From Pseudomonas antarctica (GTDB lineage Bacteria > Pseudomonadota > Gammaproteobacteria > Pseudomonadales > Pseudomonadaceae), in assembly GCF_001647715.1 (NCBI RefSeq), contig NZ_CP015600.1, positions 1,302,001 through 1,366,000 on the forward strand: a stretch of 64,000 bases of DNA. The letters run 5' to 3'. Under the pieces are notes generated by a model that was given only the letters and a program-made list of their open reading frames with translations, did not search any database and was not told the origin of the DNA. This document shows, piece after piece, positions 1 to 64,000 of the stretch (positions within the stretch are counted from its first letter, which is position 1; each line of letters begins with the position of its first letter). The translations under genes were made by a program, and so were the position numbers.

Positions 1-352
1 CCTGATCCTCGAGCGCCACATGAACAGCGATGAAGCGCTGCTCTACATCCGTAAATACGCCGGCAAGCTCTATGACCCGGATATGGTCGAAGACTTCGTG
101 CAGGCCTGCGCCGCGTTCCTCAGTGACGTGACGCTGGGGGATTCAAGCGTGAAGGTCTTGACCACCCGCGAACTCGCCGAGGGCATGGTGCTGGCGCGCA
201 ATCTCAACGCCGATAACGGCATGCTGCTGCTCAACGCCGGCAAGGTGTTGAACCTGCCGCTGGTGGACAAGTTGATTGCGTTTGAGGCGATGGAAGGGGC
301 CAAGTATTCGGTGTTTATCAAAGAACCGGATGTGGCTGCGCTTCCCGGTTAA
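1..352 (+). CDS. HD-type response regulator, C-terminal fragment
   Basis: The open frame enters from the left edge, with the first full codon at base 2, and stops at 350-352. The visible 117 residues look like the tail of the response regulators that Pseudomonas fuses to an HD-type phosphohydrolase domain. An alpha-helical stretch (LYDPDMVEDFVQACAAF) is followed by a module reading EGMVLARNLNADNGMLLLNAGKVL, typical after the HD core. The receiver and catalytic HD residues lie outside the window, so activity cannot be judged. An internal ATG at 20 exists, but the frame stays open and family-like upstream of it. A cyclic-di-GMP phosphodiesterase or signalling role is inference from the family. 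Confidence 0.6.
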   Translation, partial: LILERHMNSDEALLYIRKYAGKLYDPDMVEDFVQACAAFLSDVTLGDSSVKVLTTRELAEGMVLARNLNADNGMLLLNAGKVLNLPLVDKLIAFEAMEGAKYSVFIKEPDVAALPG

Positions 353-399
353 GACGCTTTCTGTGATCCTTGCACCTTTGCATTCAAGGCATTTTTTAC

Positions 400-813
400 A
401 TGACATCGACTATTCGCATCGCCGCCGCGCTGTTGATCGGCAGCGACGGCCAAACGCTGCTGGTGCGCAAGCGCGGCACCCAGGCCTTCATGCAGCCAGG
501 CGGCAAGATTGACGCGGGCGAACAGCCCGCCGAAGCCTTGGCCCGTGAGCTGTACGAGGAGCTCAACCTGCACATCGACCCTAGCGACGCCGTGTATTTG
601 GGGCACTTCTCGGCGCCTGCCGCCAACGAGCCGGGTTTCATTGTGGAAGCTGAACTGTTCCAGGTGCACATCGACGTGGCGGTGACGCCCGCGGCTGAAA
701 TCGAAGAAGTGCGCTGGATCGACCCGGCCGGTGATGGCGGCCTGCACTTGGCACCACTGACCCGCGACCTGATCCTGCCGTTTTATCGCGCCTCGCTGAC
801 GGCTACCGCCTGA
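400..813 (+). CDS. Nudix hydrolase
   Basis: A 137-residue Nudix hydrolase, which would cleave a nucleoside diphosphate linked to another group; the substrate is unknown. The Nudix box is visible at about residues 39-61: GKIDAGE, seven residues, then RELYEEL. It differs from the consensus only in the last glycine, which is Asn. The frame is open upstream to 370, but the ATG at 400 gives the family-like start MTSTIRIAAALL and has AAGG 12 bases upstream. Single-domain size is normal. It is followed 27 bases later by an acetyltransferase gene on the same strand, so the two may share a transcript. Confidence 0.85.
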   Translation: MTSTIRIAAALLIGSDGQTLLVRKRGTQAFMQPGGKIDAGEQPAEALARELYEELNLHIDPSDAVYLGHFSAPAANEPGFIVEAELFQVHIDVAVTPAAEIEEVRWIDPAGDGGLHLAPLTRDLILPFYRASLTATA

Positions 814-839
814 TTCACAGGCGCAAAGGACTGCAACGA

Positions 840-1346
840 ATGATGATTCGCACCCTGGATGCCCATGACGCCGAGGCTTATCGAACGTTGATGCTTGAGA
901 CGTATGACGCCTACCCCCAGGCGTTCACGTCCAGCGTGGCCGAGCGATCGGCCATGCCGTTAAGTTGGTGGGAAAAACGCATTGAGAGCCCGCTGGATCA
1001 CTTGCTCGGCGCGTACCTCGGCGACGAACTGGTCGGAATTGTCGGCCTGGCCTTCGAGCCCCGTGAAAAGGCACGGCACAAGGTGACCTTGTTCGGCATG
1101 TACGTCACGCAGGCTTATCAAATGAAGGGCCTGGGTCGTCGGTTAGTGGAGGCGGCACTCGTCGAGGCGTGCAAGCATCCGCGCCTTAAGGTGATTCAAC
1201 TGACCGTCACCGCCGGCAACGACGCAGCCTTTGCGTTGTACCAGCGTTGCGGGTTTATTCAGTACGGCCTGGAGCCGCTGGCGGTGCGGGTGGGTGTCGA
1301 GTATTTCGACAAAATCCACATGTGGCGCGAACTCAACGTTGCCTGA
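840..1346 (+). CDS. GNAT-family N-acetyltransferase
   Basis: A 168-residue GNAT acetyltransferase, predicted to move an acetyl group from acetyl-CoA to an amine. Motif A, the acetyl-CoA pyrophosphate loop, is visible as YQMKGLGRRLVEAAL at about residues 93-107. The usual C-terminal beta strand and helix reads LTVTAGNDAAFALYQRCGF. AAAGGA at 826-831 precedes tandem ATGs at 840 and 843, so the exact first codon is uncertain by one residue. The substrate is unknown. The gene is probably co-transcribed with the Nudix gene before it. Confidence 0.85.
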   Translation: MMIRTLDAHDAEAYRTLMLETYDAYPQAFTSSVAERSAMPLSWWEKRIESPLDHLLGAYLGDELVGIVGLAFEPREKARHKVTLFGMYVTQAYQMKGLGRRLVEAALVEACKHPRLKVIQLTVTAGNDAAFALYQRCGFIQYGLEPLAVRVGVEYFDKIHMWRELNVA

Positions 1347-1370
1347 AATCCCATGGGGACACTCGATCCA

Positions 1371-1450
1371 GTGTGGGAGCCCGCTTACCTGCGATGGTTT
1401 CGCCTCGGTGCTGCAGCCAGATCGGTCGTCTGCATCACAGGCAAGCCATC
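1371..1450. repeat. Degenerate REP pair
   Basis: A GTGTGGGAGC arm followed by GCTTACCTGCGATGG, with a decayed inverted partner (CATCACAGGCAAGCC) about 50 bases on. It lies between the convergent acetyltransferase and metR. It matches the better preserved REP pairs elsewhere in the window but has lost part of its second arm. Confidence 0.6.
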
Positions 1451-1472
1451 CCCGTATTTTGATCTGCGCCGT

Positions 1473-2390
1473 TCAGCGAACGGCGCTGACACCGTCCAGC
1501 GTGGAAAACGACGTGTCCTTGGCCGTGAGTAAAAAGTCGCGCATGTACGGCGCGTCCAACATGTCGGCGCGAATCCCTGCATACAGCGTGGCAAACAGCC
1601 CTTTCTCGCCCAAACGCTTGGCCTTCACGTAACCGCGCGAGCTGTATTCATGCAGCGCCCAATGCGGCATGCCGCACACGCCCCGGCCGCTGGCCACCAG
1701 TTGCATCATCATCACGGTCAGCTCCGAGGTGCGCACCTGGGCTGGCTCCACATCGGCCGGTTCCAGGAAGCGGGTGAAGATGTCCAGGCGATCGCGCTCC
1801 ACCGGGTAGGTGATCAGGGTTTCGGTCAGCAGGTCTTGGGGCACGATGTACGACTTGTTCGCCAGCGCGTGCTGGTTGGCCACGGCCAGCATGGCTTCGT
1901 AGGTGAACAGCGGCACATAGGTGATGCCCGGCAGCTCCAGCGGGTCGGAGGTCACCACCAGGTCCAGGTCACCACGGGCCAGGGCCGGTAAGGGCGCAAA
2001 GGCAAAACCCGAGGCCAGGTCGAGCTCGACCTCTGGCCAGGCATCGCGAAACTGGTCGATGGTCGGCATCAGCCACTGGAAGCAGCTGTGGCATTCGATC
2101 GCCATGTGCAAACGCCCGGCGGTGCCGCCGGCCAGGCGCGCGATATCGCGTTCGGCGCCACGCAGCAAGGGCAGGGTTGCGTCGGCCAGTTGCAGCAGGC
2201 GCAGGCCGGCGCTGGTGAAGCGCAGCGGCTTGGTCTTGCGCACGAACAACTGCATGCCCAGGCGCTCTTCCAGCTCCTTGAATTGGTGGGAGAGTGCCGA
2301 TTGCGTCAGGTGCAGGCGCTCGGCGGCTTCCACCAGGCTGTCGGCTTCGCGCAGTGCGTGCAGAGTCTTGAGGTGACGAATTTCTAGCAC
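1473..2390 (-). CDS. metR: LysR-type regulator MetR
   Basis: A 305-residue LysR-family regulator best read as MetR, the homocysteine-responsive activator of methionine biosynthesis genes. The N-terminal winged helix covers residues 1-60 ([20 protein letters not shown]). The effector domain contains MetR-like stretches such as [19 protein letters not shown] and [13 protein letters not shown]. Length is normal for MetR. It is divergent from the alpha/beta hydrolase at 2584 across about 190 bases. No other methionine gene is adjacent, so its targets are presumably elsewhere (metE, metF, metH in relatives). Confidence 0.85.
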
Positions 2391-2583
2391 GGGCGCTCCA
2401 TGAAAATAATTTGTGATGGGCAGAACTGCCGTGAGTTTGTCTCATGTTGCAATGCCTGTCGATAAGGCATCGACCACGACCGCTGGGCACTCTTCATCAA
2501 ACTGTCACAGAACTGTGGCAGCGCGCTTGAACAAACTTCATCAGACTCGCGCTCTACTGGGGTTCTGCGTTTCGGTGTTTTTC

Positions 2584-3603
2584 ATGCGCGTGTTGCTTTT
2601 ACTGGCCGCTCTATTGTTCGGCCTGCCGTCTTTTGCGGCTTCTCGATGTGATGTCAATGTCCCGACGCAAACCGTCGATCTGGCTCAGGTGAGCATTGCC
2701 TACCAGAGCATCGGCCGTGCGTCCGACCCTGCGTTGCTGCTGGTGATGGGCCTGGGCGGGCAGTTGATCCACTGGCCGGATGAAGTCGTCGTGGCCCTGT
2801 GCGAACAAGGTTTCCGGGTCATCCGCTACGACAACCGTGATGTGGGCTTGTCCACTTGGCGCCAAGCCCCGGCCAGTGCCAACCTGACCTTTGAAGTGCT
2901 GCGCTACAAGCTCGGGCTGCCGGTGGCGGCGCCGTACACGCTGACCGACATGGCCGACGACGCACTGGGCTTGATGGATGCTTTGCAGATCCGCCAATTC
3001 CATGTGCTGGGCGCGAGCATGGGCGGCATGATCGCCCAGCACCTGGCGGCCATGGCGCCGCAACGGGTCGAGAGCCTGACGTTGATCATGACCAGCTCCG
3101 GTGCCGAAGGCTTGCCGGCGCCGAATGCGGCGCTGGTGCAGTTGTTGTCCCGGCGCAGTGCGCCCAATCGTGAGGTGGCGCTTGAGCAACAGGCCGATCT
3201 GCTGGCGGCATTGGGCAGCCCGAATGTGAAAGACGATCGCCAGGCGCTGCTGCACCAGGCGGCGCTGTCCTACGACCGGGCTTTCAATCCGGACGGCGTC
3301 AAGCGCCAGATCATGGCGATCCTCGCCGAGCCTAGCCGTGTGCCATTGCTCAACCAACTGCGTGTGCCGACGCTGGTGGTGCACGGCACGGCCGATCCGT
3401 TACTGCCGGTGATGCACGGCGTGCACCTGGCCGCGCATATTCAGGGCAGCCAATTGAAGCTGATTCCCGGCATGGCCCATCGTTTCCAGGAAGCTTTCAA
3501 GGCACCGCTGCTGACGGCGGTGCTGCCGTACCTGCAAGCCCATCGCGAGGATGCTGCGCACTGGGCGCAGATTGACCTGGGCCAGCCTTCGAAGGTGTTG
3601 TGA
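2584..3603 (+). CDS. Secreted alpha/beta hydrolase
   Basis: A 339-residue alpha/beta-fold hydrolase. The ATG at 2584 gives a clear signal peptide ([20 protein letters not shown], cut near residue 19). The frame is open to 2413, but that extension is unlike the family. The nucleophile elbow GASMGG puts the catalytic serine at residue 145. GLGGQ at 56-60 is the oxyanion region, and GMAHRF near the C terminus supplies the likely histidine. The protein resembles the TAP/aclacinomycin-methylesterase-like hydrolases common in Pseudomonas. The substrate is unknown and the location is periplasmic or exported. Confidence 0.8.
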
Positions 3604-3658
3604 AGTTGGTGTATCGTGCACCCTTTACGGCGCGCTAATGCCAACGAGGTTGCCTACC

Positions 3659-4312
3659 ATGAGTACTCCCCTGAAAATCGATTTCGTCAGCGACGTGTCT
3701 TGCCCCTGGTGCATCATCGGCCTGCGTGGCCTGACGGAAGCCCTCGACCAGCTTGGCAGCGAAGTGCAGGCCGAGATCCATTTCCAGCCGTTCGAACTGA
3801 ACCCGAATATGCCCGCCATCGGGCAGAACATCGTCGAGCACATCACTGAAAAATACGGCTCCAGCGCCGAAGAGTCCCAGGCCAACCGTGCGCGTATTCG
3901 CGACATGGGCGCGGCGTTGGGCTTTGCCTTTCGTACCGACGGCCAGAGCCGCATCTACAACACGTTCGATGCTCATCGGCTGCTGCATTGGGCCGGGCTT
4001 GAAGGCCTGCAATACAACCTCAAGGAAGCGCTGTTCAAGGCCTATTTCAGCGATGGTCAGGACCCGTCCGACCACGCGACGCTGGCGATCATCGCCGAAA
4101 GCGTCGGCCTGGACATCAAGCGTGCGGCGCAGATTCTCGCCTGCGATGAATACGCCGCCGAAGTTCGTGAACAGGAACAGCTGTGGATCTCCCGGGGCGT
4201 GACTTCGGTGCCGACCATCGTGTTCAACGACCAGTACGCGGTCAGCGGTGGTCAGCCGGCGGAAGCCTTTGTCGGTGCGATTCGCCAGATCATCAGCGAA
4301 GCGAAGGGCTGA
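3659..4312 (+). CDS. DsbA-family oxidoreductase (FrnE-like)
   Basis: A 217-residue thioredoxin-fold protein of the DsbA/FrnE group, with the redox motif CPWC at residues 15-18. There is no signal peptide, so it probably works in the cytoplasm as a dithiol oxidoreductase or isomerase. The helical insert runs from about 70 to 160, and the fold closes with GVTSVPTIVFND, which carries the cis-proline. GAGG at 3646-3649 supports the ATG at 3659 over the open frame back to 3551. It lies 55 bases after the alpha/beta hydrolase. The physiological partner is unknown. Confidence 0.87.
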   Translation: MSTPLKIDFVSDVSCPWCIIGLRGLTEALDQLGSEVQAEIHFQPFELNPNMPAIGQNIVEHITEKYGSSAEESQANRARIRDMGAALGFAFRTDGQSRIYNTFDAHRLLHWAGLEGLQYNLKEALFKAYFSDGQDPSDHATLAIIAESVGLDIKRAAQILACDEYAAEVREQEQLWISRGVTSVPTIVFNDQYAVSGGQPAEAFVGAIRQIISEAKG

Positions 4313-4355
4313 ACCGTGGGGTAGGGTGCTTGCTCCCTGGCCTATGGAGATCCAA

Positions 4356-4445
4356 AGGTGGGGCTTGCTCGCGAATGCGGTGTGTCAGTTAATACATCCC
4401 TGGCTGAACGACCGCCATCGCGGGCAAGCCCGGCTCCCACATTTG
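4356..4445. repeat. REP pair (REPIN) 1
   Basis: The left arm GGGGCTTGCTCGCGAATGCGG is partly decayed. It is paired with the right arm CATCGCGGGCAAGCCCGGCTC about 50 bases later. It is an inverted REP doublet after the DsbA-like gene. Confidence 0.75.
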
Positions 4446-4484
4446 AACGGTGGCGGGCGCAGAATTCTGGTCAGACACAGATCA

Positions 4485-4580
4485 GTGTGGGAGCTGGCTT
4501 GCCTGCGATGGCTGTGTGTCAGTCAGCTTATCTGCTGCTGATACACCACTATCGCGGGCAAGCCCGGCTCCCACATTTGA
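4485..4580. repeat. REP pair (REPIN) 2
   Basis: An inverted pair with outer arms GTGTGGGAGCTGGCTTGCC and GGCAAGCCCGGCTCCCACAT. It is in tandem with the previous element, and together they fill most of the 340-base gap between the DsbA-like gene and the MipA-like gene. No gene was seen in that gap. Confidence 0.85.
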
Positions 4581-4650
4581 ACTGAGTTTGGCGTCTGAGA
4601 TCGGGCTGCCTTGATTGTGATGTGGCTCTTGGGGAGCAGCCTGTCGCCCG

Positions 4651-5421
4651 TCAGTCAAACTTGTAGCTGATCGCGGTCTGCACCTGGCCCTGGTTCACGT
4701 TGCCGGTTTCCTTGACGATGGTGCTGTTGGCGGCCGAGCCGACCAGGTGCGTCCAGCTGGCGCTGGTCAACAGCGACCAATGGGCGGCCAGGGGGAATTC
4801 GAAGCTCTGGGTCAGCGTCAGGTTCTGGAAACCGGCACTGGCGTTATAGGCACGAATGCCTGAGGCCGCGGACTCCTTGTCACTTACGCCGAAAAAGGTC
4901 TGGGTCTGGCGGGCATCGGCAAAGTGCGCCATCAGGCCCGTGCTGCCGATGATGCCGCCACCCAGCGGGTAACCCAGCTCGCCGCCGACCTTGCCCAACA
5001 CACCGCTTTGGTCACGCCCGCCGCCTACGGCCTGGCCCACTTGCGCGTAGACGCGCCAGAACTCGGCCGGGGCGTATTGGATGAAGCCACCGACTTCAGC
5101 CATATCCGACACATCGCGCAAGCCGCGCAGTGAGCCGTTGGCCGTACGGCCAGGCAAGTAATTGATGTAGGGGCCGGCGGTGATGCCATTGGTATTGAGC
5201 GCGCTCCAGGTCAAGCCGTCGTCGGTGCCGAGGCTGACACTGCCCCAGTCCAGGTCGAAATAGGGAATCGCCTGGGTTTCGTAGCGGCTGCCGGTGGGGT
5301 CGTGGGGTTGATAACTGATGCCTGCACCGACTTCACCGGTAATGCCGTCCGCCAATACCGTGCTGGACACACTCCACAGCCCGAGCAAACCGGCGAATAC
5401 AGCAGAAGTAACCTTGTACAT
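4651..5421 (-). CDS. MipA/OmpV-family outer-membrane protein
   Basis: A 256-residue beta-barrel protein of the MipA/OmpV family. The start at 5421 has AAGGA upstream and gives a signal peptide ending SSTVLADG; the longer frame to 5484 is rejected. The mature part alternates short amphipathic strands typical of an outer-membrane barrel and ends in Phe-Asp (SYKFD), close to the usual aromatic C terminus. MipA was first described as a murein scaffold protein; other relatives are stress-inducible porin-like proteins, so the function here is open. The palindromic site at 5493-5528 lies about 75 bases upstream and could also control this gene. Confidence 0.8.
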   Translation of the reverse strand: MYKVTSAVFAGLLGLWSVSSTVLADGITGEVGAGISYQPHDPTGSRYETQAIPYFDLDWGSVSLGTDDGLTWSALNTNGITAGPYINYLPGRTANGSLRGLRDVSDMAEVGGFIQYAPAEFWRVYAQVGQAVGGGRDQSGVLGKVGGELGYPLGGGIIGSTGLMAHFADARQTQTFFGVSDKESAASGIRAYNASAGFQNLTLTQSFEFPLAAHWSLLTSASWTHLVGSAANSTIVKETGNVNQGQVQTAISYKFD

Positions 5422-5492
5422 GGAGCGTTTCCTTATCTGAACTTGCGCGCATTCACGCGCGAAGGGCATCCCTGGCGCAAGCACTCATCTTG

Positions 5493-5528
5493 TTTGTAGC
5501 AAGCTACAAAAATTGTAGCTTGCTCGAC
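5493..5528. promoter_or_regulatory. Palindromic activator site upstream of a sigma54 promoter
   Basis: A perfect inverted repeat, TTTGTAGC-AA-GCTACAAA, lies at 5493-5510. A second, partly decayed copy (TTGTAGC-TT-GCTCGAC) is centred 19 bases further right. The pair lies about 80-115 bases upstream of the expected start of transcription from the -24/-12 element at 5583. That is where sigma54 activators normally bind. The sixth gene of the downstream operon encodes such an activator, so I infer that this is its binding site. Confidence 0.55.
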
Positions 5529-5582
5529 ACATATAACCATAGACCTCAACCAAAACCCCAGCCCTGCTGGGCTTTAATCAGT

Positions 5583-5598
5583 TGGCACAGTCCCTGCT
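5583..5598 (+). promoter_or_regulatory. Sigma54 (-24/-12) promoter of the six-gene operon
   Basis: TGGCACAGTCCCTGCT matches the sigma54 consensus TGGCACG-N4-TTGCW at all but two positions. GG and GC are separated by exactly ten bases. It is oriented toward the phosphatase gene at 5660, with predicted transcription start near 5609. Confidence 0.8.
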
Positions 5599-5659
5599 AT
5601 AGCCCTGTTGCAAGCGCATAGAGCGCTCTCTTCAAGCCCTCCAACTTCAAGGACAGGCA

Positions 5660-6361
5660 ATGATCCAGTGGCATATCGTGTGCGACTTCGACGGGACCAT
5701 CACCCCTACCGACGTCATCGACAACGTCCTCCAGCGCTTCGCCGGCCCTGAGTGGGAAACCATCGAACAGGAATGGCTGGATGGGCACATCGGTTCCCGC
5801 GAATGCCTGAGCCGCCAATTGGCGTTGATCAAGGCCACACCGGCTGAACTGTTAGCGTATTTCGACAGCGTCGAGATCGACCCGGACTTCCCGGATTTCG
5901 TCGATCACGTCATGGGCCTGGGCGCGACCATCGAAGTGGTCAGCGACGGCATCGAACAAGGCATCGCGCGCATTCTGTCGCGTAACTACGTGACCTTGCT
6001 GCCGATCCTCGCCAACCGTCTGCGCCAGGTCGACCAGAACAGCTGGCGCATCGACTTCCCGTACTCCAGCGACGCCTGCCGTGCTGCGTCCGGCAACTGC
6101 AAGTGCAAATCCACCCCGCGCAACAAGCGCGTGCTGGTGATTGGCGATGGCAAGTCCGACATGTGCGTGGCCTCTACCGCCGACTTCGTCTTCGCCAAAG
6201 GCAGCCTCGCCAAATATTGCGAAGCCAACAACATTCCCCATGCGCGCTTCGACACCTTCGCCGAACTGCCCGCATTGCTGGCCAAGCTGCCTCAGGGCAT
6301 CGCGGCCAACGCCACCACCTTTACTGCTGCTGACAATCAGGAACTCTTCCACCATGTCTGA
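5660..6361 (+). CDS. MtnX-like HAD phosphatase
   Basis: A 233-residue HAD-superfamily phosphatase of the MtnX-like HAD-IB group. Motif I is DFDGT with nucleophile Asp9 and acid Asp11. Motif IV is GDGKSDMC at 162-169. A cysteine patch (Cys140, Cys147, Cys149; GNCKCK) is typical of MtnX relatives. MtnX itself removes phosphate from a methionine-salvage enol intermediate, but no other methionine-salvage gene is nearby, so the substrate is probably different. It is first in a six-gene operon behind a sigma54 promoter. AAGGA lies about 6 bases upstream of the ATG. Its stop overlaps the aminotransferase start by eight bases. Confidence 0.85.
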   Translation: MIQWHIVCDFDGTITPTDVIDNVLQRFAGPEWETIEQEWLDGHIGSRECLSRQLALIKATPAELLAYFDSVEIDPDFPDFVDHVMGLGATIEVVSDGIEQGIARILSRNYVTLLPILANRLRQVDQNSWRIDFPYSSDACRAASGNCKCKSTPRNKRVLVIGDGKSDMCVASTADFVFAKGSLAKYCEANNIPHARFDTFAELPALLAKLPQGIAANATTFTAADNQELFHHV

Positions 6362-7748
6362 TATCCGTATCGCCACCGCCGAAGACCAGATTCTTCTGGA
6401 TAAAGAAGCCAAGTACTGCTCCTACGGCGACACTGTTCACTACATCGAGCCACCGCGTATTTTCAGCCGTTGCGAAGGCTCCTACGTGTGGGACACCGAA
6501 GACCAGGCTTACCTCGACCTGCAAATGTGGTACTCGGCCGTTAACTTCGGCTACGCCAACCCACGCCTGAACAACGCGTTGAAGCAGCAGATCGACACCC
6601 TGCCGCAAATCGCCAGCCAGTACCTGCACAAAGGCAAGATCGAGCTGTCGGAAATGATCGCGGTCGATGCCAAGAAGAAATTCGGCCTCGACGGTCGTGT
6701 GCACTTCAACGTCGGTGGTTCGCAATCCATCGAAGACTCGTTGAAAGTGGTGCGTAACGCGTCCAACGGCAAGAGCCTGATGTTCGCCTTTGAAGGCGGT
6801 TACCACGGCCGTACCCTCGGTGCCTCGTCGATTACCTCCAGCTTCCGCTACCGTCGCCGTTACGGCCACTTTGGCGAACGTGCCAACTTCATTCCGTTCC
6901 CGTACCACTTCCGTGGCCCGAAAGGCATGACGAAAGAAGAATACGGCAGCCATTGCGTGCAGCAGTTCGCCCGTCTGTTCGAGACTGAATACAACGGCGT
7001 CTGGGACCCGAAAACCAACCAGTGCGAATACGCAGCCTTCTACGTCGAGCCGATCCAGGGCACCGGCGGCTACGTGATTCCGCCGATGAACTTCTACCGC
7101 GAACTCAAGCATGTGCTGGATCAGCACGGCATCCTGATGGTGTCCGACGAAATCCAGATGGGCTTCTACCGTACCGGCAAACTGTGGTCGATCGAGCACT
7201 TCGACGTGCAGCCGGACGTGATCGTCTTCGGTAAGGCGCTGACCAACGGCCTGAACCCGCTGGGCGGCATTTGGGCGCGTGAAGAGTTGATCAACCCGAA
7301 GATCTTCCCACCGGGTTCGACCCACTCCACCTTCGCCTCCAACCCACTGGGTACGGCGGTAGGCCTGGAAATGTTCAAGATGACCAGCGAAGTCGATTAC
7401 GGCGCGATGGTCATGGCCAAGGGCAAATACTTCCTGGAAGGCCTGCAAGACCTGCAGAAACGTTTCCCGATCATCGGCGACGTCGATGGCCTGGGCCTGG
7501 CCCTGCGCTGCGAAATCTGCGGCCCGGATGGTTTCACGCCGGACAAGGCGACCCTGGACTACATGGTCGAAGAAGGCATGAAGGGCGACATGGTTGTGGA
7601 TGGCCAGAAACTCGGCTTGATCCTCGACGTGGGCGGCTACTACAAAAACGTGATTACCCTGGCACCGTCCCTGGAAATCAGCTACCCGGAAATCGACCTG
7701 GGCCTGAAGCTGCTTGAGCAACTGCTGGTTCGGGCGACCCAACGGTGA
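6354..7748 (+). CDS. Class III PLP-dependent aminotransferase
   Basis: A 464-residue fold-type I, class III aminotransferase. The cofactor lysine is Lys294 (VFGKALTNG), the pyridine-N aspartate is in SDEIQMG at 264-270, and GGSQSIEDSL at 121-130 forms the phosphate loop. The C-terminal domain is complete. Relatives act on omega-amines or amino acids such as 4-aminobutyrate and diaminobutyrate; the acceptor here is not predictable. The start MSDIRIATAE overlaps the end of the phosphatase gene. The stop overlaps the GTG start of the hydrolase by four bases, which implies coupled translation and a joint pathway. Confidence 0.88.
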   Translation: MSDIRIATAEDQILLDKEAKYCSYGDTVHYIEPPRIFSRCEGSYVWDTEDQAYLDLQMWYSAVNFGYANPRLNNALKQQIDTLPQIASQYLHKGKIELSEMIAVDAKKKFGLDGRVHFNVGGSQSIEDSLKVVRNASNGKSLMFAFEGGYHGRTLGASSITSSFRYRRRYGHFGERANFIPFPYHFRGPKGMTKEEYGSHCVQQFARLFETEYNGVWDPKTNQCEYAAFYVEPIQGTGGYVIPPMNFYRELKHVLDQHGILMVSDEIQMGFYRTGKLWSIEHFDVQPDVIVFGKALTNGLNPLGGIWAREELINPKIFPPGSTHSTFASNPLGTAVGLEMFKMTSEVDYGAMVMAKGKYFLEGLQDLQKRFPIIGDVDGLGLALRCEICGPDGFTPDKATLDYMVEEGMKGDMVVDGQKLGLILDVGGYYKNVITLAPSLEISYPEIDLGLKLLEQLLVRATQR

Positions 7749-8611
7749 ATGTCTCCGGGATCGATCTCGGTGAAGGTGATGCCGGCTTCGTTCTCGGTGA
7801 AGGTCCGGTCGGGATCCTGTTGATCCACGGCCTGACCGGCACCCCGACGGAATTGCGTCAAGTCGCCAAAGGGTTGGCCAAGGCGGGTAACTGCACGGTG
7901 TACGTGCCCACCCTGGCCGGGCACTGCGGCGATAACAGTGACCTGCAGGCCACCGGCTGGCTGGACTGGTACGAAGGCGTGCGCAAGACCTTTGCACAGG
8001 TCAAGCAGCGCCACGAGCAGGTGTTTGTCGGTGGCTTGTCCATGGGCGCGGTGATGTCGATGTACGTGGCTGCCGAGCACCCGGGGCAAGTGGCCGGGCT
8101 GTTGATGTATTCCACGACCTTGAAGTACGACGGCTGGAGTATTAACAAGCTGGCGTTCCTGACGCCGTTGCTGATGAAGATTCCATTCGGCGTGCACATC
8201 TGCCGCTTCGAAGAGAAGCCACCTTATGGCATCAAGAACGAGCGCCTGCGGGCAATTGTCGAGCGCCAGATGAAGGAAGGGGAAAGCAGCGAGGCCGGTT
8301 TGCTGACCATGGAAGGCATCACGGTGCGCGAGTTGCACCGGATGAATGCTGTGGTCAAGAAACGCATGCCTGAGGTCAAGGTGCCGGCACTGGTGTTGCA
8401 CTCCATCGAGGACGATATCACCAGCCGCTGGAACGCCGATTACGTGGAGCGCCACCTAGGTGGGCCCGTCACCAAGATCCTGCTGGACAACTGCTACCAC
8501 ATGATTACCGTCGACCTGCAATACCGCCGAGTGATCGAGTTGAGCGCCGAGTTTGTCGAGCAACACGCCGCTACTACCCAGGTGTCCGAAGACTACCGAC
8601 AGCGTGCATAA
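7745..8611 (+). CDS. Alpha/beta hydrolase, carboxylesterase-like
   Basis: A 288-residue cytoplasmic alpha/beta hydrolase. It carries the oxyanion motif HGLTGTP at 28-34, the nucleophile elbow GGLSMG with Ser99, an acid in LHSIEDDITS, and a histidine in CYHMITVD. It resembles Est30-type carboxylesterases and monoacylglycerol lipases. The GTG start lies inside the GTGA overlap with the aminotransferase stop. In this operon it could hydrolyse or form an ester or thioester of the aminotransferase product; that is inference. Confidence 0.85.
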   Translation: MNVSGIDLGEGDAGFVLGEGPVGILLIHGLTGTPTELRQVAKGLAKAGNCTVYVPTLAGHCGDNSDLQATGWLDWYEGVRKTFAQVKQRHEQVFVGGLSMGAVMSMYVAAEHPGQVAGLLMYSTTLKYDGWSINKLAFLTPLLMKIPFGVHICRFEEKPPYGIKNERLRAIVERQMKEGESSEAGLLTMEGITVRELHRMNAVVKKRMPEVKVPALVLHSIEDDITSRWNADYVERHLGGPVTKILLDNCYHMITVDLQYRRVIELSAEFVEQHAATTQVSEDYRQRA

Positions 8612-8626
8612 GCTTAAGGACAAGAC

Positions 8627-9751
8627 GTGATCACCGCCCAAGCCTTCTCGACTATCCGGGCCATCCAGCGCAGTGCCTGGAACGACTGTTTTCCCGGAGC
8701 CCTGGAGGATTGGGACTTTTACGTCGCTGTGGAAAACGCCGCTATCGATGATTTCAAGTGGCGTTACCTGGCTGTTTACGACGATGAAACGCTGGTGGCG
8801 GTTGCCGCCGCGTTCATCACTTATTATCGCCTCGACACCACGGTGTCGGGTGCAGGCAAGCGCTTTACCGAGCGCCTGGAGCGACTGTGGCCGGGTGTTT
8901 TACGCCTGGAGTTGTATGCCATCGGCTCTCCGGTGGCCGAGCGTTGTGACGCGGGCATTGCCAGCCATGTTGACGAGGCGCAGCGCCCGTTGCTAATCAA
9001 GCACTTGCTGATGGCTGCGCGCCAGGACGCCAACGCGTTCGGAATTGGCCTGGTGGCGGTCAAGGACGTGCCGACCAAAGACCCGTACTGGGCAGACAGT
9101 TGCCGCCTTGCAGGTTTTCAGAGCATGCCGAGTTTGCCCAGCGGGTTGTTGACGGTGCCTTACGGCTCAGTGGACGCCTACCTGGGCTCGCTGTGCAAGG
9201 CGACTCGCAAGGACTTGCGCCGCAAGCTGCGTGCGCCGGGCCCTCGGGTAGAGTGGCGGCACAACATTGATGATGTGTTACCTGAGGTGATGCGCCTGTA
9301 CGAAGACACGCTCAGTCGCGCGGACTTGCAGTTCGAGCGCCTGCCGGCGAGTTACTTCACCGGCATCCTTGAACGGTTGGAAGGGCGTGCGGTCTGTGCT
9401 CTTTATTGGGTGGACGAGCGACTGGTGGCGTTCAACCTGATCCTGTTGGACCAGCACCGTTTGATCGACAAGTTTTTCGGGCATGACCGTGAGTTCAGCC
9501 GTGAGTACAGCTTGTATTTCAGAAGTTGGCTGACCAATGTTGACTATTGTATCCAGCACAGTATTCCCGTGTACGAGTGCGGTCAGGAGGGGTACGCCAG
9601 TAAGCTGCGCCTGGGTTGCGAGTTCCGGGGCAACAGCATGTTCTTCCGCCACCGTAACCGGCTGGTCAATGGCCTGCTCAAACTCGTAAAAATGTATATA
9701 AGACCGGATCGATCCGACCCTGCCATGGCTGCTGCGATAAGCGAAACCTGA
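8627..9751 (+). CDS. FemAB/GNAT-like acyltransferase
   Basis: A 374-residue protein of the FemAB-like/BioF2-type acyltransferase group, two GNAT folds in tandem. The second half carries typical stretches (KATRKDLRRKLR near 192, then YEDTLSRADLQFERLP, VDERLVAFNLILLD and a C-terminal YECGQEGYASKLRLG). The GTG start at 8627 has AAGGA at 8616-8620. Relatives attach an acyl or aminoacyl group to an amine, for example in peptidoglycan bridges or exported conjugates; the donor and acceptor are unknown. It follows the hydrolase by 15 bases and overlaps the kinase start by one base (TGATG), which places it firmly in the operon. Confidence 0.75.
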   Translation: MITAQAFSTIRAIQRSAWNDCFPGALEDWDFYVAVENAAIDDFKWRYLAVYDDETLVAVAAAFITYYRLDTTVSGAGKRFTERLERLWPGVLRLELYAIGSPVAERCDAGIASHVDEAQRPLLIKHLLMAARQDANAFGIGLVAVKDVPTKDPYWADSCRLAGFQSMPSLPSGLLTVPYGSVDAYLGSLCKATRKDLRRKLRAPGPRVEWRHNIDDVLPEVMRLYEDTLSRADLQFERLPASYFTGILERLEGRAVCALYWVDERLVAFNLILLDQHRLIDKFFGHDREFSREYSLYFRSWLTNVDYCIQHSIPVYECGQEGYASKLRLGCEFRGNSMFFRHRNRLVNGLLKLVKMYIRPDRSDPAMAAAISET

Positions 9752-11529
9752 TGATCACCAAGACCCGCCAAAAAGCCCGCCCCTTTGCCATTTCGCGCTG
9801 GAGCGTCCAGCGCAAGCTGGTGCTGGCGTTCTGGCTGGTCAGCGTCATTCCGACCATGATCGCTGCCGAATTGGCGGCGACCACGCTGTCGCAGATTTTC
9901 GACAGCAACGTGCGTATCTGGCTGCAAGAGTCGACCAAGATCGTCAAGGATGAAATCGGCGACATCCTTCATGACAACGCACGCATGGCCAAACTGTTCC
10001 TGCGCTACACCGCTCCGCCCTCGAACAGGCAAGCCGCCAAGCATGACCGGCTCACCGCCGATATCGCCGAGGCCACCGATATAGACGTGGTCTCGCTGAT
10101 TCGCGTCAGTGACCACAAGATTGTGTTCAGCACGGCCCCTGATGATGTCGTCAAGCAGATCAACCTGACCAGCAACGCGGTGCTGCAAACCATCCAGGTG
10201 GCCGGCGTGACTACGGGCCTGGTGGTATCGACGTTCGAAACCACCCAAGAGGGCGTCGACTACGTGCTGTTGGTGGCGACTTACCTGGACAGCAGCTTCC
10301 TCACCAGCGTGGCCGATGTGCATTCCCTCGACCTGCGCCTGTACCTGGCCAACCCCTCGGGGTTTTCCGAGATATTCTCGACCCAGCGTTTCGAAAATCA
10401 TCCTTCGCGCATCCCGAAGAATGTCGAAACGGCCATGCGCAGCACCAAGCAGCCGAGTGAGCAGTTCACCAATAACTACAGCGGTCTGTATTGGCCCATC
10501 TTCAACGACGCCGGCGACTTGCAAGGCGTGATCTTCAGCGGCCTGCTGCGTCATACCAGCCTGGTTGGGCTGGTGAATCAGAGCAACTTGTTCGTGCTGA
10601 TATTCCTGCTGAGTTCGGCGTTGTCCCTGGGCGCCGGCGTGTTGGTGTCACGGCGCCTGACCAAGCCTCTGCGGGACTTGTCCCAAGGCGTGGATGCGGT
10701 GATCTCGGGCCATTATGAGCATCGCGTATTGGTCAGCGGCGGCGATGAGCTGGCGCAGTTGAGCAGCACCTTCAACCACATGACCGAGCGCCTGGGCGAG
10801 CTGCACCACCTCGAAGCCCAGTTACGCCGCCGCGACCGGCTGCATGCTCTGGGCGAAGTCGCGATGGGCCTGGCCCATGAGATTCGCAACCCGTTGGGTA
10901 TTATAAAGACCGCCACCCAGCTGCTGCACCGTCGTGCCGACTTGCCGGAAACCGACAAGCGCCACCTGGAATACGTGATCAGCGAAGTCAGCCGCATCAA
11001 CGACCTGATCACCGAGTTTCTCGACTTCGCCAAACCCAACCCGCCCCTGCGTGTGTTGCAGGCAGCGCGTCCGGTGGTGGAAGAAATCCTTGGTTTCTGC
11101 AGCCCGGAACTCGCCACCCATAACATCGATGCGAAAATCGATGATCAGGCGCCCGGTGCAACCCTCTATGCTGATGCCAAGCAGCTCAAGCAGGCGTGCC
11201 TCAACCTGATTCTCAACGCCATCGATGCAATGCCCGAAGGCGGGCGCCTGACCCTGGGCATTCGCAGCGTCGACGGCAACACGGTGATCAGTATTGCTGA
11301 CACCGGCCAGGGCATCCCGGCGGATATGATTGAGCGTATCTTCACGCCATTTGTCACCACCAAGGCGTCAGGCACAGGCTTGGGCCTGGCCAAAGTCTAT
11401 TCGATCATGGAAAGTCACGACGGCAGCATTGAATGTGCCAGTGAGAAAGATGCCGGCGCCACCTTCAGCCTGTACATTCCGGCGCATGGTGAAGACGACG
11501 GCGATGATGAGGAAGGTCATGACGCATAA
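9751..11529 (+). CDS. Membrane sensor histidine kinase
   Basis: A 592-residue hybrid-free histidine kinase. TM1 is at about 22-45, a periplasmic double-Cache-like region spans about 46-275, and TM2 is at about 277-300. HAMP covers about 300-355. A dimerisation helix carries the phospho-accepting His376 ([10 protein letters not shown]). An ATPase domain has the N box [11 protein letters not shown] and glycine boxes DTGQGIP and GTGLGLA. It ends in an acidic tail. The partner is the sigma54 activator that starts inside its last codons. In domain order the pair resembles the MifS/MifR system described in P. aeruginosa, but I cannot establish orthology here. Its place in the biosynthetic operon suggests that it senses the pathway's substrate or product. 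Confidence 0.87.
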
Positions 11530-12916
11530 CGTATTGGTAGTCGACGATGAGCCCAAGCTGTGTGATTTGCTATCGTCGGCCTTGAGTCAGAATGGCATTC
11601 AGGTATTCACCGCGAGTAATGGCCTGCACGCACTCAAAGTGCTGGACCAGGAAGACATTGACCTGGTGATCAGCGACTGGCGCATGCCGGGTATGGACGG
11701 GCCGGCGCTGCTGGCGGAGATAAAGGTGCGCTTCCCGGATTTGCCGGTGATCGTGATGACCGCCTACAGCACGGTGAAAAATGCGGTGCAGTCGATGCGC
11801 AATGGCGCCTATGACTATATCGCCAAGCCGTTCGACATCGACGAGCTGGACATCACCGTGGCCAAGGCCCTGCAGTTTCGCGACATCATGCGCGATAACG
11901 CGCGCCTGCGCGCCGAGCTTGACCATCATGCGCAGTTCGACAGCCTGGTGGGCGACAGCCCGGCGTTTCGCCAGGTGCTGCATGCCATCGACTCGGTACG
12001 TGACAGCAACGCAACCATCCTGCTGACCGGCGAAAGCGGCACCGGCAAGGAAATGGTTGCCCGTGCCATCCACAAACACGGCAGCCGAGCCGACAAACCG
12101 TTCGTGGCGGTCAACTGCGCGGCCATTCCGGAAGGCCTGCTCGAAAGCGAAATGTTCGGCCATCGCAAGGGCGCCTTTACCGGCGCCGTGGCGGATCGGG
12201 TCGGGCGTTTTATGCAGGCCGACAAGGGCACGCTGTTTTTGGACGAAGTGGGCGATATGCCCCTGGCGTTGCAGGCCAAGATTCTGCGCGCCTTGCAGGA
12301 ACGGGTGATCGAGCCGGTGGGCGACCCGCGCGAGCGCAAGGTGGACGTGCGGGTGATCGCCGCCACCAACAAAAATTTGCTGGATGCGGTGGCCAATAAA
12401 GAGTTTCGTGAGGACCTGTATTACCGCCTCAACGTGTTCCCGATCCCACTGCCGGCCCTGCGCGAACGCGCCGAAGATATCGTGCCCCTGGCCCGGCACT
12501 TCGCCCAGACCCTCAGCGCGACCGCCGGTAAACGCATCACTGGCTTCAGCCCAGAGGCGTTGCAGGCCATGGCCGCTTACAACTGGCCGGGCAATATTCG
12601 CGAGCTGCAAAACTGTGTGGAGCGGGCGACCATCGTGGCAGCTAAGCCGGTAATCGAAGACATCGACCTGCCGGCTTACCTGTTTGCCTCCAAGCCTGCC
12701 GAGGGAGGCGTGACGGCGATGCTCAGCGACGGACCGGGTGTGCCGCAGGATCTGGATGCGGCGCTGGCGGAAGTGGAGAAGGCCTATATTCTGGCGGCGT
12801 TGAATGAAAGCAACGGCGTGCAGGCAGCGGCGGCCTCAAAGATCGGGATTTCCGAGAGGAGCTTCTGGTATCGGTTGAAGAAGCTGGGGATTCATGTCGA
12901 CAAGATTGTGCGCTGA
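11519..12916 (+). CDS. Sigma54-dependent response regulator (MifR-like)
   Basis: A 465-residue NtrC-type regulator. The receiver domain spans about 1-125 with phospho-acceptor Asp53 (ISDWRMPG) and Lys103. The AAA+ domain has Walker A GESGTGKE at 171-178 and the sigma54-contact motif GAFTGA at 218-223. A Fis-type helix-turn-helix closes the protein (AAASKIGISERSFWYRLKKLG). The ATG at 11519 has GGAAGG upstream and overlaps the kinase by 11 bases; the longer frame to 11330 is a shadow. It is the obvious activator for the -24/-12 promoter at 5583, which would make the operon autoregulated. Confidence 0.88.
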   Translation: MTHNVLVVDDEPKLCDLLSSALSQNGIQVFTASNGLHALKVLDQEDIDLVISDWRMPGMDGPALLAEIKVRFPDLPVIVMTAYSTVKNAVQSMRNGAYDYIAKPFDIDELDITVAKALQFRDIMRDNARLRAELDHHAQFDSLVGDSPAFRQVLHAIDSVRDSNATILLTGESGTGKEMVARAIHKHGSRADKPFVAVNCAAIPEGLLESEMFGHRKGAFTGAVADRVGRFMQADKGTLFLDEVGDMPLALQAKILRALQERVIEPVGDPRERKVDVRVIAATNKNLLDAVANKEFREDLYYRLNVFPIPLPALRERAEDIVPLARHFAQTLSATAGKRITGFSPEALQAMAAYNWPGNIRELQNCVERATIVAAKPVIEDIDLPAYLFASKPAEGGVTAMLSDGPGVPQDLDAALAEVEKAYILAALNESNGVQAAAASKIGISERSFWYRLKKLGIHVDKIVR

Positions 12917-12942
12917 TCTCCCAGGCACACATCATTGCTCTA

Positions 12943-13036
12943 AATGTGGGAGCTGGCTTGCCTGCGATTACGGTGTATCAGTCATCAGATCGGGTGCAGA
13001 CATACCGCCATCGCAGGCAAGCCGGCTCCCACATGT
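12943..13036. repeat. REP pair (REPIN) 3
   Basis: An inverted pair with outer arms ATGTGGGAGCTGGCTTGCC and GGCAAGCCGGCTCCCACAT. It lies between the convergent response regulator and glpM. Confidence 0.88.
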
Positions 13037-13049
13037 TTACCCAGTTGGG

Positions 13050-13388
13050 TCAGGTGTGGAGGCGTACCCACACCGTCACCAACACCGTCGCCGCCATCAA
13101 CCACGCCACCGCCGCCACGGCGAGTGAGGCCTCCAGGCGCATTCGGTCGACCAGCACATACAACGTCGCCAAATACACAAAATACGGAATGATCGACCAC
13201 ATCCCGAACAGGATCGTGGTCTTCAAGTCGTCCACCGAACGACCTTTGCCGACGATGTAATGTGCAATCAACGCAAAGGTCGGAAACAGCGGCACCAGCC
13301 CCGCGATGTAATAGTTTTTGGTCTTGGCCAGCGCTGCCAGGATCAACACCACCGCCGCGCCCAGGGCGGCTTTCAAAAACAGATCCAC
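13050..13388 (-). CDS. glpM: GlpM family membrane protein
   Basis: A 112-residue inner-membrane protein closely matching the GlpM/YdgC family, including AKTKNYYIAGLVPLFPTF and FGMWSIIPYFVYL. About four hydrophobic segments fill the chain. In P. aeruginosa GlpM was linked to alginate production. In this genome it lies 10 bases after aauR, separated from the glp genes by the aau/aat cluster. The biochemical function is not known. Confidence 0.85.
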   Translation of the reverse strand: MDLFLKAALGAAVVLILAALAKTKNYYIAGLVPLFPTFALIAHYIVGKGRSVDDLKTTILFGMWSIIPYFVYLATLYVLVDRMRLEASLAVAAVAWLMAATVLVTVWVRLHT

Positions 13389-13398
13389 ACCGTGCTCC

Positions 13399-14748
13399 TT
13401 AGTGGCTCAAGCCATACTTCTTGACCTTGTCGAACAGGGTGGTCTTGGCCATCCCCAGTTCCTGGCTGGCCTGGGTCAGGTTGCCGCCGCTGCGTTGCAG
13501 GGCGTCGTTGAGCAAGTTGCGTTCGAAGGCTTCGACCGCCTCGGTAAAGGCCAGGCCATGGTTGCTGTTGCCGTTGCCGCTTTTCTTGAAGGCAGGCAAG
13601 CCCAAGGCGAAGCGTTCGGCGACGTTGCGCAGTTCACGCACGTTGCCTGGCCAGTCGTGGCTCATCAGGCTCGACACGGTCTGGTTATCCAGTTCCGGCA
13701 CGCTGCGGTCAAAGCGCAGCGACGACTGCTGCAGGAAGTGTTCAAACAATTGCAGGATGTCTTCCCGGCGTTCGCGCAGCGGCGGCAGCTCCAGGGTCAC
13801 TACGTTGAGGCGGTAGTAAAGGTCACTGCGGAACTGACTGGCCCGGCTCAGCTCGTCGAGGTCGGACTTGGTTGCGGCGATCACCCGACAATCCACCGCC
13901 ACGCTCTGGTTCGAACCCAGGCGTTCCAGGGTGCGTTCCTGCAACACCCGCAGCAATTTGATCTGCAGGTTGATCGGCATGCTTTCCACTTCATCGAGGA
14001 ACAGCGTGCCTTCGTGGGCGTGCTCGATCTTGCCGATGCGCCGTTTGCCAGCGCCGGTAAAAGCATTGGCTTCGTGGCCGAAAATCTCGCTTTCGAACAG
14101 GTTTTCCGGCAGGCCGCCGCAGTTCAAGGCGACGAACTGGTGGGAATGGCGTCGGCTGAAATCATGCAGGCAGCGTGCGACCAATTCCTTGCCGGTGCCG
14201 GTCTCGCCTTCGATCAGCACGTTGGCGGAGGTGTCGGCGACGTTGGCGATCAGCTCGCGCAGGGTCTGCATGGCCGGGGAGCGACCGATGATGCGACCTT
14301 CCAGGGAGTCGCGCTCAGCCAGTTGGCGGCGCAGCGACCACACCTCGCGCGCCAGCCCGCGTTGTTCCAGGGCGCGGCGGGCCACGTCGACCAGGCGCTC
14401 GGGCGAGAAGGGTTTCTCCATGAAGTCGTAGGCGCCATTGCGCATGGCGCCGACGGCCATAGAGATATCGCCGTGGCCGGTGATCAGTACCACCGGCAGG
14501 CTTTTGTCCAGGGCCTTGAGCCGGGTCAACAGCTCCAGGCCGTCGATGCCCGGCAGGCGAATATCGCTGATGACGATACCGGCAAAGTTTTCGCCGATGC
14601 GCTTGAGGGCTTCTTCGGCACTGCCTACGCCCACACTGGGAATGTCCTCCAGCGCCAGGGCTTGCTGGCAGCCGAGCAGCACATGGGGGTCGTCTTCGAC
14701 GATCAGAACGGTGAGGTCGTCTTTAGAGGCGGTAGCGTCTGTATTCAT
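13399..14748 (-). CDS. aauR: Response regulator AauR for acidic amino acid uptake
   Basis: A 449-residue DctD-type sigma54 activator with receiver Asp62 (ISDIRLPG), Lys112, Walker A GETGTGKE at 181-188 and a C-terminal Fis-type HTH (LTQASQELGMAKTTLFDKVKKYG). The sigma54-contact loop reads NAFTGA at 228-233, with Asn in place of the first Gly of GAFTGA. It overlaps aauS by four bases. In P. putida AauR/AauS respond to Glu and Asp and activate aatJQMP; the same gene set is present here, and matching operators lie upstream of aatJ. Confidence 0.88.
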   Translation of the reverse strand: MNTDATASKDDLTVLIVEDDPHVLLGCQQALALEDIPSVGVGSAEEALKRIGENFAGIVISDIRLPGIDGLELLTRLKALDKSLPVVLITGHGDISMAVGAMRNGAYDFMEKPFSPERLVDVARRALEQRGLAREVWSLRRQLAERDSLEGRIIGRSPAMQTLRELIANVADTSANVLIEGETGTGKELVARCLHDFSRRHSHQFVALNCGGLPENLFESEIFGHEANAFTGAGKRRIGKIEHAHEGTLFLDEVESMPINLQIKLLRVLQERTLERLGSNQSVAVDCRVIAATKSDLDELSRASQFRSDLYYRLNVVTLELPPLRERREDILQLFEHFLQQSSLRFDRSVPELDNQTVSSLMSHDWPGNVRELRNVAERFALGLPAFKKSGNGNSNHGLAFTEAVEAFERNLLNDALQRSGGNLTQASQELGMAKTTLFDKVKKYGLSH

Positions 14749-16649
14749 GTCGACTCAGCTTTTTGGGTGCCTGCCAGCGGCAGGCACAAGACAAAGGCCG
14801 TACCACCAGTGGCCGGGTGTTCCACGGCAAGGGTGCCGCCAGTGGCCGCCGCGAGGCTGGCGGAAAGCGTCAGGCCCAGCCCCAGGCCTTGTTCACCGGG
14901 TTTGGTGGTGAAGAACGGTTCGAATAAGTGTTTACGTGTTTCGGGGTCGATGCCATGGCCATTGTCGCGCACATGCAAGCGGTACTTGCCGTCGGCGCTG
15001 TGGCCGTCCAGCCACAGTTCGGGCGTTGGCTGCGCTTGCATCGCATCGAGGGCATTACCGATCAGGTTCACCAGGATTTGTTCCAGGCGCGTCTGGTCGA
15101 TCTGCAGTTGGGCGTTGCTGAAATCGCGGTGCAGGGTCAACGGCAGGCCATCCAGGCGGGCGCCCAGCACCTGGAACGCGGCGTCCACCGCTTTGCCGAG
15201 GTTGGCCTCGCCCTGGTCATCACCGCGCCGGGCAAAGGAGCGCAGGCTGGCGGTGATGCGGCCCATGCGGTCGATCAGTTCGTTGATGGTCTTGAGGTTG
15301 GCGCTGGCGGTATCCAGAGCGCCACGCTCGAGGAACCGCACGGTGTTGCCCGATAACGTGCGCAGCGCCGCCAGGGGCTGGTTCAACTCATGGGCAATGC
15401 TGGTCGACATCTGGCCGATGGCCGCGAGTTTACCGGCCTGCACCAGTTCATCCTGGGCGTGGCGCAGGGTTTCCTCGGCCTGGCGTCGTTCGCGAATCTG
15501 GCCCTTGAGCCGTTCGTTGCTGGCGCGCAGGTCGGCAGTGCGTTCGGCAATCCGACGTTCCAGCTGGCTGTTGGCTTCCTGCAAGGCTTCCCGCGCGGCG
15601 AGGCGGGTGGCAATAACCTTGCGGCGCTCGTTCCAGGCAATCAGCAAGAACGCGACCAGGCCAAACGCGACGGCCACCAGAATGCCCTGGTTGATCGCGG
15701 CCCGCCGCAGGTCGTTGAGCGGGGTCAGCAGGGTGAAATTCCACGGTGTATCACTCAGCGGACGGGTCTGGGCCAGGTAGCTGACTTCGTGCTCGTCGTT
15801 GACCACTTCGCTGTTGGCGGGGAAGGTCAGCTTCTCGGTGCCTTCGTTAAGGCGCTCGCGGGCCAGGGGCTCCAGCTCGTTCAGTGTCGCCCAGTAATAT
15901 TGCAGGCTGTGGGCCAGGCGTTCTTTGGTGTCATCGCTCAGCGGTCGCACGGCCTTGAGGCGGCGGGCCGGGTCGCTGGACAGGATGATGATGCCGTTCT
16001 CGTCGCTCACAAACGCTTCGAGGCGCGCGCGCTGCCAGCGTTCCTCCAGGGCTTCGAGGCGCACTTTGACCACCGCGACGCCGATGATCTTGCCGTGCTC
16101 TTCCAGGCCATGGGCCAGGTAGTAGCCGGGTTCGCCGTTCGTGCTGCCAATGCCATAGAAACGGCCGGGCTGGCCGCGAACGGCATTCTGGAAATAAGCA
16201 CGGAAGGACAGGTCTTCACCTTGGTAGCTGTCGGCATCGCGCCAGTTACTGGTGGCCAATACGCGGCCGGTGGTGTCCATCACGTAGATGGCCCGACTGC
16301 GACTGCGTCGGTTCAGGCCTTCGAGGTAATCGTTGACGGTTTTGCGGGTTTCCTGGTTCGGATCGGCCAGCAGCTTGGAGACGCTGGACTCCAATTCCAG
16401 AAGGCTGGGCAGGTAGGTGTATTTGCTCAGCTCGCTTTCGACGGTGCGGGCGTGCAGCTCCAACTGGCGTTCGCCGTTGTCGCTGAGGGTGCGGATGCCA
16501 TAGTACTCACTGACCCAGAAGCCGATATAACCCAGGCCGATCATCAGGGCGATGATCAACGGCGGCAGGAACAGTTGGCGGATCAGGCGTGGTTTCACGG
16601 CAAGTGATGGCGGTGCGGCGCGAAATTGGTTGGGGTCGCATTTCATCAC
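14745..16649 (-). CDS. aauS: Sensor histidine kinase AauS
   Basis: A 634-residue DctB-like kinase. TM1 is at about 25-46, a periplasmic Cache-type sensor spans about 50-318, and TM2 is at about 321-340. A coiled coil (345-405) leads to His420 (IAHELNQPLAAL), followed by the ATPase domain with NLIGNALDAMQ and GLGLGLTLS. Family and neighbours indicate periplasmic sensing of acidic amino acids and phosphorylation of AauR. The start is one of two adjacent ATGs (16649 or 16646). A REP pair separates it from aatP. Confidence 0.87.
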   Translation of the reverse strand: MMKCDPNQFRAAPPSLAVKPRLIRQLFLPPLIIALMIGLGYIGFWVSEYYGIRTLSDNGERQLELHARTVESELSKYTYLPSLLELESSVSKLLADPNQETRKTVNDYLEGLNRRSRSRAIYVMDTTGRVLATSNWRDADSYQGEDLSFRAYFQNAVRGQPGRFYGIGSTNGEPGYYLAHGLEEHGKIIGVAVVKVRLEALEERWQRARLEAFVSDENGIIILSSDPARRLKAVRPLSDDTKERLAHSLQYYWATLNELEPLARERLNEGTEKLTFPANSEVVNDEHEVSYLAQTRPLSDTPWNFTLLTPLNDLRRAAINQGILVAVAFGLVAFLLIAWNERRKVIATRLAAREALQEANSQLERRIAERTADLRASNERLKGQIRERRQAEETLRHAQDELVQAGKLAAIGQMSTSIAHELNQPLAALRTLSGNTVRFLERGALDTASANLKTINELIDRMGRITASLRSFARRGDDQGEANLGKAVDAAFQVLGARLDGLPLTLHRDFSNAQLQIDQTRLEQILVNLIGNALDAMQAQPTPELWLDGHSADGKYRLHVRDNGHGIDPETRKHLFEPFFTTKPGEQGLGLGLTLSASLAAATGGTLAVEHPATGGTAFVLCLPLAGTQKAEST

Positions 16650-16691
16650 AGATGCCTTGGGTCAACCAGAGCTTGCCGGTCTGCTCGGTCC

Positions 16692-16785
16692 AGTGTGGGA
16701 GCGGGCTTGCTCGCGAATGCGGTGTGTCAGTCGCTGAATGTATCGACTGATCCACCACATTCGCGAGCAAGCCCGCTCCCACATG
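16692..16785. repeat. REP pair (REPIN) 4
   Basis: An inverted pair, GTGTGGGAGCGGGCTTGCTC facing GAGCAAGCCCGCTCCCACAT, inside the aat-aau transcription unit between aatP and aauS. It may stabilise the upstream aat mRNA. Confidence 0.88.
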
Positions 16786-16818
16786 GGCCTTGTTTCAGCA
16801 GTGGGAGCTATGTAGGGC

Positions 16819-17553
16819 TTAGTGCTGCAGGATTTTCTCAAGGAAGTGCTGCGCACGTTCGGAGCGGGCGCTGATGTCGCCGAAGAATTCCTCTTTCGGG
16901 CAGTCTTCGATGATCTTGCCGGCGTCCATGAAGATCACGCGGTCGGCCACTTTGCGGGCGAAGCCCATTTCGTGGGTCACGCACATCATGGTCATGCCTT
17001 CGTGAGCCAGTTGCACCATCACGTCGAGCACTTCGTTGACCATTTCCGGGTCGAGGGCGGAGGTCGGTTCGTCAAACAGCATGACGATCGGGTCCATGGC
17101 CAGTGCGCGGGCAATCGCAACGCGCTGTTGCTGGCCGCCGGACAGTTGGCCCGGGTGCTTGTGGGCGTGTGCCGACAGGCCGACGCGCTCAAGCAGTTGC
17201 AGGCCTTTCTTGGTGGCTTCTTCCTTGCTGCGGCCGAGCACCTTGATCTGCGCGATGGTCAGGTTTTCGGTGATGGTCAGGTGCGGGAACAGTTCGAAGT
17301 GCTGGAACACCATGCCGACGCGTGAGCGCAGTTTCGGCAGGTTGGTCTTCGGGTCGGCGATAGAGGTGCCGTCGACCACGATGTCGCCTTTCTGGAACGG
17401 TTCCAGTGCGTTGACGCACTTGATCAGGGTGGATTTGCCCGAGCCCGATGGCCCGCACACCACGATCACTTCGCCTTTTTTAACCTCGGTGCTGCAATCG
17501 GTCAGCACCTGGAAGTCGCCATACCACTTGTTGATGTTCTTGATAGAGATCAT
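16819..17553 (-). CDS. aatP: Acidic amino acid ABC transporter ATPase AatP
   Basis: A 244-residue ABC ATPase of the polar amino acid (GltL/GlnQ) type. Walker [10 protein letters not shown] lies at 34-42, the signature LSGGQQQR near 137, and Walker [14 protein letters not shown] follows. It energises glutamate/aspartate import with permeases AatM and AatQ and binding protein AatJ, all encoded immediately upstream in the same direction. It overlaps aatM by four bases. Confidence 0.9.
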
Positions 17554-18221
17554 ACGGCAAACCTTTTTTGCAGACGCTTGACCAGCAGCGAGGCGGAAAA
17601 GCTGATGATGAAGTAGACGACACCGGCGAAGATCAGGAACTCGTTGGAGCGGCCGATGATGTCGCCGTTGGAGCGGGCGGAGTTGAGGAAGTCCACCAGG
17701 CCCACGGTGTAAACCAGCGAGGTGTCCTGGAACAGAATGATCGACTGTTGCAGCAGCAGCGGCGTCATCTTGCGGAAAGCCTGGGGCAGGATGATCAGAC
17801 GCATGGTCTGGCCGTAGGTCATGCCCATCGCCTGGGCTGCGCCCATCTGGCCCTTGGGAATCGACTGTACGCCGGCCCGTACGATTTCACAGAAGTACGC
17901 GGCTTCGAACATCATGAAGGCCACGACGCAGGAGGTGAACGCACCGATCGGGGTGTCTTCGCCGGTGATCCAGCGCAGCACGAACGGCACTGCCAGGTAG
18001 AACCAGGTAATGACCAACAGCAGCGGGATCGAGCGGAAGTAGTTCACATAGGCGCCGGCCAGACGCGACGCCAGTTTGTTGGACGACAGGCGCATCAGCG
18101 CGAGGACCGTGCCCAATGCGATGCCGCCGACTACGCCCATGACCATCAACTGCAAGGTCATGATCATGCCGTTCCACAGGCCAGGGATAGCGGGGATGAT
18201 GCCGCTGAAATCAAAGTCCAT
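17550..18221 (-). CDS. aatM: Acidic amino acid ABC permease AatM
   Basis: A 223-residue HisM/GltK-type permease with about five membrane segments. The cytoplasmic loop that contacts the ATPase reads [24 protein letters not shown]. It pairs with AatQ to form the membrane channel for glutamate and aspartate. The ATG at 18219-18221 sits at the end of aatQ, where the two genes touch, so translation is coupled. Confidence 0.9.
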
Positions 18222-18967
18222 TATTTACCCCCCACGGAGATCAGGCCGGGCACGGCGACTTTCTTCTCAACCAGGCGCATCAGCAACATCAGGCTCATGT
18301 TCAAGGTGAAGTAGATCAGCGTGGCCAGGGTGAAGGCCTCAAACAGGTTGGCCGAGAACTCGGCGGTCTGTTTGGTTTGCGCCAGCAATTCCATCAGGCC
18401 GATCAAGGACGCCACGGAGGAGTTCTTGAACACGTTGAGGAATTCCGAGGTAAGCGGCGGAATGATGATGCGGTAGGCCTGTGGCAGCAGCACGTTCCAG
18501 TAGATCTGCGGCAGCTTGAAGCCCATGGCACGCGCGGCGGCTTCCTGGCCACGTGGCAGCGCCTGGATGCCGGTACGCACCTGTTCGCACACACGGGCGG
18601 CGGTGAACAGGCCCAGGCACACGACAACGCTCAGGTAAGCCGAGGTGGTCGGGTTGAGGTCTTGTTTGTACCAGTCCTGCAGGTTTTGCGGCAGCATATC
18701 GGGTATCAGGAAGTACCAGATAAACAGCTGAACCAGCAGCGGCACGTTACGAAACAGTTCCACGTAGCAGGTCGCGATGCCCGATACGATGCGGTTTGGC
18801 ACAGTGCGCATGACCCCCAGAACGGAGCCCAGCAACAAGGCGATAATCCACGCCACGACGGCGATGGCAATGGTCCAGCCCAAACCGGAGATGTACCAGT
18901 CGAGATAGGTCTCGCTGCCCACGCCGGTGGACTTGAAGAACACGCCCCAGTCCCAGTTGTAATTCAT
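18221..18967 (-). CDS. aatQ: Acidic amino acid ABC permease AatQ
   Basis: A 248-residue GltJ-type permease starting MNYNWDWGVFFKSTG. The ATG at 18967 has GGGGAGA upstream; the extension to 19000 lacks family likeness. The ATPase-contact loop is EAAARAMGFKLPQIYWNVLLPQAYR. It follows aatJ after a 194-base gap that contains a strong hairpin. Confidence 0.9.
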   Translation of the reverse strand: MNYNWDWGVFFKSTGVGSETYLDWYISGLGWTIAIAVVAWIIALLLGSVLGVMRTVPNRIVSGIATCYVELFRNVPLLVQLFIWYFLIPDMLPQNLQDWYKQDLNPTTSAYLSVVVCLGLFTAARVCEQVRTGIQALPRGQEAAARAMGFKLPQIYWNVLLPQAYRIIIPPLTSEFLNVFKNSSVASLIGLMELLAQTKQTAEFSANLFEAFTLATLIYFTLNMSLMLLMRLVEKKVAVPGLISVGGK

Positions 18968-19116
18968 TAGGGTCTCCCCTCGAAATCGATCGATGTACAA
19001 GCACCCGCTTGGGGAAGATCCTTTCCCGCCCGACGTTGAACGTCAGGCACACGCGATCGGCTCGAAAACCGCCAGGTCGAGTGTTCCAAATTAAAGCCAG
19101 CAGGTAGTAACAGACG

Positions 19117-19142
19117 CCTGAGGGAGGGTTGGCTCCCTCAGG
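19117..19142 (-). terminator. Intercistronic hairpin after aatJ
   Basis: CCTGAGGGAG, a six-base loop, then CTCCCTCAGG form a perfect ten-pair stem just after the aatJ stop. There is no T run on the minus strand, so it is more likely an mRNA-stabilising or attenuating hairpin than a full terminator. It would raise AatJ levels above those of the permeases. Confidence 0.6.
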
Positions 19143-19161
19143 AGATAAGGTTAGTCAGAAA

Positions 19162-20088
19162 TCAGATTTTTACGTCAGGCGCTGGTTTGTCGCTTGGGTT
19201 AGCGATCAGCTCCTTAACCTTCTCACTCATCGGGAAGTTCAGGTTCAGGCCTTTAGGTGGGATCGGGCTTTCGAACCACTTGCTGTAGATCTTGTTGATT
19301 TCGCCGGATTTGTACAGGGCGACAATCGCATCATCCACGGCTTTCTTGAAGGCCGGGTCGTCTTTACGCACCATGCAAGCGTAGGCTTCAAAGGACTGTG
19401 GCGTACCGGTGATGACCCAGTCGTCCGGCTTCTTGGCCTTGGCTTCTTCACCGGCCAGCAGGGCGTCGTCCATCATGAAGGCTACGGCGCGGCCGCTTTC
19501 CAGCATCTGGAAGGATTCGCCGTGGTCTTTGGCGGAGATGACGTTCATGCCCATCTGCTTGTCGGCGTTCATCGCTTTGATGATGCGCTCGGACGTGGTG
19601 CCGGCGGTGGTCACGACGTTTTTGCCTTTGAGGTCGGCAAAGTCAGCGTAGGACGGCTTGCCGTCCTTGTCTTTCTTGACCAGCAGACGGGTGCCGATTT
19701 CGAAGATGTTGACGGTGAAGTCGACCTGCTGGGCGCGTTCGGCGTTGTTGGTGGTAGAGCCGCACTCAACGTCCGCAGTGCCGTTCTGGATCAACGGGAT
19801 ACGGGTTTGCGAGGTCACCAGGTTGTACTTGGTTTTCAGATCGGGTTTGTTCAGGTCTTTTTTCAGTTGTTCGACGATAGCCAACTGAATGTCGTGGGAG
19901 TAGCCCACTGGTTTGCCCGAACCATCTGCGATGTAGGAGAACGGAATGGAGCTGTCGCGGTGAGCGAGAGTGATGGTGCCGGAGTCGTTGATTTTCTTCA
20001 GTGTGCCGGTGAGTTCGGCGGCGAAAACTGGAGTGCTGATCAGAGCAGCAGCGATAGCTGCGCCCAGGATATGGGGAACGATGCGCAT
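19162..20088 (-). CDS. aatJ: Glutamate/aspartate-binding protein AatJ
   Basis: A 308-residue periplasmic solute-binding protein of the GltI type. The signal peptide starts MRIVPHILGAAIAAALIS and is cut after VFA. The family 3 signature appears as GKPVGYSHDIQLAI, with ADVECGSTTNNAERAQQVDF further on. GAGGAAG supports the ATG at 20088 rather than 20184. It is the first gene of the aat-aau unit and carries a sigma54 promoter and two AauR boxes upstream. Confidence 0.92.
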   Translation of the reverse strand: MRIVPHILGAAIAAALISTPVFAAELTGTLKKINDSGTITLAHRDSSIPFSYIADGSGKPVGYSHDIQLAIVEQLKKDLNKPDLKTKYNLVTSQTRIPLIQNGTADVECGSTTNNAERAQQVDFTVNIFEIGTRLLVKKDKDGKPSYADFADLKGKNVVTTAGTTSERIIKAMNADKQMGMNVISAKDHGESFQMLESGRAVAFMMDDALLAGEEAKAKKPDDWVITGTPQSFEAYACMVRKDDPAFKKAVDDAIVALYKSGEINKIYSKWFESPIPPKGLNLNFPMSEKVKELIANPSDKPAPDVKI

Positions 20089-20200
20089 CAATACTTCCTC
20101 GACATTTGTTTTTTTTATGAAGCCGGCTAAACGGCTCTCTTGTACAGCGAATGCCCGTAACGGCTCCTGAAGCGTCTCAGGCAATCGTCAGGGAGTGTAG

Positions 20201-20216
20201 AGCATGAGTCGTGCCA
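20201..20216 (-). promoter_or_regulatory. Sigma54 promoter of aatJ
   Basis: On the minus strand the sequence reads TGGCACGACTCATGCT, a nearly exact match to TGGCACG-N4-TTGCW with correct GG-N10-GC spacing. Transcription would start near 20190, about 100 bases before the aatJ start codon. Confidence 0.88.
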
Positions 20217-20292
20217 TACCTGAAACAAAAGGTTATCTGATTGATTTATAAGGAGATTAACTTTGTGTTACTAGTAATTCGTAACTATAAGG

Positions 20293-20337
20293 TCCGGCAA
20301 ACCGAATGGTGCGGGGTGTGCTGTTCGGAAAACCGAA
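20293..20337. promoter_or_regulatory. Two AauR operator sites
   Basis: TTCGG-AAAA-CCGAA at 20324-20337 is an exact match to the published P. putida AauR box TTCGGN4CCGAA. TCCGG-CAAA-CCGAA at 20293-20306 differs by one base. Their centres are 31 bases apart, three helical turns, on the same face of the DNA. They lie about 100-145 bases upstream of the aatJ start of transcription. Confidence 0.85.
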
Positions 20338-20351
20338 TGCCATTGCGGGCA

Positions 20352-20391
20352 TAAAAAAGCCCCTGGGCCATACGGCGCAGGGGCTTTTTTA
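20352..20391 (-). terminator. Terminator of glpD
   Basis: AAAAAAGCCCCTG and CAGGGGCTTTTTT form a perfect stem with a 12-base loop right after glpD. The T run on the minus strand fits a rho-independent terminator, and the A run makes it potentially bidirectional. Confidence 0.9.
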
Positions 20392-20402
20392 CGACTTGCT
20401 GA

Positions 20403-21941
20403 TCAGGCCGCTTCAATCTTCGTGCGGTTCTGCTCAACCTTCGACAGGTAACGCTGTACGTTTTCCTGTTCTTGCGCAGTGGTGAACAGGCCAAGCTTGG
20501 TACGGCGCCACAGGACGTCCTGAGGTTGAGTCGCCCATTCTTCAGCACACAGGTAATCGACTTCGCGGGTGTACAGGCCGCCACCAAGGTGGTCGCCCAG
20601 GTCAGCCAAGGATTGCACGCCTTCCAGCAGGCGCCAGGTGCGGCTGCCATAGGTGGTGGCCCAGCGGCGCGCGATCTCGTTTGGCACCCAGTCGAACTTG
20701 GCGCGGATAGCCTCGGCCAGGGCTTCTGGCGTGGTCATGTTTTCGCCGCCAGGCAGGCTGGCGGTGGCCGTCCAGCTTGGGCGCATCTGCGTGAAGTAAG
20801 GCGCCAGTTGTGCCATCGCCGACTCAGCGAGTTTGCGGTAGGTGGTGAGCTTGCCGCCGAACACCGACAAAATCGGTGCTTCGCCCGTGCCGCCAGACAG
20901 CGACAGCGTGTAGTCGCGGGTGATGGCCGACGGGTTATCCGACTCGTCGTTGCACAGTGGGCGCACGCCGGAGTAGGTGTGGACGATGTCGTCGCGGCTG
21001 AGCTGCTTCTTGAAGTGGGCATTCACTACGTTGAGCATGTAGTCGGTTTCACCTTCAGTGATCGCTACTTTCGCCGGGTCACCGGTGTATTCACGGTCGG
21101 TGGTGCCGATGATGGTCAGGTGGTTCAGGTACGGAATGGTGAAGACGATGCGCTGGTCTTCGTTCTGCAGGATGTGCGCGTGGGCGCCTTCGTACAGCTT
21201 CGGCACGATCAGGTGGCTGCCCTGGATCAGGCGGATGCCGTAAGGCGAATCCAGCTTCAGGTCTTCCTTGATGAATTTGGCAACCCATGGGCCGGCGGCG
21301 TTCACCAGCGCGCGAGCGCGGATCGAGAACAGGCTGCCATCGGCGCGTTCCATGTTCATTTCCCACATGCCGTTGCTGCGGTGTGCGCTGACGCAACGAG
21401 TCTGGGTGTGGATATGCGCGCCTTTTTCGCGGGCGGCCATGGCATTGAGGACTACCAAACGGGCGTCGTCGACCCAGCAGTCGGAGTATTCGAAGCCTTT
21501 GGTAATCTCGCTTTTCAGCGGGCTGTCGGGGCCGAACTTGAGGCTTTTGGACCCGGCGAGTTTTTCGCGCTTGCCCAAGTGGTCATATAGGAACAGGCCG
21601 GCACGGATCATCCACGCTGGACGCAAGTGCGGGCGGTGCGGCAGCACGAAGCGCATCTGCTTGACGATGTGTGGCGCTTTGGCCAGCAGCACTTCACGTT
21701 CGGCCAGGGCTTCGCGCACCAGGCGGAATTCGTAATGTTCGAGATAACGCAGGCCGCCGTGGATCAGCTTGCTGCTGGCGGAAGAGGTGTGGCTCGCCAA
21801 GTCGTCCTTTTCGCAAAGGAATACCGACAAACCGCGACCGGCTGCGTCTGCTGCAATGCCGACGCCATTGATCCCGCCACCGATTACGGCAACGTCATAG
21901 ACTTCGGCAAGCGGTGGAGCAGGCAAGGTGGAAGGGTTCAT
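20403..21941 (-). CDS. glpD: Aerobic glycerol-3-phosphate dehydrogenase
   Basis: A 512-residue FAD enzyme that oxidises glycerol-3-phosphate to dihydroxyacetone phosphate and feeds electrons to the quinone pool. The FAD-binding motif VAVIGGGINGVGIAADAAG is near residue 17. The family stretch SSKLIHGGLRYLEHYEF and the C-terminal helical domain are complete. Its upstream region carries a GlpR-type operator. The gene lies at the end of the glpFKRD cluster but behind its own promoter region. Confidence 0.95.
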   Translation of the reverse strand: MNPSTLPAPPLAEVYDVAVIGGGINGVGIAADAAGRGLSVFLCEKDDLASHTSSASSKLIHGGLRYLEHYEFRLVREALAEREVLLAKAPHIVKQMRFVLPHRPHLRPAWMIRAGLFLYDHLGKREKLAGSKSLKFGPDSPLKSEITKGFEYSDCWVDDARLVVLNAMAAREKGAHIHTQTRCVSAHRSNGMWEMNMERADGSLFSIRARALVNAAGPWVAKFIKEDLKLDSPYGIRLIQGSHLIVPKLYEGAHAHILQNEDQRIVFTIPYLNHLTIIGTTDREYTGDPAKVAITEGETDYMLNVVNAHFKKQLSRDDIVHTYSGVRPLCNDESDNPSAITRDYTLSLSGGTGEAPILSVFGGKLTTYRKLAESAMAQLAPYFTQMRPSWTATASLPGGENMTTPEALAEAIRAKFDWVPNEIARRWATTYGSRTWRLLEGVQSLADLGDHLGGGLYTREVDYLCAEEWATQPQDVLWRRTKLGLFTTAQEQENVQRYLSKVEQNRTKIEAA

Positions 21942-21982
21942 CGGCTGGCCTCGCGATTTATTCGTCTTGGAATTCGAACATT

Positions 21983-22002
21983 AATGTTCATTTACGAAAA
22001 TG
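21983..22002. promoter_or_regulatory. GlpR operator upstream of glpD
   Basis: The sequence AATGTTCATTTACGAAAATG agrees with the E. coli GlpR operator consensus WATGTTCGWTAWCGAACATW at 16 of 20 positions. An overlapping perfect palindrome, GAACATTAATGTTC, lies at 21976-21989. Position about 42 bases before the glpD start fits repression by the adjacent glpR product. Confidence 0.7.
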
Positions 22003-22108
22003 GTAGCTGATAAACGCGCGCACAGCCACCCTACTTCGATTGAAAAAACTCATCGAAGAGGCGAGAAAAGAAAATTTGTGAACATGAAAGGCGTGGCGTG
22101 CCCGTTCC

Positions 22109-22192
22109 ATCGCCATCGCGGGCAAGCCTGGCTCCCACATTTGGAATGCAATCAATTGTGGGAGCCGGGCTTGCCCGCGATGGCGGCGGTAC
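22109..22192. repeat. REP pair (REPIN) 5
   Basis: Here the arms point outward: CATCGCGGGCAAGCCTGGCTC, then GTGGGAGCCGGGCTTGCCC about 30 bases later. It lies between glpD and glpR, so the 270-base gap holds this repeat plus the glpD control region. Confidence 0.85.
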
Positions 22193-22214
22193 AGGCGCCA
22201 GCGATATTGAAGGG

Positions 22215-22970
22215 TTAGACCACTTCCAGCCGAACCTTATGCTGGTTCAACAACTGCACCAGCGCCGGCACCGGCTGCTGATCCGTCACCAAACAGTCGA
22301 CCAAACTGATCGGGCCCAAGCGAATCATGGCATTGCGCCCGAATTTACTGGAGTCCGCCGCCAGGATCACCTGGCGCGCATTGGCAATAATCGCCTGTGA
22401 AACCCGCACTTCCTGATAATCAAAGTCGAGCAGGCTGCCGTCTTCATCAATGCCGCTGATACCTACCAAGGCAAAGTCGACCTTGAACTGGTTGATGAAG
22501 TCGACACTCGCCTGACCGACCACACCGCCATCACGGCGCACATTACCGCCGGTCAACAGCACATCGAAATCGTCCTTGGCACTGAGCATGGTGGCGACGT
22601 TGAGGTTGTTGGTGATGATTTTCAGGTGGTTGTGATTGAGCAGCGCACGCGCGATCGATTCGGTCGTGGTGCCGATATTGATGAACAGCGAGGCGTGGTC
22701 CGGGATTTGCGCCGCAATGGCTTCGCCGATGCGTTGTTTCTCATCGCGCATTTGGTCGGCACGCATGGCGTACGCGGTGTTCTCGACACTGGAGTCATAG
22801 GCCGCGCCGCCGTGGTAGCGGCGCAGCAGATTGGCGTCCGCCAGCTGGTTGATATCGCGGCGGATGGTTTGCGGGGTGACAACGAATAGCTGCGCCATCT
22901 CCTCGATACTGACGTAACCGCGTTCGCGGACCAGTTCGAGGATTTGTTGTTGGCGGGGAGGCAGATTCAT
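22215..22970 (-). CDS. glpR: Glycerol-3-phosphate regulon repressor GlpR
   Basis: A 251-residue DeoR-family repressor. The N-terminal HTH reads [26 protein letters not shown] at about 20-45. The effector domain has the phosphosugar motif [13 protein letters not shown]. Glycerol-3-phosphate should relieve repression of glpD, glpF and glpK. It sits between glpK and glpD on the same strand. Confidence 0.93.
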
Positions 22971-23065
22971 GGGGCGTCCTTTGGGCTGCCATACAAAAGT
23001 GGCCCATGATGACGCAGCAAGCGGCTCCCCGCCAGTTACAACCCTATATGGGTCCGGCGGTTGGC

Positions 23066-24607
<1,542 letters not shown>

Positions 24608-24650
24608 TCAGCCTGGGCCGCAAAAGGGCAGTGGGACCAGGCTGGCGGTA

Positions 24651-25508
24651 TCAGGAAATACGCGTCTTGCCGTTGACTGCCGTGTCAGTTGTTGCTTCAG
24701 CTATAGCAGGTGCGGCGCTTGGCAGATGACGGGCAATCAGCCCGCGATAGGCCGCAGCACCGAGGCATGCGCCGACAATCGGCGCGAAAATCGGTACCAG
24801 GAAGTAAGGAATATCACGACCGCCAGTAAAGGCTATTTCACCCCAGCCGGCGAAAAAGGTCATCAGCTTGGGCCCGAAATCCCGTGCCGGGTTCATCGCA
24901 AAGCCGGTCAACGGGCCCATGGCGCTGCCAATCACGGCGATCAGCAGGCCGATCAGCAGCGGGGCCAGCGGGCCACGTGGCAGGCCATTGTTATCGTCGG
25001 TAAGGGCCATGATCACGCCCATCAGGATTGCGGTGATGACCATTTCAACCAGGAAGGCCTGGGCCGTGCTCAGCAGCGCATGCGGGTAGGTGGAGAACAC
25101 CGACGCCAATTCCAGGCTGGCCTGGGAGCCACGAACCATATGATGGGTTTGTTCGTAATCGAAAAATAGATTGCTGTAGAGCGTGTAGACCAGCGCGGCG
25201 GAACAGAAGGCGCCGGCGATCTGGGCAAGGATGTAGAAGGGCAGTTTGCGCTTTTCGAAATCGGCAAAAATGCACAGGGCGATACTGACCGCCGGATTGA
25301 GGTGAGCCCCGGAAATACCGGCACTCAGGTAGATCGCCATGCTCACGCCGACCCCCCAGATGATACTGATTTCCCACAACCCAAAGCTGGCACCCGCGAC
25401 CTTGAGCGCAGCGACACATCCTGTACCGAAGAAGATCAGAAGCGCAGTCCCCAGGAATTCGGCCATGCATTGGCTCGAAAGTGAAGGCTGTTGAAGTGCA
25501 GTTGTCAT
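24651..25508 (-). CDS. glpF: Glycerol facilitator (aquaglyceroporin)
   Basis: A 285-residue MIP-family channel with six membrane segments and both pore motifs: NPA in GAHLNPAVS at residues 71-73 and NPA in GFAMNPARD in the second half. The Asp in NPARD is the usual mark of glycerol-conducting members. The ATG at 25508 has GAGG upstream; the longer frame to 25565 is rejected. A weak GlpR-like sequence (TATTCGGAAACGAAAAA) occurs near 25637 in the upstream region. Confidence 0.94.
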   Translation of the reverse strand: MTTALQQPSLSSQCMAEFLGTALLIFFGTGCVAALKVAGASFGLWEISIIWGVGVSMAIYLSAGISGAHLNPAVSIALCIFADFEKRKLPFYILAQIAGAFCSAALVYTLYSNLFFDYEQTHHMVRGSQASLELASVFSTYPHALLSTAQAFLVEMVITAILMGVIMALTDDNNGLPRGPLAPLLIGLLIAVIGSAMGPLTGFAMNPARDFGPKLMTFFAGWGEIAFTGGRDIPYFLVPIFAPIVGACLGAAAYRGLIARHLPSAAPAIAEATTDTAVNGKTRIS

Positions 25509-25834
25509 GGCAAACCTCGATTGTTGTTCTTGTTGGGCGCACAACCTCAACGGGCCGTTGCGCAATTTTCACCGTAACCGGGATCCCCATCCTGACTACG
25601 GCTTACTACTGGAACGCTGTGGGACTATTCCTACAGTATTCGGAAACGAAAAAATATAGACAAGAATGACCTCTGTCAAAGGTCGAAAGTGAACCATTGG
25701 TCATTTTTGAACTATTGGTCTGGTGAATGATCATGCTTGTCCACTCCAGCACTCATTTCAGGAGGCGCGCACTAGAGCGTTTTGCATGGGCTTGGCCTAG
25801 AATTGAGCGTCTTTTTGCCGCGCCCGGAGTAGCC

Positions 25835-26305
25835 ATGACCCCCGCACTCGACTTGTTGAAAAAAGTTCGCGCCGAACATCATATTCACAGTTATGAACAT
25901 GACCCCAAGGCCGCGTCTTATGGCTTGGAGGCCGCGGAAAAGTTGGGGCTCGATCCGGCGCGGGTGTTCAAGACCTTGCTGGCCAGCAGTGAGAAAGGTG
26001 AATTGTTGGTGGCGGTGGTGCCGGTCGTCGGAAGTCTGGATTTAAAAGCGCTGGCCCATGCGGCCGGGGTAAAAAAAGTCGAGATGGCCGACCCGGCGGC
26101 GGCGCAACGTTCCACCGGCTACCTGTTGGGCGGTATCAGCCCGTTGGGGCAGAAAAAGCGTTTGCGTACGTTTATCGATGTGACGGCGCAGCCGTTCGCG
26201 ACGATTTTTGTGAGTGCAGGGAGGCGGGGCTTGGAAGTTGAACTGCCGGCGGCGGTGTTGGCTGAGCATACCCAGGCCAAATTTGCGCCGATTGGCCGGG
26301 CCTGA
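25835..26305 (+). CDS. ybaK: YbaK-type Cys-tRNA(Pro) deacylase
   Basis: A 156-residue YbaK/EbsC-family protein. The family clears misacylated tRNA such as Cys-tRNA(Pro) in trans. Typical stretches are [15 protein letters not shown] and [23 protein letters not shown]. The ATG at 25835 has CGGAGT upstream; the frame is open back to 25727 without likeness to the family. It diverges from glpF across about 325 bases that hold only the two promoter regions. Confidence 0.88.
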
Positions 26306-26332
26306 CATAGATCTTGAAGTGAGTGAGATCCA

Positions 26333-26425
26333 ATGTGGGAGTCGGGCTTGCCCGCGATGCAAGCGCCTCGGTCTTTAAGGTAAACCGAGGGGATGCTATC
26401 GCAGGCAAGCCAGCTCCCACATTTT
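26333..26425. repeat. REP pair (REPIN) 6
   Basis: An inverted pair, ATGTGGGAGTCGGGCTTGCC facing GGCAAGCCAGCTCCCACAT, between the convergent ybaK and ABC ATPase genes. The inner part includes a CCTCGGT/ACCGAGG stem. Confidence 0.85.
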
Positions 26426-26444
26426 GAGTCGGTTTCGTCAGCTA

Positions 26445-27554
26445 TCAGTTGGCGGGGCTGTAGCGGCGAACGCCGGATTCGGCTTGAGGAATCTGCGCCG
26501 CCACGCTGCCTGACGCCTGGAACAACACCAGGTGTTCAGCGGCCACTCGAATCCCTACCTGCGCACCGACTTGATGATCCGCATGGCTGGGGAAAATCGA
26601 CTCCAACTGAGCGCCCGTGGGCAGTTGCAGGCGGTACAGGGTCGAGGCGCCGAGGAAGGTCTTGCCGACGATCCGCGCTTTCAACGCACTGTCCGGTGCG
26701 TAGACGATGTCATCCGGGCGCAGCAACACATCCACCGCGCCACCCGTTGGCCAGGTGTAGGCGCGATTACCGCGCAGGTCACCCAGTTCGGTGCTGACCG
26801 ATTCCGGTGAGCTCAATTGACCCCGGATGAAATAGCCCTGGCCGATAAAGCTCGCGACGTAAGGTGTCTGTGGTTCGTGATAGAGGTTGTAGGGCGTGTC
26901 CCACTGCTCAAGACGGCCCTCCTTGAAAACCCCCACATGGTCGCTCACGGCGAAGGCTTCTTCCTGATCATGGGTGACCAGAATCGCGCTGGTGCCGCGT
27001 GCCTTGAGAATGTCGCGCACCTCATGGCTGAGCTTGCGCCGCAGCTCGCCATCAAGGTTGGAGAACGGCTCATCCAACAGCAGCAGTTGTGGCTCCGGCG
27101 CCAGGGCGCGGGCGAGGGCGACGCGTTGCTGCTGGCCGCCGGAAAGCTCGTGAGGGAAACGCTTGCCGAGGTTTTTCAGGTTGACCAGTTCCAGCAGCTC
27201 GGCGACCACGCGGTCTTTTTGCGGGTGTTTGCGAATTCCGAAGACGATGTTGTCGGCCACGCTCAAGTGCGGAAACAACGCGTAGTCCTGGAACACCATG
27301 CCGATCCGGCGTTTCTCCGGTGCCAGGGTGAACCCCGCGCTGGAAATCACTTCGCCGGCCAGGCTGATTTCACCTTCGTGCACGGGCTCAAACCCTGCAA
27401 TCGCGCGCAAGGTCGTGGTTTTACCGCAGCCCGAAGAGCCTAGCAGGCAGCCGATGTCGCCGGCGTTGAGGTGCAGGTTGAGGTTCTGCACCACCCGTTG
27501 ATCTTGATAGCCGCACGCCAGATTGCGCAGGTTAAGCAGTAATGGCTGGCTCAT
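26445..27554 (-). CDS. ABC transporter ATPase (FbpC/PotA type)
   Basis: A 369-residue ATPase of the CUT1/FbpC-like group. Walker [10 protein letters not shown] lies at 39-47, the signature LSGGQQQR near 138, and Walker [13 protein letters not shown] follows. A C-terminal TOBE-like regulatory domain covers about 280-360. Relatives drive import of ferric iron, polyamines or sulfate. No permease or binding protein is adjacent, so the substrate is open and the partners must be encoded elsewhere. Its start overlaps the argF stop by four bases, which suggests a joint transcript. Confidence 0.83.
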
Positions 27555-28471
27555 GCGTGGTGGTACGACGGCGGGACGAGGAATTCAAGCAGTGCCTTTT
27601 GTGCGTGCAGACGGTTTTCCGCCTGGTCCCAGGCCACCGAACGCTCATCGTCGAGCAGGTCGAGGCTGATTTCTTCGCCACGGTGAGCGGGCAGGCAGTG
27701 CATGAACAGCACGTCCGGCGCGGCCAGGTCGAGCAGCGCGCGGGTTACCTGGAACGGCGCAAACAGCGCCAGGCGCTTGGCGGTCTCTTCTTCCTGGCCC
27801 ATGGAGGTCCAGACGTCGGTGCTCACCAGGTGTGCGCCGATCACCGCGTCACGCGGGTCGCGCACCACGGTGACCCGATCACCAGCCTGTTCCAGGAATC
27901 GCGCGTCAGGCTCGTAGCCTTCCGGGCACGCGACGCGCAGTTGGAAGTCGAACTGGATCGCCGCTTCTATATAACTGTTGCACATGTTGTTGCCGTCACC
28001 GATCCAGGCCACGGTCTTGCCCTGGATCGAACCACGGTGCTCCAGGAAGGTTTGCATGTCGGCCAGCAACTGGCAGGGGTGCAGGTCATCGGACAGGCCG
28101 TTGATCACCGGTACCCGGGAGTTGGCGGAAAATTCGGTCACGGTGCTGTGGGCAAAGGTACGGATCATCACCGCATCGAGCATGCGCGACATGACCCGGG
28201 CGCTGTCGGCGATCGGCTCGCCACGGCCCAGTTGGGTGTCGCGCGAGGACAGGAAGATGGCTTGGCCACCCAGCTGGATCATGCCGGCTTCGAACGACAC
28301 GCGGGTGCGGGTCGACGACTTCTCGAAAATCATCCCGAGCACACGGTTTTTCAAAGGCTCGAACAGTACGCCGCGGTTACGCAGGTCTTTAAGCTCAATG
28401 CCTCGACGGATCACGCTGACCAGCTCTTCGGGCGTGCAATCCATCAGGGAGAGAAAGTGCCTTGCGCTCAT
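27551..28471 (-). CDS. argF: Anabolic ornithine carbamoyltransferase
   Basis: A 306-residue enzyme that joins carbamoyl phosphate and ornithine to give citrulline in arginine synthesis. The carbamoyl-phosphate motif STRTR lies at 53-57, HPCQ at 131-134, and the ornithine loop [11 protein letters not shown] near 260. The length and the tandem ArgR-like half-sites upstream fit the anabolic enzyme rather than catabolic ArcB. The start is [11 protein letters not shown] at 28471; an adjacent ATG at 28474 is possible. Confidence 0.94.
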
Positions 28472-28576
28472 CATTAACTACCTTTTTGCAACAGACCGCA
28501 GATACTCAAAGCCTTGTTTATTGTTACAACGGGCGAGACCTGCGGCGAAAGCCGCACGGGGCGACGAAATAGGGGA

Positions 28577-28613
28577 AGGCGCGATCTTATAATTAAATGT
28601 CGCGTCTTACCAA
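28577..28613. promoter_or_regulatory. ArgR operator and promoter of argF
   Basis: TGTCGC-N8-AA at 28598-28613 is an exact match to the P. aeruginosa ArgR half-site. A weaker copy (AGGCGC-N8-AA) sits exactly 21 bases away at 28577-28592. Both overlap a minus-strand promoter with TTGGTA (28608-28613), a 16-base spacer and TATAAG (28586-28591), the layout expected for repression. The rest of the 430-base gap to the oxidoreductase gene shows no gene. Confidence 0.75.
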
Positions 28614-28905
28614 TAGGGCTACGGTTTTTAAGGGTGTTCAAGAAGGGCGCGCGAGCGCTTTTGAAGACTGATTCCTGACAGCAGCAGCCCATTTGTACAC
28701 TGGCGCCGAGACCTTTTGCAATGTGTGAGGGCGGGCCCAGAGCGGGTTGTGTCGGTTTCAGCAACGGTGTGTAAGGTTCTGAAACATTTGCACATGCTTG
28801 GCCATGTCCTGGCCTGATGCTTGCCGATTCACAGGACGAACGTTGCTGGTGCCCACGCAGGTGACGGCCCATAGTTGGGCCAAAGCCCAATAAAAGAGAC
28901 TGGCC

Positions 28906-31014
28906 ATGACCAAGACTCTCCACCACCGTGCCTGCCATCTGTGTGAAGCCATCTGCGGCCTGACCCTGGAAACGACCCAGGCCGAGGACGGCACCCTGGC
29001 GATTACGTCGATCAAAGGCGACCCGCTGGATACGTTCAGCCGCGGGCACATCTGCCCCAAGGCCGTGGCGCTGCAGGACATCCAGAACGACCCGGACCGC
29101 CTGCACCAACCGATGTTGCGCGTGGGCAGCGAATGGCAGCCGATCCCCTGGGATGAGGCGTTTGCGTTGGTGGCCGAACGATTGGCAGGCATCCAGGCCA
29201 GGCATGGGCAGAATGCGGTGGCGGTGTATCAGGGCAACCCCAGCGTGCACAACTATGGGTTGATGACCCACAGCAACTACTTCCTCGGTCAGCTCAAGAC
29301 ACGCAACCGGTTTTCCGCGACCTCGGTGGACCAGTTGCCCCACCACCTCACCAGCCACCTGATGTACGGCCATGGCCTGTTGCTGCCGATCCCGGATATC
29401 GACCACACCGACTTCATGCTGATCCTGGGGGGTAACCCGCTGGCGTCCAACGGCAGCATCATGACCGTGCCCGATGTGGAGAAGCGCCTCAAGGCCATCC
29501 AGGCGCGGGGCGGCAAGGTGGTGGTGGTTGACCCTCGGCGCAGTGAAACAGCGGCGATTGCCGATCAGCATGTGTTCGTGCGGCCAGGTGGCGACGCGGC
29601 GCTGTTGTTCGGGTTGCTCAACACCTTGTTTAGCGAAAACCTGACCCGTGACAGCCATTTGCCGGTTGAAGGTCTCGACGACGTGCGCAACGCGATTGCC
29701 GGGTTTACCGCCGACGCCATGAGCCGCCAGTGTGCGGTGCCAGCCGAGCAGATCCGCCAGTTGGCACGGGACTTCGCGGCGGCGGACAAGGCGGTGTGTT
29801 ATGGGCGCATGGGGGTTTCGACCCAGGCATTTGGCACGCTGTGCCATTGGCTGGTGCAGTTGATCAATCTGGTGACCGGCAACCTTGACCGCGTCGGTGG
29901 CGCCTTGTGCACCACGCCGGCGGTGGATTTGGTCGCCTCGACTGGCGGTGGGCATTTCAATCGCTGGCAGAGCCGGGTGTCCGGGCGCCCCGAATACGGT
30001 GGGGAGTTGCCGGTGTCGGCGTTGGCTGAAGAAATGCTCACCGAAGGCGACGGACAAATTCGCGCCCTGGTGACGGTCGCCGGCAACCCGGTGCTGTCGA
30101 CGCCGAATGGCCGCCAACTTGAACAAGCCTTGGATGGGCTGGAGTTCATGCTCAGCATCGACCTCTATATCAACGAGACAACCCGTTACGCCGACCTGAT
30201 TTTGCCGTCCACCTCGGCGTTGGAAAACGATCACTACGACACCACGTTCAATATGTTCGCCGTGCGCAACGTCACCCGTTTCAATCGCGCGATTCTGCCC
30301 AAGCCTGCGGGCGCGTTGCACGATTGGGAAATCTTTGTCGGCTTGGCCAAAGCCTTCGCGGCGCAGACCGGCGTCGCGCTCAAACCGACCATGGCGCCTG
30401 CGCAGATGATCGACTTCGGGCTGCGCGCGGGAACGTACGGTGATGCATCCAGCCACCAGCTGTCGGTGGCGATGCTGGCGGATCATCCCCATGGCATGGA
30501 CTTGGGGCCGCTCACGCCCAACCTCGCCGCACGCTTGAAAACCGCTAACGGCCAGGTGCAGGCGGCACCGGCAGTCATTCTCGCTGACCTGGCGCGTTTC
30601 ACGGCGCAACCTGAGCCGGTGGCAAATGAGCTTCTGCTGATCGGCCGTCGCCATGTGCGCAGCAATAACTCGTGGATGCATAACTATCACCGACTGGTGA
30701 AGGGCAAGCCGCGCCATCAACTGCACATGCACCCGGATGACTTGGCCAGTCGGCAATTGAGCGATGGTCAGCGCGTGCGTGTCAGCTCGCGCATTGGCAT
30801 GATCGAAGTGGAAGTGCTGGCCAGCCTGGACATGATGCCCGGCGTGGTCAGCCTGCCCCATGGTTGGGGTCACGGTCGCCCGGGCGTGCAGATGACCATC
30901 GCCAGTGGGCAGCCGGGGGCGAGTGCGAATGACTTGACTGACGAGCGGCAGTTGGACGAATTGTCTGGAAACGCCGCGCTGAACGGTGTGCCGGTGCAGG
31001 TGGCAGCCGCATAA
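28906..31014 (+). CDS. Molybdopterin oxidoreductase, formate-dehydrogenase-like
   Basis: A 702-residue member of the DMSO-reductase/FDH superfamily. An N-terminal 4Fe-4S cluster is built from Cys10, Cys13, Cys17 and Cys50. The Mo-bisPGD domain follows (MLILGGNPLASNGS, LVTVAGNPVLSTPNGRQ) and a C-terminal cofactor-binding domain closes it (LLIGRRHVRSNNSWMHNYHRL). The region that carries Cys or Sec in true formate dehydrogenases reads SVDQLPHHLTS, so the metal ligand differs. No signal peptide or partner subunit is present, so it is probably cytoplasmic. The substrate is unknown. Confidence 0.85.
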   Translation: MTKTLHHRACHLCEAICGLTLETTQAEDGTLAITSIKGDPLDTFSRGHICPKAVALQDIQNDPDRLHQPMLRVGSEWQPIPWDEAFALVAERLAGIQARHGQNAVAVYQGNPSVHNYGLMTHSNYFLGQLKTRNRFSATSVDQLPHHLTSHLMYGHGLLLPIPDIDHTDFMLILGGNPLASNGSIMTVPDVEKRLKAIQARGGKVVVVDPRRSETAAIADQHVFVRPGGDAALLFGLLNTLFSENLTRDSHLPVEGLDDVRNAIAGFTADAMSRQCAVPAEQIRQLARDFAAADKAVCYGRMGVSTQAFGTLCHWLVQLINLVTGNLDRVGGALCTTPAVDLVASTGGGHFNRWQSRVSGRPEYGGELPVSALAEEMLTEGDGQIRALVTVAGNPVLSTPNGRQLEQALDGLEFMLSIDLYINETTRYADLILPSTSALENDHYDTTFNMFAVRNVTRFNRAILPKPAGALHDWEIFVGLAKAFAAQTGVALKPTMAPAQMIDFGLRAGTYGDASSHQLSVAMLADHPHGMDLGPLTPNLAARLKTANGQVQAAPAVILADLARFTAQPEPVANELLLIGRRHVRSNNSWMHNYHRLVKGKPRHQLHMHPDDLASRQLSDGQRVRVSSRIGMIEVEVLASLDMMPGVVSLPHGWGHGRPGVQMTIASGQPGASANDLTDERQLDELSGNAALNGVPVQVAAA

Positions 31015-31098
31015 GGCCCGAGCACCGCGCTGGAATTTTGCGTTACAATGCGCCACCGTGCCGACCTGTGAGTCGCGAAGTTCCTGCAGAGGTGTTCC

Positions 31099-31437
31099 AT
31101 GGATATCATCGAAACGATCAAAGAGCAGATTGCCAACAACACCATTCTGCTTTACATGAAGGGCGCCCCGAACGCTCCTCAGTGCGGTTTCTCCGCGAAG
31201 GCGTCCCAGGCCATCATGGCGTGTGGCGAGAAATTCGCTTACGTGGATATCCTGCAAAACCCGGAAATCCGCGCCAACCTGCCGAAGTACGCCAACTGGC
31301 CTACCTTCCCACAACTGTGGGTAGCCGGTGAGCTGGTCGGCGGCAGCGACATCATCGTTGAGATGGCGGCTGACGGTTCGCTGCAAGCGCTGGTCAAAGA
31401 TGCCGCGGAAAAAGCAGCAGCCAAGACAGAAGCGTGA
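31099..31437 (+). CDS. grxD: Monothiol glutaredoxin Grx4
   Basis: A 112-residue CGFS-type monothiol glutaredoxin with Cys29 in QCGFS. The glutathione and partner loops read WPTFPQLWVAGELVGG. The family carries and transfers 2Fe-2S clusters and works with BolA proteins in iron sensing. It is followed by a strong terminator and faces bfr, an iron-homeostasis neighbourhood conserved in Pseudomonas. Confidence 0.95.
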   Translation: MDIIETIKEQIANNTILLYMKGAPNAPQCGFSAKASQAIMACGEKFAYVDILQNPEIRANLPKYANWPTFPQLWVAGELVGGSDIIVEMAADGSLQALVKDAAEKAAAKTEA

Positions 31438-31461
31438 TGCTTTTGTAAAAAGCACTGCAAT

Positions 31462-31499
31462 AAAAAGCCCCGCTTCTCGTAAGAGAGCGGGGCTTTTTT
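31462..31499. terminator. Bidirectional terminator between grxD and bfr
   Basis: AAAAAGCCCCGCTTCTC, then GAGAGCGGGGCTTTTTT, form a long perfect stem with A and T runs on both sides. It lies between the convergent grxD and bfr genes. Confidence 0.92.
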
Positions 31500-31517
31500 G
31501 TACCTGCGCGCCGTGGG

Positions 31518-31988
31518 TTATTCACCCATCTGCGATTGCAGGTAGTTTTCCAGGCTGACTTTGACGATCAGGCCCTCTTGGGTTTCCAGCCAGTCGATAT
31601 GTTCTTCCTGGTCTTCAAGAATATCTTCCAGCAGTTCACGGCTGCCGAAGTCGGCCTTGATTTCGCAATGAGCGATGGCGGCCTTGAGGTCGCTGTGGCT
31701 CTTCTGTTCGAACTTCAGGTCGCTGATGATCATTTCCTGGGTGTGTTCGCCGATGTTCAGCTTGCCCAGGTCCTGCACGTTCGGCAGACCTTCCAGGAAC
31801 AGGATGCGCTTGATCAGCGCGTCCGCGTCCTTCATTGCCTTGATGGACTCTTTGTATTCACGCTTGCCCAGCTTTTCCAGGCCCCAATCGTCATACATGC
31901 GCGCATGCAGAAAGTACTGATTGATCGCGACCAGTTCATTGGCAAGGATTTTGTTGAGTTGCTGGATGACTGAGATGTCGCCTTTCAT
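31518..31988 (-). CDS. bfr: Bacterioferritin, heme-type subunit with incomplete ferroxidase site
   Basis: A 156-residue bacterioferritin subunit. The heme ligand Met52 is present (KAMKDAD). Of the dinuclear iron ligands known from E. coli Bfr, Glu18, Glu94 and His130 are kept, but Glu51 is Ala, His54 is Asp and Glu127 is Gln. The subunit should therefore bind heme but not oxidise iron by itself. Two-subunit bacterioferritins with this division of labour have been described in P. putida, and a catalytic partner is expected elsewhere in the genome. The Bfd ferredoxin that reduces Bfr for iron release is encoded next to it. Confidence 0.9.
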
Positions 31989-32150
31989 GACTGGGGTCCT
32001 GCCCTGTAATAGCTGTGTATAAGCCGGAGTTTGAGCGGCGAACCCCTTAGTGTCAAACCTAAGTTATTGAATAATAAATGAAAATTAATCTGAATAAGAA
32101 TGTTTGTGTTCCGCGTCTTGGCGCTAACTAATTGAATTTCAGGCATAAAA

Positions 32151-32175
32151 AAACCGGACACCAGGTCCGGTTCTT
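32151..32175 (-). terminator. Terminator of bfd
   Basis: AACCGGAC-CAC-CAGGTCCGGTT with a T run on the minus strand lies just after the bfd stop. Confidence 0.85.
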
Positions 32176-32189
32176 TAAAACACGCTGAT

Positions 32190-32408
32190 TTAAGCGTGTG
32201 TAAATTCTGCTGAATAGGGGAGCGCGGCCTGGGCTGTTTGCAATTGCGTCAGGGTCTCCCGTACCACTTGCTTGGCGAGGCAAGCGCATTTGCCACACTG
32301 GCTGGCAACGCCGGTGGTTTCACGTACTTCCTTGTAGCTGCAGCAACCTTCGTAGATTGCTTCGCGGATTTGTCCGTCGGTGACGCCAGTGCAGAGGCAG
32401 ACATACAT
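32190..32408 (-). CDS. bfd: Bacterioferritin-associated ferredoxin Bfd
   Basis: A 72-residue 2Fe-2S protein. The cluster ligands follow the Bfd pattern: Cys4, Cys6, Cys38 and Cys41 (CLC and CGKC). In P. aeruginosa Bfd passes electrons to the heme of BfrB to release stored iron. A Fur-type box 54 bases upstream fits induction under iron starvation. The neighbour bfr is transcribed separately in the same direction. Confidence 0.93.
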   Translation of the reverse strand: MYVCLCTGVTDGQIREAIYEGCCSYKEVRETTGVASQCGKCACLAKQVVRETLTQLQTAQAALPYSAEFTHA

Positions 32409-32461
32409 AAGGGAGAACCATCGCGGGTTTAAGGCTTAAGTGCGATGGATCTTAATGTTAA

Positions 32462-32476
32462 CGAGAATGATTGTCA
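32462..32476. promoter_or_regulatory. Fur box upstream of bfd
   Basis: CGAGAATGATTGTCA matches the 7-1-7 Fur inverted repeat TGATAATnATTATCA at 12 of 15 positions. Position before bfd and known iron control of that gene support the call. Confidence 0.65.
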
Positions 32477-32653
32477 AAGTAGATTCGCAGGTCTTTCCGG
32501 CCACAGCGCCGTCGCGCTGACGAACGGTTTTTTCAGTGTATGATGGTCGGTCTTTACGAAGCGTGACTGCGTCACAGGGCTGTCGCTTATAAACGGCAGA
32601 CTTGGAGGCGGTCCTTTTACTTCAATCGTCACCCTTGCATCAGGAGATATCCA

Positions 32654-33256
32654 ATGAGCGTACTCGTCGGCAAACAAGCCCCGGATTTCGACGTACCTGC
32701 CGTCCTCGGCAATGGCGAAATCGTTGACAGCTTCAAACTGTCTGAAGCCATCAAAGGCAAATACGGCCTGGTGTTCTTCTACCCGCTGGACTTCACCTTC
32801 GTCTGCCCTTCGGAGCTGATCGCTCTGGACCACCGCATGGACGATTTCAAGGCGCGCAACGTTGAAGTGGTAGCCGTTTCCATCGACTCCCATTTCACCC
32901 ACAACGCCTGGCGCAACACTGCCATCAATGATGGCGGCATCGGCAAAGTCAAATACACCATGGCTGCCGACATGAAGCACGACATCGCCAAGGCTTACGA
33001 CGTTGAGTCCGAAGGCGGCGTGGCGTTCCGTGGCGCGTTCCTGATCGACGACAAGGGCGTTGTGCGCTCGCAGATCATCAACGACCTGCCGCTGGGCCGT
33101 AACATGGAAGAGCTGATCCGTCTGGTCGACGCGCTGCAATTCCACGAAGAGCACGGCGAAGTGTGCCCTGCCAACTGGAAAAAAGGCGACAAAGGCATGA
33201 ACGCTTCGCCAGAAGGCGTTGCGGCTTACCTGACCGAGAACGCTGGCAAGCTGTAA
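32654..33256 (+). CDS. Typical 2-Cys peroxiredoxin (AhpC/TSA family)
   Basis: A 200-residue peroxiredoxin that reduces hydrogen peroxide and organic peroxides. The peroxidatic cysteine is Cys51 (DFTFVCPSE) and the resolving cysteine is Cys171 (HGEVCPANW). AGGAG 10 bases upstream sets the start. It lies between the iron-release genes bfd/bfr and rnt, the same order as in P. aeruginosa, and would protect against peroxide made when iron is mobilised. Confidence 0.94.
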   Translation: MSVLVGKQAPDFDVPAVLGNGEIVDSFKLSEAIKGKYGLVFFYPLDFTFVCPSELIALDHRMDDFKARNVEVVAVSIDSHFTHNAWRNTAINDGGIGKVKYTMAADMKHDIAKAYDVESEGGVAFRGAFLIDDKGVVRSQIINDLPLGRNMEELIRLVDALQFHEEHGEVCPANWKKGDKGMNASPEGVAAYLTENAGKL

Positions 33257-33270
33257 GCCACGTTCGACGC

Positions 33271-33304
33271 AAAAAAAACCGGCCTGAGAAGGCCGGTTTT
33301 TTTA
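33271..33304 (+). terminator. Terminator of the peroxiredoxin gene
   Basis: AAAACCGGCCT-GAGA-AGGCCGGTTTT with A and T runs on both sides. It serves the convergent peroxiredoxin and rnt genes. Confidence 0.92.
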
Positions 33305-33320
33305 TGCGCGGGAAACGACC

Positions 33321-33992
33321 TCAGTCGTTGAAGTCTTCCCAGCCGCCCATCTGCTTCCAGCGATTGACGATGCCGCAGAACAGCTCGGCGGTCTTCTCGG
33401 TGTCGTAGCGCGCCGAGTGGGCCTCACGGCCGTCAAAGTCGATACCGGCGGCCTGGCAGGCCTTGGCCAGCACGGTCTGGCCATAAGCCAGGCCAGCGAG
33501 GGTGGCGGTGTCGAAGCTGGAGAACGGGTGAAACGGGTTGCGCTTCATGTCCAGTCGCGCCACTGCGGCGTTCAGGAAGCCCAAGTCGAAACTGCTGTTG
33601 TGGCCGACCAGGATCGCGCGTTTGCAGCCGTTGGCCTTCAACGCCTTGCGCACGCCACGGAAGATATCGGTCAGCGCCGCTTCTTCACTCACCGCCATGC
33701 GCAGCGGGTGGTCGAGCTTGATCCCGGTGAACTCCAGGGCTGCCGCTTCGATATTCGCGCCTTCGAAGGGCTCGACACGGAAGAAGTGCGTGTGTTCCGG
33801 GAACACAAAACCCTGTTCGTCCATGCCGATGGTGGTGGCGGCGATTTCCAGCAGGGCGTCGGTGGCGCAATTGAAACCACCGGTTTCTACGTCGATGACA
33901 ACCGGCAGATAACCGCGAAACCGCTCGGCCATCGGGTGACGGGAACCGCCACCACTGTGCTCGTGTTCGTCATCGTAATGGTCTTCACTCAC
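33321..33992 (-). CDS. rnt: Ribonuclease T
   Basis: A 223-residue DEDDh 3'-5' exoribonuclease that trims tRNA and other stable RNA 3' ends. Exo I is [10 protein letters not shown] with Asp34 and Glu36. Exo II is [11 protein letters not shown], and Exo III is [13 protein letters not shown] with the catalytic His. The N-terminal 20 residues are acidic and His-rich, and variable in the family. Its start overlaps the pyrC stop by four bases. Confidence 0.94.
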
Positions 33993-35035
33993 TTGCTTTC
34001 CTCCAGCAGGCGCCAGCGCAGTGTTTCACCGGCGCGCAGCGGGATAACAGTCAGCTCGCCAAACGGCAGGCTGGCAGGGGCGGTCCAGTCTTCACGAACC
34101 AGGGTAATACGGTCGGTGTTCGCGGGCAGGCCATAGAAGCGCGGGCCGTTGAGGCTGGCGAAACCTTCGAGCTTGTCCAGGGAATTGCGCTGTTCAAACG
34201 CTTCGGCGTACAGCTCGATCGCAGCAAACGCGGTGTAGCAACCGGCACAGCCACACGCGGCTTCTTTGGCGTGCTGGGCGTGGGGTGCGGAGTCGGTGCC
34301 GAGGAAGAACTTCGGGTTGCCGCTGGTGGCGGCATCGAGCAACGCCACCTGGTGGGTGTTGCGCTTGAGGATCGGCAGGCAATAGAAGTGCGGCCGAATC
34401 CCGCCCACCAGCATGTGGTTGCGGTTGTAGAGCAGGTGATGCGCGGTGATGGTCGCACCGACATTGGCCGAAGCTTCGGTGACGAACTGCACGGCATCCG
34501 CAGTGGTGATGTGTTCGAACACCACCTTGAGGGTCGGGAACAGCTCGACCACACGGCGCATATGTTCGTCGATAAAGATCTTTTCGCGATCAAATACGTC
34601 CACATCGCCACGGGTGACTTCACCGTGGATCAGCAGCGGCATGCCGACTTCAGCCATGGCTTCGATCGCCGGCAGAATCTTGTCGATACTGGTCACGCCG
34701 GAATCGGAGTTGGTGGTCGCGCCCGCCGGGTACAGCTTGGCGGCGTGCACGAAGCCACTGGCCTTGGCCTGGCGAATTTCTTCAGGCTGGGTGCGGTCGG
34801 TCAGGTAGAGCACCATCAACGGTTCGAAGCGGCTGCCGGCCGGTCGTGCAGCGAGAATACGCTGGCGATAGGCGTCGGCTTCTGCGGCATTACGCACCGG
34901 AGGTACCAGGTTAGGCATGATGATGGCGCGACCAAACGTGCGCGCTACATCAGCCACGGTTTGGGGTAACGCAGCACCATCGCGAAGATGAATATGCCAG
35001 TCGTCGGGACGCAGCAGGGTCAGGCGGTCGGACAT
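33989..35035 (-). CDS. pyrC: Dihydroorotase
   Basis: A 348-residue zinc amidohydrolase that closes carbamoyl-aspartate to dihydroorotate in pyrimidine synthesis. Metal ligands His14 and His16 lie in DDWHIHLRD. The carboxylated lysine is in [14 protein letters not shown] near 100, and the last metal ligand is the Asp in FLGTDSAPH. The start [10 protein letters not shown] at 35035 is chosen over the open frame to 35095. It is co-transcribed with rnt. Confidence 0.95.
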
Positions 35036-35101
35036 TGGGGATTCCAGGCGGGTCAATCTGGTGGGAATGCTACCGGAAAAGACTCTTGCAGGCACTCGCT
35101 A

Positions 35102-35128
35102 TCAAGTTTTGCAGGACGCTACCGATAT
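35102..35128 (+). promoter_or_regulatory. Possible FliA (sigma28) promoter of motY
   Basis: TCAAG, 15 bases, then CCGATAT resembles the flagellar sigma28 promoter (TCAAG-N15-GCCGATAA form in Pseudomonas), with one mismatch before the -10 core. It lies 64 bases upstream of the motY start, in the correct direction. Confidence 0.55.
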
Positions 35129-35191
35129 CCCAAGGTATGCCTTAACGACGTATGACGCTTTGAAGTGTTGTAGAAACCAGTGGAGCCTCCC

Positions 35192-36100
35192 GTGCGCCAG
35201 CATTATCTAGCCCTGCTCAGTGTGTTCGCCAGCCTGCCTGCGATGGCCCTCACGTTTCAGACACGTCTGGAGAATATTGAGTGGAAGGTGGAAGGCGACC
35301 AGTTCGAGTGCCGCTTGACCCAGCCGATCACCGATTTCGGTTCGGGTGAGTTCGTGCGCCGGGCCGGCGAGCAGGCGACATTTCGTCTGAAAGCCTACAG
35401 TGGCGCACTCGGCGCGGGCTCGGCGACCTTGTTGGCCGCCGCTGCCCCGTGGCAGCCGGGCCGCGGTGATATCAACCTCGGCGCTGTGCGTGCCGGCAGT
35501 GGCGACGTGTTGTTCAATAGCTCTCAGGCTCAGGCCGGGCGATTGTTCATGGGCTTGCTGGAAGGGCGCAGCCCGACTGTGCGGCATTACGGGCGCGAAG
35601 GTGGCTACTCGGAAATTCGTCTGCTGCCAGTGAAATTCAACAAGGCCTACAACGACTATCAACTGTGTACCACCAAGCTGTTGCCGATGAATTACGATCA
35701 GGTCAAACAGACCGAAGTCGGCTTCCCCGGTGGTGGCATTGAGCTGGATGCGACGGCCAAGAAGAAGCTGGCGGTGATTGTCGCGTTCATGAAAGCCGAT
35801 CCGACGGTCAACCATATCGAGTTGAATGGCCATTCGGACAACAGCGGCAACCGCCTGACCAACCGCGACGTCTCACGCCGTCGTGCGCTGGCGGTCATGG
35901 ACTACTTCAAGGCCAACGGCATCCAGGAATCGCAGGTCACTCTGCGTTTCCACGGTGAAAGCTATCCCCTGGCACCCAATACCAATGCCGCCAACCGGGC
36001 GCGTAACCGTCGCGTGAATATTCAGCTCGAACGGGTGGCAGCCCCCGAGAAACCGACGCCTCAGGCGACTGGCCCGAGCAACCCTGCACACACGTCATAA
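35192..36100 (+). CDS. motY: Flagellar motor protein MotY
   Basis: A 302-residue OmpA-like protein. The GTG at 35192 with GGAG at 35182-35185 is preferred over ATG 35180 and gives the signal peptide MRQHYLALLSVFASLPAMA. The N-terminal half is the MotY stator-ring domain. The C-terminal half is an OmpA peptidoglycan-binding domain (HIELNGHSDNSGNRLTNRDVSRRRA). MotY forms the T ring that anchors the stator around the sodium- or proton-driven motor. A candidate FliA promoter precedes it. Confidence 0.88.
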   Translation: MRQHYLALLSVFASLPAMALTFQTRLENIEWKVEGDQFECRLTQPITDFGSGEFVRRAGEQATFRLKAYSGALGAGSATLLAAAAPWQPGRGDINLGAVRAGSGDVLFNSSQAQAGRLFMGLLEGRSPTVRHYGREGGYSEIRLLPVKFNKAYNDYQLCTTKLLPMNYDQVKQTEVGFPGGGIELDATAKKKLAVIVAFMKADPTVNHIELNGHSDNSGNRLTNRDVSRRRALAVMDYFKANGIQESQVTLRFHGESYPLAPNTNAANRARNRRVNIQLERVAAPEKPTPQATGPSNPAHTS

Positions 36101-36146
36101 AATGCGCTCATAAGGTGCGACCATCGGTCGCCCGCTCGACATAATC

Positions 36147-36183
36147 TGTCGCTTTATCTTCATTTGCTGTCGCGCCTCTGTAA
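36147..36183. promoter_or_regulatory. Tandem ArgR half-sites upstream of argG
   Basis: TGTCGC-N8-CA at 36147-36162 and TGTCGC-N8-AA at 36168-36183 lie exactly 21 bases apart, 60-96 bases before argG. The second is an exact match to the Pseudomonas ArgR half-site. Arginine-responsive control is inferred. Confidence 0.72.
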
Positions 36184-36242
36184 ATTCACGGTTTTGGTCG
36201 GTAGAATCGACGGCTTTCCGTACAACCCCGTGGAGTGATGGC

Positions 36243-37460
36243 ATGGCCGACGTAAACAAGGTCGTTCTCGCGTATTCCGGCGGCCTGGACACTTCGGTGA
36301 TCCTCAAGTGGCTGCAGGATACTTATAACTGTGAAGTGGTGACCTTCACCGCTGACCTGGGTCAGGGCGAAGAGGTCGAACCTGCACGTGCCAAGGCGCA
36401 AGCCATGGGCGTGAAAGAGATCTACATTGACGACCTGCGCGAAGAATTCGTCCGCGATTTCGTCTTCCCGATGTTTCGCGCCAACACCGTCTACGAAGGC
36501 GAGTACCTGCTGGGTACTTCCATCGCACGTCCGCTGATCGCCAAACGCTTGATCGAAATCGCCAACGAAACAGGCGCCGACGCCATTTCCCATGGCGCTA
36601 CCGGCAAAGGCAACGACCAGGTGCGTTTCGAACTGGGTGCCTACGCGCTCAAGCCTGGCGTGAAAGTGATTGCCCCTTGGCGTGAGTGGGACCTGCTGTC
36701 CCGTGAAAAGCTGATGGATTACGCTGAAAAGCACGCCATCCCGATCGAGCGTCACGGCAAGAAGAAGTCCCCGTACTCGATGGACGCCAACTTGCTGCAC
36801 ATCTCCTATGAAGGCGGCGTGCTGGAAGACACCTGGACCGAGCACGAAGAAGACATGTGGAAATGGACCGTCTCCCCGGAGAACGCTCCTGACAAGGCCC
36901 AATACCTGGAACTGACCTACCGCAACGGCGACATCGTCGCGCTGGACGGCGTCGAAATGACCCCGGCCACCGTGCTGGCGACCCTGAACCGTATCGGTGG
37001 TGAACACGGTATCGGCCGTCTCGACATCGTAGAGAACCGCTATGTGGGCATGAAGTCCCGTGGCTGCTACGAAACCCCGGGCGGCACCATCATGCTGCGT
37101 GCTCACCGCGCCATCGAGTCCATCACCCTGGACCGCGAAGTGGCTCACCTCAAAGACGAGTTGATGCCCAAGTACGCCAGCCTGATCTACACCGGCTACT
37201 GGTGGAGCCCAGAGCGTCTGATGCTGCAGCAGATGATCGACGCCTCCCAGGCTCACGTGAACGGCGTGGTGCGCTTGAAGCTGTACAAAGGCAACGTGAT
37301 CGTTACCGGTCGCAAGTCTGATGAGTCGCTGTTCGACGCCAATATCGCCACCTTCGAAGAAGACGGCGGTGCTTATAACCAGGCGGACGCGGCAGGCTTC
37401 ATCAAGTTGAATGCGCTGCGCATGCGCATTGCTGCCAACAAGGGTCGCAAGCTGTTCTGA
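36243..37460 (+). CDS. argG: Argininosuccinate synthase
   Basis: A 405-residue enzyme that condenses citrulline and aspartate with ATP to argininosuccinate. The PP-loop AYSGGLDTS lies at 9-17. Family stretches [13 protein letters not shown] and [15 protein letters not shown] are present. With argF about 8 kb away it covers two successive steps of arginine synthesis. A strong terminator follows at once. Confidence 0.96.
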
Positions 37461-37479
37461 GTGTTCCCCTCGTTGTGAA

Positions 37480-37512
37480 AAATGGCCCCTTGTTCAAGGG
37501 GCCATTTTTTTT
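37480..37512 (+). terminator. Terminator of argG
   Basis: AATGGCCCCTTG-TT-CAAGGGGCCATT followed by eight Ts lies 20 bases after the argG stop. Confidence 0.93.
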
Positions 37513-38096
37513 GCCTGGCTATAAAGACGCGCGCTTTAAATAGGGCGTGATGTTTATCGTTTGGCGAGGTTGTTTAAGTTTTGTTGAATATCGAAGTTGA
37601 GAGTGGCGCCACCCTTGGTGGCGTGTTTATTTCTGCGTGGATGAATGAAATTTTTACACCTGAATAGGAACTATGTCTTACAGAAGATTCACTACGTAAG
37701 TAAGGTGAGTGTGTAGGTCGCTGAATATTCCGTAGGAAATAAGGGTGTAAGCAGGTATGTTGTATGGAACTGAAACCGTTGATTGTATTTCACCTGCTCA
37801 CTCGCCTGGCCGCGACAAGCAAGGGGCGTTTCCTGAAAACCCTGTGCGGTGCATAGACGGCGTACCGCTTATGTGCCGGATGTTTAACTCAAGATATGTA
37901 TGGCCCCGGAAAGTTCTGAAAGTCTCCGTAAAACCGGATGCGCCTGAAGTTGTGATTTTTTGTAGGGTAATTCCTATATCGTTGTGGGTTGGGTCTCTGC
38001 TTGCTGTTGCTTGGGGGGGAGCGCTATGCCAACTAGGAAACGACTAGGCTATTGTGCTTGCTCTAAATAATTCGAACAGCGAAATTGGACTTTCTC
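37513..38096. other. Intergenic region between argG and the NarL-type regulator
   Basis: A gap of 584 bases, more AT-rich than the flanking genes. An imperfect hairpin (GGCGCCACC-CTT-GGTGGCG) occurs near 37604-37622. A frame of 96 codons at 37757-38047 lacks a ribosome binding site and recognisable likeness, so it is not called. A long leader or small RNA for the downstream regulator is possible but not supported by any motif I recognise. Confidence 0.5.
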
Positions 38097-38729
38097 ATGA
38101 ATAAAGTGCTGATCGTGGATGATCATCCCGTCATTCGTCTTGCTGTGCGCATGCTAATGGAACGTCATGGTTATGAAGTCGTTGCCGAGACTGATAACGG
38201 CGTCGATGCGTTGCAACTTGCACGGGAACATGTGCCAGACATTGTCATACTGGATATCGGGATACCCAAGCTTGATGGGCTGGAAGTTATTTGTCGCCTG
38301 GCGTCTACCAAGCAGCCTGCGCCCGTCAAGGTGCTGGTGCTGACATCTCAGGCGCCCGGCCATTTTTCGATGCGCTGCATGCAGGCGGGGGCGGCTGGCT
38401 ACGTATGCAAGCAACAGGATCTAACCGAGTTGTTGAGCGCCATCAAGGCGGTCCTCTCCGGCTACAGCTATTTCCCTAACCAGGCGCTCAACTCGGTCCG
38501 CTCCACCATGGGCAATGCCAGCGAAGCGGACATGGTCGAGCGCTTGTCGGGTCGCGAGATGATGGTGTTGCAGCAACTGGCCCGTGGCAAAACCAACAAG
38601 GAGATCGCAGACGGTATGTTCCTGAGCAACAAAACCGTCAGTACCTACAAGACTCGTCTGTTGCTCAAGCTCAATGCGCGTTCGCTCGTGGATCTGATCG
38701 AACTGGCCCAGCGCAACGGCCTCGTGTAG
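38097..38729 (+). CDS. NarL/FixJ-type response regulator (EvgA/RocA-like)
   Basis: A 210-residue two-domain regulator. The receiver has Asp53 (IVILDIGIPKLDG) and Lys104-equivalent chemistry in YVCKQQD. The C-terminal LuxR-type HTH spans about 145-205 (LARGKTNKEIADGMFLSNKTVSTYKTRLL). It is closest in feel to the BvgA/EvgA and RocA1 group that works with large unorthodox kinases. No kinase is adjacent, so it is an orphan here. The start may be ATG 38097 or TTG 38085; neither has a strong ribosome binding site. Confidence 0.8.
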   Translation: MNKVLIVDDHPVIRLAVRMLMERHGYEVVAETDNGVDALQLAREHVPDIVILDIGIPKLDGLEVICRLASTKQPAPVKVLVLTSQAPGHFSMRCMQAGAAGYVCKQQDLTELLSAIKAVLSGYSYFPNQALNSVRSTMGNASEADMVERLSGREMMVLQQLARGKTNKEIADGMFLSNKTVSTYKTRLLLKLNARSLVDLIELAQRNGLV

Positions 38730-38768
38730 GGCGGGTGCCATTGCGCACCGAGCTAGAACCACCGGCAG

Positions 38769-38794
38769 AAAAAAGCCTCCGTCAGGGAGGCTTC
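38769..38794 (-). terminator. Terminator of the PA3496-like gene
   Basis: AAGCCTCC-GTCA-GGGAGGCTT with six Ts on the minus strand lies just after the small gene at 38813. It may also stop transcripts of the response regulator. Confidence 0.82.
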
Positions 38795-38812
38795 CGGTCG
38801 TCAACGGGTCGA

Positions 38813-38995
38813 TCAGAGATCGAAGTCGTAATCGGCCAGTTGTTTTTGCAAGCGTCGCTCTTCCAGAAGGTTATCGATAGTGCGGCGTTTGCTCAAATTG
38901 GTCTTGGCCACCTCTGCAACAGGTGCGTCTCCATCGTCGTCCGACTCTGCAACGAGGTCGTCGTCTACATCCAGTTGTTCTTTGCCAGTGCTCAT
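38813..38995 (-). CDS. PA3496-like small protein
   Basis: A 60-residue protein matching the small family seen beside nth in Pseudomonas (PA3496 in P. aeruginosa), annotated elsewhere as a putative envelope-integrity protein. The first half is acidic (DVDDDLVAESDDDGD). The second half is a conserved basic helix (KTNLSKRRTIDNLLEERRL) ending DYDFDL. No membrane segment or signal peptide is seen. The function is not established. Confidence 0.75.
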   Translation of the reverse strand: MSTGKEQLDVDDDLVAESDDDGDAPVAEVAKTNLSKRRTIDNLLEERRLQKQLADYDFDL

Positions 38996-39102
38996 AAGGT
39001 TAACTCCAGGCTAAGACTGCCGTTGGCGCTCCTTATAACGATAATCCATGAACGGGTAAAAAAGATTTTTTCAATCGACTGATCGAGAAAACCAATGATC
39101 CC

Positions 39103-39741
39103 TCAATCGTCGGACGTCTTGTCCTTGTATTCGCACAGGTCTTCGATACGGCAGCTGCCACAGCGGGGTTTGCGGGCCTGACAAACGTAGCGCCCGTGAA
39201 GAATCAACCAGTGGTGGGAGTCGAGCAAATATGGCTTGGGCACGAACTTCATCAGCTGCTTTTCTACCTCCACCACATTCTTGCCGCGGGCGATGCCGGT
39301 TCGGTTGCTGACGCGAAAGATATGGGTGTCCACCGCCATGGTCAGCTGCCGAAACGCGGTATTGAGCACGACATTGGCGGTTTTGCGACCCACGCCGGGG
39401 AGTGCTTCCAGGGCTTCGCGAGTTTGTGGCACTTCGCTGCCATGCAACTCCACCAGCAGGCGGCAGGTTTCGATGACGTTCTTGGCCTTGCTGTTGTACA
39501 GGCCGATGGTCTTGATGTACTCCGACAAACCTTCCACGCCCAAGGCGTAAATGGCCTCAGGCGTGTTGGCCACCGGGTAAAGCCTGGCCGTAGCCTTGTT
39601 AACGCCCACGTCAGTGGATTGGGCCGACAAGATCACCGCAATCAACAACTCGAACGGCGAAGAGTAGGCCAGTTCGGTTTTGGGCTCCGGATTGTCTTCG
39701 TGAAACCTGCGGAAAATTTCCAGGCGTTTTGCGGCGTTCAT
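39103..39741 (-). CDS. nth: Endonuclease III
   Basis: A 212-residue DNA glycosylase/AP lyase that removes oxidised pyrimidines. The helix-hairpin-helix LPGVGRKTA holds catalytic Lys120, and Asp138 lies in AVDTHIFRV. The 4Fe-4S cluster uses Cys187, Cys194, Cys197 and Cys203. It is downstream of rnfB, and the nth-rnf linkage is conserved in gamma-proteobacteria. Confidence 0.95.
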   Translation of the reverse strand: MNAAKRLEIFRRFHEDNPEPKTELAYSSPFELLIAVILSAQSTDVGVNKATARLYPVANTPEAIYALGVEGLSEYIKTIGLYNSKAKNVIETCRLLVELHGSEVPQTREALEALPGVGRKTANVVLNTAFRQLTMAVDTHIFRVSNRTGIARGKNVVEVEKQLMKFVPKPYLLDSHHWLILHGRYVCQARKPRCGSCRIEDLCEYKDKTSDD

Positions 39742-39843
39742 GGGGCAGGCGTTTCCTTGCAGGCGGTCAACGTGGTTTTCAAATTAGGCGCAGGCTTTGC
39801 AGGATAAACCATCGCCAGCACAGCCGGCAGCGCCTGTGGCCGA

Positions 39844-41007
39844 TCAGGCGCCGCTATGGGCGTCCACTTGGCGCTGTGCATCATCCAGCTTGCGTTGTGC
39901 GGCTTTCAGTTCATCTGCGCTGACGTCCGCTTGGCGTTGTAACTTGCTCACATCGGCCCGGGCATAAGCCAGGGCGGTTTTCAGCTGACGCAGTTCGGCG
40001 TCGATGGGGCGTTTTTCCACGCGCTGCAAGGCTGGCCGGGGTTGCTCACTGCCAGCTTCGGCGTCATGCAAGGCTTGCTCTGCGCTGGACAGCGCGGCGC
40101 TCAAGGTTGCCAGTTGCTGTTCGTCAGCGTTCAGGTCCTGCGCTTTTTTCAGTTCGGCGCGACGCATGGCAAGCTGGATTTTGGCGCGTTTGAGCGCCGG
40201 GTCTTTTTGTGGCGGCAGGGGCGCCGGGCTGCTCACTTCCAGGGTTGCAAGTGCCTGCTCTGCCGCTTCGAACTGCTGTTGCAGGACGATCAACTGCGAC
40301 TGTTGCTCAAACGTCGGTGGGTGACCAAACGCCTTCAAGGACTTGTGCAACTGGGCACGACTCATTGCGACAGTGATTTTGGCTTTCTTGACCGCCGCAT
40401 CCCTGGCCGCTTGAGCGGTATCAGCCTGTACGGGCGCAACCGGCGTTGAGCGCTTGGCCCGTGCCAGTCGTTCGGCGAGCTTGTGCGCTTCTTCCCGTTG
40501 CAGGCGCGCACTGCGTTGTTCATAGCGTCGCCGCGCCCGGTCGCGCTTGAGGCCACGTTCCTGGCGTTGGTGATCATCAGCCGCCAGGCCGCCCACAATC
40601 GGCACCACATTGGCCGCAGGGCGCATCTCGATGCAGTCGACAGGGCAGGGCGCGACACACAGGTCGCAACCTGTGCACTCATCCATGATGACGGTGTGCA
40701 TGAACTTGGCGGCGCCGACAATCGCATCCACCGGGCAAGCCTGGATGCATTTGGTGCAGCCGATGCACTCGGCTTCGCGAATATAGGCGACTTGTGCTGG
40801 GGCCTCGCCTCGGCTGGTGTCCAGTTCCAGCACCGGCACACGTAGCAATTGTGCAAGTCCTGCGATGGTTTCCTGCCCACCGGGCGGGCACTTGTTGATC
40901 GCCTCGCCAAGCGCGATGCCCTCGGCGTAAGGCTTGCAGCCCGGGTGCCCACACTTGCCGCATTGGGTCTGCGGCAGCAGCGCGTCGATACGTTGAATCA
41001 GAGTCAT
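39844..41007 (-). CDS. rnfB: RnfB-like ferredoxin, soluble, with C-terminal repeats
   Basis: A 387-residue RnfB-type iron-sulfur protein. A first 4Fe-4S site uses Cys16, Cys19, Cys24 and Cys40. Two ferredoxin clusters use Cys81/84/87/91 and Cys111/114/117/121. The N-terminal membrane anchor of classical RnfB is absent: the ATG at 41007 gives [20 protein letters not shown], and upstream codons do not encode a hydrophobic helix. After residue 130 comes a long charged Ala/Gln/Lys-rich helical tail with three related units ([42 protein letters not shown]). No other rnf gene is present beside it. Confidence 0.85.
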
Positions 41008-41065
41008 GAGGGAATCACTGGCATGCCGGTTAAGCAAACAGGGCCTGTTGTGGTGGGCAGGCCTG

Positions 41066-41202
41066 TCGTGGCGAGCGGGCTTGCCCCGCGTAGGGCTGCG
41101 AAGCGGCCCTACTGAGGGCCGCTGCATTTTACACCGATGGAACCGGGTGCCCGGTTTAGGGCTGCTGGGTGCCACAGCGCGGGGCAAGCCCGCCCGTCAC
41201 AA
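41066..41202. repeat. Second-family REP pair
   Basis: GTCGTGGCGAGCGGGCTTGCCC and GGGGCAAGCCCGCCCGTCACA form an inverted pair about 100 bases apart between rnfB and metG. Core sequence and flanks differ from the GTGGGAGC elements elsewhere in this window. An inner stem (AGGGC...GCCCT) is visible. Confidence 0.75.
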
Positions 41203-41223
41203 CAGCCTTCTCACCACACCGTA

Positions 41224-43275
41224 TTACTTGATGCGTTGACCCGGCTTGGCGCCGCTGTCCGGGCTCAGCAAGTAGATTTCTTCGCCGCCAGGGCCAGCCG
41301 CCATCACCATGCCTTCGGAAATGCCGAACTTCATTTTCCGTGGTTTGAGGTTGGCGATCATCATGGTCAGGCGACCATCGAGCTTGGACGGGTCTGGATA
41401 AGCACTTTTGATCCCGGAGAACACGTTGCGTTGCTCGCCACCGAGGTCGAGGGTGAGGCGCAGCAGCTTGTCGGCCCCTTCCACGGCTTCGGCCTTGACG
41501 ATCAGCGCGACACGCAGGTCCACGGCGGCAAAGGCGTCGAAATCGATTTCCGCGGAAATCGGGTCCTTGGCCAATTCACCATTGCCGGCCGGTGCCGCTT
41601 CGCCGGTATCGGTCTGGCTGGCGACCAGGTCTTCTTTCGAAGCGTCGGTCATGGCCTGGACTTTCACTGGGTCGATACGGGTCATCAACGGCTTGAACTC
41701 GTTCAACTGATGGTTGCTGAGCAAGGTGGCGTGGTCGTTCCAGACCAGCGGTGCAACGTTGAGGAACGCCTCGGCATCGGCGGCCAGTAACGGCAGCACC
41801 GGTTTGAGGAAGATCACCAACTGGCGGAACAGGTTGACGCCCGTGGCGCAAATAGCCTGGACTTCAGCCTGCTTGCCTTCCTGCTTGTTCAGCGACCACG
41901 GGGCCTTGTCGGCGATCCAGGCGTTGGCGCGGTCGGCCAGGCCCATGATCTCGCGCATGGCGCGGGCAAAGTCGCGGGCTTCATAGGCGTCGGCAATGCT
42001 TGGCGCGGCAGCCAGGAACGCCTCGGTCAGCTCCGGTGCGGCGTTTTCGGCCACCAGCAGGCCGGCATTACCCTTATGGATAAACCCGGCGCAACGGCTG
42101 GCGATGTTGACGACTTTGCCGACCAGATCCGAGTTGACCTTCTGTACGAAGTCTTCCAGGTTCAGGTCCAGGTCGTCGACGCCACGGCCCAGTTTGGACG
42201 CGTAGTAGTAGCGCAGGTATTCCGGCGACAGGTGGTCCAGGTACGTGCGTGCCTTGATAAAGGTGCCACGGGACTTGGACATCTTCTGGCCGTTGACCGT
42301 CAGGTAGCCGTGAACGGCAATGCCGGTCGGTTTGCGGTAGCCCGAACCTTCAAGCATCGCCGGCCAGAACAGGGCGTGGAAGTTGACGATGTCCTTGCCG
42401 ATGAAGTGGTACAGCTCGGCGGTGGAGTCCTTGGCCCAGAAGGCATCGAAGTCCAGCTCCGGCGTGCGGTCGCACAAGTTCTTGAAACTGGCCATGTAGC
42501 CGATAGGCGCGTCCAGCCATACATAGAAGTACTTGCCTGGCTCGTCCGGGATCTCGAAACCGAAGTACGGTGCATCGCGGGAAATGTCCCACTGTTGCAG
42601 GCCGGCATCCAGCCATTCGGCGATCTTGTTGGCCACGGCGTCCTGCAGGGTGCCGCTGCGGGTCCAGGTTTGCAGCATCTGCTGGAAATCCGGGAGCTTG
42701 AAGAAGAAGTGCTGGGAATCCTTGAGCACCGGGATGGCGCCGGAGATAGCCGACCGCGGGTTCTTCAGGTCAGTCGGTGCGTAGGTGGCACCGCACTTCT
42801 CGCAGTTGTCGCCGTACTGGTCTTCAGTGCCGCATTTAGGGCAGGTGCCCTTGATGAAGCGGTCGGCCAGGAACATTTTCTTTTCCGGGTCGAAATACTG
42901 CGTGATCGAACGCGTGGTAATGTGCCCGGCGTCGCGCAAGCGCGTGTAGATCTGGCTCGACAGCTCGCGGTTTTCGTCGGAGTGGGTCGAGTGGAAGTTG
43001 TCGAAATCCACCAGGAACTCGGCAAAGTCGGCGCTGTGTTCAGCCTGCACATTGGCGATCAGTTGTTCCGGGGTGATCCCTTCCTTTTCGGCGCGCAACA
43101 TGATGGCCGAACCGTGGGCGTCGTCCGCGCAGACATAAATGCATTGATTGCCGCGATGCTTCTGGAAGCGCACCCACATATCGGTCTGGATGTACTCAAG
43201 CATATGGCCAAGATGGATGGAACCATTGGCATAGGGCAGGGCGCTGGTGACGAGGATCTTGCGTGGCTCGGACAT
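41224..43275 (-). CDS. metG: Methionyl-tRNA synthetase
   Basis: A 683-residue class I synthetase. The HIGH motif appears as HLGH in [15 protein letters not shown] near residue 21. KMSKS is near 335 ([11 protein letters not shown]), and a zinc knuckle lies in [20 protein letters not shown]-terminal tRNA-binding OB domain (about 580-683) makes it the dimeric E. coli-like form. It is divergent from apbC. Confidence 0.96.
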
Positions 43276-43448
43276 GGGGCTCGGCTACTTGATGAAACGG
43301 AGGTCGGCCACTATAAAGCGCCGGGAAATATATTTCACCCCGTGGTGCTGTTTCTGAATCTTCCCAGGCCTGCGAAAGCATGCCGTTGGGCGGCCGGAAC
43401 GGTTAGGATAGCCGCCTGTTTCAGCCAGTCTTTTTTCGGGAGTAGCCC

Positions 43449-44543
43449 ATGAGCGCCGTCAATCGCGCAGCGGTGGAAGCCGTTCTTCGCCAATACACCG
43501 ACCCCTATTTGAACCAGGACCCGGTCACTGCCGGCTGTGTACGAGCCATCGAGGTCCAGGGCGACCAGGTCTCGGTCCAGTTGGAACTGGGCTATGCCGC
43601 AGGCCTGTTCAAGAGCGGCTGGTCGCAGATGCTGCAAATGGCCATCGAGGGCCTGGACGGGGTGCGTTCGGCCAAGGTCGACATTCAGTGCGTGATCGCC
43701 CCTCACAAGGCTCAGGCGCAGATCCCGGGCTTGGCCAACGTTAAGAACGTGGTGGCGGTGGCGTCCGGCAAGGGCGGTGTGGGTAAGTCCACCACGGCGG
43801 CTAACCTGGCGCTGGCCCTGGCCCGTGAAGGGGCCCGCGTGGGCATTCTCGACGCCGACATCTATGGCCCAAGCCAAGGCGTGATGTTCGGCATCGCCGA
43901 AGGCACCCGACCGAAGGTCAAGGACCAGAAATGGTTCGTGCCGATCGAGTCGATGGGCGTGGAGGTCATGTCCATGGCCTTCCTTACCGATGACAACACG
44001 CCGATGGTCTGGCGCGGGCCGATGGTCTCCGGTGCGTTGCTGCAATTGGTCACCCAGACCGCCTGGGGTGACCTGGATTACCTGGTGATCGACATGCCGC
44101 CTGGCACCGGTGATATCCAATTGACCCTGGCGCAGAAAGTCCCGGTGGCCGGTTCGGTAATCGTGACTACGCCGCAGGACCTGGCACTGCTCGACGCGAA
44201 GAAAGGCGTCGAGATGTTCCGCAAGGTCAACATCCCGGTGCTGGGCGTCGTGGAAAACATGGCGGTACACATTTGCTCCAACTGCGGGCACGCCGAGCAC
44301 CTGTTTGGCGAAGGCGGTGGCGAGAAGCTGGCGACCCAGTATGGCGTCGAATTGCTCGCCTCGTTGCCGTTGGCGATGGAGATTCGTGAACAGGCCGACG
44401 GCGGCAAGCCCACCGTGGCGGCCGAGCCCGATGGGCCGATCGCTATGATTTACCAGGAGCTGGCGCGTCACGTCGGCGCGCGGATCGTCCTGCAGGAAGC
44501 GGCGGCACCGGCGATGCCGACCATTACGGTCAGCGACGACTGA
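43449..44543 (+). CDS. apbC: Iron-sulfur cluster carrier ApbC/Mrp
   Basis: A 364-residue P-loop ATPase that binds and transfers 4Fe-4S clusters. An N-terminal DUF59-like domain covers 1-90. The deviant Walker A ASGKGGVGKST lies at about 105-115, and the cluster-binding CSNC near 276. It is divergent from metG, a pairing kept in many gamma-proteobacteria. A terminator follows at 44560. Confidence 0.94.
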   Translation: MSAVNRAAVEAVLRQYTDPYLNQDPVTAGCVRAIEVQGDQVSVQLELGYAAGLFKSGWSQMLQMAIEGLDGVRSAKVDIQCVIAPHKAQAQIPGLANVKNVVAVASGKGGVGKSTTAANLALALAREGARVGILDADIYGPSQGVMFGIAEGTRPKVKDQKWFVPIESMGVEVMSMAFLTDDNTPMVWRGPMVSGALLQLVTQTAWGDLDYLVIDMPPGTGDIQLTLAQKVPVAGSVIVTTPQDLALLDAKKGVEMFRKVNIPVLGVVENMAVHICSNCGHAEHLFGEGGGEKLATQYGVELLASLPLAMEIREQADGGKPTVAAEPDGPIAMIYQELARHVGARIVLQEAAAPAMPTITVSDD

Positions 44544-44559
44544 TCCCGCTGAAGGAAAG

Positions 44560-44587
44560 AAGCCTCGACCTTGTCGGGGCTTTTTTA
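44560..44587 (+). terminator. Terminator of apbC
   Basis: AAGCCTCGAC-CTT-GTCGGGGCTT, with one G-T pair, followed by a T run 17 bases after the apbC stop. Confidence 0.85.
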
Positions 44588-44638
44588 TGCCTATTGATCA
44601 GCCAGCGGTTCTCAATGACCCCTTTACGCAATTGCGCG

Positions 44639-44656
44639 TGTAAGCATTCACTTACT
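44639..44656 (+). promoter_or_regulatory. GacA upstream activating site of rsmZ
   Basis: TGTAAG-CATTCA-CTTACT matches the GacA box TGTAAGN6CTTACA with one mismatch. Its centre lies 181 bases before the inferred rsmZ start, the distance known for Pseudomonas rsmZ. The DNA between (44660-44828) is AT-rich and holds the promoter. Confidence 0.9.
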
Positions 44657-44828
44657 TTTTCGTAAGTGTTTGGTTTTTTTACCGGGCATGGACATCCCGA
44701 AATCTCGAGATATTTTTCTATCTATTTGAAAAGTAACAGTTATTTATACTTGATCAGGCGTTCAACTCTGCCTCTGCGCAGCCTGGATCCCGTTGAACTT
44801 CCCTCGGAACTCTCTAAGATCAGCCCTG

Positions 44829-44958
44829 TGTCCACGGATTGACACAGCCATCAAGGAACGATGGTTAAGGAACGTCGCAGGATGCGATTCATCAGGATGA
44901 TGAAAAGGAATACAGGGACTAGGGAAAAAATGTGGGCGGGTCATACCGCCCCTTTTTT
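44829..44958 (+). ncRNA. rsmZ: RsmZ, Gac/Rsm regulatory small RNA
   Basis: About 130 bases resembling P. fluorescens RsmZ: it starts TGTCCACGGATTGACACA, carries repeated GGA motifs in hairpin loops (ACGGAT, AAGGAA, AAGGAA, CAGGAT, CAGGAT, AAGGAA, then GGGA motifs), and ends in the GGGCGGGTCATACCGCCC terminator with six Ts. RsmZ binds several RsmA/RsmE dimers at once and frees target mRNAs. The upstream GacA box supports direct GacS/GacA control. In P. aeruginosa rsmZ lies between rpoS and fdxA; here fdxA is kept, but the other neighbour is apbC. Confidence 0.93.
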
Positions 44959-44994
44959 CGTCTGCAGGAAAGTGAAACCTACTCCGTAGAAACG

Positions 44995-45020
44995 CAAAAA
45001 GGCCCGCAAAGGGCCTTTTG
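44995..45020 (-). terminator. Terminator of fdxA
   Basis: AAAAGGCCC-GCAAA-GGGCCTTTT forms a palindromic stem with a T run on the minus strand, just after fdxA. Confidence 0.85.
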
Positions 45021-45035
45021 GGAGCAACGACGCTA

Positions 45036-45359
45036 TCAGCGCTCGAGTTGTGCAATCTTACCTTTCTTGCCATCCCAGTCCGCTGCATCGGGCATCGGAT
45101 CTTTACGCTCAGTAATATTCGGCCAGATTTCCGCCAGATCGACGTTCAACTGAATGAATTCCTGCATCTCTGCCGGGACTTCGTCCTCGGAGAAAATAGC
45201 GACGGCCGGGCATTCTGGTTCACACAGGGCGCAGTCGATGCACTCATCCGGGTGGATAACCAGGAAATTCGGGCCTTCGTAGAAGCAGTCCACCGGACAC
45301 ACTTCGACGCAGTCGGTGTACTTGCACTTGATGCAGTTGTCGGTAACGACGAAGGTCAT
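45036..45359 (-). CDS. fdxA: Seven-iron ferredoxin FdxA
   Basis: A 107-residue 3Fe-4S/4Fe-4S ferredoxin of the Azotobacter FdI type. Cysteines at 9, 17 and 50 should hold the 3Fe cluster, and those at 21, 40, 43 and 46 the 4Fe cluster ([19 protein letters not shown]). The C-terminal 45 residues are typical of this class. It lies between rsmZ and mutS as in other pseudomonads. Confidence 0.94.
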
Positions 45360-45501
45360 TTCTAATTTTCTCCTCAGGCGGCGGCAGCGAAACCCCTTAT
45401 GGTGGGGCTCGCGAGGTTCGGGAGCGATAGTCTGCAGGCCAGGCTAAAAGCCCGCAGCATCCCAAACCGCGCGAGATTCTATCAGCTTGCACGCGTCTGC
45501 G

Positions 45502-48081
45502 TTATATCCGAGTCTTCAGTGCATATAACATTTCGAGCGCTTTGCGTGGCGTCAAGTCGTCCAGGTCAAGCTTGGCCAACTCATCCAGCACCGGATGGGG
45601 CAGGCTGGCGAACATATCGCTTTGATGTGGCGCGCTGGGTTTGTTGCTGGCTTTGGCCGGGCTGGCCACGGCAATCTCGTGGGGTAGCGCGGTTTCTTCC
45701 AGGCGGCTCAGGTGCTCACGGGCACGGGTGATCACCTCGCTCGGCACACCGGCCAACTGCGCCACGGCCAGGCCGTAACTCTGGCTCGCCGGCCCTGGCA
45801 GCACATGGTGCAGGAACACGATGCGCTCGTTGTGCTCGGTGGCGTTGAGGTGCACGTTGGCCACCAACGGTTCGCTTTCCGGCAGTACCGTCAGCTCAAA
45901 ATAGTGCGTGGCAAACAGCGTATAGGCGCGCAGATGCGCCAGACGCTCGGCCGCCGCCCACGCCAGCGACAGGCCGTCGAAGGTGCTGGTGCCGCGACCG
46001 ACTTCGTCCATCAGCACCAGGCTGCGCTCAGTGGCGTTGTGCAAGATGTTGGCGGTTTCGCTCATTTCCACCATAAAGGTCGAACGGCCACCGGCTAGGT
46101 CATCGCTGGAACCGATCCGCGTGAAAATGCGGTCTACCAGAGACAATTCGCAACTGGCCGCCGGCACAAAGCTGCCGATATGCGCCAGCAACACAATCAA
46201 GGCGGTCTGACGCATGTAGGTGGATTTACCGCCCATGTTCGGACCAGTAATCACCAGCATGCGGGTATCGTCGTCCAGCGACAGGTCGTTGGCGACGAAC
46301 GGCGTGGTCAACACCTGCTCCACCACCGGGTGACGCCCTTGCACGATACGCATGCACGGCTCGCTGACAAACCGCGGGCAATTCAAATCAAGGTTCAGCG
46401 CACGCTCGGCCAGGTTGCTCAACACGTCCAGTTCCGCCAGCGCGGCGGCGGTGTCCTGCAACGGCGCCAGGCGGCTGATCAAGTCTTCGAGCAACGCCTC
46501 ATAGAGCATCTTTTCCCGCGCCAGGGCACGGCTCTTGGCTGATAACGCCTTGTCTTCAAACTCTTTGAGTTCCGGCGTGATAAAGCGCTCAGCACCTTTA
46601 AGGGTTTGGCGACGCTGATAGTCGATCGGCGCCGACTCGGCCTGCTTGCTCGGCAACTCAATAAAGTAGCCGTGCACGCGGTTGTAGCCGACCTTCAAGT
46701 TGGCCAGGCCCGTGCGCGCCTTTTCGCGGGCTTCGAGGTCAATCAGGAACTGCCCGGCGTTTTCGCTCAGGGACTGCAGCTCATCCAGTTCGCTGTCGTA
46801 ACCGGTTTTCAGCACGCCGCCGTCACGGATGATCGCCGGCGGGTTATCGATAATGGCCTTTTCCAGCAGCGCTGCGAGGTCCGGGTAAGTGCCGGCCGTC
46901 ACGGCGAGTTGTTGCAGGTGCGGCGTGTCCAGTTCGGTCATCGCCACTTGCAGCTGCGGCAGGGCGCTCAAGGCATCGCGCAGGCGCGCCAGGTCACGGG
47001 GCCGCGCATTGCGCAGGCCGATCCGCGCCAGGATGCGCTCGATATCGCCGATTTCCTTCAGCTGTGGCTGCAGCTTTTCGAAGCGATAGCCATCCAGCAG
47101 GCAAGTAATAGAGGTCTGGCGCGCTTGCAGCACGGTCAGGTCGCGCAAAGGACGGTTGAGCCAGCGGGTCAGCAAGCGGCTGCCCATGGCGGTCTGGCAA
47201 CGGTCGACCACCGATTGCAGCGTGTTATCGCGACCACCGGCCAAATTGGTGTCCAGCTCCAGGTTGCGACGGCTGGCGCCATCGAGCACCACGGTGTCAT
47301 CCAGGCGTTCATGGCGCAGGCTGCGCAAATGCGGCAGGGCGGTGCGCTGGGTTTCCTTGGCATAACCAAGCAGGCACCCGGCAGCGCCGATGGCCAGGGT
47401 CAGGGTTTCGCAGCCGAAACCTTTAAGGTCTTGCACCGAGAATTGCTGGCACAGACTTTTCAGCGCCGAATCACGCTCAAAATCCCACGGCGCGCGACGC
47501 TTGGTCCCACGACGCTTCTCCGCCGGCAAATCCTTTGGCCAGTCGTCCGGAATCAACAACTCCACCGGGTTGATGCGCTCCAGCTCCGCCAGCAGGTTCT
47601 CCCAGCCCTTGATCTCCAGCACGCTGAAATTGCCGCTGGTGATGTCCAGTACCGACAGGCCGAACAAGCGCTCATCGCCCAAAACGGCGGCAATCAAGTT
47701 GTCGCGACGCTCATCCAGCAACGCCTCATCACTCACCGTGCCCGGCGTAATAATGCGCACCACCTGACGTTCTACCGGCCCTTTGCTGGTCGCCGGGTCG
47801 CCGATCTGTTCACAGATCACCACCGACTCACCCAGCTTCACCAGCTTGACCAGATAGCCTTCCAACGAATGGTAAGGAATCCCGCACATCGGAATCGACT
47901 GCCCCGCCGACTGCCCGCGCGCGGTCAAGGTGATGTCCAGCAACTTGGCGGCCTTCTTCGCGTCTTCATAGAAGATCTCGTAGAAGTCGCCCATGCGATA
48001 GAACATCAACTGATCAGGGTGCTGGTTTTTCAGACGCCAGTACTGCTGCATCATTGGGGTGTGGCTGGAAAGGTCGGTCAT
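45502..48081 (-). CDS. mutS: DNA mismatch repair protein MutS
   Basis: An 859-residue mismatch-recognition ATPase. The mismatch-probing FxE motif is Phe33-Tyr-Glu35 (MGDFYEIF). Walker A reads [13 protein letters not shown], Walker [16 protein letters not shown], and the C-terminal helical segment is complete. It is the last backbone gene; foreign DNA starts within about 150 bases upstream of its start codon. The gene itself looks intact, so the insertion should not make the strain a mutator. Confidence 0.96.
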
Positions 48082-48235
48082 ACGGGGGGTTCGGCTCTGC
48101 CTGTCTATTTGACGATTAACATCTGTCTAATACTACAGGCAAAACCTTGAGGCTCGCGACCCCGCGCTGGCTACCGGAATGAATTACGGATGCATCATTT
48201 GGGTGATAGCATAAGGCCAACGCCAACCCTTAAGA

Positions 48236-49105
48236 ATGGATAGATATATAATGGACGAGAAGGCCTCTTTCAAAAAAACTACACGTCGATCCGGTGGGTT
48301 TCTTACTTGGCAGAATATACGAGACCTTTCTTTGTTGCTTTTGTTTATAGCTATAGCGTATCGCCTAGCTGTAACAAATATGACAATCGATTTGAGCGGG
48401 TTCGGTTTTACAGATTTGCTTAGTTTGATATTGGCGATTTCGGCTATTGTCCTTTCTGCTGCTTTTTATTTTAAGGCGGACGAGTCGTCGAAGAGTTTTT
48501 ATAATAACTCATACGAGTTTACGAAAAACATATCTGAGTTGCTCGGTCGTATCGAAGAAAGGTTCGGTGCGCAGCTAGTTAGTATCAATAAGGGTTATGA
48601 TGATTTAAATAGTAAGTTAAATAGTTCTCCAGAATATTTGGCTTGGATGAGTAAATCTCAGGATGAGGAGATTGAAACGATAAAAAGGGTTGAAGGGGAG
48701 TATCAAACTATAATTGAAGGTCTCATGGAGAAGGCGAAACTGGATGACGCTCAGAAAGCTAATATGAGTGCTCAAATGACTAAGCTGAAATCCGAGGCTG
48801 ATCATGCAAAGTCCGAACTTTCTAAGCTCGTGGAGTCATCAGTTGTAAAGGAAAATGTTTGGAGTGGAGTTAGTGAGAAATTGTTCGATTTTTTGTCAGG
48901 TTTCGTTGGCGAGAAATTTGGCGGGCAACATAAGACGATTTCCTATAGTGCTATAGCAGATCGGTTCAATGCCCTTGCTTCACAAGGTTTTGTTCCTGGT
49001 TGGGTTATTGGTGAAATGTACTCAATAGGCTTCATTAGGGGCGGCGCACTTACTTTAGAGGGGGCCGAAGTGTTAAGCAGGTTTATCTCAAGATTCGCAA
49101 ACTAG
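48236..49105 (+). CDS. AT-rich membrane/coiled-coil protein at prophage edge
   Basis: A 289-residue protein that I do not recognise. Two membrane segments lie at about 31-46 and 59-79, joined by a short loop. A long charged helical region follows (about 85-215: EETIKRVEGEYQTIIEGLMEK and similar), probably a coiled coil. A C-terminal block of about 65 residues resembles a small winged-helix or sensor domain (YSAIADRFNALASQGFVPGW). Base composition is clearly more AT-rich than all neighbours, a sign of recent acquisition. Its end overlaps the integrase end by 18 bases. Starts at 48236 and 48251 are both possible; neither has a good ribosome binding site. Placement suggests a lysogenic-conversion or defence gene; that is inference. 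Confidence 0.75.
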   Translation: MDRYIMDEKASFKKTTRRSGGFLTWQNIRDLSLLLLFIAIAYRLAVTNMTIDLSGFGFTDLLSLILAISAIVLSAAFYFKADESSKSFYNNSYEFTKNISELLGRIEERFGAQLVSINKGYDDLNSKLNSSPEYLAWMSKSQDEEIETIKRVEGEYQTIIEGLMEKAKLDDAQKANMSAQMTKLKSEADHAKSELSKLVESSVVKENVWSGVSEKLFDFLSGFVGEKFGGQHKTISYSAIADRFNALASQGFVPGWVIGEMYSIGFIRGGALTLEGAEVLSRFISRFAN

Positions 49106-50089
49106 TGTCGTCTTGGGCATTTTAGGTGGTAGTCCCACGTTGACTTTACGCAACCTTAGATATCGTTGAGTCATTTTGGCGTCACTGTGGCCGCCGAGCT
49201 TCTGAGCGTCATTGCCTTGGTCGTCGGTGTCGGAGAGGGACTTAGCTCGAAGATCGTGAAGGCTCGCATCCTCTACGCCGGCCTTCCTGCAGCTGATAGC
49301 GAAAGCGTCCTTCACCGAGCTGTAGTGCACCGGCTTTCCACCGCGCGGCGAACAGAACAGGGTAAGCCCACGGATTTTTCTCGGCAGCGCCTTGATCCTG
49401 GCGATAAGGTCTTCCAAGTCATGAGTCATCTGAACCAGCAGCCTGGCGTTCGTCTTCTCCTGTTTGAAGGCTATCCCCTCGGCGCTTATATCGGCCAGGC
49501 GGATAGCAAGGACGTCTCCGATGCGCTGGCCGGTCAGGTAGCACATCTCGTAGATGACCCGCATGTTGTCGCTTGAGTTGGCGCAGATGGCCTGGAATTC
49601 TCCGTGAGTGATGTAGCGATCGCGTTTGTGCTCAAGGTGTCGACGTACGCCGATGCACGGGTTCGAGTCAACGATCTGCTGTTCCAGGGCATAAGTGAAC
49701 ACCGCGCGCAGCACAGAGATAACGCGGTTCGACATATTCGGCGTGTCCGCCATGTGAAGCTTGAGCGCAACGACATGGCGCTGAAGAACCTCGCGGGGTT
49801 CGAAGTCGGCGAAGGTTTCCTTCAGGCGCTCGCAAGCCGCCTCGTACTGTTTGAGCGTGTTGGGCTTGAGTGGAGGCTTGGTCCTGGTGCGCATGTGCTC
49901 GAGCGCATCGTCGATCAGCTTTGGCATTCCGCCCTGGCTACCCTTGTCCAGCAGCTTGGCGTACTCGGCCAGGGATGCCTGGAAGTCGGTGCCCAGGCGC
50001 TTCCACTTGCCTTTGCGGACAAGGTAATAAGCGCCATGCTTCTGGTACATGCACGCCGGCAGGTGCCGGTCCTTCTTGCGCGGACGCAT
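49088..50089 (-). CDS. Phage tyrosine integrase
   Basis: A 333-residue site-specific recombinase. Catalytic residues are visible in order: Arg189 (TGQRIGD), Lys212, His278 and Arg281 (HDLR), His301 (GGHSD) and Tyr310 (QRYLR). An N-terminal arm-binding domain (1-60) and a core-binding SAM-like domain (about 60-155) precede them. It should insert and, with an excisionase, excise the prophage. The leftward orientation toward mutS places the attachment site nearby. Confidence 0.93.
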   Translation of the reverse strand: MRPRKKDRHLPACMYQKHGAYYLVRKGKWKRLGTDFQASLAEYAKLLDKGSQGGMPKLIDDALEHMRTRTKPPLKPNTLKQYEAACERLKETFADFEPREVLQRHVVALKLHMADTPNMSNRVISVLRAVFTYALEQQIVDSNPCIGVRRHLEHKRDRYITHGEFQAICANSSDNMRVIYEMCYLTGQRIGDVLAIRLADISAEGIAFKQEKTNARLLVQMTHDLEDLIARIKALPRKIRGLTLFCSPRGGKPVHYSSVKDAFAISCRKAGVEDASLHDLRAKSLSDTDDQGNDAQKLGGHSDAKMTQRYLRLRKVNVGLPPKMPKTTLVCES

Positions 50090-50100
50090 CGATCTTCACC

Positions 50101-50295
50101 TCAACCCAGCCGAAGCTCCGGCCCCTTCCTTGATTGAATACCACCCAGCCGGCCAATGACAACCTGGCGCAGCACCTTCGGGTGCCCATCACCCCCTACC
50201 GCAAACCCGTAGCGTTCGGCGGTCAGCCACTTTATCTGTGCCCCTGGCTTCTTATAGCCGGTCAGGTCGGCAACTTCCTCTGCTGTCAGAAACAT
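50101..50295 (-). CDS. DUF4224 protein, excisionase-like
   Basis: A 64-residue protein matching the DUF4224 pattern (FLTAEEVADLTGYKKPGAQIKWLTAERYGF). It forms a small winged-helix-like fold found next to phage integrases. It lies 11 bases upstream of the integrase start with AGGAGG before its ATG, and probably controls excision or integrase expression. Repeated GTGTCGCGAC sites lie directly upstream. Confidence 0.8.
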   Translation of the reverse strand: MFLTAEEVADLTGYKKPGAQIKWLTAERYGFAVGGDGHPKVLRQVVIGRLGGIQSRKGPELRLG

Positions 50296-50308
50296 ACCTA
50301 CCTCCTAT

Positions 50309-50351
50309 CGTGTCGCGACACGTTTTCGTTGTGCGTGGATGGTGTCGCGAC
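50309..50351. promoter_or_regulatory. GTGTCGCGAC operator pair before the integrase operon
   Basis: A perfect 14-base palindrome, CGTGTCGCGACACG, lies at 50309-50322. A second GTGTCGCGAC copy lies at 50342-50351, 32 bases (three helical turns) away. They sit 14-56 bases before the DUF4224 start, so they probably bind a regulator of the int-xis transcript. The binding protein is not identified. Confidence 0.6.
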
Positions 50352-50359
50352 CTTGATAA

Positions 50360-50608
50360 TCATTGACGCGTCGCCTTGCCTGGAGGTAGTGCCGGCTTCG
50401 ACTCGATAAAGCTGCTGGCGCTGTTCTCGCCGCCGATGTGGCGGAAGTAGTCGATTTCCACCTTGGCGCTTTCGATCAGCACTCGACTGATGTCGGAGAC
50501 GGAGGTGGCGCGTTGCACCTCCTTGGCCAAGTCCTCATCGGACGCTTCGCGCACAGCCTCAAGTTGCGCAAAGAGGTGGTTCCGCAGATCGCTCAGTTTG
50601 TTCTTCAT
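50360..50608 (-). CDS. Small phage protein of unknown function
   Basis: An 82-residue, mainly helical acidic protein (LRNHLFAQLEAVREASDEDLAKEVQRA). Similar short proteins occur in early operons of many temperate phages, but I know no function. It overlaps the HNH-like gene by four bases and is translated in the same leftward operon. Confidence 0.65.
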   Translation of the reverse strand: MKNKLSDLRNHLFAQLEAVREASDEDLAKEVQRATSVSDISRVLIESAKVEIDYFRHIGGENSASSFIESKPALPPGKATRQ

Positions 50609-51129
50609 GATTTCTTCTCCCGTATTGCTCTCTTGAGGTCTTGCTGGGCCAGGATTACGTCCTGTAGCTCAGTTGGATATTTGCGTACCTGGTTTCGCCT
50701 GCAATGCTCGTCCTTGGTCACCAGCTTGAGGTTGGCCAAGGTCGTGTTCCTGATATTTCCGTCCTCCGCGACAAGCACGCAGTCGTCGGGAACAGGGCCG
50801 TTCGCCTGCTCCCAAACCCAGCGATGCTCCAGCACCCACTTGCCACTGGGCAGCTTCACTCGGATGTAACGTCCGTCATCCCGTCTCTCTCCCGGCTCAA
50901 CCCAGTTGTGGCTTGATGGGCCGAGTGGATATGGCCTGAATCGGGTGGCGCCCGATACTGACTGGTCGCGCTTCAGCCCAAGGTTGGCGGCCTTGTTCTT
51001 GATCTGGCCGGCCGTCTTGCCTACCTTTGCTTCGAGCTCAGTTATAGGCGTCAGCGGGTATAGCTCGGTCAGCAGTGCGACTTCCTGCTCAGTCCACCTC
51101 CGCCCGATACCATCCTCACGCACGACCAT
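50605..51129 (-). CDS. Degenerate HNH-type DNA-binding protein
   Basis: A 174-residue protein. The N-terminal 55 residues look like a Myb/SANT-type HTH (RRWTEQEVALLTELYP, VGKTAGQIKNKAANLGL). The C-terminal part matches the HNH_3 fold: HRWVWEQANGPVP, then DGNIRNTTLANLKLVTKDEH. In active members the stretch before DGN carries one or two His (VHHIDGN); here it reads LVAEDGN. It probably binds DNA without cutting it. Confidence 0.72.
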   Translation of the reverse strand: MVVREDGIGRRWTEQEVALLTELYPLTPITELEAKVGKTAGQIKNKAANLGLKRDQSVSGATRFRPYPLGPSSHNWVEPGERRDDGRYIRVKLPSGKWVLEHRWVWEQANGPVPDDCVLVAEDGNIRNTTLANLKLVTKDEHCRRNQVRKYPTELQDVILAQQDLKRAIREKKS

Positions 51130-51283
51130 GGCCCTGCTGAAAGTGGTCAGCCAACACCCGGCGCGCGTCGATGCCGCACTCAGTGGAGAGGGTCACAATC
51201 CGAAGCACGGTCGTGTTGCGATCCTGCAGGGCAGACCACAGCTCGATCAGGCGCTGGCCCTTGGTTCCGTTGCGGTGGTTCAT
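51116..51283 (-). CDS. Small phage protein of unknown function
   Basis: A 55-residue protein (MNHRNGTKGQRLIELWSAL) with a conserved-looking helical middle (RNTTVLRIVTLSTECGID). It overlaps the HNH-like gene by 14 bases. The start at 51283 is favoured because the longer frame to 51340 runs through the neighbouring gene. No function can be assigned. Confidence 0.5.
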   Translation of the reverse strand: MNHRNGTKGQRLIELWSALQDRNTTVLRIVTLSTECGIDARRVLADHFQQGHGRA

Positions 51284-51681
51284 AGCTGGAACCCCGTTTG
51301 CTGTGGGAGCGGGGTGGTGCCCAATTGCTCGTTTTGGCACATGTAAGTTGCCAGATAGGCCCGTGCCGCTTGGCTTTCGTCGGCGGCGGTGCTGGCGGAC
51401 GCCTGTAGGAGCGAACTATCCGGCAGGCAACTGATCCCTGTACCGGCGATGATCCAGCAGGTGACGCCGCGCACGCTGTCGTGCTGGACGTCGATCAACT
51501 GCTCGCCGGCGGTGGCCTGGCCAGCGATCAGCAGCAGGGTGATGAGGGTGGGAACACTCTTCCCACCCCGCTGGTGCAACCTGAGCCAGCTTCCAGAGAG
51601 GGTGAGCGGAATCCGCCCACCCTTTCGGAAAAGTGGGACAACTTGTCCAACTTTTATTGCCGTCGAGATCAGTCGGCGCAT
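51280..51681 (-). CDS. Predicted exported phage protein
   Basis: A 133-residue protein starting MRRLISTAIKVGQ. An internal hydrophobic stretch ending LLLIAGQATAGEQ looks like a signal sequence with a cut site near residue 60, so the real start may lie further in. The mature part has paired cysteines (TCWIIAGTGISCLPDS) that could form a disulfide. The protein is not recognised. It overlaps the genes on both sides by 4 and 13 bases. Confidence 0.5.
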   Translation of the reverse strand: MRRLISTAIKVGQVVPLFRKGGRIPLTLSGSWLRLHQRGGKSVPTLITLLLIAGQATAGEQLIDVQHDSVRGVTCWIIAGTGISCLPDSSLLQASASTAADESQAARAYLATYMCQNEQLGTTPLPQQTGFQL

Positions 51682-52487
51682 GGGTGCAATTCCTCCAGGT
51701 GAGCCAGGCGCATCGCGTCGTCGACGTTCTTGTCCAGGTCGTGCCCGAAGTAAACGGTGTCGTCGCGAGCCACGCACAGATCGGTGTCGAAGTCGGTTAC
51801 CCGGTCACGGTCGCGGAGCCACTCGTAGCGCCGAGCGTTCGCAGCCATCAGGACGTGATCGTCGATGTTGAACGGCTCGGAAACTGCTACGTTCGTAGCA
51901 TTAAAGGCGGTGGGCACCGAGGTGGTGAAACTACCCGGAATTTGGGTAGTTGATTCAGCCTGTACGGCCCCCGCCAAACTCTCCGGCAAATATTTTTCTA
52001 GGTGATCCTTAAATTTTTCGAGAGGCACCTCGTCTATCAAATGAGACGGGGCATACGGCTTACCCTGGGATAGGTTCAGCACCAGCTCAATCTCGGCCAG
52101 CGCATCCTCCGCTTCGCTCCACATCTCCTCGCTCGGCGCCATACCGTGCCCAGCGACGGCCATCAGTCCGCCCACCTTCACGTCGATACGCTTGAGCAGG
52201 TTCGCCATTACCGGCGCAGCCATGGCCAGGTGCTTGTCCACCTCCAGCGCGGATTCCAGACGTTCGATATCCATGAAGCGCTCGTCGCGCTCCTTACCCA
52301 ACACCATCTGCAGGTCTTCATCGCTGGCGCCGGCGATCACGGCCAGACCGCGACCGATGGACACTGGTGCGCCGAGCTGAACGAACGGTAGGACTTGTTC
52401 CAGGGTTTCGCCTTCCTGCGCTCGCAGAACAACGGTTATGCGCTCAGGTGGCGGCAGTACCTGGGCTTTGGTTTCGATGGCGCTCAT
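51669..52487 (-). CDS. Hypothetical phage protein
   Basis: A 272-residue soluble protein starting MSAIETKAQVLPPPE, with GGAG ahead of the ATG at 52487. The middle is acidic and helical (EEMWSEAEDALAEIELVLNL). The C terminus contains a short module (FNIDDHVLMAANARRYEWLRDRD) that also occurs in other phage early proteins. No catalytic motif is visible. It is co-directional with, and 52 bases after, the SPFH lipoprotein gene. Confidence 0.6.
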   Translation of the reverse strand: MSAIETKAQVLPPPERITVVLRAQEGETLEQVLPFVQLGAPVSIGRGLAVIAGASDEDLQMVLGKERDERFMDIERLESALEVDKHLAMAAPVMANLLKRIDVKVGGLMAVAGHGMAPSEEMWSEAEDALAEIELVLNLSQGKPYAPSHLIDEVPLEKFKDHLEKYLPESLAGAVQAESTTQIPGSFTTSVPTAFNATNVAVSEPFNIDDHVLMAANARRYEWLRDRDRVTDFDTDLCVARDDTVYFGHDLDKNVDDAMRLAHLEELHPCAD

Positions 52488-52539
52488 GCTGATCTCCTGG
52501 CTGACGCCCCATATCTGGGGCATCGCCTCGATTGGTCGG

Positions 52540-53367
52540 TTACTTGCCGATGCCGATGAATGGGGTGGCAGTACCGCTGGTCATGTACACCGGCAGCTTC
52601 CCGTCCCACTTCTCGATCGCGTTGAGTTCAACCACGCCCGGGTTCTTGCGCAGCGCTTCACCGCGGATGTTCAGCGACTCGGCTTCGCCCTGGGCCTTGA
52701 GGATTGCCGCGTCCTTGTCGCCCTGGGCTGCGGCGCGCACCTTGGCGGCTTCGGCCTCGGTCTGGCGCAATTCGTTCTCGCGCTGCTGGGCCTTCTGGGT
52801 GGCGGTGATGCTGTTGTTCAAGGCTTCCACCACCTGGGGCGGCAGCACGATCTCGCCATTCAGGTAGAGCGACTCGACGACGATGCCCTTGCTGTCGAAG
52901 TGCTGTTGCACCTGCTGCTCGATGGCTTTCAGGAATGCTTCTTTGCCTGGCCCGTAAACCTCGGAGGCCTTGACCTTCGAGCCGGCGTTGTTGAAGGCGT
53001 TACGCACCACCTGCGGCACGTTGACCTGGATGATCTCGTCCATCGACTTGCGGTAGGTCTGGAACAGCAAAGGTGCCGCCCCGGGCTTGGCGCGCAGCGT
53101 GATGCCGATGGGCGCGCTGATCGTCATGCCGTCGCGGTCCTGGAACTTGACCTGCTGCAGGTTGAAGTTCTGGGCGAACGTCGGGAACAGGAACAGTTCC
53201 TCGTTCGGCGTCAGCCACTTGTAGCCGACGGTGGCTTCGGTGGGCGCTACCCCTTTGTCGCTACCCATGAGGTTCACGATTACGCCCGTGTAGCCGGCGG
53301 GCACCTTCGAACAGCCCGCCGTGACGGCGAGCAGGCACAGCATTGCAACAGCGGCGATCCGCTTCAT
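52540..53367 (-). CDS. SPFH/prohibitin-like lipoprotein
   Basis: A 275-residue protein with an N-terminal lipoprotein signal; the lipobox is TAGC with Cys19 (MLCLLAVTAGCSK). An SPFH domain spans about 22-190. A charged coiled coil follows (AQQRENELRQTEAEAAKVRAAA at about 195-240), as in prohibitins and HflK/HflC. Host SPFH proteins form large ring cages in membranes. A lipidated one in a phage early operon may modulate host membrane proteases or block a second infection; that is inference. Its start overlaps the small membrane protein gene by four bases. Confidence 0.82.
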   Translation of the reverse strand: MKRIAAVAMLCLLAVTAGCSKVPAGYTGVIVNLMGSDKGVAPTEATVGYKWLTPNEELFLFPTFAQNFNLQQVKFQDRDGMTISAPIGITLRAKPGAAPLLFQTYRKSMDEIIQVNVPQVVRNAFNNAGSKVKASEVYGPGKEAFLKAIEQQVQQHFDSKGIVVESLYLNGEIVLPPQVVEALNNSITATQKAQQRENELRQTEAEAAKVRAAAQGDKDAAILKAQGEAESLNIRGEALRKNPGVVELNAIEKWDGKLPVYMTSGTATPFIGIGK

Positions 53368-53612
53368 TGGTCTTTCTCCGTGGTGTTGGCCGATTGGCCG
53401 GGTTTTGGTGTAGTGATGTGCAGGAACAGGCAGGCCGTGGCGATCAGCCAGACCGCCGTGCCGAAGAAACCGCCGACAACATCAAGGTCGGAACTGCTGC
53501 TGATCAGGTCTCGGGCGGCAAAGAGCAGCCAGCCTGCGAAGGCGCTGATATAGATCAGGATCGAAATCAGCACCTTGAACAACTGGAACGGGGTGATCGG
53601 TTTACGAGTCAT
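53364..53612 (-). CDS. Two-segment small membrane protein
   Basis: An 82-residue protein with two membrane helices (VLISILIYISAFAGWLLFAA and VVGGFFGTAVWLIATACLFL) and a polar tail. It overlaps the SPFH lipoprotein gene by four bases, so the two proteins probably act together at the inner membrane. It is too early in the phage map and too small to call a holin with confidence. Confidence 0.65.
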   Translation of the reverse strand: MTRKPITPFQLFKVLISILIYISAFAGWLLFAARDLISSSSDLDVVGGFFGTAVWLIATACLFLHITTPKPGQSANTTEKDQ

Positions 53613-53676
53613 TCACTTTCTCCAGGTCGAGCAAAGGCCCGCCGCGTTTGTTGGCTTTCGCAGAATTCAGGTTGGG

Positions 53677-54057
53677 TTAAACGGCTTGAGCGGCCTCGAT
53701 GCGGCGTACGGCCACGCGGGTCTCAATGCGGCGCTCGCCTGGGCGGCGGATGCGACCGAACTGTTCAGTGTTGGCTTGTTGAGCGGTGATCACCATGCAC
53801 AGCAGGATCACCAGCGGGCTGATGATCTGGCGCTTGAATGCTTCCAGCACCAGGCCGCGCATCGTCTTGGCGCCCAGCTTGAAGCGGGCGCTGTCGAGAC
53901 GCTTCTCGGCGGTAGTTGGGCTGATGCCCATGACGCGACCAATCTCTTTCACCGTCAGATCGGCAGCGGCCCACAGGGTGGCTTCAAGCTCACGAGGAGC
54001 CAGGCCCATCTTGAGGGTGCCCTGCCAGTTGCCGGCGGTGAGGGTGTTGGTGGTCAT
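53677..54057 (-). CDS. LuxR-type HTH protein with a membrane segment
   Basis: A 126-residue protein. Residues 18-75 form a GerE/LuxR-type helix-turn-helix (LAPRELEATLWAAADLTVKEIG, MGISPTTAEKRLDSARFKLG). A hydrophobic stretch follows (IISPLVILLCMVITAQQ), then a basic tail. The layout suggests a DNA-binding domain anchored to the membrane. It is the first gene of the leftward operon, and a repressor-type site lies right at its promoter. Confidence 0.7.
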   Translation of the reverse strand: MTTNTLTAGNWQGTLKMGLAPRELEATLWAAADLTVKEIGRVMGISPTTAEKRLDSARFKLGAKTMRGLVLEAFKRQIISPLVILLCMVITAQQANTEQFGRIRRPGERRIETRVAVRRIEAAQAV

Positions 54058-54118
54058 GTCTGAAGCTCCATGCTGGGGTGCGATGGAGCAAACTATGCGT
54101 GAATGAATTTATTCAGTC

Positions 54119-54135
54119 AATACGTAAGTGAATAG
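54119..54135 (-). promoter_or_regulatory. Third repressor-type site, before the leftward operon
   Basis: On the minus strand CTATTCACTTACGTATT resembles the arms of the CI/Cro operator at 54927-54965 (CTATTCGCATTTGTATT). It overlaps a candidate promoter with TTGACT and CATAGT 17 bases apart that would serve the gene at 54057. Confidence 0.5.
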
Positions 54136-54150
54136 ATTTTATGCGATTTA

Positions 54151-54879
54151 CTATTTTGCGTACATCGCCCACCAGAAGACATGCCCAAGGATAGCGATCT
54201 GCTGATCCTGCATTTCTTGGAAAGTGTAATCCTCATCCGGATATTCATCGCGATTGAAGCTGCGTAGCCTAAGGCCGGTCGGAAGCCGGAAAACCTGCTT
54301 AACGCGTAGCTGGCCGTTGTGATTAATGGCATAGAGATCGCCGCCAATGATGTCGCCGAGGCTCGTCTTGCCCAGGTCTACACCGACGGTGGCGCCGTCG
54401 CGCAACACTGGAATCATACTGTTGCCGCGAACGGTCACGCACTTAGCTTGATTGAACTGCACACCATTCTTTCGGAGATTCTTTTTTCGAAACCGCAGGG
54501 TTTCGGCTTGATCCTCCTCAATTGCGAACCTGCCAGATCCAGCTGCCAGCTCTACCTCGCGCAAAAAAGGCACCTCGACTTCATCATCATCGAGGGGGGT
54601 GGCCTCGTCCCAAAGACTCAGGTCCGAAATGTCAGTGGATGGTGACCTAGTCGATCTTGTCTCTTTGCCAGTCCACAACCACTCCGCGCTAACACCCAGT
54701 GCTCTGGCAATTTTGTCGATGCTGTCTCGTCGAGGGCTCGCAGAAACACCAGCGCCAATCCTATGGATCGTGGGCTGCGGTACTCCGGATCGGCGTGACA
54801 GCTCAGATGAGGACCATCCTTTCTGATGTAGGGCGGTAAGCATTCGATCGCCAATGGGCATGTTTTCGTCTGTAGACAT
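54151..54879 (-). CDS. CI-like repressor with S24 peptidase domain
   Basis: A 242-residue lysogeny repressor. The N-terminal HTH spans about 8-65 (SSELSRRSGVPQPTIHRIGAG). The C-terminal LexA/S24 domain has catalytic Ser in VRGNSMIPVL and Lys in LRVKQVFRL. Ala-Gly in ELAAGSGRF is the probable self-cleavage point, so RecA-stimulated induction is expected. It is divergent from the Cro-like gene, with paired operators between them. Confidence 0.88.
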   Translation of the reverse strand: MSTDENMPIGDRMLTALHQKGWSSSELSRRSGVPQPTIHRIGAGVSASPRRDSIDKIARALGVSAEWLWTGKETRSTRSPSTDISDLSLWDEATPLDDDEVEVPFLREVELAAGSGRFAIEEDQAETLRFRKKNLRKNGVQFNQAKCVTVRGNSMIPVLRDGATVGVDLGKTSLGDIIGGDLYAINHNGQLRVKQVFRLPTGLRLRSFNRDEYPDEDYTFQEMQDQQIAILGHVFWWAMYAK

Positions 54880-54926
54880 GTGGCTGGCCTATTTGGAAAT
54901 GAATTTCGCAATTGTATTGCTCGCAT

Positions 54927-54965
54927 CTATTCGTATGGGTATTCTAAAAATACAAATGCGAATAG
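54927..54965. promoter_or_regulatory. CI/Cro operator region
   Basis: A 39-base inverted repeat: CTATTCGTATGGGTATTCT on the plus strand faces CTATTCGCATTTGTATTTTT on the minus strand around one central base. It fills the gap between the divergent repressor and Cro-like genes and overlaps both promoters. A related site occurs at 54119-54135. Confidence 0.7.
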
Positions 54966-54974
54966 GTTTGCAAT

Positions 54975-55262
54975 ATGAATCCTCAAGAGGCAATCAGAGC
55001 CCTCTCGGCGCTAGGCATTTCACAATCAGCGATTGCTCGCGACATCGGTGTTAGTCAGCCGACGATTAACCGTGCGGCGAAAGGCGGTGATATTCGTTTC
55101 TCAACGGGCCAGGCAATTCTGGATATGCATGCCAGGTCGCTAGCTTTAAGTGATGCGAAGCTGCCCGCGACCTTGAATCAAATGATGCCTCAGATCCCGA
55201 CCAACGATCAGTCTGGCAAACCCTCTGTTCATCCATCCAGTTCCAGGCGGTCAGCTCCATGA
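54975..55262 (+). CDS. Cro-like regulator
   Basis: A 95-residue protein with an N-terminal HTH (ALGISQSAIARDIGVSQPTINRAAKGG) and a disordered Ser/Pro-rich tail. Position and orientation opposite the CI-like gene identify it as the Cro equivalent that would favour lytic growth. It is followed by a terminator-like hairpin at 55314-55345. Confidence 0.75.
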   Translation: MNPQEAIRALSALGISQSAIARDIGVSQPTINRAAKGGDIRFSTGQAILDMHARSLALSDAKLPATLNQMMPQIPTNDQSGKPSVHPSSSRRSAP

Positions 55263-55313
55263 CGGCCTGTAACCCATTCCAGTTTTTGCTGTCTGGCTGA
55301 CTTTCATCCAGGC

Positions 55314-55345
55314 AATAAAAAACCCGCTGTGGAGGCGGGTTCTTA
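55314..55345 (+). terminator. Early terminator after cro-like gene
   Basis: AAAAAACCCGC-CTGTGGAG-type loop-GCGGGTT lies between the Cro-like gene and the replication operon. It has only a short T run, so partial termination or antitermination control of the early operon is likely. Confidence 0.6.
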
Positions 55346-55400
55346 GTTGCTACCAGTGTGGAGCTGGTGGCTTTGGCACTTCTTCGTTCTGGAGAACGAT

Positions 55401-55724
55401 ATGACGCACCCGAAAAATAGCAACAAACCCACAGTAGTGCAAGAGGCGCTACTCACTGATGGCACTCCTTTTCATGAGCTCTCGCACAGGGAGTATGAAT
55501 CGTCGCTGCTCGAAGTGCGCTGCGGGAAGCCGGCAAAAGAAGCTCTCAATCTTTCCTCGATGCTCATGGGCTCAGCGCTGGAGATCATGGCCAGCCTGAC
55601 CGACGAAGGCATGACCACGAACCATATATACGGTGTGCGTTTCCTAATCGAAGCATCTGCTGCCCTGGTCGATGCCAGCGTTGGCCCTGTCGAGTATGGC
55701 AATCGCCAAGGCGGTGCCCAGTGA
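55401..55724 (+). CDS. DUF3077-like phage protein
   Basis: A 107-residue protein resembling the DUF3077 family common in Pseudomonas and its phages (FHELSHREYESSLLEVRCGKPAKEALNLSSMLMG). The ATG at 55401 has GGAGAA upstream; the longer frame to 55347 is rejected. It is the first gene of the 13-gene rightward operon and overlaps the next by four bases. The function is unknown. Confidence 0.65.
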   Translation: MTHPKNSNKPTVVQEALLTDGTPFHELSHREYESSLLEVRCGKPAKEALNLSSMLMGSALEIMASLTDEGMTTNHIYGVRFLIEASAALVDASVGPVEYGNRQGGAQ

Positions 55725-56017
55725 CCACATCCGTCATTACTAATCGCGAGATTGCTTGCATTGCCATGAATGAGTTGCGGGCCTGCAAGGAGGCGCTTAC
55801 ACAGGTCGAGGCTTTGTTTTTTTCAATGCAAAACGATGACCTCGTGCGCGAAACCCTCGACCAGCTGGTAATCCTGGGCGCGTCAGTAGCGGGAGGTATG
55901 TCCAGCCAAGCGGAAGCCACCCTCGAAAAGTTACGCAGCGACCTGTTCGCCACTGGACCGGCGCCACGAAACGGCGATTCCGAAAACGTGGCGCGGGATT
56001 CGGAGGTGCGTCCATGA
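55721..56017 (+). CDS. Hypothetical phage protein
   Basis: A 98-residue protein that starts with GTG inside the previous stop (GTGA). It is mostly helical (NELRACKEALTQVEALFFSM, LVRETLDQLVILGASVAGG). No recognisable motif; the tight coupling to its neighbours supports it as a real gene. Confidence 0.55.
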   Translation: MTTSVITNREIACIAMNELRACKEALTQVEALFFSMQNDDLVRETLDQLVILGASVAGGMSSQAEATLEKLRSDLFATGPAPRNGDSENVARDSEVRP

Positions 56018-56304
56018 CCACCTCCTTGGCCATCATCGATTGCCTCGAAGGGGAACTTCTGGATGACACAGTCCTAAGTGCCGAAGACATGGCCCGTATG
56101 AACGAGGCTCGCGCCGCATTCAGGGAGCTCAGGGCAATCCTGATGCTGCAAGTTATTCCGGCGCTGGGTGGCTTTGAAAACCCATTGGCCACGGAAATTG
56201 AGCGTCGCATAGAGATGGTGACGTTTCGCAGCCGGAACTTCCTTTTCCCGCATCGGCACGCTGGCGCTGCCCACGACGCGATTCACGTCGGGAGCCGCCC
56301 ATGA
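56014..56304 (+). CDS. Hypothetical phage protein
   Basis: A 96-residue protein starting MTTSLAIIDCLEGELL with a helical middle (MARMNEARAAFRELRAILML). No motif was recognised. It overlaps the genes on both sides by four bases. Confidence 0.55.
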   Translation: MTTSLAIIDCLEGELLDDTVLSAEDMARMNEARAAFRELRAILMLQVIPALGGFENPLATEIERRIEMVTFRSRNFLFPHRHAGAAHDAIHVGSRP

Positions 56305-57104
56305 CCATCGCCGAATTCCCAGACGGCGGTGCCGTCATCACCATTCACAACACCGAGCTGCCCATCGTCGAGTACAGGGGCCAGCGGGTGGTCACGCTGG
56401 CGATGATCGACGAGGTTCATCAGCGTGTCGATGGTACCGCTGCGCGCAATTTTCGCGAGAATCGCCAGCGCTTCATTGAGGGGGCTGACTACTTTCTGCT
56501 CGCCAAGTCCCAAAACCTTGAAATCCAAGGTTTAGGTGCCGAGATTCCCAACAGGGGACTGATCGTGCTTACGGAGCAGGGCTACCTGATGATCGTCAAA
56601 TCGTTGACCGATGATCTGGCCTGGGACGTACAGCGCCAACTGGTAAATCGATACTTTCGTGCGGAGCCCAAACTGGCGCCGGCGCTACCCACCGACTTCA
56701 TCAGCGCCTTGGAGCATCTGCTGGAATCCAAACGCTCCGAGAAGTTGGCGATCGAGCAGCGTGACCACGCTATCGAAACCAAAGCCGAGATCGGTTCGCG
56801 TCGTGAAGCGACCGCGATGGCCACGGCTTCTGCAGCCGTTCGCGAGGCTCGCCAACTTAAGGAACGCCTAGGCATGGGTGTGATTCAGGCAACCATCGTC
56901 GCCGTCGAGAAGGCCCTTGATCGCGAGTTCGGCAGGAGTGGCTGGCGCCCGCTCAAGAAGTGGTGCCAAGCACGCGGCATCAAAGCCTCTCACGTTATCC
57001 ATCCCACATTCGGCTCGGTTATCGCCTGGCCCGCTGGCGCCTGGATGGACGTTTACCAAATTGACCTGGCTGACCTGTTTGGCGCCGATGGAGATTCCCA
57101 GTGA
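56301..57104 (+). CDS. ORF6N-domain antirepressor-like protein
   Basis: A 267-residue phage regulator. The N-terminal ORF6N domain spans about 15-115 (VVTLAMIDEVHQR, AARNFRENRQRFIEGADYF, LTEQGYLMIVKSL). A coiled linker follows (ESKRSEKLAIEQRDHAIE). A C-terminal block of about 90 residues contains GRSGWRPLKKWCQARGIKA. ORF6N proteins act as antirepressors or early regulators. It sits in the middle of the early operon with four-base overlaps. Confidence 0.78.
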   Translation: MTIAEFPDGGAVITIHNTELPIVEYRGQRVVTLAMIDEVHQRVDGTAARNFRENRQRFIEGADYFLLAKSQNLEIQGLGAEIPNRGLIVLTEQGYLMIVKSLTDDLAWDVQRQLVNRYFRAEPKLAPALPTDFISALEHLLESKRSEKLAIEQRDHAIETKAEIGSRREATAMATASAAVREARQLKERLGMGVIQATIVAVEKALDREFGRSGWRPLKKWCQARGIKASHVIHPTFGSVIAWPAGAWMDVYQIDLADLFGADGDSQ

Positions 57105-57547
57105 TCAAGAACAGCCCTGTTGTCGCCAGCCTTACGATGGAGATCGCTGCGATCATCCGGCAGCACCTTAACGTGCCAGAACCCACTGCAAAGGGCGGCG
57201 ACCTGGTATCGCTCGTTCAGGCGTACTGGCACATCCACAACCTGATCGATGCGCCAGAAGACCAGCCTCGCATCAAGCGCCACCCATTGAACCAAGGCCA
57301 GCTCATCGACCTGGAGCGCGTCTCTCTGACCATCTACCGCCAGATCATGGCTCTGACGGGACTGAGCTTTTATCCGGCCTGGCAGATCTGCGTTTCCGCT
57401 GTCCGCATCGAGGCGGCAGAAGAACTGCTCGACTCCGAGATTGGGGAGCTTGAGATTGCGCGACTCAAAAAGTGGGTTGATGACCTGAGCTTCAAAGACC
57501 AGATCATCGCTGAGCGCTGGATGGTGGAAGAGGGGGCTACAGCATGA
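57101..57547 (+). CDS. Hypothetical phage protein
   Basis: A 148-residue protein starting GTG (IKNSPVVASLTMEIAAIIRQH). It is predicted mostly helical with an acidic C terminus (EAAEELLDSEIGELEIARLK). Not recognised; a likely replication or regulation accessory by position only. Confidence 0.55.
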   Translation: MIKNSPVVASLTMEIAAIIRQHLNVPEPTAKGGDLVSLVQAYWHIHNLIDAPEDQPRIKRHPLNQGQLIDLERVSLTIYRQIMALTGLSFYPAWQICVSAVRIEAAEELLDSEIGELEIARLKKWVDDLSFKDQIIAERWMVEEGATA

Positions 57548-57942
57548 AGAAGTACAGCAAGAACGAACTCAAAGCCCAGATCATCGAGCTGTCGATTGAT
57601 CACCACCGTTCCAGTCTGGCCGTGAGCCGCCGTCGCAATGAACTGAACGATATGTACCAGACCTACTTCCGCGCCCACGGCGAACCCGAGCCAAACCACC
57701 GCGGTATCCGTCTCGATGATCCTCGGTATGCCGGAGTGATCGAGTACACCAACGATGCGTGCACGGCGCTCCACAAGGCCAGACAGAAACGCTACAGCGC
57801 CAAGCGCCGCCTCGACACCGCCGTGCGCCGGCTGATGATCCTCACAGGCGCCTCTTTTGCGGTACCTGATGCACTTGTGGCGAAACGTCCGGCGTTGACG
57901 CTGGTAAGGCGCGCCACGGCGAGCGGGGAGACGTTGCAATGA
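57544..57942 (+). CDS. Hypothetical basic phage protein
   Basis: A 132-residue lysine- and arginine-rich helical protein (KKYSKNELKAQIIELSIDHH, KARQKRYSAKRRLDTAVRRL). The charge suggests nucleic-acid binding, but no fold is recognisable. It is coupled by four-base overlaps to both neighbours. Confidence 0.55.
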   Translation: MKKYSKNELKAQIIELSIDHHRSSLAVSRRRNELNDMYQTYFRAHGEPEPNHRGIRLDDPRYAGVIEYTNDACTALHKARQKRYSAKRRLDTAVRRLMILTGASFAVPDALVAKRPALTLVRRATASGETLQ

Positions 57943-58166
57943 CCACCACCAACCCTCTTGCCCCCCCCCAGGACGCCCGTACAGCGCCGGTAATCGTCGG
58001 CCCATGGCCGAGCTATGCCTCGTTCGCCGATCTGCCCGAGCGCGAGCGCTGGAAGATGTACAGCGGCGCCAAGGCTCATCGCGAGCTGCTGGAACAGGCG
58101 GGCTTCGTCATGTCTGAGACCTATGACGACTTCGTGCGCCGGGTGACGCGGGAGCTGAACGTATGA
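57939..58166 (+). CDS. Hypothetical phage protein with a C9 tract
   Basis: A 75-residue protein. A run of nine C bases (57961-57969) encodes Pro-Pro near the N terminus (NPLAPPQDAR). One base gained or lost there would shift the frame. The rest is helical (RWKMYSGAKAHRELLEQAG). Not recognised. Confidence 0.55.
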   Translation: MTTTNPLAPPQDARTAPVIVGPWPSYASFADLPERERWKMYSGAKAHRELLEQAGFVMSETYDDFVRRVTRELNV

Positions 58167-58915
58167 GCATCATTCGCGCCCCTCGTCCTGAGGGAAATTT
58201 CTACCTGCTCAACAAAGCAATCAGTGAGGACCAGCGCCTGAGTTGGGGCGCCAGGGGAATGCTGGTGTTCCTTCTGGGCAAGCCTGATCACTGGGAAGTC
58301 TCCACGCACCATCTAATCGGGCAGACCAAGGATTGCCTGGGCAAGGCATCGGGCCGCGATGCCGTCAGGGGCCTGATACGCGAGCTTGAGCAGGCCGGCT
58401 ATCTGCAAATCTTCCTTGAGCGTGCCGAAGGTGGCGAGTTCGGCGGAAGGTCCTACACCGTGTCGGAATCACCGGCGACGGATTATCCGGGCCCGGTTGA
58501 ACCGTCGCCGGTAAATCCCCCCCTAGTAAGTATTGAAGGTAAGCAAGTACTGAATAAGGCAGCAAGTACTGAAAAACCTATGGCTGACAAGGATCTGGCC
58601 GAAGCCTTCGAAGTGTTCTGGAAGCTGTACCCGAACAAGAAATCGAAGAAAGACGCTCGCAAGGCATGGGACAAGCTCAAGCCAAGCGCTGAACTTCGCC
58701 TGACTCTGATGACCGCTCTGGGCAACCACCGCGCTTCCCGCGACTGGACCAAGGATGACGGCCGCTACGTTCCGAATGCGGCTACTTGGCTCAACGGTGA
58801 GCGCTGGACTGACGAGCTCAAGCCCGCATATGGCACCACGCACCACGCCAACCAAAGCGCCGTCCTCAGCGTCCCAACCCACACCCAGGAGATGTACCCC
58901 AATGACCGTTTCTAA
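58163..58915 (+). CDS. Lambda O-like replication initiator
   Basis: A 250-residue protein with a winged-helix N-terminal domain (about 12-95: LSWGARGMLVFLLGKPDHWEVS, DAVRGLIRELEQAGYLQIF). A low-complexity linker (100-140) follows, then a C-terminal domain typical of phage replication proteins that meet the helicase loader (FEVFWKLYPNKKSKKDARKAW). The linker's DNA holds three iteron-like repeats, as in lambda O. A DnaC-like loader and a DnaB-like helicase follow directly. Confidence 0.82.
   Translation: MSIIRAPRPEGNFYLLNKAISEDQRLSWGARGMLVFLLGKPDHWEVSTHHLIGQTKDCLGKASGRDAVRGLIRELEQAGYLQIFLERAEGGEFGGRSYTVSESPATDYPGPVEPSPVNPPLVSIEGKQVLNKAASTEKPMADKDLAEAFEVFWKLYPNKKSKKDARKAWDKLKPSAELRLTLMTALGNHRASRDWTKDDGRYVPNAATWLNGERWTDELKPAYGTTHHANQSAVLSVPTHTQEMYPNDRF
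58528..58573 (+). other. Candidate phage replication origin (iterons)
   Basis: Three direct copies of AAGTAYTGAA at 58528-58537, 58545-58554 and 58564-58573, spaced 17 and 19 bases, lie in a locally AT-rich stretch within the linker-coding part of the initiator gene. Lambda keeps its origin iterons in the same place inside gene O. Confidence 0.6.
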
Positions 58916-59723
58916 ATTCATCCTGGCGCCGGAGTTGGCTGAAACCCGTGAGAAGTCGTGCGGTACTCCAGGGCACAACGCGTTCAAGCAGTCGCTGGTT
59001 GAACAGTTCGACGGATCGTGGAAGCTCAACACTTGCCCGGCGTGCCGCTGGCAGGCGCTGTACAACACGCCAAAGGATCAGGACGCGCACCTGCAGGCCG
59101 TGCTGGAGGTCGCAGCCGAACGCTTGAACGAAGACCTGATCGCCACCGGGATCACGCCACGCTTTCGCAAGTGCAGCCTCAGCAGCTACGTCACCGGCGA
59201 CGACAAGGCCAAGCAGCGCGCACTGAGCATCTGCCGCAAGTACGCCGATAAGTTCGACGAGCATCGTGCCGCCGGCCGCGCGCTGATGCTGATGGGCGAG
59301 ATCGGTACCGGCAAAACGCATCTGGCCTGCGCAATCTTGCAGTGCATTGTTCGCAACGACGGCAGCACAGGCCTGATCGTTACCGCCGAGTCGATCACCC
59401 AGGCGGTAACCGATAGCTTCCGCAGCAACTCGGGGCCGTCCAAGACGGATCTGATCAACGAGCTGGCATCTGTCGACCTGCTGGTGATCGATGAGGTTGG
59501 TATGCACACCGCGAAGCCTGGGAAGGACTTCACGCCCGGCCTGTTGCACGAGGTGATCGACCGTCGCTACCAACTGATCAAGCCCGCCATCCTGATCAGC
59601 AATCAGAAACCGGAGGATCTGCACACCTTCATCGGCCCGCGCGCCGCTGATCGCCTGCGCGAAAACGAGGGCCTACTGGCGCCGTTCACTTGGAAGTCTG
59701 CTCGATCGGGAGGCCTGGCATGA
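58902..59723 (+). CDS. DnaC-like helicase loader ATPase
   Basis: A 273-residue AAA+ ATPase of the DnaC/IstB group. Walker A is GEIGTGKTH and Walker B is VDLLVIDEVGM. The N-terminal part has a possible zinc site (CGTPG and CPACRW). It would load the DnaB-like helicase encoded next onto DNA opened by the O-like protein. The ATG at 58902 has AGGAG upstream; it overlaps the initiator gene by 14 bases. Confidence 0.85.
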   Translation: MTVSKFILAPELAETREKSCGTPGHNAFKQSLVEQFDGSWKLNTCPACRWQALYNTPKDQDAHLQAVLEVAAERLNEDLIATGITPRFRKCSLSSYVTGDDKAKQRALSICRKYADKFDEHRAAGRALMLMGEIGTGKTHLACAILQCIVRNDGSTGLIVTAESITQAVTDSFRSNSGPSKTDLINELASVDLLVIDEVGMHTAKPGKDFTPGLLHEVIDRRYQLIKPAILISNQKPEDLHTFIGPRAADRLRENEGLLAPFTWKSARSGGLA

Positions 59724-61156
59724 GGGATTACCCTGAGTTCGACGGCTCCCCATCTTCCTACCAGCAGGTTCCCGATTCGGCGCTCTACAGCCATGAGGCT
59801 GAATACGCCCTGATTGGCAGCATGATCCAGCAATCCGACCTGATCGATGAGGCCGGAGGGAAGCTGTCCGTAGCGGATTTCCACCATCCCGCGTGCGCCG
59901 AGTTGTTCGAGGTCGTGCTGGGGCTGCGCTCCAGAGGTCGCGCAGTGGACGTTGTGACCATCTGTGAGGCTCGCCCTTTCCTTGCTGACGGGCAGAGCTC
60001 TGTGGCTGCTGTAGGGATTCTGGTGCAGAACACGCCGAGCGCCGCGAACTTTGACGAATACGCACGGGTCGTCAAGCAGCGCTCCGTGGCTCGCCGGGTT
60101 ATCGCCGCCGCGAGAATCATGAGCCAGCGCCTGATCGACGGTGAGGCGCTTGATGAGGTGATGAGCCAGGGCCAGCAGGCGTGGGTGTCGCTTGAAGCGG
60201 AGGGTCTCGACTCCCGCCGCCGGTACCGGTTCATCAAGGACATTCTGCCCGAGGCGATCGATGGCGTTGACCGCCGGTTCAACCGGACAGCAAGCCTCGG
60301 GTTCGATACGGGCCTGCCGTCGCTGGATGAATTCATCCCGGGTATCTGTCCTGGCCACGTCGTGGTGGTGGCGGGAACGCCCGGCAGTGGCAAGACCACC
60401 CTGGGTCTAGGCATCGCCGAGCGTGTCGCCCTGGTCAAGAACGAGCCGGCGCTGGTGTTCTCGCTGGAAATGACGGACGTGGAGCTGACGAACAGGTCGT
60501 TGGCTTCGGTCGGTAGCGTACAGCTCAAGCACATCAACGAAGGCCACTCGATGACCGACGCTGATTGGCCAGGCCTAACCTCGGCGGTGAACAAGCTGAT
60601 GGATGCCCCGCTGATCATGTGCGACGACTCTTCGTTGACTCTGCGGGACATTCGCCAAATCTGCCGGACAGTGAAGCGCGAGCACGGCCTGGCGTTCGTC
60701 GCCCTGGATTACATCGGCCTGGTCAACGGCGAAACCAAAGCGGCAAGCCGGTACGAGACGGTCACCGAGATCAGCAAAGGCTTGAAGCGTCTGGCAAAGG
60801 AGCTGGGCGTGCCGATCGTGGTGCTGGCGCAACTCAATCGCGGCCCGAGCAATCGCCCCAACAAGCGCCCGACCAAAAGCGACCTGCGCGACTCAGGGCA
60901 GATCGAGGCCGACGCCGACGTGGTGATCCTGGTGCACCGCGACGGTGAATCCGACGCAGGCAAGGCCGGGGTTACCGAGCTGATCGTCGACAAGAACCGG
61001 CACGGCCCGACCGGCTCATGCCGCGTCCAGCACCAGGGCGCCTATCACAGGTTTGTCGAGCTGATTGGCAACCCGTATCCGTCAGAAGAAGAGGTTGAGA
61101 TGGGGCGCCCGCTCGCCAGTCGCTTCAAGGGGAGGAAGAACGATGAGAAGTTTTAA
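59720..61156 (+). CDS. DnaB-like replicative helicase
   Basis: A 478-residue RecA-fold helicase. The N-terminal DnaB collar domain (about 28-125: EAEYALIGSMIQQSDL) is followed by a linker helix and the motor domain, with Walker A GTPGSGKTT and Walker B FVALDYIGLV. The DnaB stretch GLKRLAKELGVPIVVLAQLN is present. It starts within ATGA after the loader stop. With its own initiator, loader and helicase the phage can assemble a replication fork largely independently of host DnaA/DnaC. Confidence 0.9.
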   Translation: MRDYPEFDGSPSSYQQVPDSALYSHEAEYALIGSMIQQSDLIDEAGGKLSVADFHHPACAELFEVVLGLRSRGRAVDVVTICEARPFLADGQSSVAAVGILVQNTPSAANFDEYARVVKQRSVARRVIAAARIMSQRLIDGEALDEVMSQGQQAWVSLEAEGLDSRRRYRFIKDILPEAIDGVDRRFNRTASLGFDTGLPSLDEFIPGICPGHVVVVAGTPGSGKTTLGLGIAERVALVKNEPALVFSLEMTDVELTNRSLASVGSVQLKHINEGHSMTDADWPGLTSAVNKLMDAPLIMCDDSSLTLRDIRQICRTVKREHGLAFVALDYIGLVNGETKAASRYETVTEISKGLKRLAKELGVPIVVLAQLNRGPSNRPNKRPTKSDLRDSGQIEADADVVILVHRDGESDAGKAGVTELIVDKNRHGPTGSCRVQHQGAYHRFVELIGNPYPSEEEVEMGRPLASRFKGRKNDEKF

Positions 61157-61733
61157 GCTGCTTGACCGCCTGCTGGGGCGGAGCGCCGCTCCCGCACCTT
61201 TCGTTTCCGGTGAATCGCTGAGAGCCTTGCAGTCCGCCCTGGAAGCCGGAAAGCCATGCGTTCTTCCCTTGGGCACGACTGTCGTACCGGCGCCCGAATA
61301 TCCCGAAGCCGAGCGCATCGCCGCATCGATCCGCGACTATCCCGAGGATTGGGCCTGGACGATGAAGGGTTACAAGTTGATCCACACCCCAAGCGGGTTC
61401 GTCTTGTGGGTGGCAAACCAAGACTATGGTCTGGCCGAGGTCTACAGCAACGGCGGTAAAGGTGATTTCTCCAAGCCCGAGCAGGCAATCATCTGGCCCG
61501 CGGTCGAGGGTTGGCTGGCGCGGCGCAAGGTCGGGTTCACCGGGCGACTGCCGAAGGCTCGTATCACCGGCCGCAGCGGCACGTTCTGGTGCTACGCCAA
61601 GGAACACCCCTGGGCTGGAGTTGGGGATTCGCCCGAGGAAGCGTATCGCGCCTGGAGCCATGCGATCTCATCCCAGGCTCGCAACGGCATGAAGCCAAAC
61701 GAATATCTGCAAGTACGGAGTGCCACTCTATGA
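61143..61733 (+). CDS. Hypothetical phage protein
   Basis: A 196-residue protein starting MRSFKLLDRLLGRS. The middle has an aromatic-rich strand pattern (GYKLIHTPSGFVLWVANQDYG, GKGDFSKPEQAIIWP). Not recognised. It overlaps the helicase gene by 14 bases and the next gene by four. Confidence 0.6.
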   Translation: MRSFKLLDRLLGRSAAPAPFVSGESLRALQSALEAGKPCVLPLGTTVVPAPEYPEAERIAASIRDYPEDWAWTMKGYKLIHTPSGFVLWVANQDYGLAEVYSNGGKGDFSKPEQAIIWPAVEGWLARRKVGFTGRLPKARITGRSGTFWCYAKEHPWAGVGDSPEEAYRAWSHAISSQARNGMKPNEYLQVRSATL

Positions 61734-62029
61734 GTAACGTCACGGCGGCATTGCCGCGCAAAAGCCTGCAGGAACATGAGCGCAAGTTCTTGAAGATTGC
61801 CGGGGACGGCCTGGCTCAAGAGAAGGTCGGTGGTGCGCTGGCATTGGCCTGCCTTCTGGATATGGTCGCCAGTTGGCACGCCACCCGGGTCAATATCGAG
61901 TTCGGGGATTACTGCAAGCGCTGGGTGGCAGAAGGGAACGCCAAGAGCAAGTCGGCCGACAAGCTGCTGCGAAATATCCTGGGCCTGGACGACAACCCGC
62001 CACCACGTCGAATTCGGAGGGCTGCATGA
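61730..62029 (+). CDS. Hypothetical phage protein
   Basis: A 99-residue protein starting MSNVTAALPRKSLQEHERKF, mostly helical (VGGALALACLLDMVASWHAT). Not recognised; coupled to both neighbours by four-base overlaps. Confidence 0.55.
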   Translation: MSNVTAALPRKSLQEHERKFLKIAGDGLAQEKVGGALALACLLDMVASWHATRVNIEFGDYCKRWVAEGNAKSKSADKLLRNILGLDDNPPPRRIRRAA

Positions 62030-62574
62030 GCGTATACCGCAGCGCAGAACACGCCGTAATGCGAGCAATGAACGTCGACTCGATATCGCTCCACAAAGGC
62101 GCTGGGTGGCAGAACAAGTACAAACCTGACGCATGGGAGGCTGAGCGCGCCGACAATCCTTGCCCAATGGATCGGTTTGATCAACTGACCCAGGACAGCA
62201 TGACCCGAGCGCTATTACGCCGAGTACTGGCGGCGCCGCAGTGGCATATCTTGGTGGCCCACTTCATGGTCGACCTTGACGGCTCAACCCAGCAGCAGCG
62301 CTTCGCCGCGATTGCGCACCTGGCCCGGTCAGCACCCGGCAAGTCTCACCACCTGTTCAGGACCAAGTGCGTGACGGCATGGGCAACACCGCGCCTTCCG
62401 GAGTCTTTCATGGTGCTGCACACCTGGGACAATGCCGAGACGCCCACGCCAGAAAAGACGCTGTATCGGTGGCGGTCTGACCTGCGCAAATGGCTGGAGG
62501 CCGAGCGGGACACGGCAATCGCTTCAGCCTGGGTTATTCTCAATGAAGCGGGGCTGATAGCAGAAGCGGCTTGA
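62026..62574 (+). CDS. Late-early phage protein, possible late-gene regulator
   Basis: A 182-residue protein ending the rightward early operon (MSVYRSAEHAVMRAMN; SDLRKWLEAERDTAIASAWV). In lambdoid phages a Q-type antiterminator or other late regulator sits at this position, but I see no diagnostic motif, so the role is only positional inference. A terminator follows at about 62642. Confidence 0.55.
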   Translation: MSVYRSAEHAVMRAMNVDSISLHKGAGWQNKYKPDAWEAERADNPCPMDRFDQLTQDSMTRALLRRVLAAPQWHILVAHFMVDLDGSTQQQRFAAIAHLARSAPGKSHHLFRTKCVTAWATPRLPESFMVLHTWDNAETPTPEKTLYRWRSDLRKWLEAERDTAIASAWVILNEAGLIAEAA

Positions 62575-62641
62575 CGAACTGAGAAAATGAGAATCTAATT
62601 CACCACATTGCGGTTGTGTGTCTAGGAGATGCACTGCCGCC

Positions 62642-62671
62642 GAACCCGACCATAGTGTTGGGTTTTTTTAT
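62642..62671 (+). terminator. Terminator of the replication operon
   Basis: AACCCGAC-CATA-GTGTTGGGTT followed by seven Ts, about 70 bases after the last gene of the operon. Confidence 0.8.
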
Positions 62672-62761
62672 GCCTGGGTTTAAGGCGTTGCTGTGATGAT
62701 CCGTTGACAGCCTCCGCTGGTTGGGCAAAGGTTGAGCTCTATTCAAAATGGAGCAGTACCG

Positions 62762-63079
62762 ATGCGGAAGATCCTCGCCATAGCAGCACTTCTTATGTCC
62801 ACGGCTGTAATTGCAGATGACCGGGTAACGTTGTCCGATATTCATGCAGGCCAGGCGCCGGAAGGATTCACCGCAGTAATGGGCACGGCTCATAACAATA
62901 CCAATGCGCCGCTGAAAGCTGTATTTGTGAAGTTCAAACTCTATGACGCGGGCTGGAATGTCATCGGAAACACAGTGGCTCACGCAACGGACATTGGCGC
63001 CGGGGAGAACTGGAAGTTTTCAGCACCAACCACCGCGCCATTTGCCCAAGCCAAACTGAGCGGCATTGACATCTACTGA
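62762..63079 (+). CDS. Secreted FxLYD-domain protein
   Basis: A 105-residue protein with a signal peptide (MRKILAIAALLMSTAVIADD) and an FxLYD domain (VKFKLYDAGWNVIGNTVAHA, GAGENWKFSAP). GGAG precedes the ATG at 62762. It is an isolated gene between two terminators, so it is probably expressed from the lysogen as a moron. FxLYD proteins are periplasmic beta-sandwich modules without a known enzymatic role. Confidence 0.75.
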   Translation: MRKILAIAALLMSTAVIADDRVTLSDIHAGQAPEGFTAVMGTAHNNTNAPLKAVFVKFKLYDAGWNVIGNTVAHATDIGAGENWKFSAPTTAPFAQAKLSGIDIY

Positions 63080-63090
63080 TTCCGTTTTAT

Positions 63091-63121
63091 GAAAGCCCGA
63101 CCACAGCGTCGGGTTTTTTTA
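63091..63121 (+). terminator. Terminator of the FxLYD gene
   Basis: AAGCCCGAC-CACA-GCGTCGGGTT followed by seven Ts. The 220 bases from here to the next gene hold no called gene, only a GC-rich leader with a GCTCGCC-ATATC-GGCGGGC stem before the tail gene. Confidence 0.85.
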
Positions 63122-63342
63122 TGTCCAAAAAACGATGTGAGAGCCATAGCCAGGGTGGGCCTTCGGGCGGGCCTGGACGCGGTATCGCCGGTAGTCACGC
63201 GTTACGAAAGAACACCGGCAGCTTGAGCAGCTCATCCTGTGCTATTGGGGCCGGCTCAGACGGACAGGCGTGGAGAGACACGCAAACTTATTTCAGAGGC
63301 TCGCCATATCGGCGGGCCTTTTCTCGTTATGAGGCACAGCAA

Positions 63343-64000
63343 ATGTCCGATCCTAAACTTCAAGCTGTTGGCGCTCAGCTCTCTGCACTCAGCACCCAGA
63401 TCCAGACCGAGTCGGCTGCGCGAGTGGCGGCGGACGCGGCATTGGCAGCGCGGATCGGATCAATTGAAACAGCGCGCGTCGGTGATATCCAGAGCGCCAA
63501 CTACGTGCCTGGCGTTTCCGGCTGGAAGCTCAACAGCCTCACCGGCGAGTTCGAGATTAACTCTTGCACCCTTGGCAGCGCGGCGAATGCGCCCGAGCGT
63601 CAGATGGTGTCGGTCGAGGTGTCCAGCTGGAGCAAATACGACTTGCCCAAGAACGCCGCCAACCTGCTCCAGTTCATGCAGGCCGAACTGCAAAAGGTTG
63701 CGGAAGAGTATCGCCATGCCGCCGAGTTCGAAGAGTTCGATGCGAGCTACGGCGATGAATCGTTCAATGCTCGCCTGTTCCTGAGCTACTCCCGTCTCGA
63801 AACCGAGGAAGAGCTGGCTGATCGCCTGAAGAAGGCGGAGATGGCCGGCTCCCACATCAGCATCAAGAATGGCGTGACCACCGTCAGTTGTAACGGCGTT
63901 GTGCGTTACACGATTGGCAATCTGGACCAGCCAGAGCCTGAGCAGCCTCTGCCCTTCAGGGTTGATGGCGACAAGGTCTACCTCAGCGAGGCCACGATTC
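63343..64000 (+). CDS. Phage tail-tip/fibre protein, N-terminal part
   Basis: The frame runs from ATG 63343 to the right edge without a stop (219 codons visible). It starts with a helical coiled stretch (AQLSALSTQIQTESAARVAA), then YVPGVSGWKLNSLTGEFEIN. That pattern is typical of DUF1983-type and related tail proteins, which often form the C-terminal part of the host-specificity protein J or a separate fibre. A charged helix and a short beta region follow (SIKNGVTTVSCNGVV). The rest lies outside the window. It is odd that it comes before any packaging, capsid or lysis gene. Confidence 0.6.
   Translation, partial: MSDPKLQAVGAQLSALSTQIQTESAARVAADAALAARIGSIETARVGDIQSANYVPGVSGWKLNSLTGEFEINSCTLGSAANAPERQMVSVEVSSWSKYDLPKNAANLLQFMQAELQKVAEEYRHAAEFEEFDASYGDESFNARLFLSYSRLETEEELADRLKKAEMAGSHISIKNGVTTVSCNGVVRYTIGNLDQPEPEQPLPFRVDGDKVYLSEATI

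Follow-up and report, generated by a model that had tools for sequence, protein, structure and literature searches.

The closest described counterpart of the locus studied here is PFLU1127–PFLU1132 of P. fluorescens SBW25, which is the same locus (PMC10621929). In the accessible part of that paper, PFLU1127/8/9 are followed by genes for a GNAT protein, a kinase and an RpoN-dependent regulator, and an RpoN site is predicted upstream of PFLU1127/8/9. PFLU1127/8/9 and PFLU1130/1/2 are treated there as two operons, the latter preceded by a predicted Rho-dependent terminator. The PFLU1131/1132 pair was used for motility rewiring and its native targets are called unknown; a kinase mutant raises PFLU1130/1/2. 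The words "aminotransferase" and "hydrolase" do not occur in its main text. Within open-licence PMC texts, PFLU1127 is mentioned in one paper, and neither a mention of PFLU1128/1129 nor the source of the RpoN-site prediction was found. The original prediction called the locus undescribed, which is only partly right, because its kinase and regulator are orthologues of PFLU1131/1132, already studied for evolutionary rewiring; on the enzyme set, no paper was found in the open-licence PMC texts, judged partly from listings.

A second system for comparison is polymyxin sensing by MipA-MipB/ParRS. According to the accessible part of its report (PMC10936184), a MipA-family barrel is tied to a two-component system and an envelope response, as in our locus, but the regulator family differs.

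Results

Gene organization of the locus

The locus occupies positions 5493..12916 of the window, which is the whole 64,000-nucleotide stretch of Pseudomonas antarctica DNA analysed. All six predicted ORFs are open, encoding in order a HAD phosphatase (HAD), a class III aminotransferase-like enzyme (AT), an alpha/beta hydrolase (ABH), a FemAB-like transferase (FEM), a sensor histidine kinase (HK) and a response regulator (RR). Start/stop overlaps had been predicted throughout. They exist between HAD and AT (8 bp), AT and ABH (4 bp), FEM and HK (1 bp) and HK and RR (11 bp), but ABH and FEM are separated by a 15-bp gap. Among the 73 named Pseudomonas loci longer than 6 kb, the spacing at the first two junctions hardly varies (-8 in 70/73 and -4 in 66/73), and the ABH-to-FEM spacing is variable, reaching 605 bp. 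A value of -882 at this junction was an artefact of L061, which carries a 39-residue FEM remnant. The variable junction, like the published division into two operons, speaks against the single six-gene operon of the original prediction.

Promoter and operator

The sigma54 -24/-12 promoter TGGCACAGTCCCTGCT lies on the plus strand exactly where predicted (5583..5598), and the TGGCA...TGC site upstream of HAD is found in 75/76 regions, the window counted in. Upstream of it is a dyad-containing UAS, TTGTAGC-AA-GCTACAA-AAA-TTGTAGC (5494..5519), whose inner 7-3-7 element GCTACAA-N3-TTGTAGC (5503-5519) is a candidate operator by its conservation. The exact dyad TTGTAG-N4-CTACAA occurs in 72/76 regions versus 0/38,000 mononucleotide shuffles, a comparison that leaves genome relatedness in place. 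Over the 76 regions, the 7-3-7 element is exact in 48, has one mismatch in 26 and two in 1, and is missing from 1; its first G is conserved in only 67%. Between mipA and the operator lies a further conserved box, GCAAGCACTcATcTTGT (5477..5493), in which 14/17 positions are at least 97% conserved and one is at 95% in 73 aligned Pseudomonas regions.

Position 5503-5519 is the sole exact operator copy in the 6.6-Mb genome, the operator-to-promoter distances are mostly helically phased, and the operator is present in 27 distant loci, solely with this regulator type. The element is therefore likely to be the operator of the PFLU1132-type regulator. Sites with two to three mismatches in the own genome are chance-like (145 versus 426 for a reversed control pattern), so they point to no further targets.

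The same evidence bears on whether HAD-AT-ABH and FEM-HK-RR are merely neighbouring units, with the native target of the regulator located elsewhere. The two published operons with the terminator predicted between them, the varying ABH-FEM spacing and the absence of FEM from 14/73 loci that keep HK-RR or would keep it are all compatible with such a division. However, the single genomic operator sits at the HAD promoter and follows the regulator into distant loci, the P. libanensis copy lacking HK/RR also lacks both operator and promoter, and in L152 the genes form one run. We consider the separate-unit reading very unlikely. Taken together, the sequence data make a strong case for a regulatory architecture in which this regulator would control the enzyme genes.

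Kinase and regulator

HK (9751..11529, plus strand) has HAMP-HisKA-HATPase domains and hydrophobic segments at about 23-43 and 278-301, which flank a probable periplasmic domain. It carries GEVAM at 368-372 and A547, matching the residues given for PFLU1131 in the accessible part of PMC10621929; the GNAT gene before HK and the RpoN-type regulator after it also agree with the PFLU1131/1132 arrangement. RR (11519..12916, plus strand), the PFLU1132 orthologue, has Response_reg-Sigma54_activat-HTH_8 domains. Its REC domain, its AAA+ domain with GAFTGA, as read in the translation, and its Fis-type HTH place it in the NtrC family. With the -24/-12 site, these domains bear out the prediction of an own sigma54 two-component switch. 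The best-scoring NCBIfam models are AtoC for RR (486.9 of 714) and AtoS for HK (221.5 of 646), both below cut-off; RR is also below those of ZraR (409.1 of 760) and NtrC (451.4 of 558.6).

The divergent mipA gene and co-conservation

A gene for a MipA/OmpV outer-membrane beta-barrel lies divergently on the minus strand (4651..5421; PF06629, 121.8 bits versus a gathering score of 24.2). Its ORF extends to 5484, and the likely start is the ATG at 5421, followed by an apparent signal peptide. Five of 34 MipA matches (G047, G053, G100, G101, G108) cross one TGA, and each of these five alignments starts at a residue below 22, which places its beginning upstream of the likely start. In a search of 25 regions for a minus-strand sigma54 promoter of mipA, the best scores were 0-9, at no constant place.

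HAD, AT, ABH and mipA are found in exactly the same 34/119 Pseudomonas genomes, counted without correction for genome relatedness, so the predicted co-conserved neighbourhood holds for these three enzymes. In addition, mipA is divergent and adjacent in 72/72 Pseudomonas loci having it (73 examined), an invariant partner that the original prediction had overlooked. FEM had been counted as an equal member of a four-enzyme set, but its orthologue is present in 28/34 genomes with the core and missing from 6/34, which makes it accessory.

HAD, AT and ABH

HAD (5660..6361, plus strand; PFLU1127 position) matches PF12710 (38.8 bits) and belongs to the MtnX-like HAD-IB subfamily (TIGR01489, 83.7 bits, cut-off 81.55). 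D9, D11, K148, D163 and D167, presumably the HAD motif residues, are kept in 32/32 sequences. It shares the HAD-IB subfamily with MtnX (2-hydroxy-3-keto-5-methylthiopentenyl-1-phosphate phosphatase), but falls far below the MtnX equivalog cut-offs (TIGR03333/NF007103, 94.6 of 303.2 and 111 of 292).

AT (6354..7748, plus strand; PFLU1128 position) is a class III PLP enzyme by its match to Aminotran_3 (PF00202, 242.8 bits versus a gathering score of 30.5). K294, the PLP lysine, and R153, R165, R167-169, T237 and T435 are present in 32/32 family members, as is the RYRRR stretch 165-169. AT shares PF00202, the PLP lysine and the HGRT arginine with class III aminotransferases and racemases, but these have Glu/Asp and Arg where AT has Thr237 and Thr435 (Thr/Thr in 32/32), which we take to be the substrate-switch positions. 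At the Thr237 position, 7vno and 2eo5 have Glu, two racemases have Asp, and 1szk, presumably the GABA transaminase mutant E211S, has Ser; at the Thr435 position, Arg is found in 4/5 alignments, the four that reach it. The GABA transaminase model is missed (TIGR00700, 199.5 of 506.65).

ABH (7745..8611, plus strand; PFLU1129 position) matches Hydrolase_4 (PF12146, 68 bits), and its best PDB match is a monoacylglycerol lipase (1.3e-31). Its nucleophile Ser99 is Ser in 25/32 and Cys in 7/32 relatives. A HAD-ABH fusion suspected in L156/L158 was ruled out, the two matches lying in different frames.

These enzymes could also form a catabolic or salvage operon of the AtoSC or methionine-salvage type, in which the sensor would respond to a nutrient, either phosphorylated or an amine, and the enzymes would break it down. 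Class III aminotransferases are catabolic in many cases, HAD is MtnX-like, AtoC/AtoS are the top models for RR/HK, and amino-acid permeases lie near the Bartonella locus L168. Against this, the MtnX and GABA-transaminase cut-offs are missed, AT has Thr/Thr where related class III enzymes carry the acidic residue and Arg, and the recurrent neighbour families that were annotated included no recognisable catabolic partner. Such an operon is unlikely. Consistently with the prediction that no named pathway fits, all NCBIfam equivalogs shown are below cut-off, and nothing found places every enzyme in a characterised pathway or breaks their co-occurrence.

FEM

FEM (8627..9751, plus strand; PFLU1130 position), a FemAB-like acyl/aminoacyltransferase, matches Acetyltransf_6/FemAB_like (44.2/40.4 bits), and its sequence has no PDB match at E up to 1. 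The AlphaFold model (pLDDT 86.9) is nearest to FemX, Sba18 and FemA and predicts the tandem-GNAT fold of FemABX transferases, a fold common to other GNATs. Identity to the FemX/FemA, Sba18/Sbb17 and MprF rows is 9-18%. Those enzymes are aminoacyl-tRNA-dependent; FEM resembles them in predicted fold, and the flippase domain of MprF is absent from it. The PEP-CTERM FemAB in the accessible part of PMC3684757 was considered and is unrelated.

Distribution and neighbour genes in relatives

Among 8,000 scored candidates, 5,986 proteins match AT at E 1e-60 or better, many of which may be other class III enzymes. AT is unusually conserved, with mostly 64-78% identity outside Pseudomonas and one at 55%. 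It is carried by 34 plasmid records, 8 of which were opened, and no match at E 1e-60 occurs in 50,697 phage records. The relatives taken were the best 80 of 579, with 20/21 non-Pseudomonas genomes fetched (all but G588); for distant loci, a simple greedy script took the place of a gene caller in defining ORFs, and the neighbours scanned are part of each locus.

In relatives, varying subsets of an arginase-fold protein, paired ArnE/F-like EamA proteins, a desaturase, a cyclopropane synthase, a ketosynthase/ACP and an HlyD-ABC-FtsX-TolC exporter accompany the core. The arginase-like/EamA/desaturase neighbours, present in many other Pseudomonas, had been overlooked by the original prediction. In 38/38 cases, the arginase-like operon of those Pseudomonas carries a sigma54-like site of its own (score 10-11), and it has no operator at two or fewer mismatches. 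A long neighbour in L156-L158 reads by eye as UvrA, a housekeeping protein.

In a likeness to the Arn system, which modifies lipid A with an amine, relatives carry a DegT aminotransferase and two small EamA proteins; those genes are absent from the window. The best NCBIfam matches of the EamA proteins are ArnE/ArnF, below cut-off (27-28 bits of 92-99), and the annotated plasmid loci inspected showed no ArnA, ArnC or ArnT.

The neighbours could instead serve a soluble secreted small molecule, an acylated or aminoacylated amine acting as signal or weapon, with KS/ACP giving the acyl tail and the exporter secreting it. AT, GNAT/FemAB, KS, ACP and HlyD-ABC-TolC together would suit this, as would the plasmid records and the FEM fold, which is equally close to FemX and to Sba18/Sbb17, aminoacyl-tRNA peptide synthases of the streptothricin type. 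On the other hand, HlyD, FtsX and TolC are beside 0/63 Pseudomonas operons (loci longer than 19 kb), the scanned neighbours showed no NRPS/PKS assembly line, AT is unusually conserved, and MipA, the ArnE/F-like pairs, the desaturase and CFA synthase fit a membrane lipid better. We regard a secreted product as a real though rather unlikely alternative. Judging from the neighbour genes, the product is probably an amine-bearing, lipid-like envelope molecule.

Discussion

The reading we prefer, to which we give about even chances, is that the locus encodes a pathway that senses the envelope, is driven by sigma54 and either produces or alters a lipid-like molecule carrying an amine or aminoacyl group. 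HK would be activated by a cue from the periplasm or outer membrane, for which the MipA barrel might act as a relay. Phosphorylated RR would then bind the operator directly and drive the sigma54 promoter for the phosphatase, the aminotransferase-like enzyme and the lipase-like hydrolase, and read-through would yield FEM and more HK/RR as positive feedback. HAD may take off a phosphate, the PLP enzyme may install or handle an amine on a precursor that is anionic, being either phosphorylated or attached to a carrier, FEM may attach an acyl or aminoacyl residue, and cleavage or transfer of an acyl group may fall to the hydrolase, in an order that we can only propose. In relatives, the paired EamA proteins would flip the product and the HlyD-ABC-FtsX-TolC pump would export it.

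A fuller claim is tentative: that this pathway for an envelope aminolipid or aminoacylated lipid, found on chromosomes and plasmids, represents a proteobacterial class not reported before. It would combine a PLP enzyme without the usual acidic/Arg switch, whose substrate is an anionic lipid precursor, either phosphorylated or attached to a carrier, with a FemX-type aminoacyltransferase and ArnE/F-like flipping. A MipA barrel would detect attack on the envelope on behalf of a one-promoter regulator.

The core apparently represents a widespread envelope pathway in many Pseudomonas and other Proteobacteria. PFLU1132, a model for transcription-factor rewiring, would on these sequence grounds gain a concrete native target, an operator and a likely role. 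The locus directs attention to an apparently unnamed pathway that is deeply conserved and has numerous homologues; should the product prove to be a lipid of the envelope, this would be relevant to the surface adaptation of soil and plant-associated bacteria.

Operon structure

The six genes of the original prediction were recovered by ORF coordinates and domain search at the same positions, all on the plus strand: an MtnX-like phosphatase (HAD, 5660-6361), a class III PLP aminotransferase-like enzyme (AT, 6354-7748), an alpha/beta hydrolase (ABH, 7745-8611), a FemAB-like tandem-GNAT transferase (FEM, 8627-9751), a sensor histidine kinase (HK, 9751-11529) and an NtrC-family sigma54 response regulator (RR, 11519-12916). 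The predicted -24/-12 site was exact at 5583-5598. The genes, described in the original prediction as fused by start/stop overlaps, overlap at four of the five junctions and are separated by a 15-bp gap at ABH/FEM.

Across 73 named Pseudomonas loci, the HAD/AT junction was -8 in 70 and AT/ABH was -4 in 66, HK/RR was -11 in 58 of 71, and the ABH/FEM spacing was variable, up to 605 bp. FEM was intact in 56 of the 73, a total that includes L045, which stops short of FEM, and the partial second copy in L055; HK-RR was present without FEM in 14. A P. palleroniana locus (L061) retains HK-RR with a 39-residue FEM remnant (11382-11498).

HAD carries near-invariant C49, C140, C147, C149, C169 and C187, which may represent a metal site or a family motif. 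The ABH nucleophile is Ser to Cys in L163 and six rhizobial loci (L170-L175), and in one genome the ABH match runs across a TGA (G086:C21:22594-23436). Directly after RR lies an inverted repeat whose ends are of the GTGGGAGC type (about 12946-13037), which by eye we take to be like Pseudomonas REP/REPIN elements. A second sigma54-type response regulator (13399-14748, minus strand), scoring best with NtrC/AtoC models and reaching the cut-off of none of the 25 models listed, and a long ORF alongside (14745-16649) are both convergent to the operon; same-sized ORFs occupy this position in another P. antarctica locus (L035).

Co-conservation of the core

In 119 Pseudomonas genomes, AT, HAD, ABH and MipA, an outer-membrane protein encoded divergently (mipA, 4651-5421, minus strand), each matched 34 genomes (E cut-offs 1e-100, 1e-20, 1e-50 and 1e-20, respectively). 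Compared by eye, the four lists were identical and the matches adjoined in all 34, although such counts are not independent events because genomes share ancestry. FEM orthologues (at least 61%) were found in 28 of these 34; identity to the window's proteins was 90-100% for AT and down to 61% for FEM. AT relatives occurred in 4/321 class genomes (the window's own included), 3/244 order genomes (two being Pseudomonas), 26/398 phylum genomes (21 non-Pseudomonas) and 34 plasmid records. The co-conserved enzyme set with its sigma54 two-component switch holds, and the unit should be extended to mipA and the operator.

A second HAD-AT-ABH copy in P. libanensis (L055, 8217-11261) is without mipA, HK, RR, operator and promoter. 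A second locus of the window's genome near 6.11 Mb (L192, 7429-11473) has EamA-EamA-DegT facing an arginase-like gene and a FEM paralogue, with proteins 47-57% identical to their X. sacchari counterparts; it is the other half of an X. sacchari-type cluster, not linked to the window operon. The paralogue was found in 10/119 Pseudomonas genomes, nine with AT and one, G003, without it; its neighbourhood was viewed in the window's genome.

Regulator and probable operator

The probable operator upstream of HAD, GCTACAA-N3-TTGTAGC (5503-5519), has the 7-3-7 geometry of NtrC sites. It was exact in 48 of 76 regions, with one mismatch in 26 and two in one; L055 is the sole region without it, and the promoter is missing there too. 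Of 3,040 shuffled regions, one reached a best match of two mismatches and 28 one of three. The distance to the -24 element was 69-70 (21 regions), 79-82 (50), 91-92 (2), 97 (1) or 136 (1). On the mipA side, a box GCAAGCACTcATcTTGT (5477-5493) comes close to the operator in conservation. In the window's genome the exact operator is single-copy, with no one-mismatch site among those listed. From this distribution across loci and genome, RR seems at normal activity to serve a single promoter.

Of 27 distant loci, the 7 with this regulator type (counting L153, whose RR is off the contig) all carry the motif at 0-4 mismatches together with a site scoring 10-12 for sigma54; none of the 20 others does. 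The motif is weak in L150 (four mismatches, overlapping the promoter, equalled in 11/400 shuffles) and moderate in L164 (three mismatches, 6/400). L163, with a more distant NtrC-type regulator (33%), lacks it, as do loci whose pair is of the OmpR type (rhizobia, L118, L119). The enzyme core therefore appears to be retained while regulators are swapped.

The novelty claim has to be trimmed, since the locus matches the published SBW25 PFLU1127-PFLU1132. GEVAM at 368-372 and A547, reported for PFLU1131 in PMC10621929, are both present in the window kinase. That paper has PFLU1130 (GNAT gene) before PFLU1131 and PFLU1132 (RpoN-dependent regulator) after it, with a predicted RpoN site ahead of PFLU1127/8/9; a Rho-dependent terminator is predicted between these and PFLU1130/1/2. 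The authors report that PFLU1130/1/2 rose in a kinase mutant, as did 54% of the genes under RpoN-EBP control, and describe the native targets as unknown. The term 'aminotransferase' is absent from the main texts of PMC13325599 and PMC10482368, later or related papers.

Wider gene set and proposed function

In distant loci and annotated plasmids, the HAD-AT-ABH core comes with different combinations of FEM, small EamA proteins, an arginase-family protein, a DegT aminotransferase, a FabF-like ketosynthase with ACP, a fatty-acid desaturase, a cyclopropane-fatty-acid synthase, MipA/OmpV and a HlyD-ABC-FtsX-TolC exporter. In 34 loci, reference loci included, HAD was counted in 30, ABH 31, FEM 18, arginase-like 19, EamA 20, DegT 10, ketosynthase 7, ACP 6, desaturase 3, cyclopropane synthase 7, and at least two exporter parts in 11. 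HAD was absent from the stretch examined in L157, L159, L167 and L168, and ABH from that in L159, L167 and L168.

Beyond mipA, the 63 full Pseudomonas loci carry nested sets of two EamA (51), arginase-like (38) and desaturase (12) genes, none of which the window has; ketosynthase, ACP, cyclopropane synthase, DegT, HlyD, FtsX and TolC were found in 0/63. All 38 arginase-like operons in these Pseudomonas loci have a sigma54-like site of their own.

The regulatory half of our reading is well supported by these sequence comparisons, and the product class would follow from the neighbour genes in relatives, on which it rests. MipA may be an outer-membrane sensor or partner of the pathway, a role proposed by analogy with the MipA-MipB/ParRS system of PMC10936184. 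The operon is best read as a putative pathway, gated by a signal, for a lipid-like molecule that would carry an amine or aminoacyl group and be located in the envelope or exported.
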